A stretch of 48,940 nt of DNA from a virus. Both the position numbers and the translations under genes were made by a program. The notes under the pieces are model-generated. The model was given only the letters and a program-made list of their open reading frames with translations, made no database searches and was not told where the DNA came from. Below, piece by piece: positions 1-48,940 of the stretch. Position 1 is the first letter of the stretch. Each line of letters starts with the position of its first letter. The stretch spans positions 1 to 48,940 of IMG/VR virus record IMGVR_UViG_3300037502_002031; one strand, written 5' to 3'.

Positions 1-1648
1 TCCAACGAATGGACAACTGACCCGACACGGTGATTGCTTCTGCGATCTCCTCATCGTAATATCGGAAGTACTCGTTGCCACAAGCACCGAACGCGGAGTT
101 CAACTGAATCTTGCGAACCAACTGAAAATTGTGAAACTTTGAGATGTCGTTCTTCAGCCGTGCAACCTCTGCGGGATCAGGATTGTCGCCCAATGACTTC
201 AGGGTTCTTTTTGCATCAAGCAACTTGCCCTTGTACATCTTGCGCTCTTGGTACATCTTGTCCATCAGGCGAGGCAAAACTCCGAATGTATCGCGCCTGA
301 AGGTCACGCAATTGGCAGCAACGGAAAGGTCACGCGACCGCATACGAGCCATGTACGCCCCCGCAGGAGTTCCTTCACGCGCACCCGAAAGGAATTCATC
401 CACCGTATGTGCGTTGCGCTTGCCATCTGCGGTCTTGGTCTCGGGACTCAGGTTGTACTGCATGATGAGGTGCGGATACAGGCTGTCCAAGTCAAAGGAA
501 GCAACCCATTCGTGCCTACCGACAATCGGTTCCTTGACATACGCACCTTCAAACTTGTCATCCTTCTCCAAGTTGCCACGCTTCATTGGAATGGCAACCT
601 TGTCCTTGCATAGTTCGTGGTAGATGATCGCATCCCATGTGCGGACTTGGGAGAAGACATCGTTCAGATTCACCTTTGCGCTGTAGGCAAGGGCGAGGGC
701 AAGTTCCATCAACTTCAGTTTCTGCTCAAGCCGCTCAACGAGATTGACATCGTGGATGTTATATTCAATGAACCGCTGAAAGTCGTTGGCGTAGAAGTCA
801 GAAAGCGAACCCTCGTATGCAATCTTGCGGTCGCCCAACTCAACGAAGGCAATATGATCCAACTTGTACGAGGCTTGCGTGACATAGGTGAACTTGCGGT
901 AGAGATCGAAGTAGTCAAGCGTGGCGATGCCGATCAGGTCGTAGACCTCGTTCTTTCGCTCCATGACCTCCACGATCCTGCTCTTGATCATGCGCCAAGG
1001 CGAGAGTCGCATGGCTTCCTTCTCTCCCAACAGGCGAGTGATGCGGTTCACCAGATAGGGAATGTCGAAGAAGTTGACATTCCAACCCGTGATGATGTCC
1101 AAGTCAAGGGTTTCCCACGCAGCGATGAAGTCACGGAGCATATGCTCCTCGTCCTCGTAGCAGAAGGACTTCACGCTCTTGTCGTTGATCTTGAACTTGC
1201 CTAGACCAAAGACGAATGTATCTCCACGCAACTTGATCGTGATGGCGTTGATGCGCTCGTTGGCGGTATCGATCTGCGGAAATCCTTCCTCGGACTCCGT
1301 TTCGATGTCAATGTAACCGACCCGCAGCAGCGAAGGATCGTAGTCAATCTCGCCCTGAAATTCGTCACCGATGTATTGATAGATGTAATCCGTGTTGCCG
1401 AATATCTCAAACCCCGAAACATCACGGTACTGATCCACGAACTCACGGCACTCGTTGATGCCGCCAGGCTTGAATTCCTCCAAAAGGCGACCATCAAGCG
1501 TGTGCCACTCTCCCTTGCCCGTCTTGCTCGGAACAAACAGAGTAGGCTCATATGGAACACGCTCGTGGACACGCTTGCCGTTTGAGTCGTACCCGCGATG
1601 CAGGATGCTGTTGCCGCGAACAAAGATGTGGGTGTAGAATGGCTTCAC
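1..1648 (-). CDS. 43: DNA polymerase, family B, T4 gp43-like (3' end cut by window)
   Basis: Replicative family B DNA polymerase with 3'-5' exonuclease. About 549 codons are present; the C-terminal third, including the palm DTD motif, lies beyond base 1. Visible motifs: Exo I DIETE (about residue 113), Exo II NVNFFDIPY, Exo III YNIHD, polymerase motif A DLDSLYPHL and motif B with NSAFG. The N-terminus aligns by eye with T4 gp43 throughout. The start is GTG at 1648-1646, since no ATG is in phase at the N-terminus, and it overlaps the stop of the upstream methyltransferase as GTGA, so translation is probably coupled. It is the last gene seen of the replication operon that begins with the sliding clamp. 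Identity is secure; the exact start is slightly less so. Confidence 0.97.
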   Translation of the reverse strand, partial: MKPFYTHIFVRGNSILHRGYDSNGKRVHERVPYEPTLFVPSKTGKGEWHTLDGRLLEEFKPGGINECREFVDQYRDVSGFEIFGNTDYIYQYIGDEFQGEIDYDPSLLRVGYIDIETESEEGFPQIDTANERINAITIKLRGDTFVFGLGKFKINDKSVKSFCYEDEEHMLRDFIAAWETLDLDIITGWNVNFFDIPYLVNRITRLLGEKEAMRLSPWRMIKSRIVEVMERKNEVYDLIGIATLDYFDLYRKFTYVTQASYKLDHIAFVELGDRKIAYEGSLSDFYANDFQRFIEYNIHDVNLVERLEQKLKLMELALALAYSAKVNLNDVFSQVRTWDAIIYHELCKDKVAIPMKRGNLEKDDKFEGAYVKEPIVGRHEWVASFDLDSLYPHLIMQYNLSPETKTADGKRNAHTVDEFLSGAREGTPAGAYMARMRSRDLSVAANCVTFRRDTFGVLPRLMDKMYQERKMYKGKLLDAKRTLKSLGDNPDPAEVARLKNDISKFHNFQLVRKIQLNSAFGACGNEYFRYYDEEIAEAITVSGQLSIRW

Positions 1649-2808
1649 GCTAGAAAGTCTGACAGAGTTTGCGGAACGGATTCCTTGATACGGTCTTCCG
1701 CAATCTTGACATACTCAGGATTGAGTTCCGTACCAATATAGTTCCTTCCGTTCTTCAATGCAACTACAGCAGTAGTGCCGCTGCCCGTAAATGGGTCAAA
1801 AACTACACACGGAGAAATGTCTGCTTGGCAATCACACGATGCCCCCCAACCGATTGTTTTGCTGTGACAAATCGGACCTCTCCTGATGTCCTTTGTTTCT
1901 CCGCCGCCCTGTAGATTTGATCCGTGCTTGCCCTCTGGCATATTGCCGCTTTTACCAGAACCACTTTCAAATGTTCTGTTTACTTCAACTTCACGGATGT
2001 ACGGTGCGCCACATTTTGAACAGCAGCCATGTGCGCTAGTTCCTGCAAGAACGCACGGCATGATCAGGTCTTCAGGATACACCGCAAAGTGTGCGCCCTT
2101 GTAGCCCTTAGCGTTCACCGTCCATACCGACCGCTTGTTTTTCAGCGGATTGTCTTCCCATTCCTTGCCCTTCAGTCCGTGGTGCTTTAGTTTGGGATCG
2201 GTAGTTCCGTCACGCATCTCAGAACGGTCGCGGGTTCCCCAATTACGAGCGGGTTCCTTCACGGCTTCGTGATCGTAATAGTAGTGCGGTTTCTTGGACA
2301 GCAGGAAAATGTATTCGTGCGCCTTCGTGCAACGATCTTCCACGCTTTCAGGCATGGGGTTTGGCTTGTTCCAAATGATGTCCTGACGGAGATACCACCC
2401 GTCTGCTTGCAGCGCAAAGGCTACGCGCCACGGAATGCCGATCAAGTCCTTCGTCTTCAAGCCCTTCTGATCCTTGCGGTTGGCGGGAACAAAGTCTGAA
2501 GGCATTCCGCGCTGACCACCCTGCGTCTGTGGAGGCGGGGCGCAGTTCTTTGCGCTCATGTACGAGTCGCCAAGGTTCAGCCACAGAGTTCCGTCATCGC
2601 GCAGGATGCGGCGCACCTCGCGGAACACCTCCACCATCTTCTGCACATAGCCCTCAACGGTATCCTCCTGACCGATCTCGCTGTCCCCGCCACCGTAGTC
2701 GCGGAGTCCGAAATACGGCGGGGATGTAATGCAAGTCTGAACGCAACCGTCTGGCAGCGTCTTCATGCCTGTGATGCAGTCTCCGAGAATGATCTTGTGG
2801 GTGTTCAT
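1645..2808 (-). CDS. DNA methyltransferase, N6-adenine/N4-cytosine type (beta class)
   Basis: SAM-dependent DNA amino-methyltransferase, 387 aa. Catalytic motif IV TSPPY is near residue 29 and the SAM-binding motif DPFTGSGTT is near residue 342; this order (IV before I) is that of the beta class (N6_N4_Mtase fold). A Cys-rich insert (CCSKCG ... CDC) between them probably binds zinc. TSPPY is common in both N4-cytosine and N6-adenine enzymes, so the modified base is not settled. No restriction endonuclease is adjacent, so self-protection against host restriction or regulation is likely (inference). It overlaps the SpeD-like gene by 4 bp (ATGA) and the polymerase by 4 bp; both SpeD-like proteins and methylases are linked to SAM chemistry. 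Confidence 0.93.
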   Translation of the reverse strand: MNTHKIILGDCITGMKTLPDGCVQTCITSPPYFGLRDYGGGDSEIGQEDTVEGYVQKMVEVFREVRRILRDDGTLWLNLGDSYMSAKNCAPPPQTQGGQRGMPSDFVPANRKDQKGLKTKDLIGIPWRVAFALQADGWYLRQDIIWNKPNPMPESVEDRCTKAHEYIFLLSKKPHYYYDHEAVKEPARNWGTRDRSEMRDGTTDPKLKHHGLKGKEWEDNPLKNKRSVWTVNAKGYKGAHFAVYPEDLIMPCVLAGTSAHGCCSKCGAPYIREVEVNRTFESGSGKSGNMPEGKHGSNLQGGGETKDIRRGPICHSKTIGWGASCDCQADISPCVVFDPFTGSGTTAVVALKNGRNYIGTELNPEYVKIAEDRIKESVPQTLSDFLA

Positions 2809-3200
2809 GCAATATCTCCGTACCCCTTGCCGCGTACAAAGAAGTTCTCTTCGTGTGCTTCAAAACCAAAGCACTCCCAAGCGTATTCACGAATAACGCT
2901 CCGATCAAACTTGTTGCAGGAGTACACATCAAGCGTGATGAACCGCTTTGGCTCCATTGAGTGAATCTGAATGCCGCTCTCAATGAGTGGAACCCATCCA
3001 CTCACTCCTGCCTTGTCGGGGTACAGTTCCGTGCCGTGGTTTGTGGGACCGTGCATCACCACGGGCTGACTCATGCGGGTCATGCCGATTCTGTCCACTA
3101 CGCGCTCAAGAAAGCGGTAGTGGAGTTCTAGATCATCGGCTGCACCGATGCGGCAGTTGTACATATCAAGGTAATACGAATATCCGAATGGCTTGCTCAT
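2805..3200 (-). CDS. S-adenosylmethionine decarboxylase (SpeD/AdoMetDC)-like protein
   Basis: Small pyruvoyl-enzyme proenzyme homologue, 131 aa, about the size of bacterial class 1b AdoMetDC. The maturation and catalytic residues fall at family spacing: Glu74-Ser75 (self-cleavage, Ser becoming the pyruvoyl group), His80 (+5) and Cys95 (+20), inside the segments LIESGIQIH and DVYSC. AdoMetDC makes decarboxylated SAM for spermidine synthesis, but the family also includes ornithine and arginine decarboxylases, so the substrate is open. The residue after the pyruvoyl Ser is Gly where the usual AdoMetDC motif has His. speD homologues are known in T4-like cyanophages. It overlaps groES-like and methylase genes by 4 bp on each side. 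Confidence 0.85.
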   Translation of the reverse strand: MSKPFGYSYYLDMYNCRIGAADDLELHYRFLERVVDRIGMTRMSQPVVMHGPTNHGTELYPDKAGVSGWVPLIESGIQIHSMEPKRFITLDVYSCNKFDRSVIREYAWECFGFEAHEENFFVRGKGYGDIA

Positions 3201-3469
3201 TGCTCTCTTTCCACGGCTAGGATGTCATCCTGATGGATCAAATCCATGCTAGCATACCCGCGACCCTTGCCCTTTGTCAAGTCCCAAAGCACCATGTCGC
3301 CAACCTTGATGTCCTCGGTGATCTTGTCACCGATGGCTATGACCTTGCTCCAAATGTTTGGATTGGTGATCTTCTCCTTGTAGATGATGCCTGACTCCGT
3401 GGTCTTCTCCTTGCCTAGACCTTCAGTCTGCACCGCGACCCACTTGCCGATTGCTCTGAACTTGCTCAT
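3197..3469 (-). CDS. GroES-like co-chaperonin (functional analogue of T4 gp31)
   Basis: 90 aa protein with the GroES beta-barrel pattern: an N-terminal strand ending KWVAVQTEG, a mobile-loop region with TTESGIIY where GroES has its GGI loop, then VIAIGDKI, VKVGD-like IKVGDMVLWD and the terminal HQDDILAV (compare GroES ESDILAI). It would cap host GroEL for folding of phage proteins, as T4 gp31 does for the major capsid protein. The ATG at 3469 is chosen over upstream in-frame codons because AAAAAAGGAATTGAA provides a ribosome site and the GroES fold starts here. It overlaps the stop of the lysozyme gene by 4 bp. Confidence 0.88.
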   Translation of the reverse strand: MSKFRAIGKWVAVQTEGLGKEKTTESGIIYKEKITNPNIWSKVIAIGDKITEDIKVGDMVLWDLTKGKGRGYASMDLIHQDDILAVEREQ

Positions 3470-3897
3470 TTCAATTCCTTTTTTACCTTTTTCCAATATT
3501 TCAAAGTTCCGCTGCGGAGATGCCCCTTCGGTCCGCCATTGTGAATCCGAGCCAACTGCTCGTCCGTGGCATCCTTGGGAGCATAGCGATCCCAATATGC
3601 AAGGATGATGCGCTTGGCATACACATCATTCTTGCAGTCCTCGTACTTGCCGCCGATGCTTTTGTCATGCTCAACGGCATCTTGCCAATAGGTTCGCCAA
3701 ATCTGAAACGAACCGATTGCCTTGCCGTTGTCTCCAACGGCGTTTGAATCACCGCGTGTTTCGACCTGACGAATGGCTTCCAAGAGTCTCGCGTAGCGAG
3801 TCGATTGGGGACTGGTTGCCGCTAGCGAGAGGAATGCCGTTGCGATAATAGCCACCGTCCATAGGATCCTGTACGATGCACTCTTGGATGAAATCAT
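3466..3897 (-). CDS. Membrane-anchored lysozyme-like muralytic enzyme (candidate endolysin)
   Basis: 143 aa. A short basic N-terminus is followed by a hydrophobic segment at residues about 11-27, a secretion signal or signal-anchor-release segment, then a lysozyme-superfamily domain. The domain has the candidate catalytic Glu46 in RQVETRGD, then GSFQIWRTYW and a terminal HNGG, a layout seen in small lysozymes and lytic transglycosylases. It should cut peptidoglycan in the periplasm after export. The start at 3897 is chosen for its AGAAGGGA ribosome site; this puts the first 149 bp inside the end of the preceding gene. Alternative: a virion-associated or non-lysis hydrolase. Confidence 0.75.
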   Translation of the reverse strand: MISSKSASYRILWTVAIIATAFLSLAATSPQSTRYARLLEAIRQVETRGDSNAVGDNGKAIGSFQIWRTYWQDAVEHDKSIGGKYEDCKNDVYAKRIILAYWDRYAPKDATDEQLARIHNGGPKGHLRSGTLKYWKKVKKELK

Positions 3898-4312
3898 TGC
3901 TGTTATTTCCCTTCTTTGGGGCTTCCCGAAGAAACTGCACTTGCCCCTTATTCTCATCGACAACCTTGCCGCCGCAGCATGAATTTTTTGCAGAATTCTT
4001 CTTATCGGTCACATATGCATAGAGAAGGACCGAATAATTGATCATGTCAAGAATCGTATCCTCAAGCGATTCGTCCTTGACTTCAAACTTGCCAGCCTCC
4101 ATGAAGGATGACAATCTGCTCATCTTGTCGGTCATTCGAACGAGCATTCCCGATTCGGTCTTGCAGATTCCCATCGACTCCACGCGAGTGAAGTTTGCGA
4201 ATGGTTCGACTCCCTGATGTCCTGCATAGTCTGCGTTCTTCTTACGCATGAGGCTACGGGACTTGTCGCAGAGCGTTTCGTGTGTCTTAAGAAGTTCTTC
4301 GCGGTTCATCAT
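3749..4312 (-). CDS. Nucleotide-modification-associated domain protein (DUF1599/MazG-like)
   Basis: 187 aa. Residues about 1-105 match the DUF1599 (nucleotide modification associated domain 1) pattern: KNADYAG, PFANFTRVE, MLVRMTDKMSRL and DESLEDTILDMINY, a helical fold related to MazG/dUTPase-type NTP pyrophosphohydrolases with acidic metal-binding residues. It sits directly after dUTPase, consistent with a role in dNTP pools or in base-modification chemistry (inference). The last 75 or so residues are low in recognisable structure, contain a CCGG cluster, and overlap the lysozyme gene in another frame. Two adjacent ATGs start it, overlapping the dUTPase stop. Confidence 0.75.
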   Translation of the reverse strand: MMNREELLKTHETLCDKSRSLMRKKNADYAGHQGVEPFANFTRVESMGICKTESGMLVRMTDKMSRLSSFMEAGKFEVKDESLEDTILDMINYSVLLYAYVTDKKNSAKNSCCGGKVVDENKGQVQFLREAPKKGNNSNDFIQECIVQDPMDGGYYRNGIPLASGNQSPIDSLRETLGSHSSGRNTR

Positions 4313-4833
4313 GAAATTCCTGTTGAGCCAAAGCCACCCGCTCTGCTCGTCTTTTGCTTGATGTCCTCGTTGGTGGTTGCGAGGTTGTAGTAAAGCACGG
4401 GAACCATCTCGGCTTGAGCGATTCGGTCACCGTGATTGATCTTGATGGGAATGTTGCTGACATTCAGAACGATGATCTTTGTCTCGTCCGTATAGTCGGA
4501 ATCGATCACGCCTTCCGCATTTGCCATGACAAGTCCTGCCTTGAGAGCAAGACCCGAACGCGCATGAATGCGAACCGAATGACCAACGGGAATGTCAAAG
4601 ACAATCCCTGTCGGGATCATCATTCTTTCGCCTGGATGGACTACGGTCGTGAACTTTCCCTCTGCGTCTTTGATGACGGGGGTTGCGATCTTCTGCGAAT
4701 CCGCATCATAGCCTTCGATTCGCGTTGAGTTGGGAATGAAGAACGCCCGAAGATCGAAGCAAGCAGATTCCTCGGAAGCAAAGGTCAGGTCGTGGACATC
4801 AGGGTGCAGTTTGCGATACTTCAGGATGCTCAT
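4309..4833 (-). CDS. dut: dUTP diphosphatase (dUTPase)
   Basis: Trimeric dUTPase family, 174 aa, hydrolysing dUTP to dUMP to keep uracil out of phage DNA. All five motifs are visible: FDLRA (1), HARSGLA (2), GVIDSDYTDE (3, with substrate Tyr/Asp), GDRIAQA (4) and the C-terminal arm RAGGFGSTG (5). The ATG at 4833 is preferred to the in-frame TTG at 4872 because a perfect sigma70-like promoter (TTGACT, 17 bp, TACAAT) lies between them, placing the mRNA start only a few bases upstream of this ATG. It can also be read from the operon. Insertions between motifs 1 and 2 make it longer than E. coli Dut. Confidence 0.95.
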   Translation of the reverse strand: MSILKYRKLHPDVHDLTFASEESACFDLRAFFIPNSTRIEGYDADSQKIATPVIKDAEGKFTTVVHPGERMMIPTGIVFDIPVGHSVRIHARSGLALKAGLVMANAEGVIDSDYTDETKIIVLNVSNIPIKINHGDRIAQAEMVPVLYYNLATTNEDIKQKTSRAGGFGSTGIS

Positions 4834-4843
4834 AGTGTAGGGA

Positions 4844-4872
4844 ATTGTACCGCAGAAAAGTGTATCAGTCAA
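4844..4872 (-). promoter_or_regulatory. Sigma70-like promoter inside operon, before dut
   Basis: -35 TTGACT (4872-4867), 17 bp spacer, -10 TACAAT (4849-4844). The dut ATG is 10 bp past the -10, so the transcript would be leaderless or carry a leader of a few bases. Confidence 0.75.
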
Positions 4873-5275
4873 GAGGCTCTGCGTTCTTTTTCCTTCCGAT
4901 GTTGTACTTCGGAACGAGTTCCCAATCCTTCTTTTCCCCGTGAGGGAGTATTTTCAAATATGAAACGGGTACTGTCAGTTCCTTGCTCTTCGCAGGATTT
5001 ACAAGGGTCACAAGTCCCCACTCTGCCAAGAGGTTTGCAATCGTGTTTCTGCGGGCTTGGTCGCTTTCGGGGAATGTGGTTGGCATTCCATCAAGCATGA
5101 ACAATTCCTTGAAATGGACGATATAGTACTTACCCTTCTTATGAAGAATATGGCAGGACTGATAGAGTTTATTTTCTGTCTTTGAGGAAATGCCGATGCG
5201 GGTCAGCGTTTCCTTTACCTTTAGGAAGTTCTCTTGCTGTGGCAGAGTCACTTCAATGAAGTTTGATAAATCCAT
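4865..5275 (-). CDS. regA: RegA translational repressor
   Basis: 136 aa RNA-binding repressor that shuts off translation of early mRNAs by binding over their start regions. It aligns by eye with T4 RegA over nearly its whole length, for example LKVKETLTRIGI, LYQSCHIL, KKGKYYIVHFKE, NLLAEWGL and ELVPKYNIG, with a short C-terminal extension. It lies between gene 62 and dut/43, as in T4 (62-regA-43). A CTAAATA box about 30 bp upstream and an AGGAG-like site precede its ATG. Confidence 0.95.
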   Translation of the reverse strand: MDLSNFIEVTLPQQENFLKVKETLTRIGISSKTENKLYQSCHILHKKGKYYIVHFKELFMLDGMPTTFPESDQARRNTIANLLAEWGLVTLVNPAKSKELTVPVSYLKILPHGEKKDWELVPKYNIGRKKNAEPLD

Positions 5276-5305
5276 GACGATTCTCCTGAATGTCGTAACA
5301 GGAGG

Positions 5306-5312
5306 TATTTAG
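5306..5312 (-). promoter_or_regulatory. T4-type late promoter box before regA
   Basis: CTAAATA on the minus strand, about 30 bp upstream of the regA ATG. Matches the core of the T4 late promoter (TATAAATA). Position upstream of an early-type gene makes this one less certain than others. Confidence 0.4.
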
Positions 5313-5324
5313 TCATGGGCAACT

Positions 5325-5714
5325 TTAAGACTTTTTTGTCCCGCCCTTGTTGGTTTTTGCCTTGATTTCCGCAACATCCTTGTCCGTCAGCATGGAGGCG
5401 TATTCCGAAGCCCTGCGGCGGCTGACACCATAATACTCAACGATCAGGTCTTCGATCTCATCCTGCTCTGCCTTGATCCACTTTGAGTATCTCTTCTTCT
5501 TTCTGACGGTCGAATACAGATAATCGTACTGCATCCTCTTGTCAAGGAAGGGAACCACATTCATCTCGTTTGCCGCAAGGATGGTATCGGGAGTGAACGA
5601 CAACCCCCTATTCACCAGAAAAGCATTGTACTGCTTCTCCAAGTCCCCGTTGTCCGCAAGGATGTGTCCTGTCTTCTCGTTTATGCTCTTCACGAACTCA
5701 AATGGATTCATCAT
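5325..5714 (-). CDS. 62: Clamp loader small subunit, T4 gp62-like
   Basis: 129 aa, shorter than T4 gp62 (187 aa) but carrying its conserved C-terminal core: MQYDYLYSTVRKKKRYSKW matches FNYLMAAVPRGKRYGKW of T4, followed by the helical region up to SMLTDKD. It partners with gp44 to load the gp45 clamp. Start is one of two tandem ATGs at 5714/5711 behind GAGAGG; an in-frame GTG at 5723, overlapping the upstream stop as GTGA, is also possible. Position before regA is as in T4. Confidence 0.88.
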   Translation of the reverse strand: MMNPFEFVKSINEKTGHILADNGDLEKQYNAFLVNRGLSFTPDTILAANEMNVVPFLDKRMQYDYLYSTVRKKKRYSKWIKAEQDEIEDLIVEYYGVSRRRASEYASMLTDKDVAEIKAKTNKGGTKKS

Positions 5715-5719
5715 TCCTC

Positions 5720-6439
5720 TCACTTTTCATCTTCAACATTTGAAATGTCATCAATCTCATCATCTGCCTTGATCGATACGATCAGCCTAACGGGAATGTA
5801 CACCCACTTATTGTTGCTTGCATCGAAAAATGAATGCAGCAAGAAAGCATCGTATGCATTTATGCCATGATACCTATCGATCAATGGTGCTTCAACAAAC
5901 TCGTCCCCGACCGAGGCAAGACGATGCTTTGCCGATATCTTCTTTCTCTTTCCGTCCAAATCCTCGTATTCTATTTCCAAGGTCTTTGGGCTTATCTTCG
6001 TGAGGATGGCATCAAGCCAACGAGAAAACATCACCTCGGATGCGCCAGCCAATTCAAAAAGAGTGGTAACTTCATCCACTATCTTTGCCTGGCTCTTGGT
6101 TGCCTTCATCGCAAAGTAGTCCTCCCTTTCGGTGAGGAAGGACTTTCTGACCTTTTCACACTCCTCCAAGTAGGAAGCATAATCGTACTTGCTTGAGAGA
6201 TTTTCAACAATATGAACTGTCCTGTCCAACTCATCGTCAGTCAGGTCTTGGCTCATCTGTATGACGCGCTGGACTGGATTGGTCAATCCGTCAACGGTGA
6301 CGAGTTCCCTCCGAAGGCTTTCATTGACTTCGGAGATGCGAGAACGGTACTCTTCGATGAATTCCTTGATCTTATACTTCTTGTTGATCAGATGAATTGA
6401 GATCGAAAGATCGTAGAGGCTCGGTATTTTTTTGTCCAT
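5720..6439 (-). CDS. Unknown protein inserted between clamp-loader genes 44 and 62
   Basis: 239 aa, family not recognised. The N-terminal half is charged and helical (possible coiled coil, residues about 20-115). The C-terminal half contains EYEDLDGKRKKIS, APLIDRYHGINAYDAFLLH and a beta-rich WVYIPVRLIVS segment, ending in an acidic tail. A strong AGAGGAGG ribosome site precedes the ATG, and it overlaps the next gene by 4 bp. T4 has no gene here, so co-expression with the clamp loader suggests a replication or transcription role (inference only). Confidence 0.85.
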   Translation of the reverse strand: MDKKIPSLYDLSISIHLINKKYKIKEFIEEYRSRISEVNESLRRELVTVDGLTNPVQRVIQMSQDLTDDELDRTVHIVENLSSKYDYASYLEECEKVRKSFLTEREDYFAMKATKSQAKIVDEVTTLFELAGASEVMFSRWLDAILTKISPKTLEIEYEDLDGKRKKISAKHRLASVGDEFVEAPLIDRYHGINAYDAFLLHSFFDASNNKWVYIPVRLIVSIKADDEIDDISNVEDEK

Positions 6440-6460
6440 AAGTGCCTCCTCTCATGCCTG

Positions 6461-6467
6461 TATTTAG
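6461..6467 (-). promoter_or_regulatory. T4-type late promoter box between genes 44 and 6439
   Basis: CTAAATA on the minus strand, 22 bp before the ATG at 6439, directly after the stop of gene 44. It would give extra transcription of the downstream genes late. Confidence 0.45.
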
Positions 6468-7396
6468 GTTTTGAAGGCACAATCGGAAGCCAACATCAGG
6501 CAACAAGCGACAAGATTGATTTCCTGATCCGCAACGAATGCCGACTTGTACTGATATTCGGACAGAATCAGAACCGCCTGTGGAATAGAAGACGGCTCTA
6601 TGCTGTCCTGCAATGCATCGTATATTCTACGAAAGATGCCAGCCATCTCCTTGTCGGAATTGTCAACTGCCCACTTGCGAATTGCATTGAAATCCTTCTT
6701 TTGCATCGCATCTATCAGACTCTTGACCGTGATGTCGGATGATGTGGCAAGGATCCCGCTATCGATTGAACCCGATACGGAATACCGCTGAATCAGGTTC
6801 AGCACCTTGCGAAAATCAGGGAAGTTCTTGACAATGAGTTGTGCAACAACCTTCTCATCATATTGAATTCCCTCCGCATCCATGACGAACTTCGCACGGG
6901 CAAGGAATTCCTGTGCAAGCGTTGGCTTCTCCTTTGCAGGAATCTTGAAATCAATGACGGTGCAACGCGAGTGCAGGGGTTCGATGATCCTGCTCTTGAA
7001 GTTGCAAGTCATGATGAAGCGGCAGTTCACCGCGAACTCTTCAATGAACCCGCGAAGGGCGGGTTGGGTAGACTGCGGATTGAGATAGTCAGCCTCGTCA
7101 AGGATGACAACCTTCTTCCCCCCGCCAAGGGCAACGGTTGATGCGAAGTTGCGGATGCGAGTCCGCAACACATCAATACCGCTGTCCTCACTTGCATTGA
7201 CGAACAGGTAATCAATTCCCAATTCGTTGCATAGTGCCTTGGCTACCGTAGTCTTGCCACAACCCGCCCCGCCGTTGAGAATCAGATTCGGAACATCGCC
7301 TGATTTGGCAATGTCCGTGAACATCTGCTTGATGCTCTTCGGAAGAACGCAGTCTTCAATCTTGGTTGGTCTGTATTTCTCAACGAGAAGCGACAT
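6464..7396 (-). CDS. 44: Clamp loader large subunit, T4 gp44-like AAA+ ATPase
   Basis: 310 aa AAA+ ATPase that with gp62 opens and loads the sliding clamp. Walker A GGAGCGKT is at about 42-49, Walker B VVILDEAD at 96-103, and the SRC arginine-finger motif at 143-145, all hallmarks of RFC/gp44 subunits. Length matches T4 gp44 (319 aa). The ATG lies 17 bp inside the end of gene 45, with AAGGTAGCC before it, so translation is coupled to the clamp. Confidence 0.96.
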   Translation of the reverse strand: MSLLVEKYRPTKIEDCVLPKSIKQMFTDIAKSGDVPNLILNGGAGCGKTTVAKALCNELGIDYLFVNASEDSGIDVLRTRIRNFASTVALGGGKKVVILDEADYLNPQSTQPALRGFIEEFAVNCRFIMTCNFKSRIIEPLHSRCTVIDFKIPAKEKPTLAQEFLARAKFVMDAEGIQYDEKVVAQLIVKNFPDFRKVLNLIQRYSVSGSIDSGILATSSDITVKSLIDAMQKKDFNAIRKWAVDNSDKEMAGIFRRIYDALQDSIEPSSIPQAVLILSEYQYKSAFVADQEINLVACCLMLASDCAFKT

Positions 7397-8087
7397 TGGC
7401 TACCTTGCCGTTGGAACCCTCAAACACGCTGTCTGCTTCAAGGGAAATCCAATAGGTGATGCCGTTGGCGGTGCGGAACTGACTGACCTTCTTGTCGCTG
7501 ATGCCAACCTCGTATGTGCCAGGAATCATCTTCAGATTCTCCGTCTTGAACAGGAACGAGAATGATGCGCCGCTCTTGTTTTCCCCAACATCAATGCTGT
7601 AGGAGTGGCTTGTGGAGTCCTTGCGATCAAACACGCGCAGGATCATGCGTCCTTCCTCGGTGGACTCAAGCGCAAGATCAGGAGCCTGTAGAACAGATGC
7701 CGCCTTCTGCAACTCGCCGTAGTCCTTGCTTGTCAGCGTGAAGTTCACGGCAGTTGGAGGCATCTTCAACTTCTTGTCTGCCTTGACAAGAAGTTCTGGT
7801 TCGCTGTAGTAATAGCGGATCGAAGCCCTGCTTCCCTCGGAGGAAATCTCAACATGATCCTCGCTGAACTCAAACTCCGGATCCTTGAAAAGGCTGATGG
7901 TTGCAAGGAACTTGGACAAATCCCAAATACCGAATTCCACATCAAAAGTCTCGGAGACCGAAGCCTCGGCTAGGATGTTCTTTGTCGGGCTGATTGTGCT
8001 AATGGTGCTGCCTGGCTTGACTAGCAGATTGCTGTTGATCGTACTAAAATTCTTCAGTACTGCGATTGTTTCTTGGCTGATTTTCAT
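7380..8087 (-). CDS. 45: Sliding clamp, T4 gp45-like
   Basis: 235 aa trimeric DNA polymerase processivity clamp; in T4 it also activates late transcription by contact with gp33/gp55. The N-terminus KISQETIAVLKNFSTINSNL aligns with T4 gp45 KLSKDTTALLKNFATINSGI, and the C-terminal ISLEADS with VALEADS. Compared with T4 it has a short C-terminal extension (about 13 residues), the site where the overlapping gene 44 start is encoded. First gene of the replication operon, with its own sigma70-like promoter and an AAAGGA ribosome site. The presence of a T4-type clamp agrees with the late-promoter boxes found across the window. Confidence 0.96.
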   Translation of the reverse strand: MKISQETIAVLKNFSTINSNLLVKPGSTISTISPTKNILAEASVSETFDVEFGIWDLSKFLATISLFKDPEFEFSEDHVEISSEGSRASIRYYYSEPELLVKADKKLKMPPTAVNFTLTSKDYGELQKAASVLQAPDLALESTEEGRMILRVFDRKDSTSHSYSIDVGENKSGASFSFLFKTENLKMIPGTYEVGISDKKVSQFRTANGITYWISLEADSVFEGSNGKVANVASR

Positions 8088-8112
8088 GGTGTAATCCTTT
8101 CGGGGTTCGAAG

Positions 8113-8140
8113 AGTATAGTCTTTCTGTAGTGGAAGTCAA
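8113..8140 (-). promoter_or_regulatory. Sigma70-like promoter of the replication operon
   Basis: -35 TTGACT (8140-8135), 16 bp spacer, -10 TATACT (8118-8113), followed by a leader with AAAGGATTACACC before the gene 45 ATG. Confidence 0.85.
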
Positions 8141-8163
8141 GGGCTTTATGGCATGGAAGAGAA

Positions 8164-8235
8164 CTGGCTCGGAAGGATTCGAACCTTCAACCTATCCGTT
8201 AACAGCGGATCGCACTACCGTTGTGCTACGAGCCA
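8164..8235 (-). tRNA. tRNA-Asn (anticodon GTT)
   Basis: Full cloverleaf read on the minus strand: 7-bp acceptor TGGCTCG/CGAGCCA, anticodon loop CTGTTAA on a 5-bp ATCCG/CGGAT stem, T arm GAAGG-TTCGAAT-CCTTC. No encoded CCA. Confidence 0.93.
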
Positions 8236-8240
8236 TCAAA

Positions 8241-8338
8241 TGCGTAGCGGAGGACTTGCACCTCTGTTGCTCTGTATCAGATTGCCTAAAGGCAACCCTA
8301 GTAAGCCTAGCGGTTTATCCCCTGCTGCTTAACTACGC
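8241..8338 (-). ncRNA. tRNA-like RNA A (acceptor and T arm, no normal anticodon arm)
   Basis: 98 nt element inside the tRNA cluster. Ends form a 7-bp acceptor-like helix GCGTAGT/GCTACGC followed by an unpaired A, with a T-arm-like hairpin (GAGG, loop TGCAAGT, CCTC) stacked on it. I could not place a normal anticodon arm: the centre instead folds as TTGCC-TTTA-GGCAA and TCTG-ATA-CAGA hairpins, or the alternative GTTGC/GCAAC. It resembles the elements at 38765 and 42718. It could be an aberrant long-arm tRNA, a T4 band C/D-like stable RNA or a Y-RNA-like tRNA mimic; the folding was done by hand. Confidence 0.55.
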
Positions 8339-8342
8339 GAAA

Positions 8343-8414
8343 AGCGGATGATGGGAGTCGAACCCACAACAGCCATCTTGGAAGGGTGGCACTCTGCCAT
8401 TGAGTTACATCCGC
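8343..8414 (-). tRNA. tRNA-Gly (anticodon TCC)
   Basis: Acceptor GCGGATG/CATCCGC, D arm ACTC/GAGT, anticodon loop CTTCCAA, T arm GTGGG-TTCGACT-CCCAT. No encoded CCA. One C-A mismatch in the anticodon stem. Confidence 0.92.
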
Positions 8415-8421
8415 AAAATAT

Positions 8422-8640
8422 TCAATTGTCAGTAGCGGGAGTGGGATTCGAACCCACACTTTGTTGATTTTGAGTCAACTGACTCTGCCGTTGGTCTACC
8501 CCGCCGTTCCGTTCCTTGATGTATTGCTCAAGCATTTGGCAGACCGCATCATTGATTGTGATGTTGCGCTCATGAGCGTAAAGCGCAATTCCCGCCAAGG
8601 TCTTGTCATCAAGGTCTAGTTCAACTTCTTCGCTGCTCAT
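8422..8640 (-). CDS. Small protein, ribbon-helix-helix-like, reading through a tRNA gene
   Basis: 72 aa. Residues 1-45 look like a small regulator or ribbon-helix-helix type fold (acidic strand VELDLDD, then helices with HERNITINDAVCQMLEQYIKE). From about residue 46 the frame continues through the whole of the CAA tRNA gene on the same strand before a stop, so the last third is probably not under protein-level selection. A sigma70-like promoter places the mRNA start a few bases before the ATG. The transcript would also carry the tRNA cluster. Confidence 0.7.
   Translation of the reverse strand: MSSEEVELDLDDKTLAGIALYAHERNITINDAVCQMLEQYIKERNGGVDQRQSQLTQNQQSVGSNPTPATDN
8433..8505 (-). tRNA. tRNA with anticodon CAA (nominally Leu) but short variable loop
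   Basis: Acceptor GGCGGGG/TCCCGCT, D arm GAC/GTC, anticodon stem GTTGA/TCAAC with loop CTCAAAA (anticodon CAA, codon UUG), 5-nt variable loop AAAGT, T arm GTGGG-TTCGAAT-CCCAC. Bacterial tRNA-Leu normally has a long variable arm, which is missing here, so amino-acid identity is uncertain. It lies fully inside the 8422-8640 reading frame. Confidence 0.8.
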
Positions 8641-8648
8641 GTTGGATG

Positions 8649-8676
8649 ATTATACCCCCAATTTCCTCGCCGTCAA
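8649..8676 (-). promoter_or_regulatory. Sigma70-like promoter before small gene and tRNA cluster
   Basis: -35 TTGACG (8676-8671), 16 bp, -10 TATAAT (8654-8649); the ATG at 8640 is 8 bp past the -10 and has no Shine-Dalgarno, so the mRNA is probably leaderless. Confidence 0.85.
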
Positions 8677-8897
8677 GAGGCATTTGGGTTTTTGTCTAGC
8701 AACATCTTCACGAAAAGCATTCCTTCTTTTCTAAACTTTTCTCCATACGAAATGACATAATACTTTTCACCATTTGCACGGATCATCGAACTGCCTCTTG
8801 GGAAAAGAACCATCGTCATCGCAGGAACCAAAAGTTCAACCCGACCACCGACAACCGTGGCTCCTGCTTCTTCGAAAATAAGATTCAAGTTTTCCAT
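8673..8897 (-). CDS. Hypothetical protein, 74 aa
   Basis: Not recognised. A beta-rich stretch (GATVVGGRVELLVPAMTMVLF) is followed by a mixed segment with EKYYVISYGEKF, ending KMLLDKNP. The ATG at 8897 gives the compact form (an upstream in-frame codon at 8912 lies in the terminator region). No good ribosome site is visible. It lies between a terminator and the promoter of the next gene. Confidence 0.6.
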   Translation of the reverse strand: MENLNLIFEEAGATVVGGRVELLVPAMTMVLFPRGSSMIRANGEKYYVISYGEKFRKEGMLFVKMLLDKNPNAS

Positions 8898-8904
8898 GTG
8901 TGTA

Positions 8905-8936
8905 TGTAGCAAAGCCCCCGCCGCAAGGCGAGGGCT
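8905..8936 (-). terminator. Terminator hairpin after the 8955-9767 gene
   Basis: Minus-strand stem AAGCCCTCGCC / GGCGGGGGCTT around a TTGC loop (one bulge). The T-run is weak (GGGCTTTGC), so efficiency is uncertain. Confidence 0.55.
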
Positions 8937-8954
8937 TGATGGAGATTTGAGTTT

Positions 8955-9767
8955 TCAGGCGCGGGGTGCGCCGAACACCGCTGCGTAGGTCTCGGTGTAC
9001 CGCTTCTTGGCATTGGCAAGCACGGTGGCTTCGTCCACGGGATCGGTGAACTCAATGTTTCCCCAAGCCGTCCAATGCACGGTCTCGGTCGCGTCCTTGA
9101 TGCCGACCCGCTTGCCGAACTTGGTCTGACCGACCCAAATCAACTTGCCTTCGGTGCCGATGGGAATCTTGCGACCGCGCACGACCTTCGTGGTCTGACC
9201 CTTGCGGGGGCTGTCGTACATCGCCGTCTTCAGCCGTTCGCGCTCGTCTTCGATCAGGGCGAGGATCACATCCGTCCGCGCCTGTTCCTTCGCGGCATCC
9301 GTTGCGACCGTGGTCTCCGTCAGCAGTCGATTCCACCAACGCGAGAGTTGGCTGTCGGCTTGCATCACCGATTCCAACCGCTCACGCAGAACCTTGACCA
9401 TTTCCGTATCGGGATACTTTGCCGCCGAAAGAGTGGCAAGCGGATACCCGCTCTTCTCAACCTTGCCATCGTTGTGCCGTGCAACGACCGACAGCACAAT
9501 GTTCGCAATCGGATAGGGATCGTAGTCAGAGGATACCGGACGCATCACCTCGCTGCGAACCTCAAGCGTCACGGAATAGACTTCCTTCCAAGCCGTGAGG
9601 AACTGCACGACTCGCTCCGCAGGGGAAAACCTAAGACTGTACGGATCGCTGTAATAATCCGTTCCGACTCCCGCCGTCTGTGTCGGCACGGTGAGTGTCG
9701 GCACGGGGAAGGTGGTCAAGTCCCACGGCAAGGGCGGGAGGGAGGCTTGGAGGGCTGTGGTGGTCAT
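8955..9767 (-). CDS. Hypothetical protein, 270 aa, with KOW-like beta segment
   Basis: Function unknown. The N-terminus is Pro/Thr-rich. Residues about 60-190 are mixed helical. Residues about 200-240 contain IPIGTEGKLIWVGQTKFGKR, a KOW/SH3-like small beta segment that recurs in the protein at 45659 (EGSTGTLVWSGKTKWGTR), so the two share a domain. It has its own sigma70-like promoter and an AAAGGAGAG ribosome site, and is followed by a hairpin, hence it is a single-gene unit. Confidence 0.85.
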   Translation of the reverse strand: MTTTALQASLPPLPWDLTTFPVPTLTVPTQTAGVGTDYYSDPYSLRFSPAERVVQFLTAWKEVYSVTLEVRSEVMRPVSSDYDPYPIANIVLSVVARHNDGKVEKSGYPLATLSAAKYPDTEMVKVLRERLESVMQADSQLSRWWNRLLTETTVATDAAKEQARTDVILALIEDERERLKTAMYDSPRKGQTTKVVRGRKIPIGTEGKLIWVGQTKFGKRVGIKDATETVHWTAWGNIEFTDPVDEATVLANAKKRYTETYAAVFGAPRA

Positions 9768-9794
9768 CGCTTGGGTCTCTCCTTTGACACACCA

Positions 9795-9823
9795 ATTTTA
9801 GCATATCCTTCCCCCGCCGTCAA
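9795..9823 (-). promoter_or_regulatory. Sigma70-like promoter of 8955-9767 gene
   Basis: -35 TTGACG (9823-9818), 17 bp, -10 TAAAAT (9800-9795), then a leader with AAAGGAGAGACC before the ATG. Confidence 0.8.
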
Positions 9824-9849
9824 CCCCCATGTAAACACCTTGTAAGTTA

Positions 9850-10752
9850 TCAGACCTTGAGTTTTGGATCGGGGCTTTTGAAATCGGGCTTCTTCATGGC
9901 AGTCTGAATAATCATGCTCTTTTTATTCCTATCCCAATCTAAAACGAACGGCATGTTTAGATTCTTGGAAACATCGTTGATAACTGCCTTCCAATTTACA
10001 GGATGTTTCTGAATCTCTTGTGCGTACTTCCGATAAGTCTTGTTGAATGCATCCTGTATCTCAGCAACGCTGACAGTACCGCCGTAGCCGCGTGACCCGT
10101 TGATGCGCTCCCAGAAATGCTTCGTGAATGCAATGTCAAGTTTTGCAGAAGCAAACATTGCATCAAGCATACTCTCAAGGCTCTTTAGCGCAGACCAAGA
10201 AACCCGTGTGCCTGTGTCCGCTGCCGCCATCGCCCTGCGTATTCCGCCGCCGATGCCCGACACGATTGCCTCGTCCAATGCAACCAACAACTTTGGATTT
10301 ACTCTCTTCTTCTGCCGACCGACTTTCTTCAGGGAGTCTATTCCGATGGTTTCTTCAAGATTAACATCCAAATCCCAATGCCCATAGTGACCTGTTGACT
10401 TCAACTTTTTGACCATCTCTCTGTAGGTGTACTTGAAATACGCACCCTTCTCATTTGGCTTGATTCCGCCGATTGCATAATAGGCTCTCTTGTCCATGCG
10501 AATGTCGTTTCCGTTGGACTGATCGATCACCATATCCCCGTCCTCAATCCATGCATGAGGGAATCTCTTACCCTTCACCGCCCCCTGTCCGCGAACCAAT
10601 GCATGAACCAAGACCGTTCCCTTTGGGTCTTTGGCTTTCAACTGCTTTCCAAAGAAAGAAGAGTTATAGCGCATCATGAGGTTGACTGCGGTTTCCATGC
10701 AGTCTCCGTCACCATTGTAGCCTTCGGAAATATAAGTCTTGAAATTGATCAT
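9850..10752 (-). CDS. Putative capsid-targeted protein with papain/transglutaminase-like N-domain
   Basis: 300 aa. Residues 1-10 (MINFKTYISE) fit the T4 capsid-targeting peptide with an I-x-E cleavage site. Next comes a domain with possible catalytic triad Cys18 (GDGDCMETA), His66 (PHAWIE) and Asp77 (MVIDQS), a layout of papain-like or transglutaminase-like cysteine enzymes. Residues about 195-300 form a second domain (AFTKHFWERING ... PFVLDWD ... AMKKPDF) of a type I associate with uncharacterised T4-like phage proteins. Inference: packaged in the head, matured by the prohead protease, and injected. Catalysis is unproven. Confidence 0.8.
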   Translation of the reverse strand: MINFKTYISEGYNGDGDCMETAVNLMMRYNSSFFGKQLKAKDPKGTVLVHALVRGQGAVKGKRFPHAWIEDGDMVIDQSNGNDIRMDKRAYYAIGGIKPNEKGAYFKYTYREMVKKLKSTGHYGHWDLDVNLEETIGIDSLKKVGRQKKRVNPKLLVALDEAIVSGIGGGIRRAMAAADTGTRVSWSALKSLESMLDAMFASAKLDIAFTKHFWERINGSRGYGGTVSVAEIQDAFNKTYRKYAQEIQKHPVNWKAVINDVSKNLNMPFVLDWDRNKKSMIIQTAMKKPDFKSPDPKLKV

Positions 10753-10765
10753 GCACAGTATCTAT

Positions 10766-10794
10766 GAAAAACAACAGGGAGCCTTTCGGCTCCC
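10766..10794 (-). terminator. Rho-independent terminator after the outer-membrane-like gene
   Basis: Minus-strand hairpin GGGAGCC-GAAA-GGCTCCC followed by TGTTGTTTTTC. Confidence 0.9.
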
Positions 10795-10822
10795 CGCTGT
10801 TCGAAGTAGCGAATTGTTGAAA

Positions 10823-11596
10823 TCAGAACTTGATGCCAAGTCCAGCCTTCACGACAACATCGGCTTCCTGCGTGGAAACCTGTTGGGTGACGGGGACAAG
10901 AACAGCGGCGTTCAGATTGACATTCGATGCAACATCCCACTTGGCAACAGGACCAAGGAAGAGTTGATACTCGTCAACATTGACATAGTACAACTGATCG
11001 AACTGTACGCCGAAATTCCAAGAATTCCAAGCGTAGGAAAGATCAGTCACAAGAGTCAGTACATCAGAGTCGGTCTTTGCTCCGAGCCAAGTGATATACG
11101 AACCACCACCAACGAAGCGGTAGTCAACGCTCTGTGCAAAGTCAAGAACCCATACATCGCAGTTGAACTTGGCGTTGAGATAGGGATTCACATTCGCGTT
11201 GCGGAAATACTCCGTACCAACGGGAATGTAGATGCCTCCACCGACACCGATGTTCCAATCACCAATCACGCTGTTCTTTCCGCCAAACAGGTGACCCCAC
11301 TTACCACCAAGGTCAATGTTGCTGACCGAGGTGTGATCATCCTGCGTATACACGGGGACATTCAGGTCAACGACAACATCCTTGGTGAGGTTGAATCCGA
11401 GATTCTGATTCAGCCCAACAAGCGTAGTGCCGTTTCCCTTGAAGGTGTTCAACTGGATGTTCTCATTGAAGTACCAGTTGTTGACATCAAAGAGCGGAGC
11501 AGGGGCAGCGGGCGCAGCAGCCTGTGCTACGGCGAACTGTCCTACCGTTAGAGCGGCAACGATTGCCGTGGCATAAGAAAGTAGTCTCTTCATCAT
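10823..11596 (-). CDS. Secreted outer-membrane beta-barrel (porin-like) protein
   Basis: 257 aa. A Sec signal peptide (MMKRLL, hydrophobic core to about 20, probable cleavage after AVAQA) precedes a protein of alternating amphipathic strands rich in Gly/Asn/aromatic residues, ending in GLGIKF: a C-terminal Phe is the BAM recognition signal for outer-membrane barrels. Roughly 8-12 strands are suggested. Phage-encoded porins such as Lc of PA-2 replace host receptors and exclude superinfection; that role is an inference here. Tandem ATGs behind AAAGGAG decide the start. Own promoter, leader hairpin and terminator: a single-gene unit. Confidence 0.85.
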   Translation of the reverse strand: MMKRLLSYATAIVAALTVGQFAVAQAAAPAAPAPLFDVNNWYFNENIQLNTFKGNGTTLVGLNQNLGFNLTKDVVVDLNVPVYTQDDHTSVSNIDLGGKWGHLFGGKNSVIGDWNIGVGGGIYIPVGTEYFRNANVNPYLNAKFNCDVWVLDFAQSVDYRFVGGGSYITWLGAKTDSDVLTLVTDLSYAWNSWNFGVQFDQLYYVNVDEYQLFLGPVAKWDVASNVNLNAAVLVPVTQQVSTQEADVVVKAGLGIKF

Positions 11597-11613
11597 TTCT
11601 CCTTTGTAACAAG

Positions 11614-11635
11614 CCCTACCCACAATGGGTAGGGA
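11614..11635 (-). promoter_or_regulatory. Leader hairpin before the outer-membrane-like gene
   Basis: CCCTACCC / GGGTAGGG inverted repeat in the 5' leader, just upstream of the AAAGGAG site; could protect the mRNA or attenuate transcription. Confidence 0.5.
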
Positions 11636-11652
11636 CAGATATGTAGGGGAGA

Positions 11653-11681
11653 AGGGTAGCAGAAACCTACGAACGAGTCAA
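11653..11681 (-). promoter_or_regulatory. Sigma70-like promoter of the outer-membrane-like gene
   Basis: -35 TTGACT (11681-11676), 17 bp, -10 TACCCT (11658-11653), a weaker -10 than others in the window. Confidence 0.6.
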
Positions 11682-12043
11682 GTTTTGAACTTTACTTTTT
11701 GCCAATCCGGAATGTCTGGCAGACTGCTGTTTGACACCGACTGTAAGTTCTTTGCACCAGCCGCTTTAAGCCACAAAAGAATATTGTCTCTTCTTTCCTT
11801 TGCGGCTAGTGCATTCTTAATTTCCCACGGAAGCATTTCGTGCTTTTCCCATTGAAATTCTCTCTCTTGCTCCGATGCACGCTTTGCTCTATCGATTTTG
11901 AAAGCATGCTTTCTTCTTGCGTCTTCTTCATTATCAGCATCACCGTCACCATCAACAACATCTACTTGAAAATCAAATCCATAACCCATGACTGATGTAG
12001 TCATGCCTTCTAATAGTTTTGCTTTTAATTCAGAGTAGACCAT
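11678..12043 (-). CDS. Hypothetical protein, 121 aa
   Basis: Not recognised. It has an acidic stretch (VDVVDGDGDADNEEDARR) that could bind a metal, then a charged helical region rich in Arg/Lys/Glu. A CGGAGCG site precedes the ATG and an ATAAATA box lies about 15 bp upstream, suggesting late expression. Its 3' end overlaps the -35 of the outer-membrane-like gene. Confidence 0.75.
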   Translation of the reverse strand: MVYSELKAKLLEGMTTSVMGYGFDFQVDVVDGDGDADNEEDARRKHAFKIDRAKRASEQEREFQWEKHEMLPWEIKNALAAKERRDNILLWLKAAGAKNLQSVSNSSLPDIPDWQKVKFKT

Positions 12044-12057
12044 GTGCGCTCCGTTGA

Positions 12058-12064
12058 TATTTAT
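12058..12064 (-). promoter_or_regulatory. T4-type late promoter box before 11678-12043 gene
   Basis: ATAAATA on the minus strand, 14 bp before the ATG, in the gap between divergent genes. Confidence 0.65.
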
Positions 12065-12099
12065 TCCAGAAGATATTGCTAGATAGAAGGGAGATTGTC

Positions 12100-12429
12100 A
12101 TGCCGAGATTCAGACTAGGTTCCGCAAAATTACCATTCATTTCAGAAGTGATGGAAACTCAATCTGTCGATGAGCAATCGGCAAATTCCGCATCGACACA
12201 AGTTCAAGCACCAATCGATCCGTGTCCCATTCCCGAAGAATGCTTGCAGATACTTCAAAGACTTGACGCGGAAACCTTGGACAAATGCATCAAAGCAATG
12301 CGTAATGGAATTGCAGGAAGCCCAACACCAACAGAGAAGGGCGTACTTCGAAGAATTGCAAATGCAATCGGCATAGACGATGTGGTCGCCTTGTCTTGGT
12401 CACCCACCTATAAGTTGTATTTTCCTTAA
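12100..12429 (+). CDS. Hypothetical protein, 109 aa
   Basis: Not recognised. N-terminus MPRFRLGSAKLPF, a Ser/Thr/Gln-rich linker, then a helical C-terminal region with CLQILQRLDAETLDKCIKAM. The ATG at 12100 follows AGAAGGGAGATT. Convergent with the next minus-strand reading frame, overlapping it at the stop codons. Confidence 0.75.
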   Translation: MPRFRLGSAKLPFISEVMETQSVDEQSANSASTQVQAPIDPCPIPEECLQILQRLDAETLDKCIKAMRNGIAGSPTPTEKGVLRRIANAIGIDDVVALSWSPTYKLYFP

Positions 12430-12589
12430 TCCCTCTTCTTGAGAGCAGCCTTCATTTGAGGACTGATCTTGCTGTTGGGGTTTGGATAAATCTTCGGAAG
12501 TCCCTGTCTTGAGAATTCAATCCCTCGGCGCGTTGGTGCTTTCTCGCCACCCTTTACCAATATCTTGCCATGTCTTTCTCTACCCATTT
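12426..12589 (-). pseudogene. Small ORF apparently broken by a frameshift
   Basis: From ATG at 12589 the frame reads MGRERHGKILVKGGEK and then shifts character; a different frame continues with a protein-like RRGIEFSRQGLPKIYPNPN and ends KAALKKRD before TAA at 12426. A one-base shift at GAGAAAGAG would join the two into about 54 residues. It may be a decayed gene, a sequencing error or a recoded product. Confidence 0.35.
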
Positions 12590-12843
12590 TTACCACTCTT
12601 TCTCCACGCTGAATCGTGGGGATGAACTATCTTGTAGTTGCTCTTGATGACTCCATCAGCCTTCATCTTCTTGATGTACTTCTCAAGGTAGCGCATCAAT
12701 TCATACTTGTTTTCAATCGGCGGTTCCGTCATGGGAGGAACCGTTGCAATGACTTTGATGGACTTGCCATAACCGTTGACAGAATCGTAGTGAACCTGTA
12801 CACGACCGACAATTTCTTCCTTGAGTTGCTTGTAGGTTTTCAT
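12580..12843 (-). CDS. Small protein with capsid-targeting-like N-terminus
   Basis: 87 aa, function unknown. It begins MKTYKQLKEE, like the T4 internal-protein peptide MKTYQEFIAEA. The body is a mixed fold with HYDSVNGYGKSIKVIATVPP and a basic C-terminal half (MRYLEKYIKKMKADG). A CTAAATA late box ends 5 bp before the ATG, so the late mRNA should be leaderless. The window has longer in-frame extensions upstream, but the late box fixes this start. Confidence 0.75.
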   Translation of the reverse strand: MKTYKQLKEEIVGRVQVHYDSVNGYGKSIKVIATVPPMTEPPIENKYELMRYLEKYIKKMKADGVIKSNYKIVHPHDSAWRKSGKNG

Positions 12844-12848
12844 GCCGC

Positions 12849-12855
12849 TATTTAG
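12849..12855 (-). promoter_or_regulatory. T4-type late promoter box, leaderless arrangement
   Basis: CTAAATA, 5 bp, then ATG at 12843. Confidence 0.7.
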
Positions 12856-12910
12856 CATTTTTGCAGAACTTGAATTCTTAAATTTGTGTTGTCTCAAAAG
12901 GCTAATCCAA

Positions 12911-12917
12911 CTAAATA
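12911..12917 (+). promoter_or_regulatory. T4-type late promoter box before membrane-protein pair
   Basis: CTAAATACTT about 45 bp upstream of the ATG at 12962; divergent from the box at 12849. Confidence 0.6.
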
Positions 12918-12961
12918 CTTCGCTGACAGAATTTAGAAAATGAAAGAAGAGGATCAACACA

Positions 12962-13417
12962 ATGGAGGCTCCTATGGGATTTCTTACACCAGAATTTTTG
13001 TCCCTGATTGGCGGCAGCGCAGTTGGCTTCATCTTTCGTCACATGGCGGAAAAACGCCAGAACGACAAGGAAGCCTTCGAAAGACTGATGGCTGCAAATC
13101 AGCGCACCACAGAGAATCAAGACAAGGCAGTAGAACGAGTTCCTGTTGATGTCGGTCGCGGCATCCGTCAACTCATCGTTCTGTCGGTATTGTTCTCCAC
13201 ATTGCTTGCACCGTTCATCCTTCCGTTCTTCGGTGTTCCGACTTTCATCGAAGTCGATCAGGCAAACCCCGAAGGTCTATTCGGTCTGTTCCCTGCATAC
13301 ACGAAAAAGTTCTTCGTTGAGGTAAATGGATTCCTCTACACATCAGAGAATCGACAGATACTCGTAAGCATCATAGGCTTCTACTTCGGTAGTGCAGCCG
13401 CATCCAACAAATCGTGA
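12962..13417 (+). CDS. Membrane protein, candidate holin
   Basis: 151 aa (or 147 from the ATG at 12974, which has GGAGG ahead). Hydrophobic segments lie near residues 10-22, 63-85 and 128-147; between the first two is a charged helix (AEKRQNDKEAFERLMAANQ). The three-segment layout resembles phage and gene-transfer-agent 3TM holins. It is followed at once by a lipoprotein gene, and a late box lies upstream, which suits a late lysis cassette. Assignment is by topology only. Confidence 0.65.
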   Translation: MEAPMGFLTPEFLSLIGGSAVGFIFRHMAEKRQNDKEAFERLMAANQRTTENQDKAVERVPVDVGRGIRQLIVLSVLFSTLLAPFILPFFGVPTFIEVDQANPEGLFGLFPAYTKKFFVEVNGFLYTSENRQILVSIIGFYFGSAAASNKS

Positions 13418-13425
13418 GGTACAAC

Positions 13426-13800
13426 ATGAAGAAGAATCTGTTTTCAATCTTGGCGTTTGCCCTGCTTGCGGTATTGATGGTTTCTTGCAACACCGATCCG
13501 GAAATCAAGCCCGACATCTCTGGCGACAGCGCAATGCTGATTAAAATCAAGAGCGACATTGAGCAAGGAAAGCAAGTCACCACGGGCTATGCGTGGGTAT
13601 TGTGGTATCTTCCCGTAGTTTTCTTAGTGGTTGCTTGGGGATGGAAGGAATTCATCAACAAGAAGCCTGTCAAGGAGTGCGAGAACTGCGGTGCAATTGA
13701 CGGCAAAGTAACAGGAAGAAAGACCAAAAAGAAGAAGAAGCCGACTGTTGTACAATCGGCTCCCTCATCTAATCCTCCCGCACCACCGGCTGCACCTTAA
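13426..13800 (+). CDS. Lipoprotein with C-terminal membrane segment (u-spanin-like)
   Basis: 124 aa. Signal sequence and lipobox LMVSC (Cys near residue 21), about 35 periplasmic residues, a second transmembrane helix (YAWVLWYLPVVFLVVAWGW), then a basic, Pro-rich cytoplasmic tail with a CxxC pair (CENCG). Lipid anchor plus transmembrane helix is the topology of unimolecular spanins that fuse inner and outer membranes, although the linker is shorter than in T1 gp11. GAGGT precedes the ATG. It may instead be a holin partner. Confidence 0.65.
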   Translation: MKKNLFSILAFALLAVLMVSCNTDPEIKPDISGDSAMLIKIKSDIEQGKQVTTGYAWVLWYLPVVFLVVAWGWKEFINKKPVKECENCGAIDGKVTGRKTKKKKKPTVVQSAPSSNPPAPPAAP

Positions 13801-14021
13801 GGCGCAATTAGTTCGGGCTGCTGCTCGTATCTGCCACGCTGACGCTGCGGACTGCCCTGCTTGCCTTCGGGTCTGCGAACCTCTCCTGCTCCTTGATGGA
13901 GCGGAGCGGTAGGCTGTCGAAAACGCGGAGCCATCACCAAGAAAAGAGTTGCGACTGATGCGATCAATGTAGCCCATTGAACCCAAGTGATGTGTAGTGT
14001 CTTTACATTCTTGCTTGCCAT
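13797..14021 (-). CDS. Small single-span membrane protein, 74 aa
   Basis: A short N-terminus, one transmembrane helix (WVQWATLIASVATLFLVMA) and a Pro/Gln/Arg-rich tail. Strong AAAGGAG site. It converges on the lipoprotein gene with a 4-bp overlap of the ends. Function unknown; a membrane-based exclusion or lysis-control role would fit its neighbours. Confidence 0.75.
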   Translation of the reverse strand: MASKNVKTLHITWVQWATLIASVATLFLVMAPRFRQPTAPLHQGAGEVRRPEGKQGSPQRQRGRYEQQPELIAP

Positions 14022-14062
14022 TTTGAAATTCTCCTTTGCCTCTCGGCTTTATATGTAGCCAC

Positions 14063-14069
14063 ATAAATA
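14063..14069 (+). promoter_or_regulatory. T4-type late promoter box before Hsp20
   Basis: ATAAATAGAAG on the plus strand, about 66 bp before the Hsp20 ATG. Confidence 0.6.
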
Positions 14070-14134
14070 GAAGTACATCCAATGCTTCGGGTTGGATTCG
14101 CAAACATTTTTCGCTTACTTAAAGGAGAAATCAT

Positions 14135-14584
14135 ATGACAGAGTACAACAGTTTATCGGTTTGTCGTGGCGATCTTTTCAATTCGCTTACAAGGTACGGT
14201 CTCGGTTGGGATCAATTCTTTAAGACACTTGATCCACTTCTTGACAACATCGCGGCGAGTTCCTCAAACTACCCGCCATACAACATCGTTGAAAACGGGG
14301 ACATCTATCAGATAGAGATGGCTGTCGCCGGTTTCAAGGAATCGGATTTGACCATTGAATTCAAGCAAAATCGCTTGACTGTATCGGGCGCAAAGCAGTC
14401 CAAGGAAGACAAGACCTATCGTTACCAAGGACTTGCCTCGCGCTCGTTCCTCCGTTCCTTCCTTCTTCCTGAACACACCGTGGTGAAGGGAGCATTGCTG
14501 AAGGACGGTATACTCACGATTGACTTGCAATATGTGCTGCCTGAAGAACTGAAACCAAGGCAGATTCCGATCAAGACTGCATGA
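14135..14584 (+). CDS. Small heat-shock protein, Hsp20/alpha-crystallin family
   Basis: 149 aa IbpA-like chaperone. The alpha-crystallin domain runs from about residue 45: PPYNIVENGDIYQIEMAVAGF, the LTVSGAK strand, the loop and the terminal GILTIDLQYVLPE strand that carries the family's G-I/L-L motif. The IPI tail matches the I-x-I oligomerisation motif. Hsp20 genes are a common feature of T4-like cyanophages and may act in head or tail assembly. AAAGGAG site and late box upstream; terminator just downstream. Confidence 0.93.
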   Translation: MTEYNSLSVCRGDLFNSLTRYGLGWDQFFKTLDPLLDNIAASSSNYPPYNIVENGDIYQIEMAVAGFKESDLTIEFKQNRLTVSGAKQSKEDKTYRYQGLASRSFLRSFLLPEHTVVKGALLKDGILTIDLQYVLPEELKPRQIPIKTA

Positions 14585-14588
14585 AAGA

Positions 14589-14613
14589 AACCCCCGTCCG
14601 AAGCGGGGGTTAT
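14589..14613. terminator. Bidirectional terminator between Hsp20 and 14610-14798
   Basis: ACCCCCG-TCCGAAG-CGGGGGT hairpin with A-rich left flank and TTATTTCTT right flank; serves both converging genes. Confidence 0.85.
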
Positions 14614-14798
14614 TTCTTGATTCCATACAGGGCTATTGCAAACTTGTCAGGAAAAGTCTGAATCTTCATCGTGACTTCTTCCCATCCCTCGTCCTTTGCC
14701 TTGTTTGCTTCCTTCAGCATCAAGGTCGCGGCGAGAGCCGCGCTGATGTCTTCCTCAATCTTGAATGACACGGAACGAATGTGATGCTTTTTCTGCAT
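14610..14798 (-). CDS. Hypothetical protein, 62 aa
   Basis: Not recognised. Basic N-terminus, amphipathic helix (EDISAALAATLMLKEANKAK), then beta-like VTMKIQTF and FAIALYGIKK. No clear ribosome site; probably coupled to the gene ending 8 bp upstream. Confidence 0.65.
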   Translation of the reverse strand: MQKKHHIRSVSFKIEEDISAALAATLMLKEANKAKDEGWEEVTMKIQTFPDKFAIALYGIKK

Positions 14799-14806
14799 CA
14801 GACTGT

Positions 14807-15046
14807 TTATGATTTTTCCGATTTAGCCTTTGCGAGGAAAGCGGCTTTCTCTTCCTCGGTGAAGCAAGTGCAGCAATCCCATTCGGGATCTTCCGCAGGA
14901 CCAACTAGGAGTCCATCAAACTCATTGCAGAAGTGCCAACCCTTCTCCCGCTCTTCGGGAGTCAGTTGCTTGGACTCATCATCCATGAGTTCCCTCCAAC
15001 GGCTCAACATCATTCCGTTGCCGACATCGGGGTCTTGTTCACTCAT
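14807..15046 (-). CDS. Hypothetical protein, 79 aa, with CxC motif
   Basis: Not recognised. Contains WDCCTCF near residue 59, a possible metal site, and an acidic Ser/Pro-rich N-terminus. The ATG at 15046 is chosen because it overlaps the stop of the previous gene (ATGAGTGA) behind AAAGGCAAGG; longer in-frame starts read through that gene. Confidence 0.7.
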   Translation of the reverse strand: MSEQDPDVGNGMMLSRWRELMDDESKQLTPEEREKGWHFCNEFDGLLVGPAEDPEWDCCTCFTEEEKAAFLAKAKSEKS

Positions 15047-15239
15047 CCTTGCCTTTCCCCCATCCAGAACCATGCTGATATGCGGTGATGATGGAATCTT
15101 TTGCATCCGTTGCCGTCTGACATTGGACACGCAAAACACGAATCTCCTCGGCTGCATCACGGCAGACATCGGAAACCTCTCGGTTTGCATCTCGCCACTT
15201 GAGAGCCATCTCCCTCAAACGATGTTCAATGTCTTCCAT
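15039..15239 (-). CDS. Hypothetical protein, 66 aa, helical
   Basis: Mostly one charged helix (HRLREMALKWRDANREV ... AAEEIRVLRVQCQ), reminiscent of the small helical proteins encoded at 47.4-48.5 kb. Starts 2 bp after the preceding gene ends; overlaps the next by 8 bp. Confidence 0.65.
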   Translation of the reverse strand: MEDIEHRLREMALKWRDANREVSDVCRDAAEEIRVLRVQCQTATDAKDSIITAYQHGSGWGKGKDE

Positions 15240-15241
15240 GT

Positions 15242-15682
15242 TCAAATCTTTCGACTGCGGAAGCGTGTAAGGATTGCGGAAGCAAGAAGCACAACTGCGC
15301 TGCCAGGCGCGGGAAGGCAAGGATCATCTCCTGCCACTCCACCGACTGTTGGCGTAAAAGGCATTGCCACGCTCTGAATGTAATCAAACTGAATCGGAAT
15401 GGAGAACTGCTGATCAACGAATGTGTAGGTCTTTGTCAGATGTCCGTTGAGGAACACGCGGTGAATCCAGAATCCATCTGAGAATCCCATGAAGAGAGTC
15501 TCGGGAATGTTCACGCTTTCCGTTGGCTGCACAAGTGCGACCCCCGTAGGTGTCGGTGCGGTGTATGCGAGTTCCCACTTCAGCGGTGAAGTGAAGGAAT
15601 GATTCTGATATACCCCGTTCTGTGCTGTTGTGTTGTAAAAGAAATTGCCCGTGCCGTAAAATGTAGTTTGCGCGATACTCAT
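15242..15682 (-). CDS. Secreted/structural-like protein with PEP-CTERM-like C-terminus
   Basis: 146 aa, beta-rich and Thr/Pro/aromatic-rich, without an obvious signal peptide. The last 25 residues are DPCLPAPGSAVVLLASAI followed by LTRFRSRK: a Pro-x-Pro motif, a hydrophobic helix and a basic tail, the three-part layout of PEP-CTERM sorting signals. Alternatively this is a simple tail-anchor. The ATG at 15682 follows GGGGGTTACACA. Function unknown. Confidence 0.65.
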   Translation of the reverse strand: MSIAQTTFYGTGNFFYNTTAQNGVYQNHSFTSPLKWELAYTAPTPTGVALVQPTESVNIPETLFMGFSDGFWIHRVFLNGHLTKTYTFVDQQFSIPIQFDYIQSVAMPFTPTVGGVAGDDPCLPAPGSAVVLLASAILTRFRSRKI

Positions 15683-15698
15683 TGTGTAACCCCCATTG

Positions 15699-15727
15699 TG
15701 TAGAAACTTGGAAACCCCCCTCGTCAA
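15699..15727 (-). promoter_or_regulatory. Sigma70-like promoter before 15242-15682
   Basis: -35 TTGACG (15727-15722), 17 bp, weak -10 TCTACA (15704-15699), 17 bp before the ATG. The -35 lies in a long inverted repeat (CCCCTCGTCAA ... TTGACGAGAGGGG, 15717-15763). Confidence 0.45.
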
Positions 15728-15763
15728 CACTTCGTGGGCATGGTGACCCTTTGACGAGAGGGG
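15717..15763. terminator. Long inverted repeat, probable terminator of 15773-16270
   Basis: CCCCTCGTCAA pairs with TTGACGAGAGGGG (one bulged base) around a 24-nt loop; it follows the stop of the minus-strand gene and overlaps the -35 of the next. Confidence 0.5.
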
Positions 15764-15772
15764 TGTTCCGAA

Positions 15773-16270
15773 CTATTTATGCTCTTCGCTCTCCGAATCG
15801 GCAAGTCTCTTCAGAGCCGTGCCGTAACGACCATTGATGTTTTTCAGCGATTCCTTGATTTCCGGATCAACATCAATCAACTCATATCCCTTCGTCATGC
15901 GGCAGTCGCCACACACGGTGCGATAGTAATGTCCATGCCTTGACATTGCGCCGCCAAGACCGCAGAACTCACAGATATGCTTTGAGTCCTTTTCGGTCTG
16001 CATGATCTTGTCGTAGATGAAGTCATCTGCTCCGTTCACATAGACGCGAAGCCCGCCGAACTTCTCCTTGATTTGCTCAACCACGAAGTTCTTCCTGACC
16101 TTGGAATTCTTGGGTAGCGTGACAAGATGCGACTCAATCGAATCAAGCATTCGCTCAATCAGCGTCAGCCATCCACCGTTGCATTCGATGTTGCTGTATA
16201 GCCACTCGGGACTGTTCTTGAAAGACAGCGGGTAGTTGTCCACCAACTTGGTGTTCCAATTGGTCTTCAT
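15773..16270 (-). CDS. Zinc-ribbon-like hypothetical protein, 165 aa
   Basis: Function not known. An N-terminal helical domain with KFGGLRVYVNG, then CEFCGLGG ... CGDCRM, two CxxC pairs forming a probable zinc site. The ATG at 16270 (MKTNWNTK) lies 9 bp past a -10 element, so it is probably leaderless. ATAAATA at the gene's 3' end (15774-15780) may be a late promoter for the next gene. Confidence 0.8.
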   Translation of the reverse strand: MKTNWNTKLVDNYPLSFKNSPEWLYSNIECNGGWLTLIERMLDSIESHLVTLPKNSKVRKNFVVEQIKEKFGGLRVYVNGADDFIYDKIMQTEKDSKHICEFCGLGGAMSRHGHYYRTVCGDCRMTKGYELIDVDPEIKESLKNINGRYGTALKRLADSESEEHK

Positions 16271-16279
16271 GTTGGATAA

Positions 16280-16307
16280 GAATAACACGGGCTTGCGCCC
16301 GTGTCAA
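16280..16307 (-). promoter_or_regulatory. Sigma70-like promoter fused with a terminator hairpin
   Basis: -35 TTGACA (16307-16302), 16 bp, -10 TTATTC (16285-16280). The spacer is the perfect 8-bp hairpin ACACGGGC-GCAA-GCCCGTGT (16285-16304), whose T-rich tail is the -10 itself, so the same bases could terminate the upstream minus-strand gene. Confidence 0.65.
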
Positions 16308-16342
16308 TGCCAATTTTCGTTGTTTTGATTTTAACTTTTCTT

Positions 16343-16594
16343 TCAGGAAAGTTTAGACAATATGGTAATTGCCTGGTTGGCATATTCCTCTACTGCGTCC
16401 ATGTTTCCGCGCTTTGCCGCAATGCGAATGCTCTTGATGTCATTTTCAGCCAAACCGCAAATGCGCTCAATCTGCGCCGCGCTCATTGCCTCGTTCATTG
16501 GTTCGGCGGTCTTTCCTTCCATGATGCTTCTTGCTGCATCGGTCAGGGGCGCAGTCATGTCATCTCTGAATGGATTTTTCTTGGGTAGTTCCAT
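16343..16594 (-). CDS. Hypothetical protein, 83 aa
   Basis: Not recognised. Helical C-terminal half (MSAAQIERICGLAENDIKSIRIAAKRGNMD split over two helices). The ATG at 16594 has AGAGGACA ahead and a CTAAATA late box 18 bp upstream. Confidence 0.75.
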   Translation of the reverse strand: MELPKKNPFRDDMTAPLTDAARSIMEGKTAEPMNEAMSAAQIERICGLAENDIKSIRIAAKRGNMDAVEEYANQAITILSKLS

Positions 16595-16610
16595 GTCTTG
16601 TCCTCTTGGA

Positions 16611-17102
16611 TTATTTAGGAATCGGGTTGTATGTTCTTTCAAATTCAGCCTTGGCGATTCTGTAAAAACCGCTGCCGTCCTTTTCACGAACCACATAGTC
16701 GCCCTTCTTGAGAATCATGTCCTCTCCCCAAGGGGCGCGGAAAGTGACGGCGGCTGCGCCCTCGTACCTAGCCACCATGCGATCTCCCTGCTCGGGATGC
16801 ACCTTGCCTCCGATCTTTCCCTCGTACAACTTCGGGAACTTCTCGGCTCGGATCACATACTTCTCGCCGCTCACGCCGCACATGATGATGTCGCCTTGGT
16901 TGGCGGTGTTGCGTGTCTCCTTGCCATCGGGAAGGACGGTGATCACGGTGATGCCATTCGTTGGATTCACGCCGTATGACAACTTCGGCATACGGGTCAT
17001 CATGCCTTCCTCAAGGTCAAAGAAGGAATACATCAACTTCCTCTTCTTGACGGGGCGATAGTCCAACGATGACAACATGCTGTGTGTGGTGAATGGCTGC
17101 AT
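16611..17102 (-). CDS. PGDYG-like repeat protein, 163 aa
   Basis: Two related beta units: residues about 65-95 (NQGDIIMCGVSGEKYVIRAEKF) and about 128-158 (KKGDYVVREKDGSGFYRIAKAEF), each ending in a short Phe-containing helix. This resembles the PGDYG family of small domains of unknown function. Follows the nuclease gene with a 2-bp gap, so the two are probably co-translated. Confidence 0.7.
   Translation of the reverse strand: MQPFTTHSMLSSLDYRPVKKRKLMYSFFDLEEGMMTRMPKLSYGVNPTNGITVITVLPDGKETRNTANQGDIIMCGVSGEKYVIRAEKFPKLYEGKIGGKVHPEQGDRMVARYEGAAAVTFRAPWGEDMILKKGDYVVREKDGSGFYRIAKAEFERTYNPIPK
16612..16618 (-). promoter_or_regulatory. T4-type late promoter box before 16343-16594
   Basis: CTAAATAATCC on the minus strand, about 18 bp before the ATG. 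Confidence 0.6.
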
Positions 17103-17104
17103 GG

Positions 17105-17494
17105 TCAGGGTCTTGCTCTCAGTTCCTTAAGGACATTCAAGTCCTTGTGCTTGGTTCCGCCATCATATCCCCAAGCGTAGCCTTTTGCAACCATTATTTC
17201 GTTGAGGCAAGCACCGTCCTCCGCGTAGAGATTTGCAAGGATTCTGCCGTATTTGTCATCCTTGGATGTCACCGCCCTGATTTTCTTGTGCGAGGCAATC
17301 CAATCCGCAACGAAAGCCTTGGCTTCCATGCCCATTCGCTTTTCCTCATCATTGGTGGTATGCGTTTCCGGAGTGTCGATGCCGTCCAACCGAATGCGCT
17401 GCTTGCTAAACATGCTGAACCCAAGGTCAAATACAACATCGACCGTATCTCCATCGACAACCTTGATGACTTCCTTGATCTGATATTCATACAT
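17105..17494 (-). CDS. Staphylococcal-nuclease-like (SNase/TNase) protein
   Basis: 129 aa Ca-dependent nuclease-fold protein. Matches the SNase pattern: VVDGDTVDVVFDLGF (Ca-binding Asp), RIRLDGIDTPE (catalytic Arg and Glu), GMEAKAFV, KYGRILANLY (second catalytic Arg) and NEIMVAKGYAWG. No signal peptide, so it acts in the cytoplasm or virion rather than outside. Possible host-DNA degradation or head function (inference). Confidence 0.9.
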   Translation of the reverse strand: MYEYQIKEVIKVVDGDTVDVVFDLGFSMFSKQRIRLDGIDTPETHTTNDEEKRMGMEAKAFVADWIASHKKIRAVTSKDDKYGRILANLYAEDGACLNEIMVAKGYAWGYDGGTKHKDLNVLKELRARP

Positions 17495-17517
17495 CGTGCT
17501 TACCTTTCATCGGCGGT

Positions 17518-17811
17518 TCATTTCTTCCGCCACTTGTTGTTGTTCCTCGAACGATTCTCGTAACGGGTGATCAGTCGAATGTTGCCCTTCTTGTTGTTGA
17601 GGGCGTTGCCGTCCTTGTGGTCGATCTCCTTGCCATCGTTCGACTTGCCCTCACGACCCAACTGCCGCAGAATGCGCTTCCTCGCGGTCTTCTTCTTCAT
17701 GGCAAGACGCTGCTTGGGAGTGGGATTGTCGCCGCCGTACATCTTGCGGTACTCAGCCTTGTAGTCACGCTCTTCCTTTAGTTCGGAATAAAGTTGCGAG
17801 AATGTTTTCAT
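17518..17811 (-). CDS. HNH-like basic protein with capsid-targeting-like N-terminus
   Basis: 97 aa, strongly basic. The N-terminus MKTFSQLYSELKEE resembles T4 capsid-targeting peptides. DYKAEYRKMYGG is followed by a basic helix and EIDHKDGNALNNKKGN, an HNH-type His-Asn-Asn pattern, then RLITRYENRSRNN. Comparable small proteins are common in T4-like cyanophages. Likely a packaged nucleic-acid-binding protein or nuclease. Its ATG overlaps the stop of the ADP-ribosyltransferase by 4 bp. Confidence 0.8.
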   Translation of the reverse strand: MKTFSQLYSELKEERDYKAEYRKMYGGDNPTPKQRLAMKKKTARKRILRQLGREGKSNDGKEIDHKDGNALNNKKGNIRLITRYENRSRNNNKWRKK

Positions 17812-18884
17812 TCGAAATCCTTTACCAATTTCTTGAATTCCTTGGTCTTGGCGAATGCGTCCGCACCCTTCACGCCGATCATGGTGGCTGCACGGTTGTA
17901 CACATACTCCCTTGACCGCTTGCCGAATTGCTTGCTTGATGAGTTGGTAACGATGCCGTCCACGATGCTGTCTGCATTCACATATACCGCGACAGGAAGC
18001 GGGGCATTGCCGACTCGGATGACCTCACGCTCTTTCTTCACGCCCTTTCCATAGATCGATATCTGCTTGACCACATCAGGACTCAAGAGCGTATCGGTTC
18101 TCTTCAGGTTGACTTCGAAGATAACGCCGATTGGATTTTCCAATCCCGACATATTGCTTGTTGCGAACTCCTCTGCGGTGCGCCATTCGTCAGACCATGA
18201 CTGTGCATCGTAGCGGCTCTTGTATGTTCCCTTTGCAATAAGCCATTCGATGTTCCCGATCTTCTTCGTTTCTCCCGTAAAGTCGTACTTGGATACGATT
18301 TTCGTGCTTCGCATCACGCCACGATATGCCTTGCCGCTCCACGATGCCCACGGCGCACGGTTCTTGCATGACATGAGTTCGTGGAACACCTTGATCATTC
18401 TCGCCTTGCGACCGCCCTGCGCTTCGAACCAATCGAAGAACGCTTCCTTGACCTTTTCCAACTCATCGATCCACTTTGCGGAGGCATCGGGGACATCGCC
18501 CTTGATCAGGTCTACGAACTTGCTTGGCTTCGGATTGGCAAGAAGATCGCAGATCGTGTAGGGGTTGGCGAGTATCTTCTTTTCCTCTGCATCCATCTTG
18601 CGGTAGAGCGCATCATTATACAATTCCCGCTTGATCATGCCATTCACGCCCTTGAGATCATCAAGGATTTTCTTCCAATCAGACTTGGTATTGCCCTGCA
18701 TGATGAGATAGTCGGCAATGATCAGTCTTTGCAGAATCTCCTTCAGGTTCTTGACCGTCTGATTGACAAGACCTGGCTTCTTGATTGCCTTCTTCAGGGC
18801 TGCAATGCCGTTCTTGCGAAGCCTCTCCGCTTCAAGGGCTTCGGGCTTCGATGCTTCGGAGATGTATTTCTTGAAATCCTTCAT
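17808..18884 (-). CDS. Capsid-targeted ADP-ribosyltransferase (Alt-like R-S-ExE type)
   Basis: 358 aa. Starts MKDFKKYISE-A, a good capsid-targeting peptide with I-x-E cleavage site. Residues about 15-165 are helical. The C-terminal half has the arginine-specific ART signature: Arg188 in KAYRGV, the S-x-S motif at 229-231 (AQSWS) and the biglutamate E285-R-E287 in KKEREVIRV. In T4, Alt carries this chemistry, is packaged and injected, and ADP-ribosylates host RNA polymerase. By analogy this would modify host proteins or RNA at infection onset. Sits in a row of five capsid-targeted genes. Confidence 0.85.
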   Translation of the reverse strand: MKDFKKYISEASKPEALEAERLRKNGIAALKKAIKKPGLVNQTVKNLKEILQRLIIADYLIMQGNTKSDWKKILDDLKGVNGMIKRELYNDALYRKMDAEEKKILANPYTICDLLANPKPSKFVDLIKGDVPDASAKWIDELEKVKEAFFDWFEAQGGRKARMIKVFHELMSCKNRAPWASWSGKAYRGVMRSTKIVSKYDFTGETKKIGNIEWLIAKGTYKSRYDAQSWSDEWRTAEEFATSNMSGLENPIGVIFEVNLKRTDTLLSPDVVKQISIYGKGVKKEREVIRVGNAPLPVAVYVNADSIVDGIVTNSSSKQFGKRSREYVYNRAATMIGVKGADAFAKTKEFKKLVKDFE

Positions 18885-18885
18885 C

Positions 18886-19629
18886 TCACGACCTCATGTA
18901 CGCATCGCGCTTTGCCTTGGTGTCAAGGAGGCTCATCTTGGGATACCCCATCTTGCTTGAAGATGTGTATTCGCTGACATCGATCCGTATCGTCTGCTCA
19001 TCGATGTTGTTCATTGCGGCGATTTGTTCGATCTCCCGTATCGCAGCCTTGATGCTCTTGCGGTCGGAACCCTCAAGAGTCCCGCCGAAGGACTTGATGT
19101 GGAACTCGCCGCCATAGACACGAAGCCATCCACGCTTGTAGGCAAGCATGGATATCGGGAGGCTTGAGTCTATCTCCTCTTTGTCGATCATGTTCAGAAT
19201 GATTTCGGCGTTCATCGGGGGCAGACCGCGCTCTGCCCTTGACTTGTTGTTCCACAGCCCACGACCGGCTTCCTCCTTCGCAGCCTTCAGCAATTCATCT
19301 TGCGAAATGCCGAACTTCTCGGGGTTATTCACGATCTTCGTGACATGGTATCCCTCATTGGATGTGCTGAAGGTGAACCATCCCTTGGTCGGATGCCACC
19401 ATCCAGGAACCATGTAGTCCTTCTGCATCCACGGAAACGGTTTCCTCGGAGCGAGAGCAGCCTTCTTTTTCTGCGCCGCAGCCAATGCGTCCGCAGCGGC
19501 TTTCGCCATCATGCTTCCGTACCTCGCCTTCTGCATCGCATCGAAGGCAACGGGATCGAACGGCTTTTTCCGCTTGGTCGCGGTCGCCGCCTCGGTCAAT
19601 TCAAGGATGAGTTGGGAGTATGTCTTCAT
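18886..19629 (-). CDS. Putative capsid-targeted protein of unknown function, 247 aa
   Basis: Begins MKTYSQLILELTE-AA, close to T4 internal-protein leaders. Ala/Lys-rich residues 30-65, then a domain containing GWWHPTKGWFTFS, YHVTKIVNNPEKFGI and a second part with KRGWLRVYGGEFHI; a layout I associate with conserved but uncharacterised T4-like phage proteins. It ends 2 bp before the ADP-ribosyltransferase start. Likely an internal head protein; no activity can be named. Confidence 0.8.
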   Translation of the reverse strand: MKTYSQLILELTEAATATKRKKPFDPVAFDAMQKARYGSMMAKAAADALAAAQKKKAALAPRKPFPWMQKDYMVPGWWHPTKGWFTFSTSNEGYHVTKIVNNPEKFGISQDELLKAAKEEAGRGLWNNKSRAERGLPPMNAEIILNMIDKEEIDSSLPISMLAYKRGWLRVYGGEFHIKSFGGTLEGSDRKSIKAAIREIEQIAAMNNIDEQTIRIDVSEYTSSSKMGYPKMSLLDTKAKRDAYMRS

Positions 19630-19648
19630 CTTCTCTTCCGCGATTTTT

Positions 19649-20338
19649 TCAACCGATCCTCATCGTCTTTTTCCAAAGGACTTTCTTCCCCGCAAGACGA
19701 TCCCATACATCCCGCATCAACTGACGGCGACCCATCTCAAGTTGGGGATTGCCCCAATTGCCGCGACTGGCTGTGGCAGTCCATGTGGATTGGAAATGGG
19801 TGATCTTTGCAAGAGGGCTGTCGCTGTCTGCAACGAACCCATGCCACTCATGGGACTGCCTCCATGCGCCGCCTTTTGAGGAATCTCCCACGGAACCCGT
19901 GTCGATGACGATGAAGTGAACATCCTTGCCCTTGATCACATCATCGTGCTTGGGATAGCGTTCACTCAACTTGACGGCATTGAGGAATGAGTCAACCGAC
20001 CGCATCCAACGCTCGTCAGAGGCGGATTCCTTCATCTGTTCCTGCTTCTTCTTGCGTCCTTGGCAATGCGCCCTCTGCGAGAAGCCCTTGGGATTGTCGC
20101 AGTCGATGGAACGCTCGTACTTCCTTGACCAATCCTCACCGATTCTGTACTTCTTGAGAATCGCATTCAACTTGGCACGGATCTCCTTCTGCCTCGGAGA
20201 GCCAGGAAACGCCTTCAATGCAGCGATCTGCAAGCGACCCGCCTCGCGGCGATCCTCGGGATTCATCATCGCCCAAGGATCCTGAAAATCCTTGAAACCG
20301 CCCTTTGCCTCGGTGATGTGAGTCAAGAAAGACTTCAT
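19649..20338 (-). CDS. Putative capsid-targeted protein with DNPKGFSQRAHCQGR motif
   Basis: 229 aa. Leader MKSFLTHITE-AK. Contains SIDCDNPKGFSQRAHCQGR (residues about 78-96), a Cys/His motif seen in many uncharacterised phage proteins, then a C-terminal domain with HFIVIDTGSVGDSS and a basic end. Upstream and downstream neighbours also carry the leader. Function unknown, expected in the virion. Confidence 0.8.
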   Translation of the reverse strand: MKSFLTHITEAKGGFKDFQDPWAMMNPEDRREAGRLQIAALKAFPGSPRQKEIRAKLNAILKKYRIGEDWSRKYERSIDCDNPKGFSQRAHCQGRKKKQEQMKESASDERWMRSVDSFLNAVKLSERYPKHDDVIKGKDVHFIVIDTGSVGDSSKGGAWRQSHEWHGFVADSDSPLAKITHFQSTWTATASRGNWGNPQLEMGRRQLMRDVWDRLAGKKVLWKKTMRIG

Positions 20339-20341
20339 GGA

Positions 20342-21067
20342 TCACTTCTTGTATTTCTTGAGTTCACGGATCACCATCGAAAGATCGTTCATGATCTCCG
20401 TGTTGCCATGCTTGGACGGACTCATCGATTTCCTGTGGATTGACTCAAGGTGGTACAGCAAGCCATCGAAGAAGTTCAGCATCTGTTCGTGACCCTGACG
20501 CAACGATCCTGCGATCTGGTGAAGAGCCGCCTGTTCGGGAGTGAACCCGCCGATGTTCTTCTTTCCCTTGAGGGTCTTGGCATATTCCACGATGTCCTTT
20601 GCAAGGTCATCCATGTCCGTGAAGTACTTCATGCCTAGGGCTTCCTCCGTCAGGGATTGACTTTCCTGACTTTCCTGACTTTCAAGATTCGCCTCTTCCG
20701 TCATCACGCTGCCATGCTTGTCCATCCACATGGCGATTGCCTTGAGCAACTGACGAGGAGCGAACCGTATCTCCTTGTCGCTGATGATGCGGGTCTCGGT
20801 TCCTGGCAATGCCGACATCTTCAGTTCCCACGGAGAGGTCGCTCCCTTGGTACGGTAGACCTTGTAGGGAGAATAGGTGGTCTTGGTGTTCTTCTTCGCG
20901 GGTTCTTCGATGTAGCCGACCTGACCCTTTCCCTGAATGCTGATCGTCCATCCCTTGATGCTTCCCTCGGTGAAGGGAGTGAAGCGATACTTGCCGATGG
21001 TTGTCTGCAAGGCTTCCTCAATGTGAATTTTTTGAATGCCGTCCCAATTGTCGTTGAATTTGTGCAT
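20342..21067 (-). CDS. Hypothetical protein, 241 aa, first gene of the capsid-targeted run
   Basis: Not recognised. N-terminal beta-rich domain with GWTISIQGKGQVGY; a low-complexity linker with three Glu-Ser-Gln repeats (about residue 130); a helical C-terminal domain (TPEQAALHQIAGSLRQGHEQM). The N-terminus MHKFNDNWDGIQKIHIEE is longer than a typical capsid-targeting leader but ends I-E-E. The start is set by GGAGGAGCGG and a CTAAATA late box. Confidence 0.75.
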   Translation of the reverse strand: MHKFNDNWDGIQKIHIEEALQTTIGKYRFTPFTEGSIKGWTISIQGKGQVGYIEEPAKKNTKTTYSPYKVYRTKGATSPWELKMSALPGTETRIISDKEIRFAPRQLLKAIAMWMDKHGSVMTEEANLESQESQESQSLTEEALGMKYFTDMDDLAKDIVEYAKTLKGKKNIGGFTPEQAALHQIAGSLRQGHEQMLNFFDGLLYHLESIHRKSMSPSKHGNTEIMNDLSMVIRELKKYKK

Positions 21068-21093
21068 GATAGCCGCTCCTCCGAAGGCTTGGA

Positions 21094-21100
21094 TATTTAG
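21094..21100 (-). promoter_or_regulatory. T4-type late promoter box of the capsid-targeted gene run
   Basis: CTAAATATCC on the minus strand about 27 bp before the ATG at 21067; likely drives the genes down to 17518. Confidence 0.7.
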
Positions 21101-21222
21101 GATTCCGAAAGTGCGACCTGTTTTCGGGGGGATGTACCAAAGGATTTTTTGCGATTTCGGGAAATCCGATTTCACAAGGTTTTCAAAGGTGGGGGGATGG
21201 GGGAGAGCCTATGGGGAAATCC

Positions 21223-21356
21223 GTAAGTGGATTGGGGCGGGATGGGGGAATCGTAAGTGTTTTGGGAAGGTGGTAAGTGTTTTGGGACACGAACCCCTCC
21301 GTGTGTGTTCTAGAAAACTTCTTACCCCTAGCCCCCCTGTTTCCCAATTCACTTAC
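21223..21356. repeat. Four 15-bp iterons, consensus GTAAGTGNNTTGGGA
   Basis: Direct copies at 21223-21237, 21253-21267 and 21273-21287 (the last two identical, 20 bp apart) and one inverted copy at 21342-21356. G-runs between copies (GGGGCGGGATGGGGG) could form a quadruplex. Confidence 0.8.
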
Positions 21357-21409
21357 GAAAATAAAGGGTGGGGGTCGCGTTTCCAAAAATTGAAATCACT
21401 CGTATATGC

Positions 21410-21535
21410 CTCACACACACTACTCTCTCTCTGTACTCTCTCTCTGTACACACTCGCATACACTCTGCTTCGCATGAGTCTGCGATCACACTACTCTCTC
21501 TCTTACTTGCTCTTACTTGCTCTTCATCTGTGTGA
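21410..21535. repeat. CT/CA-rich low-complexity tract
   Basis: Tandem units such as TACTCTCTCTCTG (twice in a row, recurring later) and TTACTTGCTC (twice); almost no purines on the plus strand in parts. Confidence 0.7.
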
Positions 21536-21977
21536 GTCTTCGCTTGGTCGTTGGCTTTGACAGATACTCTTCTACTTCTGCAAGTGCCAGCAATTTGAAT
21601 GCGACATACAAATTGGATGATTTCTTTCCTTCTACATCTGACAGTATCTGTAGTAGTTGAGAGGCGGGGCGGGTGCCGACCATTTGGGCTAGGCGATTTA
21701 GGTCATTTTGAATATCTTTCTTCAAATATGAAAGCCGCCATAGACCATATCCTGAAATGTAGACTTGCGGATCTGTCAGGTCGCCTTCGGAGTAGTCCAG
21801 ATGGCGAGCGACCTTGCCGTTGATTTCCAAGGTTTTCTTTGTCTGTTCGTTGAGAGTTTCGTCAACTTGTAAGCCATCGAGAGGTGCTGGCGCCGCCTGC
21901 TGGTTGTTCGAGATGGGAAAAAGTTCATCGAACTTCAAGGTTGATAGGTTGAGTGTTCTTTGGATTCGGTCTAGCAT
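21513..21977 (-). CDS. Hypothetical protein, 154 aa
   Basis: Not recognised. Acidic/polar N-terminus, then helices (YGLWRLSYLKKDIQNDLNRL; YVAFKLLALAEVEEYL) and a basic end. The ATG at 21977 follows AGGTAGGAC; an in-frame upstream start at 22025 is possible. A CTAAATA box lies about 55 bp upstream, so it is probably a late gene. Confidence 0.75.
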   Translation of the reverse strand: MLDRIQRTLNLSTLKFDELFPISNNQQAAPAPLDGLQVDETLNEQTKKTLEINGKVARHLDYSEGDLTDPQVYISGYGLWRLSYLKKDIQNDLNRLAQMVGTRPASQLLQILSDVEGKKSSNLYVAFKLLALAEVEEYLSKPTTKRRLTQMKSK

Positions 21978-22032
21978 TTGTCCTACCTGCGCTCGCACGC
22001 ACGAGTGTGACTGATGAAAAGTCACGGCTTTC

Positions 22033-22039
22033 TATTTAG
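22033..22039 (-). promoter_or_regulatory. T4-type late promoter box before 21513-21977
   Basis: CTAAATAGAAAG on the minus strand, 56 bp before the ATG. Confidence 0.6.
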
Positions 22040-22140
22040 ATTCAAGGTTGATTCGTTGGGTTTGTGATGGGCGGAGGGCTGCCTGCCGGAGTTCCCGCGG
22101 CAACTTCGCACATTTTCAAACTTGGATTTGAATAAAAGAA

Positions 22141-22172
22141 AACCCCCCGCCCGAAGGCGAGGGGTGGTTGAA
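22141..22172 (-). terminator. Rho-independent terminator downstream of 22262-22567
   Basis: Minus-strand hairpin CCCCTCGCC-TTCG-GGCGGGGGG followed by TTTTCTTTT. Confidence 0.88.
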
Positions 22173-22186
22173 TCTACCGTTGCAGC

Positions 22187-22240
22187 GGGGGTCAGGAGAC
22201 TTTCACAGGAGACCCATCACAATGATTGCTCCTGACCCCC
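22187..22240. repeat. Perfect 12-bp inverted repeat with 30-nt loop
   Basis: GGGGGTCAGGAG (22187-22198) pairs with CTCCTGACCCCC (22229-22240). It lies between a gene end and a terminator; the loop contains AGGAG and an ATG on the plus strand. Could be an mRNA 3' stem or a protein site. Confidence 0.75.
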
Positions 22241-22261
22241 ACCGCACTAGATCGACAGGGT

Positions 22262-22567
22262 TCAGTACGAACCGCTGAAGATGTAGTCCAGGTAGTTCGG
22301 GTAGCCGTACCGGCGCAGCGAGTTGCGGCGGAAGGCGTTGCGGTCGGCGGTCTCAAGGATGAGAGCCTTGTGACCCCACGAATACTTGCGCTTCATGCCG
22401 TTGTCGAAGGTGACGGTGACGGTGCCGTTGTCCTCGTTGCGGACGATCTTCTCAACGAAGATGTTCGGCTCACCGTGCATCACGAACTCATCACCCTCCA
22501 TGAGGTTCTGAGCGGCAACGCGGCTGCGGCGAGTCTTGTTGGAACGGCTGGTAGCAGTAATGGGCAT
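22262..22567 (-). CDS. Hypothetical basic protein, 101 aa
   Basis: Not recognised. A Ser/Thr/Arg-rich N-terminus, a beta region (GDEFVMHGEPNIFVEKIV; GTVTVTFDNG) and an Arg/Tyr-rich C-terminus. The ATG at 22567 follows TAGGAG. Probably in one transcript with 22721-23014 from the promoter at 23044. Confidence 0.75.
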   Translation of the reverse strand: MPITATSRSNKTRRSRVAAQNLMEGDEFVMHGEPNIFVEKIVRNEDNGTVTVTFDNGMKRKYSWGHKALILETADRNAFRRNSLRRYGYPNYLDYIFSGSY

Positions 22568-22720
22568 AGTGAAATCTCCTAGGAGGATGCGCCTTGATCC
22601 ATCAAGCCCTGATGGGAGGCTGGTGAATGGAAACCAACATGGTTTCCGAAATCCTTCAAAGTGGTTTCCCACTTTGGAGGACGGTTGGGGCGTGACCCTC
22701 GCCCCGTAGGTTTCCCTCAC

Positions 22721-23014
22721 TCAAACCGCAGCGGCGGCGGGTTCGGTGGCAGGGGCGTGAGCCGCCTTCCACTCGTTGTACTTTGCCCACGGGAGGGAAT
22801 AGACGGCGCGGGAAACAGTAAAGGTGCCGCTGTTGGTGAGCCACGCGGGCCAGCGAATCACATAACCGAGCGGACCGGTCTGATTCGGCTGAAGGGAGTT
22901 CTTGAAATTCAAGAGATCGGTTCGCGTCACCGTGGCGGGCTGTCCGTGAACAGCCTCGTATGCGGCGAGGAAGTTAATCTGACGCTTGTTGAGGTTGATG
23001 TCGTTGATACTCAT
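22721..23014 (-). CDS. Stand-alone copy of the AAA+ protein's N-terminal domain
   Basis: 97 aa, no known function. Its pattern (FLAAYEAVHG, then RWPAWLTNS and YSLPWAKYNEW) parallels the first 60 residues of the neighbouring AAA+ protein (FLAAAYELTRG, IPAWFVND, YRVAWGKYRLP), so the two share a domain. Ala/Pro-rich tail. It may compete for or bridge the same partner (inference). Own sigma70-like promoter and a GGAGACAAC site. Confidence 0.8.
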   Translation of the reverse strand: MSINDINLNKRQINFLAAYEAVHGQPATVTRTDLLNFKNSLQPNQTGPLGYVIRWPAWLTNSGTFTVSRAVYSLPWAKYNEWKAAHAPATEPAAAAV

Positions 23015-23043
23015 TGGTTGTTGTCTCCGAAGAGGTTAGAGGA

Positions 23044-23071
23044 AGTATACCCGATTGTCAACGGTTGTCAA
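23044..23071 (-). promoter_or_regulatory. Sigma70-like promoter before 22721-23014
   Basis: -35 TTGACA (23071-23066), 16 bp, -10 TATACT (23049-23044). Confidence 0.85.
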
Positions 23072-23137
23072 TAGGGTATGGAAAATTATTTTGCAGGACA
23101 GGACGGGGGATTAGCCCGTCCCGTGGATTTCAATTTT

Positions 23138-24367
23138 TCAGAACGGCGCGGTGGTCGCCTTGGCGGTCTCCTGCTGCTGCGGGGCTGCACCCGCGTTGGC
23201 GGCATCGGGATCGGCGGGAGTAGCCTCCTCATCGATCTTCTTGTAGAGGGAGAGGAAGGCTTCCGCCGTCACATCGTCAAACCGCCCCACACCGTGGCGC
23301 ACGGCAGTCAGCCGATCACCGAAGATGCAGAACCCGTTGACAATCTGAACGAGGCGGCGGGTCGTGATGACCTCCTCGCTCACGCCCTCATCGTAGGACT
23401 TGCGGATGGCTTCCGCCCAACGGACGAGAGCGTCCGCGAACTTGTCATCCACGCAGCCCGAGGACTCCATGACCTTGGTGAGAATCTTCTTCTCAACCGC
23501 CGCCTTGGGGTACTCCTGCTTGAGCATGATGTTCACGCGCTCAAGGAAGGCATTGTTGAGAACTCGCGTTCCCGCGAACTTGCCCGTATCGTCACCGAGA
23601 CCCTTGGTGTTGCCCGTCAGGACAACGGTGAAGCCAGGCGCGGGACGGACCCACTTGCTGATCTTCTTCAGGTAGACGGGCTTGCCCTCAAGGACGGGCT
23701 GAAGGCACATGATCTTGTCCGAGCCAAGATCAACCTCGTCAAGCATCAGAACGCCGCCCCGCTCCATAGCGAGGGCAACCGGACCGTAGACGAACTTGGT
23801 CTCGCCGTTGATGAGGCGGAAGCCGCCCAACAGATCGTCCTCGCTCGTTTCGGGCGTGATGTTCACGCGGAAGTACTCGCGCTCAAGCATGGCGCAGACC
23901 TGTTCGGTCGTGAAGGTCTTGCCGTTACCTGACAGACCCCAAACATAGACGGGGAAGAATCGTCCGCTCTTCACGACATCGTAGATAATGTCGTGGTTGC
24001 CCCACGGGACATAGTTCGGATCGCGGGTCGGCACGGTCGCCTCGCCGCTCATCACCGCCAAGTCAAACGAGGACTGCGTGACGGGAGCCGATTCTGCCAT
24101 CGGCGGCGGGGTGACGGGAGCAGCAGCGACCGCAACGGGCGCAGGGCGCACCGTGACGGGCTTCGGATCGGTGGCAGCACCGTTGGCGGGGAGGCGATAC
24201 TTGCCCCATGCCACGCGGTACTTACGGTCGTTGACGAACCACGCGGGAATGGGCAAGCCAGCCCGCTCTGCGGCTTCAACAACCAATGGACGGGTGATCT
24301 CGCGGGAGCCTCGCGTCAACTCATACGCGGCGGCGAGGAACTTGGCTTTTGCTTCTGAACGCTTCAT
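23138..24367 (-). CDS. MoxR/CobS-type AAA+ ATPase
   Basis: 409 aa. Residues 1-60 are a small domain shared with the next gene; 61-115 a Pro/Ala linker; the AAA+ core follows with Walker A GLSGNGKT (144-151), Walker B VLMLDEVD (206-213), a sensor region VVLTGNTKG and a C-terminal helical lid. The nearest known group is CobS/MoxR, whose members work with a VWA-domain partner to remodel or insert metal into targets. CobS-like genes occur in T4-like cyanophages. The partner is encoded divergently at 24640. Cobalt chelation itself is not implied. Own promoter, GGAGACC site. Confidence 0.9.
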   Translation of the reverse strand: MKRSEAKAKFLAAAYELTRGSREITRPLVVEAAERAGLPIPAWFVNDRKYRVAWGKYRLPANGAATDPKPVTVRPAPVAVAAAPVTPPPMAESAPVTQSSFDLAVMSGEATVPTRDPNYVPWGNHDIIYDVVKSGRFFPVYVWGLSGNGKTFTTEQVCAMLEREYFRVNITPETSEDDLLGGFRLINGETKFVYGPVALAMERGGVLMLDEVDLGSDKIMCLQPVLEGKPVYLKKISKWVRPAPGFTVVLTGNTKGLGDDTGKFAGTRVLNNAFLERVNIMLKQEYPKAAVEKKILTKVMESSGCVDDKFADALVRWAEAIRKSYDEGVSEEVITTRRLVQIVNGFCIFGDRLTAVRHGVGRFDDVTAEAFLSLYKKIDEEATPADPDAANAGAAPQQQETAKATTAPF

Positions 24368-24394
24368 TGCGGTAGGGGTCTCCTTGACTTCTGA

Positions 24395-24423
24395 ATATTA
24401 CGCGATCCTTTCTGAAAATGCAA
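24395..24423 (-). promoter_or_regulatory. Sigma70-like promoter of the AAA+ gene
   Basis: -35 TTGCAT (24423-24418), 17 bp, -10 TAATAT (24400-24395). Confidence 0.75.
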
Positions 24424-24455
24424 GCCCCTTGACCGCACCAAATGCAGATTTTTTT

Positions 24456-24588
24456 AAGTCCAATAACTTTCACGCGGGTGCGCTCTACTATAGAGGGGCG
24501 GCTGCAAAGTCCGATAATCTTTAGGTATCCGATAACCTTAATTACAGAATACAATATCGTCTATTATTTGTTAAAGTCCGCATAACAC
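24456..24588. repeat. Four copies of an AGTCCRATAA-like motif between divergent promoters
   Basis: AAGTCCAATAACTTT (24456), AAGTCCGATAATCTTT (24507), TATCCGATAACCTT (24526) and AAAGTCCGCATAACAC (24573), plus the inverted repeat CTCTA-C-TATAGAG-like at 24483. Placement between the AAA+ and VWA promoters suggests regulator-binding sites. Confidence 0.5.
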
Positions 24589-24604
24589 GATTTGAAGCAT
24601 GGGC

Positions 24605-24633
24605 TTGCATTTGGGCGCGGGATACCGTATACT
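24605..24633 (+). promoter_or_regulatory. Sigma70-like promoter of the VWA gene
   Basis: -35 TTGCAT (24605-24610), 17 bp, -10 TATACT (24628-24633); the GTG start at 24640 is 6 bp later, so the mRNA is leaderless. Confidence 0.8.
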
Positions 24634-24639
24634 TGGGGC

Positions 24640-27057
24640 GTGACCCCTACTGCGACAAAGCCCGCTCCGAGTTTGAATCGCCGCCAAGTCGAATCCTTGT
24701 CGCTTGTTGCGCGACTCCTTGCGGCAGAGAACATCCGCGTTCAGCACCTTGCCAACGCCGCGACCGCCTCGTTCGATACGAAGTCGCGGACGCTTGTGCT
24801 TCCTGTTTGGAAGGCGATGAACGGCGACCTCTACGACATGCTGGTCGCGCACGAAGTGGCTCACGCCCTCTACTCGCCCAGCGGCGACACTTGGGTCGCT
24901 GACCTCATTCAGATGGTTGGCGAGAAAAACTTCAACAAGTTGAAGATGTATGTGAATGTCGTGGAAGATGCGCGTATTGAGCGCATGATGAAGGATCGCT
25001 ACGGCGGTCTCCGCTCCACCTTTGCCAAGGCTTACCGCGAACTGACGGTGACGAACCCGAAGTTGCTTGCCCTTGACCGTGATCTCAACGATCTGCCGCT
25101 GATTGACCGCGTGAACATCCACTACAAGGTTGGATTCGCGGTCACGGTTCCGTTCTCTGCCGAAGAGATGGCTCTTGTGAAGCGGGTCGCGGAGACCAAG
25201 ACTTGGGACGAAGTGGTTGCCCTTGCCAAGGAACTCTACGATCTCTCCAAGCAGCAGAAGCAGCAGAAGCAGGACGAGCAGAACGGCGGCGAGGATTCCT
25301 CCCCGCAGGGCAAGTCTGGCGGGGAGCAGGGCGAGGGCGAGGAATCGGAGATGACTTCTGGTTCCAACGATTCCGACAGCGAGGATGATTCCCCTGAGCG
25401 CGGCGAGACCGCTGACGAGGGCGAGAATCAGGACGCGGGTGAGTCCACCGAAGGCGGCGAGGAGTCCGATGAGGAAGCCGATGCCGATGGTGACGCTGCC
25501 ACGGGTGACGAGTCCGATGGCGAGAAGGGTGAGGAGACCGATGCCAAGAGCAAGGGCGGCTCCTCCACCAAGAACGATCAGAAGAGCAAGTCCGATAAGC
25601 CGCAGAAGAGCGAAGAGTCGGACGCTGAGGCTGACGAGTCGCTGACTGAAAAGGCAATTGAGGAACTCTCCAAGAAGAATCTTGAGAATTCCGATGTGGC
25701 TCACGCCAACTCGCAGAACACGGTCACGATGCCCGTCTTCAACACCGAAAGGGGCGTGGTCGATTTCAAGGAAGTGATCGAAGACCTCAAGATCATGGCT
25801 GACAAGGGCAACGGTTACGCCCTGTATCAGCAGTTCCTCGCCAAGAACAAGACCGCAGTCGCCGCCCTCGTTCAGGAGTTCATGCGCCGCAAGGCTGCTG
25901 ACGAAGCGCAGCGGACGCGGACTGCCGACACCGGCAGCATCGATCCGACCCGCCTGTGGGCTTACCGCGTGAGCGATGAGATCTTCGGCTCCTACGAGAC
26001 CAAGCGCGAAGGCAAGAATCACGGAATCGTCTTCCTCGTTGACTGGTCGGGTTCCATGAATGTGATTCTCAAGGAAACCGTTGAGCAACTCTGCTGCCTT
26101 GTGCAGTTCTGCGCGGCGGCGGGCATCCCCTGCGATGTCTACGCTTTCAGCAACGGGTATTTCAAGGATTACGACCGCGACTCCAAGTCTTACTGGTCGA
26201 ATCAGTCGGGTCAGGTTCGCCCCGATGCCGTGACGCTGATTCACTTCCTCACCGCCTCGGCGCGTCCCGCCCAACTCAAGACCGCGATGGCAGGTCTCCT
26301 CGCTTGGGCAAACAAGGGTTCGCAGGGCTACGGCTACTCGTTCGGCAAGAATTCCAAGAATCAGGTTGTCGATACCAAGTACACCCTGAACGGCACCCCG
26401 CTCAACGCCGCCCTCGCCGCCATGAACACCATCGTCCCGCAGTTCAAGGCTCGGACGGGGGTGCAGATCGTCAACCTCTGCGTCCTCACCGATGGGGACG
26501 CGACCGACCGCATCAACCTCACCTCCACCTCGGACGGCGGGACTACTGGTCTCCACCAACGCGAGGGCAACATCGGTTGGCGGCACGACTTCAGCAAGGT
26601 CACCCTTCAGGGCAAGCGGGCTGTGGTCGCCTACGAGGGACGCGAGGCTGACCTCCTGCGCTTCCTGCGGGTTGAGCAGGGCATCAACGCCCTTGGCTTC
26701 CGCATCGATTCCTCGCGCAGCCTGAGCAGCACCATCAAGTACATCTCCTCGGGAATCGCCAAGGATACCGAAGAGTACAAGCAAATGACCAAGATGGGCT
26801 ACGAGACCTACATCAAGACGAAGCAGAAGTTCCTGCGCGACAATGATTGGGTTTCGGGCAACGATTGGCACGGCTACACGGAGTGGTTCGGCGTGAGCAA
26901 CCTCAAGACCGATGAGACCGACTACCTCAACGATGTCGGCAGCGAGTCCACCAAGGCTGCACTCGCCAAGGCTCTGAGCGCAGAGATCGGAAAGTCCAAG
27001 GCTAGCCGTCCGCTGATGGCTCGGATCGCGCAGCGCGTGAGTGTGAGCGCGAAGTAA
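24640..27057 (+). CDS. CobT-like protein: zincin motif plus VWA domain
   Basis: 805 aa, GTG start fixed by the promoter. N-terminal domain with zinc-protease motif His71-Glu72-Val-Ala-His75 and a further acidic helix (VEDARIERM, about 104-112). Residues about 205-335 are a Glu/Asp/Ser-rich disordered linker. A von Willebrand A domain starts near 460 with the MIDAS D468-x-S470-x-S472 (DWSGSMN) and a later TDGDATD. This architecture is that of CobT/MoxR-associated VWA proteins. With the AAA+ protein it likely forms an ATP-driven remodelling or proteolytic machine; target unknown. The long antisense frame over this gene is a composition artefact. Confidence 0.9.
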   Translation: MTPTATKPAPSLNRRQVESLSLVARLLAAENIRVQHLANAATASFDTKSRTLVLPVWKAMNGDLYDMLVAHEVAHALYSPSGDTWVADLIQMVGEKNFNKLKMYVNVVEDARIERMMKDRYGGLRSTFAKAYRELTVTNPKLLALDRDLNDLPLIDRVNIHYKVGFAVTVPFSAEEMALVKRVAETKTWDEVVALAKELYDLSKQQKQQKQDEQNGGEDSSPQGKSGGEQGEGEESEMTSGSNDSDSEDDSPERGETADEGENQDAGESTEGGEESDEEADADGDAATGDESDGEKGEETDAKSKGGSSTKNDQKSKSDKPQKSEESDAEADESLTEKAIEELSKKNLENSDVAHANSQNTVTMPVFNTERGVVDFKEVIEDLKIMADKGNGYALYQQFLAKNKTAVAALVQEFMRRKAADEAQRTRTADTGSIDPTRLWAYRVSDEIFGSYETKREGKNHGIVFLVDWSGSMNVILKETVEQLCCLVQFCAAAGIPCDVYAFSNGYFKDYDRDSKSYWSNQSGQVRPDAVTLIHFLTASARPAQLKTAMAGLLAWANKGSQGYGYSFGKNSKNQVVDTKYTLNGTPLNAALAAMNTIVPQFKARTGVQIVNLCVLTDGDATDRINLTSTSDGGTTGLHQREGNIGWRHDFSKVTLQGKRAVVAYEGREADLLRFLRVEQGINALGFRIDSSRSLSSTIKYISSGIAKDTEEYKQMTKMGYETYIKTKQKFLRDNDWVSGNDWHGYTEWFGVSNLKTDETDYLNDVGSESTKAALAKALSAEIGKSKASRPLMARIAQRVSVSAK

Positions 27058-27162
27058 AAACAGGAGAATGCGAGTGAACTGAAAAAATTCTGTGAGTGCA
27101 AGAAAAATCCGACCGGAATTTCCAAAAAAGTTGACTCGGTAGGGTGAACGCTAACACAGACA

Positions 27163-27242
27163 CACTCCTACGCACTCCTCCACACTCCTCCCCTCTTCCG
27201 CCCTCTCCTCCACTCTACCCCACATTCCCCCACCCTTCCCCA
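27163..27242 (+). repeat. Eight degenerate 10-bp pyrimidine repeats
   Basis: Consecutive decamers CACTCCTACG, CACTCCTCCA, CACTCCTCCC, CTCTTCCGCC, CTCTCCTCCA, CTCTACCCCA, CATTCCCCCA, CCCTTCCCCA, with no G except two; the period is near one helical turn. Confidence 0.75.
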
Positions 27243-27318
27243 CGCGGGGCGCACATCGGGATTTCAACGAAGGATTTCCAAAAAACCTCATTCTGGCATT
27301 CCTGACAAGGTTTTTTGC

Positions 27319-27347
27319 TTGACACATCCTTCCCCTCTCCCTATACT
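27319..27347 (+). promoter_or_regulatory. Sigma70-like promoter before 27360-27713
   Basis: -35 TTGACA (27319-27324), 17 bp, -10 TATACT (27342-27347); ATG 12 bp later, no Shine-Dalgarno. Confidence 0.85.
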
Positions 27348-27359
27348 CTCTTTCAACCC

Positions 27360-27713
27360 ATGACCGATCCCACATCCATGCACAGACCGCTCTTTCGCTC
27401 ACGGATTGACTCTCCCACGATGAATGCCTATTCGTTTCAGAAGCATTCAACCCTGATCAGATTTTCAAATGGGTATGCCATCTCCATCGTCTATGGGTAT
27501 GCCATCTACAGCAGGGACATGAACGGGGATTCGTTTGCCAAGACCTTTGACCAAGACTTGGAAGTGAATTCCGCAAGTGCCGTAGAGGTCGCAATCTTCG
27601 ATCCAACAGGTGAGTTCATCAATTTCAAGGATGGGCAGCAAGCCAAGGCTTGTGTTCCTCCCGATGAACTAGCCGACATCATCGTGTGGGTCAAGAACCT
27701 GAAGAACCCCTGA
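27360..27713 (+). CDS. Hypothetical protein, 117 aa
   Basis: Not recognised. Beta-rich core (TLIRFSNGYAISIVYGYAIY), then SAVEVAIFDPTGEFINF and a terminal helix ELADIIVWVKNL. The first ATG at 27360 suits a near-leaderless mRNA; an internal ATG at 27420 (MNAYSFQKH) would start at the conserved-looking part. Confidence 0.75.
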   Translation: MTDPTSMHRPLFRSRIDSPTMNAYSFQKHSTLIRFSNGYAISIVYGYAIYSRDMNGDSFAKTFDQDLEVNSASAVEVAIFDPTGEFINFKDGQQAKACVPPDELADIIVWVKNLKNP

Positions 27714-27733
27714 AACTTTAAAAAGGAAACACC

Positions 27734-27958
27734 ATGAATTTTGAAAAGCCCAAGCCCCCGCAATCAATCATGCTCCTCGCCGCAGTCGCAGTCTTCATGC
27801 TCTACTGCCTCATCGTCTTCATCGGAGAAGCCCTGCTCTTCGGTGCATACCAATTCCTTCGGGATCGTGGATGGACATTCTGGGAGGCGACCATGATCGT
27901 GACCTCCGTGTTTGGCATCCTTGCAATTCCAACAATCGGCAGAAAGTTGCTGAAGTGA
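27734..27958 (+). CDS. Small membrane protein, 74 aa, two transmembrane helices
   Basis: Helices at about 12-38 (IMLLAAVAVFMLYCLIVFIG) and 53-68 (ATMIVTSVFGILAIPT). AAAAAGGAAAC site. Function unknown; expected in the inner membrane. Confidence 0.8.
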   Translation: MNFEKPKPPQSIMLLAAVAVFMLYCLIVFIGEALLFGAYQFLRDRGWTFWEATMIVTSVFGILAIPTIGRKLLK

Positions 27959-28383
27959 CCGCTGGTCTTTACCATGCCCTTGAGGAGAAGGACGGGAAAT
28001 GCCGTTTCGTCTTCTATGATCCCTTTGGTTGGAATCGTCAGTCGCAGTCGATGCAGGAACCGGATCCTGAATCCAGGATTTCAATTTCCCTTCAGATCGG
28101 TCAAGTCCTGAAAGATGCCAATCCAAACGGCATGATCTATGCATGGGCGGATGCGCCTTCGGATCGTTGGATGGTTGGATCTCCTTCGATTGCATCTCCT
28201 GAATTCCTTCGAATCTCCTCGGAGGGAGGATGGCAGTCCTTCACGCGAAAGAGCGCAAGGGTTCTTTGGGATTGGCTCATCAAGCAGGAATACAGAATCA
28301 TCGCCAAGGACCAGACAGTCGCACCGTATCCGCTCATGGGAAGGCGGTCGCGGCGAACCATGTTCGTGAATCCGACTCCCTGA
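27955..28383 (+). CDS. Hypothetical protein, 142 aa
   Basis: Not recognised. GTG start overlapping the previous stop (GTGA), so coupled. A globular pattern with FVFYDPFGWN, GMIYAWADAP and a basic terminus; ends at a strong terminator. Confidence 0.75.
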   Translation: MTAGLYHALEEKDGKCRFVFYDPFGWNRQSQSMQEPDPESRISISLQIGQVLKDANPNGMIYAWADAPSDRWMVGSPSIASPEFLRISSEGGWQSFTRKSARVLWDWLIKQEYRIIAKDQTVAPYPLMGRRSRRTMFVNPTP

Positions 28384-28410
28384 CCCATCACATCCAATCC
28401 CCCTGTTTCC

Positions 28411-28440
28411 GCAGCCCCCTCTTGCAGGGGGCTGCTTTTT
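28411..28440 (+). terminator. Rho-independent terminator
   Basis: GCAGCCCCC-TCTTGCA-GGGGGCTGC followed by TTTTTCC; ends the 27360-28383 unit. Confidence 0.92.
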
Positions 28441-28442
28441 CC

Positions 28443-28449
28443 ATAAATA
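28443..28449 (+). promoter_or_regulatory. T4-type late promoter box, leaderless arrangement
   Basis: CATAAATACTTTC then ATG at 28455; box directly abuts the preceding terminator's T-run. Confidence 0.8.
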
Positions 28450-28454
28450 CTTTC

Positions 28455-28745
28455 ATGGATGAACAAGAAGACCTCTCGGACAACACCGTCTTCCTCGCCC
28501 AAGACCTTTATACGAGGGAGTTCGTGGATGTTCCGATATGGGTGTTCTGGCGCATCTTTCGGCAGAAGGACATTCGTGACTATTACGGCAACGATGCCTA
28601 CACGCTGAACTGTGGATGGGTGGACATGGACAGGAGCAAGGTCTTTCAGCGTTTCGTTGAAACCAACGCAATCGTTGAGAAAAAGTTCAAGATGGCTGTC
28701 TGTGCCTTGGTCGCCGGTGAGACAGGCGACAACGAGCAGAACTGA
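28455..28745 (+). CDS. Hypothetical protein, 96 aa
   Basis: Not recognised. Acidic start MDEQEDLSD, then FVDVPIWVFWRIFRQKDIRD and a helical C-terminus. No Shine-Dalgarno; start set by the late box 5 bp upstream. Confidence 0.8.
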   Translation: MDEQEDLSDNTVFLAQDLYTREFVDVPIWVFWRIFRQKDIRDYYGNDAYTLNCGWVDMDRSKVFQRFVETNAIVEKKFKMAVCALVAGETGDNEQN

Positions 28746-28768
28746 ATTTCAAGAAAGGAATCCCCCCC

Positions 28769-28912
28769 GTGGGCAAGAGAAAAAGCAGAATCACCTACAT
28801 CATGGAATGCCCCGCAGGAAGGTACGAGTCGGGATGGTGGATCGGACTCGGATGGGCTATACTCTGCCATCGATGCTGGCACCTTTGGAAGCATCGGCGT
28901 TGGATGGATTGA
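28769..28912 (+). CDS. Short ORF, 47 aa
   Basis: GTG start behind AAGAAAGGAATCC. Basic N-terminus, Trp-rich hydrophobic middle (WWIGLGWAILC) and His/Trp/Arg-rich end. Fills the gap between two genes; coding status uncertain. Confidence 0.45.
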   Translation: MGKRKSRITYIMECPAGRYESGWWIGLGWAILCHRCWHLWKHRRWMD

Positions 28913-28938
28913 GATGGTCTGACCAAGGAGATTTCGTC

Positions 28939-29322
28939 ATGGAGAACTGCGAGGAACCCGTTCCTGAACGCATCTGCAACAAGTGCATGGTCATGAAGCC
29001 GATCACCGAATTCCACAAGGACAAGGGGCGGCGCGATCCGCTGAAGCGGCATCCCGTGTGCAGCAAGTGCCTGAAGAGGCACAACGAGGTGGTACGCAGG
29101 ATCAAGAAGACAGCACCCCCGAAGCCCACCGTCTGCGAGTGCTGCGGAAGGAATCCCGACACCGACACGACCATCAGGGGATGGGCGATGGATCACAACC
29201 ATGTCACGGAGGAGTTCCGTGGTTGGATATGCCAGACCTGCAACATCGGTCTTGGGCATTTCAAGGATTCTGTCGAAGGAATGATGAAGGGCATCGAATA
29301 TTTGAAAAGGACGGGGGGCTAG
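28939..29322 (+). CDS. Endonuclease VII-like (T4 gp49-type) Holliday-junction resolvase
   Basis: 127 aa. N-terminal zinc motif CNKCMVMKPITEF ... CSKC, a second Cys pair CECCG, then the nuclease core DHNHVTEEFRGWICQTCNIGL with catalytic Asp/His/Asn as in endonuclease VII. In T4 this enzyme resolves branched DNA before and during packaging. Slightly shorter than T4 gp49 (157 aa). AAGGAG site. Confidence 0.88.
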   Translation: MENCEEPVPERICNKCMVMKPITEFHKDKGRRDPLKRHPVCSKCLKRHNEVVRRIKKTAPPKPTVCECCGRNPDTDTTIRGWAMDHNHVTEEFRGWICQTCNIGLGHFKDSVEGMMKGIEYLKRTGG

Positions 29323-29330
29323 ATATTTCC

Positions 29331-30062
29331 ATGAGAAACTTCACGGATCAGCAGACATACAACGCATGGCTTGATTCCCTGTACTGCACCGACACCAAGG
29401 AGAAGCACCTCAAGAGAGTGCAGCGGGATTCGTTCGATGAATCCACCGTCCTTGGTCGCTTCATGAAACTGCGGGGAAGGGGATTGATCGGTGAGGGAAA
29501 GACCTTGCTTCCGCCGTTTCCGAAGAACAGCGATCCACGGACGATGCAGGAATTGCGAAACATCCTGTATGTGCAGCAAGCCGCGACCGACAAGCAAATC
29601 GAGTTTTGCTTCAAGGTCGATGATGTCCGCGACCATTATCGATGGTGGGATCGGAAGATGTACAAGATGACGGGAGTCGGCTACGGCTTGAACTATTTCT
29701 TCAATTTGGTAGATCGATGCGATTCCTTCGTCCAATACCTGAAGTTGCAGTATGTCAGGGTTCGACCATACGACATCAGCGACAAACTCAACTTCGGCAT
29801 CAAGGCAATCCTTGACAAGCCACGGACGGGTTCCTATCCATCGGGACACTCGTTCGATGCATGGATCATCGTCAACGAAATGGTCAAGCATCATCCTGAA
29901 CACAGGGCAGAACTTGAAAAATTGGCATTGAAGGTCGGTGAAAGCCGCATGATCGCGGGACTGCATTACCAATCGGATCTTGACGCAGGACGGCTTGCCG
30001 CCACGATTTCCAATGAGGTGGATCACGAATGGCATGAATTGATGGAGAACAGCCAATCCTAA
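29331..30062 (+). CDS. PAP2-superfamily acid phosphatase-like protein
   Basis: 243 aa. All three PAP2 / class A acid phosphatase motifs are present: K138-x6-R145-P146 (KLQYVRVRP), PSGH at 170-173, and S205-R206-x5-H212-x3-D216. The substrate could be a phosphomonoester, a nucleotide or an undecaprenyl/lipid phosphate; no transmembrane helices are obvious, favouring a soluble enzyme. N-terminus MRNFTDQQTYNAWLDSLY only loosely resembles the capsid-targeting leaders of the neighbours. Confidence 0.85.
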   Translation: MRNFTDQQTYNAWLDSLYCTDTKEKHLKRVQRDSFDESTVLGRFMKLRGRGLIGEGKTLLPPFPKNSDPRTMQELRNILYVQQAATDKQIEFCFKVDDVRDHYRWWDRKMYKMTGVGYGLNYFFNLVDRCDSFVQYLKLQYVRVRPYDISDKLNFGIKAILDKPRTGSYPSGHSFDAWIIVNEMVKHHPEHRAELEKLALKVGESRMIAGLHYQSDLDAGRLAATISNEVDHEWHELMENSQS

Positions 30063-30065
30063 ATA
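30059..30065 (+). promoter_or_regulatory. T4-type late promoter box, near-leaderless
   Basis: CTAAATATTCATC then ATG at 30072; overlaps the stop of the PAP2 gene. Confidence 0.75.
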
Positions 30066-30071
30066 TTCATC

Positions 30072-31697
30072 ATGGAAGACTTCATTCAATGGCAAGAACT
30101 GTCGGAAGCCACCGGCGTAAACAAGGCTAGGGTCAACGCTGGCGAAATCGCCTTCGAAGACTCAAAAGGAACCCTTTGGAGAACGGTTCCCAAGAGTTGG
30201 ACTTACTCCCCTCGTTATGCTCCCAACGCACCCAAGGTTTCGACCACGAAGAAGATCGGCGCAAAGCCGACCATGCAGATGGTTGAACTTCCCGCCTATG
30301 AAAAACTAGTCAAGAGCGTCAACAAGTGGATAGGTGACGGAAAGGCTGCACAGGCAAAGGGCGTGATCGTCATCACCGCCAAGGACGAAAGCGGAAAGCA
30401 GATCGTCTTCGGTCGCTACCTCTCAAAGGACTCCGAGCCTACCGCATTGGACAACAAGGATTTCACCGCAGTAGGATTCCCAAGGGCAACCAAGGGAGGG
30501 AGCCGCCTCGTTCAGTTGACCGCCAACCAATTGATCGCTGGCGCACCGACCGCGACATGGGCGGTGCATGGAGTGCCATCCGAACACTTCATCTTCACCA
30601 ACCTGAATTCCTTGAAGTCGAAGATCCTCGAAAACATGGCTTCGAGCGGCTCTTCAAGCCTTCGGAATCCCCTCGTCATCGCTGAGACAAAGCGATTCCT
30701 TGATGCCATGCAGAAGACAGGGAATGCCAAGTACAACTGGAACAAGGTAGGACACCTGATGAACGATGAGGATCGCCGCAAGATCGGAATCTTCCTCGTA
30801 TCCGAACTTGGCTGGCCCTTCATCGTTTGGGGTGCAGGAGCATCGATTGGCGCAGGATTTCCAGGCTTGAAGAAACTCAAGTTGTTTGCCGTGCCGACAG
30901 GTTCAACGAATGCCGCATATGACTCTTGCCTCAAGGGACTGTCGCCATCGGGCGAGGAAGTCTATGTCTATGTGTCATCGAAGGCTACGCTCGGTTCCGC
31001 AAAGGGAGCAAGAGGAAGCGCAATACCCAAACTCAAGAACGCAGCAGCCGCCGTGAAGGATGGCGCAAAGTTCAACAATCCATTCTTTGGTGCAATGGTT
31101 CCCTACATCAAGAACATCGGCGCAGGATCGCCAGGCGCAGGCATCGTGTTTGGGTTCGGCATCCGCGAGATAGCAAAAGTCAGTTCTTCCGTGATTCCCG
31201 ATCCCGTGAGATTCTGGAACCTGATCGTTGCAATCACGGGTTACGAAGCAGGGCATCCTCTTCCTGCCGATCTTGCCGCAAAGAAGTTGAAGAAGTATTC
31301 AGCAGAGGAGATAGACCAAGCCAAGAAGGGAATACTCGCCGTGCAGAAGAAGTTTGCGGGCGGCATCACTCTTCCAGGTTTGCGTATCAAGGGAGAGATA
31401 GACCAGAACATAGCGCAGTTCACGCAGCCCACTCAATGGAAGAAGTTCGCGCAGTATCTTCCCCATGCGCTCTGCAAGTTGATCACGCAGGGACTTAACC
31501 ACGATTCATCGGACATCACGCCGCCATCGATGTGGCAAGTCACGGCAGACAACACGATCTTCATCGACACGGGTGCAGTTCACCTCACAGCGAAAAAACT
31601 CGACACGGGAAACATGAAACTCATGTTTGATGCTGGCAAGAACCCCGCGCATGATCCGACACGCGACACGAGTTGGATAGGGATACAGCCACTCTGA
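30072..31697 (+). CDS. Large putative capsid-targeted protein, 541 aa, unknown function
   Basis: Leader MEDFIQWQELSE-AT fits the capsid-targeting pattern. The body is a mixed alpha/beta protein with many Lys and Gly-rich turns (GKQIVFGRYLS, WGAGASIGAGFPG, PGAGIVFGFGIRE). No catalytic motif recognised. Followed with a 1-bp overlap by the zincin gene. Late box at the start. Confidence 0.85.
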   Translation: MEDFIQWQELSEATGVNKARVNAGEIAFEDSKGTLWRTVPKSWTYSPRYAPNAPKVSTTKKIGAKPTMQMVELPAYEKLVKSVNKWIGDGKAAQAKGVIVITAKDESGKQIVFGRYLSKDSEPTALDNKDFTAVGFPRATKGGSRLVQLTANQLIAGAPTATWAVHGVPSEHFIFTNLNSLKSKILENMASSGSSSLRNPLVIAETKRFLDAMQKTGNAKYNWNKVGHLMNDEDRRKIGIFLVSELGWPFIVWGAGASIGAGFPGLKKLKLFAVPTGSTNAAYDSCLKGLSPSGEEVYVYVSSKATLGSAKGARGSAIPKLKNAAAAVKDGAKFNNPFFGAMVPYIKNIGAGSPGAGIVFGFGIREIAKVSSSVIPDPVRFWNLIVAITGYEAGHPLPADLAAKKLKKYSAEEIDQAKKGILAVQKKFAGGITLPGLRIKGEIDQNIAQFTQPTQWKKFAQYLPHALCKLITQGLNHDSSDITPPSMWQVTADNTIFIDTGAVHLTAKKLDTGNMKLMFDAGKNPAHDPTRDTSWIGIQPL

Positions 31698-33100
31698 TGA
31701 AAACATTCGGCAACTGGCTCCTGCTTGAACGAGAATTAGACCGCCCCATGCGTGAAGCGGCGGGGAAGGCATTCGACAGGTTCACGAAGAACCTCATGGT
31801 CATGGTGACCAAGGGTGTCAACGACTTCATCAACAAGCACGCAACGGGCGGCAAGGGAGTCGATCCCTCCACCAAGGACATCGTGTCCTATGAGTTCGGC
31901 ATCAATGACTTGGCGAACTCGCTCTCCCATTCGATGATCAAGCAGTTCGATGACAAGAAGATGCTGATGTCAACCGTGAACCAAGGACAGATGACCCTTG
32001 CCTACACCATCAAGGACGATGCACAGGTCTTCCTCCCGCCTAGCATCAAGCCGAGCGACTTCATGAAGATGACCCCGAGCAGCAACATCGTGAAGATGCT
32101 CATCACCCTCCGAGGGTATCCAAGGGGAAGCGGAGCGTTGTCCTTCAAGGGAGTCTATGTGTCTGGCAAGCAGAGCAAGATCAATCCCACCCTTGAGTTC
32201 TACAATCTCTCTCACCTTTCGTTGAGCAAGGACAGCCCGTTCCATCAAGCCATGCGCGATGTGATGAAGGCAAAGTTCAGCGGCAAGACGAAGCAAGCGA
32301 TGATCCGTCCGATGAACAAGTGGCTTGAGGGATTGGAGCAGGAACTGTTCTTCCTCCGCGACATCTTCATCCATGAGTACATCCATTTCCTTGATGACAT
32401 TCGATACAAGACAAGCAGCGACAGACCTGGAAACATCAAGAAAGGCATCGATGCATCATGGGATCCCAACAGCACACTTGAGACCCGCAAGGCTTACTAC
32501 ATGAGCGATGCGGAATGGAACGCATACTTCCAAGGCGCAGCATCGGAGATTGAAGATGCATTCGCGTCCTTCTTGATCGCTGCTACAAACGAACAGGCTG
32601 CAATGAATGCCAAGCGAGACAACGCCGTGTTCAACAGCCTTACGAAAACGGCGAAGTGCAAGGCTGTTGCCGATGTCGTGGTTGCCGATCTTCAGCGCAG
32701 AGTCAAGGACAATCTGTCCGAGCCGTGGATCACCGATCACTTCAATAAAATGGGTCTCACGGGAATCAGGATGGATGAGATGGGAACTCTCATCATGGCA
32801 TGGGTCACATGGCACGCATACAGCACAAGCAAGCACTTCCTTGAAGACCCCAAGAGGAAGCCGAAGTTGGTCAGCCGCATCGTATCCTTGCGACAGGACA
32901 TCGAAGCAATCATAAAAGAGTATGAGACCGCGATGAGCCAAGGCAACATCCCTTCGGTGCAGGAGTTCAACAGGGCGAAGGGCAAGTTCAAGCCAGGCGG
33001 CAATCCCACGAAGTCGAAGTACACATACAGCCTTCTCTACAGCGGACTCATGATCGGCAAGAAGGTGTTTGATCCAAAGGAAGAGGTGCAGGAATGGTGA
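31697..33100 (+). CDS. Putative capsid-targeted zinc metalloprotease (HExxH)
   Basis: 467 aa. Leader MKTFGNWLLLE-RE. The zinc motif His226-Glu227-Tyr-Ile-His230 (IFIHEYIHFLDD) is followed about 45 residues later by WNAYFQGAASEIEDAF, where a Glu could be the third ligand as in gluzincin-like peptidases. The remainder is helical. If packaged, it could be injected to cut a host protein (inference); a prohead-protease role is less likely, since T4-type prohead proteases are Ser enzymes. The ATG overlaps the previous stop (TGATG). Confidence 0.82.
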   Translation: MKTFGNWLLLERELDRPMREAAGKAFDRFTKNLMVMVTKGVNDFINKHATGGKGVDPSTKDIVSYEFGINDLANSLSHSMIKQFDDKKMLMSTVNQGQMTLAYTIKDDAQVFLPPSIKPSDFMKMTPSSNIVKMLITLRGYPRGSGALSFKGVYVSGKQSKINPTLEFYNLSHLSLSKDSPFHQAMRDVMKAKFSGKTKQAMIRPMNKWLEGLEQELFFLRDIFIHEYIHFLDDIRYKTSSDRPGNIKKGIDASWDPNSTLETRKAYYMSDAEWNAYFQGAASEIEDAFASFLIAATNEQAAMNAKRDNAVFNSLTKTAKCKAVADVVVADLQRRVKDNLSEPWITDHFNKMGLTGIRMDEMGTLIMAWVTWHAYSTSKHFLEDPKRKPKLVSRIVSLRQDIEAIIKEYETAMSQGNIPSVQEFNRAKGKFKPGGNPTKSKYTYSLLYSGLMIGKKVFDPKEEVQEW

Positions 33101-33116
33101 TGGAGTTCAACGCATA

Positions 33117-33635
33117 ATGTCAGACACATTCGATCCAACCGATCCTTTTGCCGACCAAGACTTCGGGTTTGAATTAGTGGATGCTCCCGAGGCTGCTCCT
33201 GTCGCTCCCGTTCAACCGACAGCCGATGTCAGCGGAATGGAGGCAAAGTTGAACGAGATACTCGCACGGGTTTCCAAGATACCGACCACGGCAGCAACCA
33301 TTCCTTCCGACCTGACCCGAAAGGCTGACATAGCGAGGGTGGAGGAAAAAATCGACAAGGTTCTTGCGATGGAAATCAAGGAATTAGCAACAAGCCTTTC
33401 GGGAACCGAGGGAAACATCCGTGCAATCATCGATGAGGTGGAGGAGCGGAAGGGCGAGATTGCAGCCAAGTATGCCGAAGAGATGAAGGAAATTGAAAAA
33501 TTGATACTTCCGCTTCTCTACAATCTTCTCAAGAATCCCGAGAAAGAATACATCAAGTGGTCAAATCGCACCGAGGCAATCAACAAGCAGATAGCCAAGA
33601 TTACGGCGATCACTCGCAAGCCCTTGGAGTTCTGA
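33117..33635 (+). CDS. Conserved coiled-coil protein of T4-like phages, 172 aa
   Basis: N-terminus rich in Asp/Phe (DPTDPFADQDFGFELVD), Pro/Ala linker, coiled coil at about 35-125, and a C-terminal module LLYNLLKNPEKEYIKWSNR typical of a conserved but unassigned protein of T4-like aquatic phages. Probably structural or assembly-related. Confidence 0.8.
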   Translation: MSDTFDPTDPFADQDFGFELVDAPEAAPVAPVQPTADVSGMEAKLNEILARVSKIPTTAATIPSDLTRKADIARVEEKIDKVLAMEIKELATSLSGTEGNIRAIIDEVEERKGEIAAKYAEEMKEIEKLILPLLYNLLKNPEKEYIKWSNRTEAINKQIAKITAITRKPLEF

Positions 33636-33653
33636 TCGTAACATTTTCAAGAA

Positions 33654-33660
33654 CTAAATA
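33654..33660 (+). promoter_or_regulatory. T4-type late promoter box before the fibre-like gene
   Basis: CTAAATAGGGGGAG about 37 bp before the ATG at 33698. Confidence 0.7.
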
Positions 33661-33697
33661 GGGGGAGCAACCATCATTCCTTCACGGAGACAAAGAA

Positions 33698-35293
33698 ATG
33701 GCAATTCTATACTGGCAGGGTTCAACCGCAGCGGCAGGAGTCAATAGATTCAATTTCAACTACGGTCCAAACTGGAGAGTTTGGAGAGCGGGCATGTCTG
33801 CTGGTTCGTGGGCAGTTTCGGCAACCGGACCGATTGCAAACGATACTCTCTATGTCGGTGAGATTTTCCCTGCAAGGTCGCCAATTCTGTATGGAGGCGC
33901 ATCGGGTAGCGTTGCTTTGGCATCTTGGTCTACCGGTGTGACAGGAACCACATTCAACTCAAGCATCAGCAGTATTGTTGTAAATCTTGTTCAAGGAAGC
34001 GGAACAACCGGCACAAACTGGTACCCGTTCCCGTATTTCGGCGGCGGAATTACCGGAGACATTTACACTTACTGCGGCAATGTGCTTGATCTAGATGTAT
34101 CCGAATTGGTGGGCGCAACCGCTACTGCCGCTGAAGCAGGACTCAAGTTGAAGGTCAGCAATACTGTCACGATCAAGACAACCGGTCAAGTAGATTCAAA
34201 TTACAATTTAGGCGAACAGGACGGCAACGGATATCCAAACTACAGCGTTGTTGACATCAATTTCATCCCTTCAAGAAGCGTCAACAATGGCGGTACTGCT
34301 GCTTCAAATACATTTCTGTTCGTATCAGGAGCATATCCGTATGAGGGACGCAAACAATCATCACTTGTTGGATTCGGAAATATAACAATCAAAAATGGTT
34401 TGTTCAGAAGCGCAAGTTTTGAAACAGGACTGTCGGGTTCTGGCACGGGTGGAGCCATACCCAGACCTCATAGAATCGACTTGATTCGAACAGTTGTAGG
34501 TTCATTGAATACCCACAATGGTGACATCAATTGCGATCCCTCTTGCACTTTCGGCACATTCAGCGTAAGAAGCGGTTCCAATCCGTATTACAATCCTGAA
34601 TTGCGAGCATATGGATTGGATGGAAACGAAATAATCGTGGCAGGAACATTTAATACCAACACGGCAAATTCATTGCTTGGTTGGGGTCAATTGGCTGCAA
34701 CCGGACCGTTCAACTCTGGTGTCATTCTCTATGACCAGTATACTAGTTTGCCAGGAACAGTAGGTTACGATTACGAGCCAAACATACTAGTGGGCAATCC
34801 AAATGATGGAGTCACATTCACGGCGAATGTTTTCCAAGTATTTACGGAAGTTGGACCGTATTCCACAACAACGAACGGAAATGCCCAACGCCCGTGGAAT
34901 GTCATGTTCTTCGGAGATGCAAACATCACAAGCATGTCCGTGGAAGGAACAAAGATCAAGGCTTGGAAAAAGTTGCCGCCTGAAAAATCGGTGAACATCA
35001 CTAATCTTCAAATGGCAGAGAATTCTGAACTTGATCTTGTATATGCAGACCAGTTCGACAATTGGTACTTTGGTTCTCTCACGGGAACCGGCATTACTGG
35101 AGTTTCTACCGTGATCGGCGGAATCAACTTTGCCGATGATTCCTGCACCATAAAGGGTTCCGCAGGTGTTCGTCTATACAACACCAAAGTTGTTAACAAT
35201 TATGATTTCCGTGCTAGTGTTCAGATTCCTTCACCATTTAGTATTCTTGAACCTCTCGGTGATGAAAATCTTGGTGGCTTTGGCTCGGGCTGA
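33698..35293 (+). CDS. Beta-rich structural protein, fibre/decoration-like, 531 aa
   Basis: Gly/Ser/Thr/Asn-rich throughout with many short strands and almost no helix, as in fibre, tailspike or adhesin beta-helix proteins. No enzymatic motif. Its own late promoter, a CGGAGACAAAG site and a terminator make a single-gene late unit. Receptor binding is plausible but unproven. Confidence 0.8.
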   Translation: MAILYWQGSTAAAGVNRFNFNYGPNWRVWRAGMSAGSWAVSATGPIANDTLYVGEIFPARSPILYGGASGSVALASWSTGVTGTTFNSSISSIVVNLVQGSGTTGTNWYPFPYFGGGITGDIYTYCGNVLDLDVSELVGATATAAEAGLKLKVSNTVTIKTTGQVDSNYNLGEQDGNGYPNYSVVDINFIPSRSVNNGGTAASNTFLFVSGAYPYEGRKQSSLVGFGNITIKNGLFRSASFETGLSGSGTGGAIPRPHRIDLIRTVVGSLNTHNGDINCDPSCTFGTFSVRSGSNPYYNPELRAYGLDGNEIIVAGTFNTNTANSLLGWGQLAATGPFNSGVILYDQYTSLPGTVGYDYEPNILVGNPNDGVTFTANVFQVFTEVGPYSTTTNGNAQRPWNVMFFGDANITSMSVEGTKIKAWKKLPPEKSVNITNLQMAENSELDLVYADQFDNWYFGSLTGTGITGVSTVIGGINFADDSCTIKGSAGVRLYNTKVVNNYDFRASVQIPSPFSILEPLGDENLGGFGSG

Positions 35294-35322
35294 GGATAAC
35301 AAAAATGCGAAGAAAATATGCG

Positions 35323-35351
35323 GGACGGCATCGAAAGGTGCCGTCCTTTTT
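35323..35351 (+). terminator. Rho-independent terminator after the fibre-like gene
   Basis: GGACGGCA-TCGAAAGG-TGCCGTCC followed by TTTTTC. Confidence 0.93.
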
Positions 35352-35359
35352 CTTTTCCC

Positions 35360-35366
35360 ATACATA
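35360..35366 (+). promoter_or_regulatory. Variant late promoter box, leaderless arrangement
   Basis: CATACATACTTTC then ATG; same layout and CTTTC spacer as at 28443, with one change (C for A) in the box. Confidence 0.55.
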
Positions 35367-35371
35367 CTTTC

Positions 35372-35770
35372 ATGGGAATCACTCAAGTCTACAAAGGTCT
35401 TGGCACAAGCACCCCGTTGTTCAAGAAGTATGAAAGTACCTTCTTTGACCAAAGCAGCACGGGCAAGGCGTTGTGCAATGTGAGAAAGAACCAAGTCTTC
35501 CTCGGTACATCGACCGCAAAGACATTGCTCACGGTTGTCGATGGGAAGATATTCTCGGGTTCAGGAACAAGCAACTGCCTCTTCACGATCAAGGATGGCG
35601 TTGTCTTCAAGGGAACAGGAACAAGCACACCCGTCTACAGAATTTCCAAGAGAGCCTTGTATCAAGGATCAGGAACCAGTAAGATGGTCATCAATTGGAC
35701 AGGTTCTCAACTCATGGAGGTGGACATTGCAGCAGCAATATGGTTATTGCAATACGCATTCACAGACTGA
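35372..35770 (+). CDS. GTST-repeat protein, 132 aa
   Basis: About five imperfect units of 22-25 residues, each with a Phe/Tyr-x-Gly-x-Gly-Thr-Ser turn (VYKGLGTST, VFLGTST, IFSGSGTS, VFKGTGTST, LYQGSGTS) followed by two short strands. Such repeats suggest a beta-solenoid or propeller, likely a virion decoration or fibre part. Late, leaderless arrangement. Confidence 0.8.
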   Translation: MGITQVYKGLGTSTPLFKKYESTFFDQSSTGKALCNVRKNQVFLGTSTAKTLLTVVDGKIFSGSGTSNCLFTIKDGVVFKGTGTSTPVYRISKRALYQGSGTSKMVINWTGSQLMEVDIAAAIWLLQYAFTD

Positions 35771-35798
35771 TTTCAAAAATCAGGAAAGAATTCAAGAA

Positions 35799-35885
35799 AT
35801 GCTGATTGATTGCTTGGAACATCTCAAGGAACAGGAATCCAAGCGAGAGACAAGTATGGCTATTTTTGAATTAGAATGCGGCTGA
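35799..35885 (+). CDS. Very short ORF, 28 aa
   Basis: ATG behind AGGAAAGAATTC; charged peptide LEHLKEQESKRE. Coding status uncertain. Confidence 0.3.
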   Translation: MLIDCLEHLKEQESKRETSMAIFELECG

Positions 35886-35892
35886 ATCGCAC

Positions 35893-35920
35893 TTGACATA
35901 CTCCACAAGGATGGTATGAT
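35893..35920 (+). promoter_or_regulatory. Sigma70-like promoter before 35927-36235
   Basis: -35 TTGACA (35893-35898), 16 bp, -10 TATGAT (35915-35920); ATG 6 bp later, leaderless. Confidence 0.85.
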
Positions 35921-35926
35921 TTCCAC

Positions 35927-36235
35927 ATGGCAACCGCACCCAACCGACCCCGAAACTCTCGCACCGCAAATGGTCTCAAGAAGGGACTGAATATCGATTG
36001 GGATGCCCCAAAACCCAAGCGCAAGCCCGAGCCGAAGTTTGATCCGATCAAGTTCCTGAACGACTGCATTGCCGACAAGGAAGCATACAGCGACAAAGAG
36101 CGAACCGCGTTCCGAAAGATTGTTGCTCACATTGAGCAGATCGTCCTTGAGAACGAGTCCCTGCGCGAAGCCGAGTGGGATCAGAGAGACATCGGCATGG
36201 GTGCTTGGGGCAAGTTCTGTGAAGGGAATCGTTAA
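35927..36235 (+). CDS. Hypothetical protein, 102 aa
   Basis: Not recognised. Basic, Pro/Asn-rich N-terminal 40 residues (disordered), then a helical acidic domain (IVAHIEQIVLENESLREAEW) and DIGMGAWGKF. Early-type gene by its promoter. Confidence 0.8.
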   Translation: MATAPNRPRNSRTANGLKKGLNIDWDAPKPKRKPEPKFDPIKFLNDCIADKEAYSDKERTAFRKIVAHIEQIVLENESLREAEWDQRDIGMGAWGKFCEGNR

Positions 36236-36250
36236 ACCAAAAGGAAAGTC

Positions 36251-36721
36251 ATGAGCAAGAAGAAGCCGACACGAAAGCCAGTTAGCAAGAAGCCCGCAAA
36301 GACTCCCGTCACCAAGAAAGTGACGAAGAGCCGAAAGCCAAAGTCGAAGACCACGACTGTTGAAAAGACAGAGGTGGTGCAGCAGCCCGTGCAAAACGAT
36401 TCTGTTGTCAATTTTTGGAAGGACTTTGAGTCGCAGTTGGAACAGCCTGTGGACAATTACAAGAGCATGTACAGCAACGAAAAGAAGTTCCCAACGAACT
36501 ATTCGAATGTGGACTTCAATGGTCACTTCAAGCCGCTATGCTCGTTGCCAACCAAGAACGGCAATCAGTTCTTCAAGAAGGTTGACAAGAAGATGACGCA
36601 TTTGATTGATGATGCATTGATGTACTCGTTTGATCATCCCCTTGTCACAAGCATTGTGGTCATCTGCATTTCTTCCATCGTGCTGTTTGGTGGCATGATT
36701 CTCTGGAACAAGTTCCATTGA
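36251..36721 (+). CDS. Lys-rich, C-terminally membrane-anchored protein, 156 aa
   Basis: Residues 1-35 are Lys/Pro/Thr/Ser-rich, like a histone H1 tail; the middle is polar; residues about 128-152 form one transmembrane helix (SIVVICISSIVLFGGMILW). A tail-anchored, nucleic-acid-binding protein could tether phage DNA or RNA to the membrane (inference). AAAGGAAAG site. Confidence 0.8.
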   Translation: MSKKKPTRKPVSKKPAKTPVTKKVTKSRKPKSKTTTVEKTEVVQQPVQNDSVVNFWKDFESQLEQPVDNYKSMYSNEKKFPTNYSNVDFNGHFKPLCSLPTKNGNQFFKKVDKKMTHLIDDALMYSFDHPLVTSIVVICISSIVLFGGMILWNKFH

Positions 36722-36728
36722 GTCTGAC

Positions 36729-36810
36729 GGGAGTGTACTCAAGCGGTCAACGAGGGCAGACTGTAAATCTGCTGCCATCGGCTACGGGGGTTCGAATCCC
36801 TCCGCTCCCA
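36729..36810 (+). tRNA. tRNA-Tyr (anticodon GTA)
   Basis: Acceptor GGGAGTG/CGCTCCC, anticodon loop CTGTAAA, long variable arm as normal for Tyr, T loop TTCGAAT. No encoded CCA. Confidence 0.95.
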
Positions 36811-36815
36811 CTTTT

Positions 36816-36886
36816 GCCTCCATAGTATAATGGTAATACCCTTGATTTGTAATCAAGAGATATCAGTTCAATTCTGATTGGAGGCT
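36816..36886 (+). tRNA. tRNA-Thr (anticodon TGT)
   Basis: Acceptor GCCTCCA/TGGAGGC, anticodon stem CTTGA/TCAAG with loop TTTGTAA, T loop TTCAATT. No encoded CCA. Confidence 0.93.
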
Positions 36887-36923
36887 TTGTTCGTGATGTG
36901 GACAATTCAACAAAGGAGAGCGT

Positions 36924-37175
36924 ATGGACATGAATACACTCAACGCCCGTGATCTAGCAGACCGCCTTGAAACCGCTGCCAACATGCAGAAAAAGACGGA
37001 ACGCAACAAGGTCTTCATGGAGATCACATATCCCGTGGCGAACGATGCAATTCGTTCGTTGCGTGAATTGACCGCAATAGCGGAAAAAGCAATGGTCATA
37101 ATCGGTGATGGAAAGAATCCCGAGTTCGATCATATGATCGAAAAGGCAAAGGCGAGAAACATTCTCAAGCCGTGA
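36924..37175 (+). CDS. Hypothetical helical protein, 83 aa
   Basis: Not recognised. Charged helices (ARDLADRLETAANMQKKTE; SLRELTAIAEKAMVI). AAAGGAG site before tandem starts (36924 or 36930). Its end overlaps the converging ADP-ribosyltransferase gene by 11 bp. Confidence 0.8.
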   Translation: MDMNTLNARDLADRLETAANMQKKTERNKVFMEITYPVANDAIRSLRELTAIAEKAMVIIGDGKNPEFDHMIEKAKARNILKP

Positions 37176-37863
37176 TACGCAGTCCTGCGGTTGCCAACAG
37201 GTGATCGGCAACAGGTTGCGACACACCGCTGATCATCTTGATGTATTGCACAGGAATGACGAATCGGCAGGGAATCGGCTTGTCGCTCACACGAACGATT
37301 TCCTGTTCCTTGCTGTATTCTGCGGTGCTTTTAGATGAAGCCTTCAACTTGGTGACGAACGCGGTATTGAACAGCATGTCGCTCTTGTCGGGAGTGGCAA
37401 CCACAACCGTTGGAATCAACTTCTTGCTTCTCCAAGAAGGAAAGTCGATAGCAAAAAACTCAGCACGAATCTTGCTTGCCGACCACGACTGTATGGGATA
37501 CTTGGATGTATAGGTTCCTGTTCCCGTGATTTCCTGACGGGTCTCGTCAACAAATTTCCAATCCTTGACTTTTAATATGTCGGGCATGGTCAATCGAACG
37601 CCACGATAGACCAATGTCACATTTGGCTGCAACTCTGCGGGAAACTTTGACTTGCAATTCAACAACGCACGAAATGCCTTGACCACCGATTCGGGTTTAG
37701 CACGATAAGTCAGTTTGTCGCTGAAGAAGTGCTGAATTGCTTTTTTAATTTCCTTCTCCTGCGCCAAGTCCTTCTCCCCGCCAAGCAAATCTCCAAAAAG
37801 GGTCTTTCCGAAAATCTTGGCGCAGTCATCTTCCTGCAAAAGGTGTTCAATTAGTCTCTTCAT
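37165..37863 (-). CDS. Second ADP-ribosyltransferase (R-S-ExE type), capsid-targeting-like leader
   Basis: 232 aa. Arg87 in LVYRGV, S-x-S at 126-128 (IQSWS) and biglutamate E186-Q-E188 (KEQEIVRV), the same set as in the 17808 gene, which it resembles locally (QSWS, E-x-E-V/I-I/V-R-V). The N-terminus MKRLIEHLLQE ends L-x-E, a possible capsid-targeting leader. The only minus-strand gene in this plus-strand region, with a late box 5 bp before its ATG. Likely a packaged, injected modifier of host proteins or RNA (inference by analogy with T4 Alt). Confidence 0.85.
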   Translation of the reverse strand: MKRLIEHLLQEDDCAKIFGKTLFGDLLGGEKDLAQEKEIKKAIQHFFSDKLTYRAKPESVVKAFRALLNCKSKFPAELQPNVTLVYRGVRLTMPDILKVKDWKFVDETRQEITGTGTYTSKYPIQSWSASKIRAEFFAIDFPSWRSKKLIPTVVVATPDKSDMLFNTAFVTKLKASSKSTAEYSKEQEIVRVSDKPIPCRFVIPVQYIKMISGVSQPVADHLLATAGLRITA

Positions 37864-37868
37864 GCGGG

Positions 37869-37875
37869 TATTTAG
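37869..37875 (-). promoter_or_regulatory. T4-type late promoter box, leaderless arrangement
   Basis: CTAAATACCCGC then ATG at 37863; back-to-back with the early promoter at 37879. Confidence 0.8.
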
Positions 37876-37878
37876 GGC

Positions 37879-37907
37879 TTGACAGCCCACGGTACTTGGT
37901 CTATACT
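37879..37907 (+). promoter_or_regulatory. Sigma70-like promoter before 37916-38359
   Basis: -35 TTGACA (37879-37884), 17 bp, -10 TATACT (37902-37907); ATG 8 bp later, leaderless. Confidence 0.88.
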
Positions 37908-37915
37908 CTGACCTA

Positions 37916-38359
37916 ATGGACAACTCCAACGACACCACCATTCTGCTGCGTAGCCTGATTGACAAGCAAAAGACCGTCATTGATGTGCAGAACCATCGAA
38001 TGATGGGGTACTTGGCGATCATTGATTTCATTTCCACCTTGGCTCGTTCCAAGGAGATTAAGATTCCTATGGACAAGGTTCTTGCCCTGATGGAGGCAAA
38101 GACCGATGCAGACCGCGAAAAGTTGCTCATCTCGTTCAAGATGCAGATCGTTGAAGATGTGCTTGATGAGGCTTATAGCGAGGCAGTTGATTCATTTGAT
38201 TCGTGGCAGAGTGAAACCCCTCCCGTGCATACCGATGACAATTGGAGTTCCCCTGAGTGGGATGATGGTGTTTACGCTCCTCCCACCGAGGAAACCGAAG
38301 AAGACATCACGAAGTGGAAGGTTTTTGACCGAAAGTGGCGGATGTTTGGCGATGGCTAA
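37916..38359 (+). CDS. Hypothetical protein, 147 aa
   Basis: Not recognised. Helical N-terminal domain (TILLRSLIDKQKTVIDVQ), acidic/Trp-rich C-terminal third (DDNWSSPEWDDG). Early-type gene; first of a unit with the two small genes that follow. Confidence 0.8.
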   Translation: MDNSNDTTILLRSLIDKQKTVIDVQNHRMMGYLAIIDFISTLARSKEIKIPMDKVLALMEAKTDADREKLLISFKMQIVEDVLDEAYSEAVDSFDSWQSETPPVHTDDNWSSPEWDDGVYAPPTEETEEDITKWKVFDRKWRMFGDG

Positions 38360-38450
38360 AGCACGAACCCCCAAGAAGGCAACAAAGGCAAAGTCTTCTT
38401 CTAAGGCAAAGAAAGCAAAAGGTCCAAGAAAGGCAGAAAGACCAAAATGA
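38352..38450 (+). CDS. Lys/Ala-rich micro-protein, 32 aa
   Basis: Nearly half Lys/Arg with Ala, Ser and Pro (KARTPKKATKAKSSSKAKK), like a histone H1 tail, and overlapping its neighbours at both ends (8 and 4 bp). The tight coupling supports a real gene; likely nucleic-acid binding. Confidence 0.6.
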   Translation: MAKARTPKKATKAKSSSKAKKAKGPRKAERPK

Positions 38451-38752
38451 GTAACACAATGCTTGACAAGGAATCGATTCGAAAGATGCTGTTTGAAAGT
38501 GCTACCGGCTGTACCATCAAGTTCAAGAAGATTGACGGAACGGAGCGCGTGATGTGGGGTACTTTGAATCCCGAACTCATGCCAAAGGCAGAGAAGAAGG
38601 ACGATGACAAGCCCAAGAAGAACAAGGGTCTCACCGAGAGCAACGATCATGTTGTTGTGTGGGACTTGGAGAAGAACGCTTGGCGTTCATTCCGCTGCGA
38701 TTCGCTCATCGTGATTTTCCGCGAAAAGTTGGAGCAACAGTTTCAGAAATGA
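38447..38752 (+). CDS. SH3-like beta-barrel phage protein, 101 aa
   Basis: Pattern CTIKFKKIDGTERVMWGTLN, a Lys-rich insert, then VVVWDLEKNAWRSFRCDSL: a small beta-barrel protein widespread in T4-like phages, function unknown. Coupled to the upstream micro-protein (ATGA). Confidence 0.8.
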   Translation: MSNTMLDKESIRKMLFESATGCTIKFKKIDGTERVMWGTLNPELMPKAEKKDDDKPKKNKGLTESNDHVVVWDLEKNAWRSFRCDSLIVIFREKLEQQFQK

Positions 38753-38764
38753 CGAGAGCATCTT

Positions 38765-38909
38765 GCGTGGTATCGTAAAGGCGATCTAGGTACATCGACT
38801 GATCAGCGGTATCTGAAAAAGAAGTTAGAGGGGTTCCATGTTATCGGGTAACCGAGGATCGTATTCCTCAACCTCTCTGTTTCGATGGGTTCAAGTCCCA
38901 AGCCACGCT
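38765..38909 (+). ncRNA. tRNA-like RNA C (acceptor, D and T arms; expanded centre)
   Basis: 145 nt between a gene and tRNA-Arg. Ends pair as acceptor GCGTGGT/GCCACGC; the T arm is TGGG-TTCAAGT-CCCA; a D-like arm TCG-TAAAGG-CGA follows the 5' strand. In place of an anticodon arm is about 85 nt with several hairpins (GGTAC/GTATC, GAGGA-TCGTAT-TCCTC, AGAGG/CCTCT). Too small for a self-splicing intron. Compare 8241-8338 and 42718-42830. Folding is by hand. Confidence 0.6.
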
Positions 38910-38914
38910 TTCTT

Positions 38915-38988
38915 GTCCCCGTAGCGCAGTTGGATAGAGCAGTTGCCTTCTAAGCAACAGGTCACAGGTTCGAATCCTGTCGGGGACG
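38915..38988 (+). tRNA. tRNA-Arg (anticodon TCT)
   Basis: Acceptor GTCCCCG/CGGGGAC, anticodon loop CTTCTAA, T loop TTCGAAT. No encoded CCA. Confidence 0.95.
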
Positions 38989-38992
38989 CTTC

Positions 38993-39065
38993 GCTCTCGT
39001 AACTCAGTTGGTAGAGTAGCGGTCTTTTAAACCGCAAGTCATGGGTTCGAACCCCATCGGGAGCA
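38993..39065 (+). tRNA. tRNA-Lys (anticodon TTT)
   Basis: Acceptor GCTCTCG/CGGGAGC, anticodon loop CTTTTAA, T loop TTCGAAC. No encoded CCA. Confidence 0.95.
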
Positions 39066-39068
39066 TTG

Positions 39069-39075
39069 ATAAATA
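39069..39075 (+). promoter_or_regulatory. T4-type late promoter box before 39095-39370
   Basis: GATAAATACCCG, followed by GAAAGGAATTTG and the ATG at 39095. Confidence 0.7.
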
Positions 39076-39094
39076 CCCGAGAAAGGAATTTGAA

Positions 39095-39370
39095 ATGGAT
39101 ACCTCTTTGTACTCTTTCTTCATCACGATCCTTGCCATCGCAGGATGGACAGGAGTCGCCTTGCAGATGCGGGAAAAAGAAAGACAGGAGGACAAGGCAA
39201 AGCAGAAAGAAACGATGGATCATTACGATCTGCGAATCCGTAGCCTTGACGAAAAAATTGAAGAAATGAGAGCGCACATCGAAGATCAGTTTGATGTTCT
39301 TGATGATCAGATGTTTGAACTCAAGTATCACGACCGAAAGAACTCACAACAAACCGCAGGAAAGAAGTAA
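39095..39370 (+). CDS. Membrane-anchored coiled-coil protein, 91 aa
   Basis: One N-terminal transmembrane helix (SLYSFFITILAIAGWTGVAL) and a charged coiled coil (about 25-80, SLDEKIEEMRAHIEDQFDVL). Topology resembles i-spanin-type proteins (inner-membrane anchor plus coiled coil), but no partner is next to it. Late promoter. Confidence 0.78.
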   Translation: MDTSLYSFFITILAIAGWTGVALQMREKERQEDKAKQKETMDHYDLRIRSLDEKIEEMRAHIEDQFDVLDDQMFELKYHDRKNSQQTAGKK

Positions 39371-39374
39371 CTCT

Positions 39375-39445
39375 TCTCCTGTAGTGTAACGGTAGCACAA
39401 GAGGTTTTGATCCTCTTGGTCTAGGTTCGAATCCTAGCGGGAGAA
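39375..39445 (+). tRNA. tRNA-Gln (anticodon TTG)
   Basis: Acceptor TCTCCTG/CGGGAGA, anticodon stem AGAGG/CCTCT with loop TTTTGAT, T loop TTCGAAT. Its 3' GGGAGA doubles as the ribosome site of the next gene. Confidence 0.94.
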
Positions 39446-39449
39446 TTTT

Positions 39450-39794
39450 ATGTCTGACTACAAGACAGAGTGGAATCCCGATGACGATGAAGACGATGAC
39501 ATCGATGACGAAATCGATGGCGGTGATGATATCGAAGAGTGGGATGAAGAAGACGATCTGCATGATGCCGGTGAATTCCCCTTGACAGAAGATACCGAGG
39601 AGGAAATTCTCTTTCGGACGGCATTGATCGAATTCGGATTCAAGTTCAGCGAATATGTACGAGAAGTCGATCCTGAACTGTGGAAGCGGGGCATTGATTA
39701 TGCGGTGACTTTTACCAAGGTCGAAGGAGTAGAATTCCACAGCGATCCTGACCATAAGGGGAAGACAGGCGACAGTCCCCCGCCCACTACATAA
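39450..39794 (+). CDS. Highly acidic protein, 114 aa
   Basis: Residues 8-45 are mainly Asp/Glu, then a helical domain (ILFRTALIEFGFKFSEYV; PELWKRGIDYAVTF). Could be a DNA mimic or chaperone-like protein. The only visible ribosome site lies in the tRNA-Gln 3' end. Confidence 0.78.
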   Translation: MSDYKTEWNPDDDEDDDIDDEIDGGDDIEEWDEEDDLHDAGEFPLTEDTEEEILFRTALIEFGFKFSEYVREVDPELWKRGIDYAVTFTKVEGVEFHSDPDHKGKTGDSPPPTT

Positions 39795-39798
39795 GAGC

Positions 39799-40326
39799 AT
39801 GAGAGACTTCCAAACACACATAAACGAAATGCCAATCGGCACCATCTATTGCGACATGGATGGTGTTCTTGTCGATATCATCGGCGGCATGACTCGCCTT
39901 GCAGGAATACCGCGTCTTGAGCCAAAGAACTTTGAGTCATGGCTCGAAAAGAACAAGAAAAAGTTCGACAATGAGCATCCCAACCTGTTTGCCCATCTGC
40001 CTTGGATGTCGGATGGCAAGAGGCTATGGTCTTACATTGTGAGATACAATGCTCACATACTTTCTGCACACACAAAGTCTTGGCAACCGTCCTCCAAGGA
40101 GGACAAGATGGCGTGGATCAAGGCTCATATGAGTCCCGTTCCGCAGCACATTCATTTGGTGCTTCGCAAGGACAAGCAGAAATATGCAAAAAGCAACGGC
40201 ATTCCAAATGTTCTGATCGATGACTATGAGTCAAACATCAAAGAATGGAATGCGGCGGGTGGAATCGGCATCCTACATAAGAGTGCAGAGGACACTATTC
40301 AGCGACTGAAAAAACTTGGTTATTGA
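39799..40326 (+). CDS. HAD-superfamily hydrolase with capsid-targeting-like leader
   Basis: 175 aa. MRDFQTHINE precedes the HAD motif I (YCDMDGVLVD, nucleophile and acid Asp), with later VLIDDYESNIKEW carrying the motif IV Asp pair. The DMDGVLVD form is typical of 5'(3')-deoxyribonucleotidases, so a dNMP phosphatase is the best guess. The leader suggests it may be packaged, unlike a simple pool enzyme. Confidence 0.82.
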   Translation: MRDFQTHINEMPIGTIYCDMDGVLVDIIGGMTRLAGIPRLEPKNFESWLEKNKKKFDNEHPNLFAHLPWMSDGKRLWSYIVRYNAHILSAHTKSWQPSSKEDKMAWIKAHMSPVPQHIHLVLRKDKQKYAKSNGIPNVLIDDYESNIKEWNAAGGIGILHKSAEDTIQRLKKLGY

Positions 40327-40340
40327 AAGGCGATTTCGTT

Positions 40341-41336
40341 ATGAAGACAGCATTGATCACGGGGGTCAACGGACAAGACGGTTCGTACTTGGCAGAACTT
40401 CTACTTGAGAAGGGATACCGAGTAATCGGTCTGAAGCGCAGAACTTCGACAATCAGCACGGGGCGCATTGATCACCTAATGGAGAATTCAAACTTCTCCG
40501 TCAAGTATTACGATCTACACGATGCATATTTCATCAATCACATCCTCAAGGAGGAAAAGATTGACGAGATTTACAACCTTGCAGCACAGAGCCATGTCGC
40601 AGTTTCGTTTGAGATTCCAGACTACACTTCTGACGGTATCTGCCGTGGAACTCTCAACATTCTGAATGCGATTCGCAACATCTCGCCAACGACAAGAATG
40701 TATCAGGCTTCGTCATCGGAGATGTTTGGTGACAGCACCGATTATGATCCTGTTCGTGGGTACAACGAGAACAGCCGCATGATGCCCGTTTCGCCCTATG
40801 CCGTAGCCAAGTTGTATGCCCATCAGATGGTGAATGTCTATCGCAAGGCATATGGATTGCACCTGTCTTCGGGCATTCTGTTCAACCACGAAAGCCCACG
40901 CCGTGGCGAGACATTCGTCACACGCAAGATCACGATGGCAGCAGCCAAGATCAAGAAGGGGTTGCAAAAAGATTTGCGTCTAGGCAACCTTGATGCAAAG
41001 CGCGATTGGGGTCATGCCAAGGATTATGTGAACGCGATGTGGCTCATGTTGCAGACGGACAAGCCCGATGATTATGTCATTGCAACAGGAGAGACCTACA
41101 GCGTTGAGCAATTCCTCACGGAGGTCTTTGGATATGCAGGATTGGGAGATTGGCGCAACTATGTCAAGATCGATCCCCGACTGAAGCGTCCAAACGAGGT
41201 TCCATATCTACTTGGGGACTCCACCAAGGCACGGACTTTGCTTGGTTGGAAGCCCGAATACAACATGCAGATGCTTGCACGAAGAATGTTTGATTCCGAC
41301 TGCGCCATGCTTGATTGCGGTGCAGTCATCTATTGA
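40341..41336 (+). CDS. gmd: GDP-mannose 4,6-dehydratase
   Basis: 331 aa short-chain dehydrogenase/reductase converting GDP-mannose to GDP-4-keto-6-deoxymannose, the first step to GDP-fucose and related sugars. Rossmann motif GVNGQDG at 8-14, SSSEMFG with catalytic Ser/Glu, and Y-x3-K in SPYAVAKLYAHQM. Aligns by pattern with bacterial Gmd (about 370 aa). No GDP-fucose synthase is next to it, so it probably feeds a host or distant phage pathway that alters surface or virion glycans. Confidence 0.93.
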   Translation: MKTALITGVNGQDGSYLAELLLEKGYRVIGLKRRTSTISTGRIDHLMENSNFSVKYYDLHDAYFINHILKEEKIDEIYNLAAQSHVAVSFEIPDYTSDGICRGTLNILNAIRNISPTTRMYQASSSEMFGDSTDYDPVRGYNENSRMMPVSPYAVAKLYAHQMVNVYRKAYGLHLSSGILFNHESPRRGETFVTRKITMAAAKIKKGLQKDLRLGNLDAKRDWGHAKDYVNAMWLMLQTDKPDDYVIATGETYSVEQFLTEVFGYAGLGDWRNYVKIDPRLKRPNEVPYLLGDSTKARTLLGWKPEYNMQMLARRMFDSDCAMLDCGAVIY

Positions 41337-41345
41337 GGAGAAGCA

Positions 41346-41558
41346 ATGAGCAACTACACGCCAGGTCAAGGTTACAAGGACGGATTCAATGATCGCATGA
41401 GCGGTCTTCCCAACAAGGCAGAGTCAAAGTTTGGTTTTTCAAAGACTGCATACGATCAGGAATATCTCACAGGCTACGCTGACGCTGAACGAAGGGTTCT
41501 TGAAAATGCAAGAAACGAAGTCAACGAGCAGCGCAAGTATTTGGCAGAGAATTCTTAA
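41346..41558 (+). CDS. Hypothetical protein, 70 aa
   Basis: Not recognised. Two repeats of a Y-x2-G-F/Y motif (GYKDGFND; YLTGYADAERR) and a charged C-terminal helix. Follows gmd by 9 bp with GAGGAGAAGC as ribosome site. Confidence 0.75.
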   Translation: MSNYTPGQGYKDGFNDRMSGLPNKAESKFGFSKTAYDQEYLTGYADAERRVLENARNEVNEQRKYLAENS

Positions 41559-41586
41559 AGTTTGAGTGGCGAACGGTGATTCTATC

Positions 41587-41593
41587 CTAAATA
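41587..41593 (+). promoter_or_regulatory. T4-type late promoter box before the Dps-like gene
   Basis: CTAAATAAAACTCTAGGAG, about 20 bp before the ATG at 41613. Confidence 0.7.
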
Positions 41594-41612
41594 AAACTCT
41601 AGGAGACTAATC

Positions 41613-41972
41613 ATGCATATCAGCACATTCCTCACCATTCAGGCACAACTGCGTATCCTTCATTGGCAAACCAAGTCCTATGCCGAGCATCAGGCTCTTG
41701 GCAAGGCTTACGATGCATTGGATGATCTCATTGACCAATTTGTTGAGGTTCACTCTGGCAAGTATGGTAACACCCTAGCCAAGACCAATTTTCAATTTAC
41801 GGCATCGAATTACAAGGATTCGAATGTCATGGCTCTCATGGATTCTTACATTGCTTATTTGACAAATGAGTTGCCGCTGATTTGCAAAGAGGGCGATTCC
41901 GATCTTTTAAACATTCGGGACGAAATGCTTGCTGTCATCAATCAGACCAAGTATTTGCTGCGGCTCTCTTGA
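41613..41972 (+). CDS. Ferritin/Dps-like helical protein (DUF5856-like), 119 aa
   Basis: Pattern LRILHWQTKSYAEHQALGKAYD resembles the first Dps helix pair (HW ... H ... Y), followed by LDDLIDQFVEV. It is a four-helix bundle by pattern and is widespread in T4-like phages of aquatic bacteria. Metal storage or DNA binding is possible but key ferroxidase residues cannot be confirmed. Confidence 0.72.
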   Translation: MHISTFLTIQAQLRILHWQTKSYAEHQALGKAYDALDDLIDQFVEVHSGKYGNTLAKTNFQFTASNYKDSNVMALMDSYIAYLTNELPLICKEGDSDLLNIRDEMLAVINQTKYLLRLS

Positions 41973-41997
41973 CTGAACCGTACCGATAGGGTATAGT
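41969..41997 (+). promoter_or_regulatory. Sigma70-like promoter before 42005-42355
   Basis: -35 TTGACT (41969-41974), 17 bp, -10 TATAGT (41992-41997); ATG 7 bp later, leaderless. The -35 overlaps the Dps-like stop. Confidence 0.88.
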
Positions 41998-42004
41998 CTT
42001 ACAT

Positions 42005-42355
42005 ATGAATCAGAACTCATCCGAGGAAGTCCTTCCGTGGATTATGTCATCGTTCAACTCGCGTTACGGTGATCGCCGTACCGTGTGGAAGACTTCCGCC
42101 AACGAATACAAGTTGACGGGAAAGATGCGCTACTGCCGTACAGGTGGTGACTCAAAGCGCGTCCTTTACATGGATCCCGAGGGTGGTCCTTTCATCTGCG
42201 TAGGGGATGCAATTGCCGATCTTGGCGTAGTGTCCGACACACGCTACATCTCCGAAGTCAAGGGTCTTGGCACGGAGAAGGATACGATGACAGGCGAAGA
42301 ACTATCCGTCATTGGCATCAAGGTTTCAGCCATTCGTGAGAAGGTTGAACTCTGA
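42005..42355 (+). CDS. Hypothetical protein, 116 aa
   Basis: Not recognised. Polar N-terminus, then a beta-rich region with RVLYMDPEGGPFICVG and a terminal VIGIKVSAIREKVEL. Early-type gene, coupled to the next by TGATG. Confidence 0.78.
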   Translation: MNQNSSEEVLPWIMSSFNSRYGDRRTVWKTSANEYKLTGKMRYCRTGGDSKRVLYMDPEGGPFICVGDAIADLGVVSDTRYISEVKGLGTEKDTMTGEELSVIGIKVSAIREKVEL

Positions 42356-42525
42356 TGGTCAATGGCGAAGCAGGAAAGGGCGATTCGTATCGCCCCGTTG
42401 ACCGCACGATGTGGTCAAAAAATTGGGACGCAATCTTCGGCAAGAAGAAGAAGGCTACCAAGAAGGTCAGGAAGACCGATTCATTTAACCGTTCCAGAAA
42501 GGAGAATACAAATGGACAAGGTTAA
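42355..42525 (+). CDS. Small basic protein, 56 aa
   Basis: Contains DRTMWSKNWDAIFGKKKKATKKVRK: a Trp/Phe segment followed by a Lys cluster. Start and stop codons overlap its neighbours (1 bp upstream, 14 bp downstream), supporting expression. Confidence 0.65.
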   Translation: MVNGEAGKGDSYRPVDRTMWSKNWDAIFGKKKKATKKVRKTDSFNRSRKENTNGQG

Positions 42526-42706
42526 GACAGGTGTTTGCCCCGTTACTGGTGGTTGTGACAAGGTTTCGTGCCTTCTATCGAAGGTCGGAGTCACTCGCAG
42601 CCTCCTCATCACTCTCGCCCTCCTCCCGTTCGCGTGGAAGGGCGCAGTCCTCTGCGCTGATGCGTTGAAGGCTGTTTGGAACATCGCCACTAGCGCGGTG
42701 AACTGA
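42512..42706 (+). CDS. Small membrane protein, 64 aa
   Basis: Cys-bearing N-terminus (CPVTGGCDKVSC), then a hydrophobic stretch SLLITLALLPFAWKGAVLCA. AGAAAGGAG site. Function unknown. Confidence 0.72.
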   Translation: MDKVKTGVCPVTGGCDKVSCLLSKVGVTRSLLITLALLPFAWKGAVLCADALKAVWNIATSAVN

Positions 42707-42717
42707 TTCTCTTTTTT

Positions 42718-42830
42718 GGTTAGCGGCGTGGTATGAACACGCGGAGTTGAGAAGACTCGCATCGGCGTAAAACGGTCTACTGCAAATTGACCGACAAAGC
42801 CGGAAAGAAGGTGCAAATCCTTCCTAACCT
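42718..42830 (+). ncRNA. tRNA-like RNA B, next to tmRNA
   Basis: 113 nt ending 5 bp before the tmRNA. GGTTAG/CTAACC forms a 6-bp end helix; GAAGG-TGCAAAT-CCTTC is a T-arm-like hairpin stacked on it; GCGTG-GTATGAA-CACGC and GAGT-TGAGAAG-ACTC hairpins and a CGGTC/GACCG arm fill the centre. It shares the TGCAARU T loop with the element at 8241. No anticodon arm with U33 could be found. Confidence 0.55.
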
Positions 42831-42835
42831 TTTTC

Positions 42836-43174
42836 GGGGATGAACAGGTTTCGATTGGATGGTCAAAAGAACGGAGCATGACGAAGAAGATTGCTAGGCT
42901 TCGTAAAAATGCAATCAAACAAGAACTGCCAACCGCAGACTTGCCCTCGCTGCTTGATCAGCGAACGAATCGCAACTGACCCCGATATGGGGCGATTCGC
43001 AATCATCGGGACTTGAGCCACAAGCCTCCATCGTGCTTGGGTTCATAAGACGAACGATGGAAAACTTGCCAAGGGTGTCCATGCCCAAGGCATTTCAAAC
43101 TCACATGGACTAATCATGTAGCCGCCGCTCTGGCGCACCATTTCAACACAGGGGTTCGACTCCCCTCATCTCCA
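42836..43174 (+). ncRNA. ssrA: tmRNA (transfer-messenger RNA)
   Basis: 339 nt. Acceptor GGGGATG/CATCTCC, T arm AGGGG-TTCGACT-CCCCT and a 3' A (no encoded CCA). The 5' region has the conserved GGTTTCGATTGG ... GAGCATGACGAAG, and the 3' part CATGTAG, as in bacterial tmRNA. The tag frame at 42928-42957 reads Ala-Asn-Arg-Arg-Leu-Ala-Leu-Ala-Ala-stop, the ALAA end being the ClpXP degron; the -4 A before the resume codon is kept. The stem CGAATCG/CGATTCG after the tag matches helix 5. It rescues stalled ribosomes, possibly with phage-biased tagging. Confidence 0.93.
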
Positions 43175-43191
43175 TTACGAAAGGAACTTCA

Positions 43192-43386
43192 ATGGACATC
43201 GAAGATTTCATAATCCATGCGAACATAGGAGAGTTCGCCCGAAAGGTTGCATGGATAGTGCAGTTGGAGGACGAAGGGAAATTCACATCGTCCAAGGCGT
43301 TTGAAGAGATCAAGAAACTCTACATACAATTGAAGGAAACAAAGGAACTTGCAGGAGAAAGCAATGCAGCAGGAAGATCGATTTGA
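43192..43386 (+). CDS. Hypothetical protein, 64 aa
   Basis: Not recognised. Helical (ANIGEFARKVAWIVQLEDEG; FEEIKKLYIQLKETKE). CGAAAGGAAC site directly after the tmRNA. Confidence 0.75.
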   Translation: MDIEDFIIHANIGEFARKVAWIVQLEDEGKFTSSKAFEEIKKLYIQLKETKELAGESNAAGRSI

Positions 43387-44017
43387 CAGACAACCACTCA
43401 ATGAGGTTTCGCTTTCGAGAATTGCTTCTCATGTCAAGAACCGCCCGTTTACTCTCCTTACTGCATTCCGTTTCAAGGACAAGCAAACAGGAGAACCAAT
43501 CTCACTTCAAACCAATCGAACCAACAACGCAAAACTTGAAAATGACATTCGTGCTGCGGGGTTTGGGTTCGAAAAACTGATTGGTCGCTACGAAGAGGAT
43601 TATGGCAACGAAAAGGTCATGGTCACCGAGGAATCCTTCATGGTGATTGGACGAGACAACAGCCCTGCAACAGTAGGCGGCGTAAAGGGCTTTGCCAAGA
43701 AAATGGGACAGAAGTACGGTCAGGATTGCGTACTCTTCAAGGATCCGAATCAGGAAGAAGCGGTGCTGATCGGTACACGCGAGGGAGCCTGGCCAGGTCT
43801 TGGAATCGTTGCTCCTGTCGGAAAGTTCAATCCGATGCGACTCAACGGAATTTACACCGAACTCATCAAGGGCAAGAACTCAACAACTGCCCGTGGGTTC
43901 AAGTTTGAGCATGTCGAAACCCCGCTTTCAATTGTTGAAATCTGGGCAAAGAAACTACAGAGAAAGTTGAAGTCTGAAGATTATGGAAGAGACACAGAAG
44001 ACGAAGAAGTGGGATGA
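43364..44017 (+). CDS. DUF3293-like protein, 217 aa
   Basis: Pattern FTLLTAFRFKDKQ, then NNAKLENDIRAAGFGFEKLIG, ESFMVIGRD, the QDCVLFKD motif and a C-terminal GFKFEHVETP: resembles DUF3293-type proteins that occur in T4-like phages, function unknown. Start at 43364 (AGGAGAAAGC) overlaps the previous gene by 23 bp. Confidence 0.68.
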   Translation: MQQEDRFDRQPLNEVSLSRIASHVKNRPFTLLTAFRFKDKQTGEPISLQTNRTNNAKLENDIRAAGFGFEKLIGRYEEDYGNEKVMVTEESFMVIGRDNSPATVGGVKGFAKKMGQKYGQDCVLFKDPNQEEAVLIGTREGAWPGLGIVAPVGKFNPMRLNGIYTELIKGKNSTTARGFKFEHVETPLSIVEIWAKKLQRKLKSEDYGRDTEDEEVG

Positions 44018-44285
44018 CATCAAGCCGAGAATCGAAGAGACTCTCAAGGCTGACGATTTTCAGGACGCATTCATCGGGGTAATTAGACGCTGTGGCAAGC
44101 CCGCGATGTTCGTCTATGAGTATCAGAAGTGCATTGAAATTCTGATGTCAAAGGGTATTCCCACCGAAGAGGAAGCAATCGAATACATGGAATTCAATGT
44201 CGTTGGGGCTTGGCATGGGGAAGGAACGCCTGGCTTCATGGTTCGTTGCTCAATGCAGGAAATCCTTGAAGCCGCCGAGGATTGA
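43983..44285 (+). CDS. Hypothetical protein, 100 aa
   Basis: Not recognised. Helical N-terminus, then PAMFVYEYQKCIEILMSKGI and AIEYMEFNVVGAW. It starts 35 bp inside the previous gene; an alternative start further in is possible. Confidence 0.75.
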   Translation: MEETQKTKKWDDIKPRIEETLKADDFQDAFIGVIRRCGKPAMFVYEYQKCIEILMSKGIPTEEEAIEYMEFNVVGAWHGEGTPGFMVRCSMQEILEAAED

Positions 44286-44305
44286 TTTTCAACATTAAGG
44301 TACGG

Positions 44306-44334
44306 TTCAATTTCCCTCAAGGTGAACATACTGT
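44306..44334 (+). promoter_or_regulatory. Weak sigma70-like promoter before 44338-44610
   Basis: -35 TTCAAT (44306-44311), 17 bp, -10 TACTGT (44329-44334); ATG 3 bp later. Confidence 0.4.
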
Positions 44335-44337
44335 CCT

Positions 44338-44610
44338 ATGAACATCGAAGCACTACAAATCATCGAAACCGTACTCTTCTCCATCTCTGCCATCTCCCTC
44401 CTGACCGCATCCCAATTCTGGCTGTACCGATATGGTTATCGGAATGGCAAGGAAGTTGGGGAACATACGGGATTCACAAAGGGGCTGTATCAAGGCAAAA
44501 TCCGAGAAAACCACCGCTTGACACAAGAGGCAAGGCGTGGTAAGATTGACACCAACAAATGGGCGAATTCCAATACCAAGCAAACGGCGAGTGCTTTGTC
44601 TACACGCTGA
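44338..44610 (+). CDS. Single-span membrane protein, 90 aa
   Basis: One transmembrane segment (IETVLFSISAISLLTASQFW), then a polar basic tail. No ribosome site. Its last 52 bp overlap the next gene, and the next gene's promoter lies within it. Confidence 0.68.
   Translation: MNIEALQIIETVLFSISAISLLTASQFWLYRYGYRNGKEVGEHTGFTKGLYQGKIRENHRLTQEARRGKIDTNKWANSNTKQTASALSTR
44518..44546 (+). promoter_or_regulatory. Sigma70-like promoter inside 44338-44610
   Basis: -35 TTGACA (44518-44523), 17 bp, -10 TAAGAT (44541-44546); ATG of the next gene 12 bp later. Confidence 0.75.
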
Positions 44611-44918
44611 ACCTGTTCTATGTGGACAGTACGGTTGAGACAATCCTTATCTTCACGCGACCCGACAAACTCAACATCGTGAAGGTCAAGTTCGGTCGTC
44701 ATGGCGAAATCGTGGGAGAGACCATGATGACGAAAGAGGAAGGTCGCCAGATGTGGGACGAACTTGTGCGAAACGGGTGGAAGCCATCTCTTGACGAGAG
44801 CGGCAAGCCGCGTGTCTCCGCTTCCTCCCATTCCTACTTCAAGGGTTATCAAGCATTTGATGACTTTGACTACAGCCCTTCCGCGAACTACGCGACAAAC
44901 TACGCGCTGACTGCATGA
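44559..44918 (+). CDS. Hypothetical protein, 119 aa
   Basis: Not recognised. Beta-rich N-terminal half (FVYTLNLFYVDSTVETILIF; IVKVKFGRHGEIVG), helix with KEEGRQMWDELVRNGW, Tyr/Ser-rich tail. Near-leaderless start; coupled to the deaminase-like gene by ATGA. Confidence 0.8.
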   Translation: MGEFQYQANGECFVYTLNLFYVDSTVETILIFTRPDKLNIVKVKFGRHGEIVGETMMTKEEGRQMWDELVRNGWKPSLDESGKPRVSASSHSYFKGYQAFDDFDYSPSANYATNYALTA

Positions 44919-45313
44919 ATCAAGTCGATTGCCCCTGCAACATCTACAAGTTGGCAAAGGAAATCTGCCTTCACATCGACCGCCCCAAGCGGCATTGCAG
45001 CATCATTCTGCGAAAGGGTCGCGTCATCTCCGTTGGCACGAATCTGCTGAAGACCCATCCGATGGCGAAGAAGTACGGATACCTGTTTGACGAACTTCAT
45101 TCGGAACTTGATGCGTATCGCAAGTGCGAGGATGATCGCAGCGGTCTTGAACTTTGGAATTTCCGTTTCAATCGTTTCGGCAACGAAAGGTTGAGTCGCC
45201 CCTGTCCGAAGTGCTTGCCTTGGTGCGTGGAGGTCTTTGACCGAATCTACTACACCACAGGCAACGGGATCGCTGAAATGCCCACGGATGTTATCGGACA
45301 TAAAATCCGCTGA
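44915..45313 (+). CDS. Cytidine/deoxycytidylate deaminase-fold protein
   Basis: 132 aa with the zinc-deaminase signature: His62-Ser-Glu64 (LHSELDAYRKC) where the Glu is the proton shuttle, and P96-C97-x2-C100 (RPCPKCLPW) completing the zinc site. The N-terminal ILRKGRVISVGTN strand pair and a C-terminal YYTTGN strand fit the fold. Substrate may be dCMP (T4 cd-type), a free base or a nucleic acid; short length and HSE instead of HAE leave this open. Supplies dUMP together with dUTPase if a nucleotide enzyme. Confidence 0.82.
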   Translation: MNQVDCPCNIYKLAKEICLHIDRPKRHCSIILRKGRVISVGTNLLKTHPMAKKYGYLFDELHSELDAYRKCEDDRSGLELWNFRFNRFGNERLSRPCPKCLPWCVEVFDRIYYTTGNGIAEMPTDVIGHKIR

Positions 45314-45322
45314 TTTGGTTGC

Positions 45323-45351
45323 TTGACGGCTGACCATAGATACCGTATACT
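45323..45351 (+). promoter_or_regulatory. Sigma70-like promoter of structured RNA
   Basis: -35 TTGACG (45323-45328), 17 bp, -10 TATACT (45346-45351); no gene follows within 300 bp. Confidence 0.85.
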
Positions 45352-45357
45352 TTGGGT

Positions 45358-45478
45358 GTCAAAGTGCGGCGAAGAGGATTCGCTCCCTGCCCCGATTCGC
45401 TCGGGACTAGCCGCCCTCGTCTGTGCGAGGTTAAACAGGTTTTAGGCACAGAGCGGCAGGGGCGGGTTGCCCCTGCAT
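45358..45478 (+). ncRNA. Structured non-coding RNA or riboswitch-like leader
   Basis: About 120 nt from the promoter to a terminator-like hairpin. Visible hairpins: GCGAA/TTCGC, CCCGA/TCGGG, CCTCG/CGAGG, enclosed partly by GCGGC/GCCGC; then GCAGGGGC-GGGTT-GCCCCTGC (45456-45476). Two alternative pairings exist: TCTGTGC with GCACAGA (breaks the CCTCG hairpin), and CCCTGCC near the 5' end with GGCAGGG of the terminator. This mutually exclusive design is typical of attenuators, but a free small RNA is equally possible. No known family was recognised. Confidence 0.6.
45456..45476 (+). terminator. Terminator-like hairpin of the structured RNA
   Basis: 8-bp GC-rich stem GCAGGGGC/GCCCCTGC followed by ATAATATTTG; imperfect T-run. 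Confidence 0.6.
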
Positions 45479-45487
45479 AATATTTGC

Positions 45488-45516
45488 TTGACGGCCCTGC
45501 CTCGTCATGCTGATTA
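45488..45516 (+). promoter_or_regulatory. Possible second promoter in the non-coding region
   Basis: -35 TTGACG (45488-45493), 17 bp, poor -10 TGATTA (45511-45516). Would start a short RNA ending at the 45546 hairpin, which also holds a GTTGC/GCAAC stem. Confidence 0.35.
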
Positions 45517-45545
45517 ATATCTCGCAGAGTTGCAGAGAGGCAACG

Positions 45546-45571
45546 CCCCCACGGGTTCGAAACCGTGGGGG
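45546..45571 (+). terminator. Strong hairpin, terminator-like
   Basis: CCCCCACGG-GTTCGAAA-CCGTGGGGG perfect 9-bp stem, followed by ATGTTGTTAT. The loop region mimics a T arm (GGGTTCGAAACC), but no acceptor partner was found. Confidence 0.6.
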
Positions 45572-45605
45572 ATGTTGTTATCGGACTTTATAGCCTAAAT
45601 GTGGC

Positions 45606-45634
45606 TTGACAAGGAATACGGCATTTGCTATAAT
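45606..45634 (+). promoter_or_regulatory. Sigma70-like promoter before 45659-46336
   Basis: -35 TTGACA (45606-45611), 17 bp, -10 TATAAT (45629-45634): consensus at both boxes. A leader with GAAGGAGACC follows. Confidence 0.92.
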
Positions 45635-45658
45635 CGTGATGTCGAAGGAGACCCCCGA

Positions 45659-46336
45659 ATGACTGCCTTGACCCCCAACACCAACAATCCCGAAGCGCGA
45701 AAGCGATTCAGCACGGTGTTGATTCCTGCTGCTGCCCGAAAGACGGCGAAGGAATCTCACGACAAGCGTTATTTGGAACTCAAAGAAAAGCGCAAGGCTC
45801 TGTGGGTTGCACCCGAACCGAAGGTCGGAGTGCGCTACAGGGTTGTCAACGGTCGCAACGAAGGCTCCACGGGAACCTTGGTTTGGTCTGGCAAGACCAA
45901 ATGGGGTACTCGCTATGCCCTCGCCCTGACCGACAAGAAGTTGCCCAACGGTCGTTATGCGGATGTGATCTTCCTGCGTCCGCGTGATGTTGTCACGGTA
46001 AATCTTGAGCGCGATGTTGCTGATGCGGGTCTCGCGGTTGAGATCGCCAATCTCAAGGTTTACGAAAACGAAGTCTTTGAGACCGAACTGATGCGCCTCT
46101 ACGAGGAGACTGCGAAGGAGTGGGGTGTGTCCCTGACCGTCCTGCTGACGCGCACCACGGAGTGCATCAACGAAAGCATCAACCGCACCGCTGAGTATGT
46201 GCGCTCGTCTTCCGAGACCCATTGGGCTTGCGATGGTCGTGCCTACGATCAAGTCGCTCGTCACCTCGCCGCCCTTGATCGTGAGATCAAGGATGCCCGT
46301 GCCGTCCTTGCCGTGATCGCTTCTCGCCTCGCCTGA
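45659..46336 (+). CDS. Hypothetical protein, 225 aa, with KOW-like beta segment
   Basis: Basic N-terminus, then VGVRYRVVNGRNEGSTGTL and VWSGKTKWGTRYALAL, a KOW/SH3-like small beta domain shared with the 8955 protein. The C-terminal half is helical (YENEVFETELMRLYEETAKEW). The strongest promoter in the window and a good ribosome site predict high early expression. Function unknown. Confidence 0.85.
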   Translation: MTALTPNTNNPEARKRFSTVLIPAAARKTAKESHDKRYLELKEKRKALWVAPEPKVGVRYRVVNGRNEGSTGTLVWSGKTKWGTRYALALTDKKLPNGRYADVIFLRPRDVVTVNLERDVADAGLAVEIANLKVYENEVFETELMRLYEETAKEWGVSLTVLLTRTTECINESINRTAEYVRSSSETHWACDGRAYDQVARHLAALDREIKDARAVLAVIASRLA

Positions 46337-46345
46337 AGGAATCCC

Positions 46346-46726
46346 ATGATCGTCAAAGCCTTGAATCTCATGTCTCCCTCCGCTACCTTTCCTTCCAATT
46401 GGAACGGTACGGCATGGCAGCGTCTTGACGAATGGCTGCAAAAGGCACAGGAAGTCGTCAACACCAACTATGCCAACAACTTTCCTGGTCTGACTCCGAG
46501 CGTCCTTGAGATGACCGATGGTCGCCGCTATGTGCGGATCGACAGCATCGTTGACAATGGCGCAGGACAGCGGTCGGTTTGGGCATTCATTGACAAGTTC
46601 ACGGGCGATGTTCTGAAGCCCGCAACTTACAAGGCTCCTGCCAAACATGCCCGTGGCAATCTGTTCGACTCCGATGGTGGAGTCGGCAAACTCACTCCGT
46701 ATGGTCCTGCTTACCTCAAGGGCTGA
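46346..46726 (+). CDS. Hypothetical protein, 126 aa
   Basis: Not recognised. Trp-containing helix (NWNGTAWQRLDEWLQKAQEV), then a beta region with RRYVRIDSIVDNG and VWAFIDKFTGDVLKP. It resembles the 46843 protein in having a strand followed by a lysine-ended PATYK/PTTYK segment. GAAGGAATCC site. Confidence 0.8.
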   Translation: MIVKALNLMSPSATFPSNWNGTAWQRLDEWLQKAQEVVNTNYANNFPGLTPSVLEMTDGRRYVRIDSIVDNGAGQRSVWAFIDKFTGDVLKPATYKAPAKHARGNLFDSDGGVGKLTPYGPAYLKG

Positions 46727-46739
46727 AAGGAAACTTGAA

Positions 46740-46850
46740 ATGACCCTGACTCTTTTCCTCGCCGTTACCGCCGCCCTGTGGGTGACCCTAAACGCCCCGC
46801 AACCTGTTCTCGTTCCCGTGGCAGTCACGAAGGGGGGCGCAGATGGCTGA
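46740..46850 (+). CDS. Micro-protein with one hydrophobic helix, 36 aa
   Basis: LFLAVTAALWVTLNAP helix then a polar tail. AAAGGAAAC site; overlaps the next start by 8 bp. Probably a membrane peptide. Confidence 0.55.
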   Translation: MTLTLFLAVTAALWVTLNAPQPVLVPVAVTKGGADG

Positions 46851-47124
46851 CGCAACGCTCTACGCAGCAACACTCAACGAAAAACTGAAAAGCCAAGTCC
46901 CCAACGCGACTTGGAACGATGGAGCCAAGAACCTGACCGTGGGTTCTTGGTATGTCGTTTCCCGCTACAATGTGCAGACCGCCAAGTACGCGGTGCTGAC
47001 TGCGCTTATCGGACAGAGCGGCAATCTCTACGATGCCGTGATGATCACCGAAACGGCGGAAGGGAAGAAGGCGATCACTCGCCCGACAACCTACAAGGAA
47101 ATCGTCAACAGCCTGAAGAACTGA
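46843..47124 (+). CDS. Hypothetical protein, 93 aa
   Basis: Not recognised. Pattern VGSWYVVSRYNVQTAKYAVL and a C-terminal TRPTTYKEIVNSL; distantly like 46346. GAAGGGGGGC precedes the ATG. Confidence 0.78.
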   Translation: MADATLYAATLNEKLKSQVPNATWNDGAKNLTVGSWYVVSRYNVQTAKYAVLTALIGQSGNLYDAVMITETAEGKKAITRPTTYKEIVNSLKN

Positions 47125-47136
47125 ACGAAAGTCAAG

Positions 47137-47406
47137 ATGACGGATTCCAAGGTTTACACCCTGTACTCTCCTTGCAAGCAAGAACTTGCAATTTTTGTCA
47201 CATACCCCAATGCCAAAGGGGTTATTGAAAAAGTGGGAATTCGTTATCTGTCCACGGTAGATGGACAATACTCAAAAACCATCGACCATGTGGAATATTC
47301 CGTGCAAGAATCCATGATGTTGCTTGGAACCGCACGAACAGTATGGTACAATCTATCAAACGAAGGTTGGACAATGCTGAACAAGCAGGAGAATACCAAT
47401 GCCTGA
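47137..47406 (+). CDS. Hypothetical protein, 89 aa
   Basis: Not recognised. Beta-rich N-terminus, later helical. It ends with KQENTNA, whose codons (AAGCAGGAGAATACC) form the ribosome site of the next gene, as in the array that follows. Confidence 0.75.
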   Translation: MTDSKVYTLYSPCKQELAIFVTYPNAKGVIEKVGIRYLSTVDGQYSKTIDHVEYSVQESMMLLGTARTVWYNLSNEGWTMLNKQENTNA

Positions 47407-47695
47407 CATGATCCGCACCATAATGGTCGAACAGAAGATGATGTATGAAGAGCAAATCGCTAAACTCCGCGCCGAGCGTGACGAGGCGAGGCTTGCCTCT
47501 GTCCGCTTCATGGAGAAGATGGCAGACATTCTCAATGACGAGGCAAATGCTGAAATTGAGCAGTTGCGGAAGGAGCGTGACGAGGCGAGGCGTGAAGTCA
47601 TGCTTTGGATGTCTGAACGCTCTTCAACAAGCGAGATGACGGCTGAATACAAGAAGCGTGGGTGGGAATACCTCAAGGAGAACACCGATGACTGA
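47399..47695 (+). CDS. Tandem-array paralogue 1, coiled-coil protein, 98 aa
   Basis: Coiled coil with ERDEARL and RKERDEARREV units and the terminal module KKRGWEYLKENTDD. The terminal codons AAGGAGAACACC supply the ribosome site for the next gene, whose ATG overlaps this stop. Function unknown; the repeated ERDEARR and GW-x-x-KENT modules define a local family (47399, 47688, 48057). Confidence 0.8.
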   Translation: MPDMIRTIMVEQKMMYEEQIAKLRAERDEARLASVRFMEKMADILNDEANAEIEQLRKERDEARREVMLWMSERSSTSEMTAEYKKRGWEYLKENTDD

Positions 47696-47957
47696 CCCCA
47701 CCCCCAAGTTCGACCCCATCCCCCGCCTTCAGCAGATTGCCGCAACCATTGAGGAGAGCGGTGCAGACATCTTTGATGCTCCCGCCACCGCTGTTCACTA
47801 CATTGAGTGTGCCATCAAGGAGATTGAGCGTCTGCGGAATGAGCGTGACGAGGCAAGGCGAATGGTGTGCCGGGCTCTTTACACCGATAAAGAGATGCAG
47901 CGCAATCACGCTCGCCTTTGCGGTTGGGACTGCTACAAGGAGAACACGGATGTTTGA
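47688..47957 (+). CDS. Tandem-array paralogue 2, 89 aa
   Basis: N-terminus PTPKFDPIPRLQQIAATIEE, then IERLRNERDEARRMV and the terminal GWDCYKENTDV shared with its neighbours. ATG overlaps the previous stop; ribosome site lies in the previous gene's KEN codons. Confidence 0.8.
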   Translation: MTDPTPKFDPIPRLQQIAATIEESGADIFDAPATAVHYIECAIKEIERLRNERDEARRMVCRALYTDKEMQRNHARLCGWDCYKENTDV

Positions 47958-48057
47958 AGACGATGGCAGTCCCGAATACTGCATCAAACTTCTACTGTTG
48001 TATCTGCTCGTTGGAAACGCTCTGCTTTGGGGAATCATCATTTTGGAGAGAATCTAA
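47950..48057 (+). CDS. Membrane micro-protein within the array, 35 aa
   Basis: Hydrophobic helix CIKLLLLYLLVGNALLWGIII. It starts 8 bp inside the previous gene using AAGGAGAACAC as ribosome site and ends on the first base of the next ATG. Confidence 0.6.
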   Translation: MFEDDGSPEYCIKLLLLYLLVGNALLWGIIILERI

Positions 48058-48527
48058 TGCCTGACCCCACCGACAAGCGCATTGAAGAACTGCGGCAATA
48101 CATCCCGCCGTATACGACTCCTAACTACCCACCACACGTCGAGGTAATCACCACAACCAACACAGGAGACACGCCAATGACTGATTTCGACATTGTTGCG
48201 GGGCTGCGTTCACGCTCTGCGTGGTTCAAGCGAGAGGATATTGCCGAAGTGCTTGAGAATGCTGCTAATGAGATTGATCGGTTGAACGATAAGGTGAGTT
48301 TCGTTTGCGGCGATCTTGCTTTGCAGGAGATTGCACGGCTGCGGAAGGAGCGCGACGGGGCACGGCGTGAGTTGTGTGCGGCGAGGCGTGAGTTGTGCAG
48401 GAATGAGGCAATCATCCGTTTGCAACGGCATCGTGTCCATAGAGACAGCGAAGATGTCGTGGGTCTGGCAAAGGAGATTGCGGTTGAGCGTGGATGGGAC
48501 TGCTTCAAGGAGAACACTAATGACTAA
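48057..48527 (+). CDS. Tandem-array paralogue 3, 156 aa
   Basis: Begins PDPTDKRIEELRQYIPPY; an internal ATG at 48177 behind AGGAGACACG could start the conserved part (DIVAGLRSR ... EVLENAANEIDRLND). Contains RLRKERDGARREL and the terminal RGWDCFKENTND. The conserved end again provides AAGGAGAACAC for the next gene. Confidence 0.78.
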   Translation: MPDPTDKRIEELRQYIPPYTTPNYPPHVEVITTTNTGDTPMTDFDIVAGLRSRSAWFKREDIAEVLENAANEIDRLNDKVSFVCGDLALQEIARLRKERDGARRELCAARRELCRNEAIIRLQRHRVHRDSEDVVGLAKEIAVERGWDCFKENTND

Positions 48528-48702
48528 GACTAAAAATAAAACCGTCAAGACTGATACCGAAACCATCACCAAGATTTCTGATTTTGTTTGGGAACTTTCC
48601 ACCGAAATGGATACCATTCGGGAACAGATGGAAGACCTCCAGATTCGGATGCTTTCCATTCGCAAGATGCTCCAGATCATGGAGAATCCCAAGAACAACT
48701 GA
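48520..48702 (+). CDS. Small helical protein, 60 aa
   Basis: Thr/Lys-rich N-terminus, then an amphipathic coiled coil (DTIREQMEDLQIRMLSIRKM). Ribosome site lies inside the end of paralogue 3. Confidence 0.78.
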   Translation: MTKTKNKTVKTDTETITKISDFVWELSTEMDTIREQMEDLQIRMLSIRKMLQIMENPKNN

Positions 48703-48709
48703 TAGACTT

Positions 48710-48798
48710 GGACAAGTGGCAGAGTGGCTTAACGCGGCGGTTTGCTAAATCGCTGAAGGCAGTAATGTCTTCCGAAGGTTCGACTCCTTCCTTGTCCG
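48710..48798 (+). tRNA. tRNA-Ser (anticodon GCT)
   Basis: Acceptor GGACAAG/CTTGTCC, anticodon loop TTGCTAA, long variable arm as normal for Ser, T loop TTCGACT. No encoded CCA. Confidence 0.95.
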
Positions 48799-48804
48799 TT
48801 TATG

Positions 48805-48811
48805 ATAAATA
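48805..48811 (+). promoter_or_regulatory. T4-type late promoter box before the truncated gene
   Basis: GATAAATATATC, then a leader with AAGGAGAATT before the ATG at 48848. Confidence 0.75.
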
Positions 48812-48847
48812 TATCAGAGAAGTCAATTATTCATAAGGAGAATTAAG

Positions 48848-48940
48848 ATGACTAAAATTAATACTAGAAAGCGTGACATCAAATCCCCAATCGCAAACAA
48901 ACAGACCAGCATTGAGAATGAACTTGATACTCTCATTGTG
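48848..48940 (+). CDS. Truncated gene at window end
   Basis: 31 codons visible (basic start KINTRKRDIKSP, then NKQTSIENELDTLIV); continues past the window. Late promoter and AAGGAG site support it; too short to classify. Confidence 0.65.
   Translation, partial: MTKINTRKRDIKSPIANKQTSIENELDTLIV

Follow-up and report, generated by a model that had tools for sequence, protein, structure and literature searches.

The locus analyzed here raises the question of whether an uncultured phage encodes a complete tmRNA of its own, and of what the structured RNA lying immediately in front of it might be. The sequence comprises positions 1 to 48,940 of IMG/VR virus record IMGVR_UViG_3300037502_002031, and this 48,940-base fragment of an uncultured virus is called the window below. 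An initial reading made from the sequence alone (the sequence-only reading) had assigned the tmRNA to a phage, and this is borne out by the virus record and by its T4-like replication genes, which encode a clamp loader, a sliding clamp, a RegA-like translation repressor and a CobS-like protein. The nearest relative of the clamp loader is that of methylophage Melnitz (57%). The window also carries nine tRNA genes, none of which encodes CCA. The psbA gene (PF00124), a sign of a cyanobacterial host, was absent from 16 records.

Related phages were located by synteny with the protein encoded at 43349-44017 (+), which has relatives of 58-85% identity on 7 contigs, one of them 177 kb long. The contigs in the comparison are all metagenomic and mostly fragments. 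An exact-pattern scan of viral contigs for tmRNA 3' ends returned mostly apparent prophages at host ssrA, along with a few useful large metagenomic phages. The anchor protein itself, encoded directly 3' of the tmRNA, matches a SAM-lyase family (Pfam S-AdoMet_lyase, PF23780; 43.6 bits, cut-off 28) and is possibly an anti-restriction, SAM-degrading enzyme.

A complete one-piece tmRNA

The sequence-only reading had described a full phage tmRNA at 42836-43174 (+), with an acceptor stem and T arm, and had proposed an Infernal search with the tmRNA model as a check. That search (cmscan with Rfam) returned one RF00023 match in the window, at 42836-43177 (+), which covers model positions 1-374 and scores 117.9 bits (E 1.4e-45) against a gathering score of 47 bits; the gene is thus full-length and well above the cut-off. 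ARAGORN made no call for this tmRNA, so the initial reading found what a standard annotation tool misses, and ARAGORN is of no use as confirmation. The 7-bp acceptor GGGGATG/CATCTCC is paired at 7/7 positions, and the T arm is present as AGGGG-TTCGACT-CCCCT. The acceptor contains a G3:U70 pair, as do all eight tmRNA sequences compared; G3:U70 is the alanine identity element read by alanyl-tRNA synthetase. Position 43174, the 3' end of the mature body, is the discriminator base A, and TTA (43175-43177) occupies the place of CCA. Because CCA is encoded neither here nor in the nine tRNAs, a host enzyme must add it. The gene is in the standard order, and the model for permuted (two-piece) tmRNA, RF04321, scores only 21.6 bits. 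A search of 14 phage records, one of them 177 kb long, turned up no SmpB gene, so that the tmRNA must use SmpB from the host.

All four pseudoknots are present (+ strand), with compensatory substitutions on both sides among the relatives. PK1 (42881-42916) is formed by ACGAAG/CTTCGT and GATTGC/GCAATC, which become CGGGG/CCCCG and CCATGT/ACATGG in L126. PK2 (42966-43010) consists of CGAATCGC/GCGATTCG and CCCGAT/ATCGGG, and its ...GC/GC... pair is replaced by ...GT/AC... in L123 and by ...TT/AA... in L124. PK3 (43021-43060) has CAAGC/GCTTG and CCATCGT/ACGATGG, with AAAGC/GCTTT and TTCGCCGT/ACGGCGAA as the L123 counterparts, and the GTCCATG/CATGGAC helix of PK4 (43068-43110) is GTCCCTG/CAGGGAC in that same relative. 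A tmRNA above the RF00023 cut-off occurs in 7/7 relatives found by way of the neighboring protein. This conservation, together with pseudoknots that persist through compensatory change, argues that the window tmRNA is not a chance resemblance and is a real gene under selection.

The tag frame at 42928-42957 (+) reads GCC AAC CGC AGA CTT GCC CTC GCT GCT TGA, and its translation agrees with the tag ANRRLALAA, closing LALAA-stop, that had been read from the sequence; the ...LAA terminus likewise resembles ClpXP-type tags, as had been claimed. The frame has an alanine resume codon, a C-terminal AA and a stop codon within helix 5 (CGCTG/CAGCG). Among the 7 relatives, ANRRLALAA is kept exactly in four (L122-L125), with synonymous AAC/AAT changes and either TGA or TAA as the stop, while the other three carry ANKQPYRLALAA. 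The Arg-Arg pair is kept in all five close relatives, and the more distant sister group is the one with ANKQPYRLALAA, leaving only RLALAA common to the two groups. The window tmRNA is therefore a structurally complete, one-piece, phage-encoded gene whose position and tag are conserved in related phages.

A tRNA-shaped RNA upstream of the tmRNA

An RNA of about 112 nt that the sequence-only reading overlooked occupies 42718-42829 (+) and ends 6 nt before G1 of the tmRNA. This RNA, designated element X, scores 128.7 bits with R1, the covariance model built for it. Its closing stem P1 (6 bp, GGTTAG/CTAACC) is followed after 2 nt by a 5-bp second arm, GCGTG-GTATGAA-CACGC, and after 1 nt by a 4-bp third arm (P3), GAGT-TGAGAAG-ACTC. 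Next come a long arm with the conserved internal loop GTAAAAC/GACAAAG and a T-arm-like hairpin (P5), GAAGG-TGCAAAT-CCTTC, at 42807-42823 (+). The latter has 5 bp and a 7-nt loop, and it stacks on P1 with no intervening nucleotide, as in a tRNA cloverleaf; GGGTTCGAATCCC stands in the same place in L172, where the loop is a canonical T loop, TTCGAAT. The minimum free energy (MFE) fold of the window X is the same cloverleaf and reproduces 27/27 consensus pairs.

We therefore say that X is tRNA-like, judging by its topology, its junctions of 2, 1 and 0 nt, its T arm and a weak R1 match to T4 tRNA-Ser (18.7 bits). The likeness is one of topology, junction lengths and T loop, since the X sequences of the window and of L172 have no match to the Rfam tRNA model RF00005 up to E=10. 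No Rfam family of any kind was matched at E=5 or E=10, which argues against a riboswitch or any other RNA described in Rfam. A decoding tRNA was rejected as well, because the covarying helix leaves neither U33 nor a 5-bp anticodon stem. The 7-nt anticodon loop with U33 that characterizes RF00005 has no equivalent in X: P3 is only 4 bp, and its near-invariant loop UGA[C/G]AAG has G at position 2, where U33 would stand, in 37/37 sequences. With a 4-bp anticodon-like stem, G in the U33 position and no Rfam tRNA match, X does not look able to decode. The loops UGA[C/G]AAG, GUAAAAC and GACAAAGC are all near-invariant, which suggests that X binds something. No earlier description of X was found in the literature searched.

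Covariation and phylogenetic range of X

Two relatives, L124 and L125, were left out when R1 was built, and the model recovers X in both at 71 bits. Across an alignment of 11 X sequences, standard pairs fill 97.9% of pair cells, and both-sided changes occur at 14/27 pairs. A wider survey used two conserved-loop patterns (a 5' pattern and an arm pattern), with matches checked by R1, and brought the total to 45 loci and 38 distinct sequences, all in viral contigs of uncultured phages. For the 38 sequences, 98.2% of cells are paired, compared to 32-45% when the partners are slid; double changes are found at 18/27 pairs, and the covariation score was reached by 0/500 shuffles. MFE folds of 35 sequences, made without the alignment, recover 96% of the consensus pairs, with a negative z-score in 35/35.

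The arm pattern identified 33 viral stretches, all scoring at least 47.8 bits with R1. Applied to 257 Gb of genome sequence from bacteria and archaea, the same pattern gave 24 matches, all scoring at most 19.7 bits, and the 5' pattern gave none; X was thus not detected in 85,000 genomes from these two domains at the sensitivity used. Blastn searches of 50,697 cultured-phage records with four X variants also found none, one search giving short unrelated matches. X is therefore a conserved, covarying RNA, unrelated to tmRNA and without an Rfam entry, that is found here only in uncultured phages.

These data bear on the possibility that X is an aberrant tRNA gene or one in decay, perhaps of the serine type with a long variable arm. 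The cloverleaf, the tRNA-like junctions, the T loop and the weak match to T4 tRNA-Ser would all be expected of such a gene, but its strong compensatory evolution and near-invariant loops would not, and neither would its lack of an Rfam tRNA match. This origin is disfavored, and we regard it as very improbable.

Genomic settings of X

The 45 loci present X in several settings. In the most common, with 20 loci, X lies within the segment that separates the two halves of a permuted tmRNA; in the 12 of 20 that were measured the layout is 3' half ending ...CTCCA, 3-19 nt, X, 4-12 nt, and 5' half beginning GGGG. Among the X-bearing relatives, L149, L153, L155, L182 and others encode the 3' half before the 5' half. 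X precedes a one-piece tmRNA in 5 loci (the window and L122-L125), and in 8 more it lies outside a permuted tmRNA on the same contig, with tRNA-Tyr or tRNA-Pro as its neighbor when the flanks are readable (L183 holds only part of the tmRNA). Another 10 loci place X after tRNA-Arg(tct) in tRNA arrays, with L157 having a weaker tRNA-like match instead; no tmRNA was found on those 10 contigs, which reach 113 kb. In the last 2 loci, L184 and L187, X (still 84.5 bits) sits beside a decayed tmRNA. In every locus with flanks of sufficient length, X is close to the end of a tRNA or tmRNA. Its retention where the tmRNA is absent or decayed argues that its role is separable from that of the tmRNA; X is tied to tRNA and tmRNA transcription units yet is not dependent on tmRNA.

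Several other features were noted at these loci. The permuted tmRNAs of L184 (1-380, -) and L187 (2534-3010, +) are degenerate, each reduced to a tRNA-like part that lacks a tag frame, and X is intact between the halves. The intervening segment of the permuted tmRNA at L191 (438-946, -) contains a tRNA-Pro gene in addition to X. The tags of permuted tmRNAs in X-bearing phages (L149, L153, L155, L165-L191) end in MAA, IAA or RAA rather than LAA, examples being ANELAMAA, AAPMRMAA, AAPMRRAA and AEELAIAA. A 132-aa protein encoded in the window at 44915-45313 (+) has no Pfam or PHROG match, recurs as 46-53% identical copies in many X-bearing loci, and shows weak similarity to genes of Streptomyces phages that carry a deoxycytidylate deaminase annotation. 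A Pistol self-cleaving ribozyme (RF02679, 60.6 bits) lies at 45415-45482 (+) of the window and has counterparts about as far from the tmRNA in L122, L124 and L125; 3' of the window copy, at 45546-45571 (+) and outside the called tRNAs, is a perfect T-arm-like hairpin, CCCCCACGGGTTCGAAACCGTGGGGG.

Proposed roles of the two RNAs

The explanation that we hold with considerable confidence is a joint one, in which a complete, host-dependent phage tmRNA is accompanied by X as a separate, excised tRNA-like RNA. The X-tmRNA transcript would be cut by host tRNA-processing enzymes, with RNase P acting at 42836, followed by 3' trimming and CCA addition. The G3:U70 pair would allow host alanyl-tRNA synthetase to charge the phage tmRNA, which together with host SmpB and EF-Tu would enter stalled ribosomes and append ANRRLALAA, so that the tagged peptide could pass to host proteases such as ClpXP. 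Peptide tagging is inferred from the sequence, and the likely gain is additional ribosome rescue during an infection marked by mRNA cutting and the shut-off of host transcription. The sequence-only reading had put forward, as conjectural roles, sustaining the translation of leaderless, cleaved or overlapping mRNAs or redirecting tagged host proteins.

Alternatively, the phage tmRNA could be a competitor that ties up the SmpB of the host or takes the place of host tagging, thereby blunting host quality control. A phage without SmpB would suit such a scheme, and there is a precedent in the tmRNA of mycobacteriophage DS6A, which has only the tRNA-like domain, a similar molecule being strongly inhibitory to tmRNA (PMC4131195; PMC11915505); the degenerate L184 and L187 genes, which retain just the degraded tRNA-like part, invite the same comparison. 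A pure SmpB sponge, however, needs neither a tag frame nor four pseudoknots, and the window tmRNA keeps all of these under purifying change, which makes competition improbable as its function.

Our best guess for X is that it is an independent tRNA-like RNA rather than a tmRNA spacer, and that it would be released by the same tRNA-processing enzymes that act on its neighbors. It probably acts as a non-decoding tRNA mimic. A less probable role, though one deserving some weight, is that of an element acting in cis on processing or spacing, which would ensure that neighboring tRNA or tmRNA precursors are cut correctly and would then be discarded. Such an element should lie near a tRNA or tmRNA end, as X does wherever the flanks suffice, and could well occupy the space between permuted tmRNA halves, as X does in 20 loci. 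Its near-invariant loops nevertheless exceed what helix spacing needs, and exactly one copy occurs in each matching record. Many tRNAs of the same phages also lack a neighboring X, as do the one-piece tmRNAs of L126-L128 and the permuted tmRNA in Melnitz. X may be a phage tool directed at host tRNA biology, including the ribosome, tRNA enzymes and tRNA-cutting defenses.

X and a possible origin of permuted tmRNA

The occurrence of X both in front of a one-piece tmRNA and between permuted halves provides a natural test of how permuted tmRNA arises. The window X is closest to the X of three phages with permuted tmRNA, L149, L155 and L182 (tree support 0.85-0.88), and the tmRNA ends that flank X in L182 agree with those of the window at 21/23 and 26/29 positions. 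Among viral contigs, the junction pattern from X to the 5' half was found only in this group. If X stood in front of a one-piece tmRNA in an ancestor, a duplication in tandem and the later disappearance of the outer halves would leave precisely the order 3' half, X, 5' half. The reverse direction, in which a one-piece gene with four pseudoknots would have to re-form, seems less likely, and replacement of the tmRNA at a site marked by X is possible. The most inclusive proposal is that X represents a new RNA class in phages, tRNA-shaped yet non-decoding, present as a single copy and tmRNA-independent, whose placement records the origin of permuted tmRNA by duplication of an X-5' half-3' half unit; we advance it tentatively, at a little under an even chance.

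Relation to known systems

The window tmRNA shares with standard one-piece tmRNA (RF00023) the G3:U70 acceptor, the T arm, a tag frame ending in LAA, helix 5 and PK1-PK4, and differs in lacking an encoded CCA, in its tag ANRRLALAA, in being phage-borne and in adjoining X. Phage tmRNAs are an uncommon but already known kind, to which the window copy adds one case: they are documented in mycobacteriophages and Bacillus phage G (PMC4131195), were found in 402 of 18,146 phage genomes (PMC9004378), and account for 79 unique sequences in a 2025 tmRNA database (PMC11915505). Like those of mycobacteriophages Bxz1/Cali/Catera and Wildcat and of phage G, the window gene is complete and phage-borne; unlike them, it belongs to an uncultured T4-like lineage, has X upstream, and has sister phages that pair X with a permuted tmRNA. 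Methylophage Melnitz (Kyanoviridae; PMC9004378) is likewise T4-like, with the 57% clamp loader and a phage tmRNA, but its tmRNA is two-piece (permuted) and has a glutamine riboswitch downstream, whereas that of the window is one-piece. The Melnitz intervening segment (L163:1560-1710 (+), about 150 nt) was rejected as a carrier of X (best R1 score 7.8 bits); by eye, a short ATG frame there appears to follow a Shine-Dalgarno-like GGAG.

X is of more consequence than the tmRNA, being a recurrent, undescribed tRNA-like RNA that tracks tmRNA and tRNA genes. Among the stable RNAs of T4, rnaC and rnaD (species 1 and 2) are small RNAs of unstated function that lie beside tRNA-Arg within a T4-like tRNA cluster, as X does in the L142 group. 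Homology suggested by this synteny was rejected, R1 giving 10.5 bits at the rnaC region and nothing for rnaD. The closest parallel for the permuted loci is a permuted tmRNA with tRNA-Ala in its intervening sequence (PMC11915505), where a tRNA-like RNA again resides within a permuted tmRNA. The tRNA in that case is ordinary and comes from a single metagenome-assembled genome, nominally archaeal, whereas X is a non-standard cloverleaf that occupies this position in 20 phage loci.
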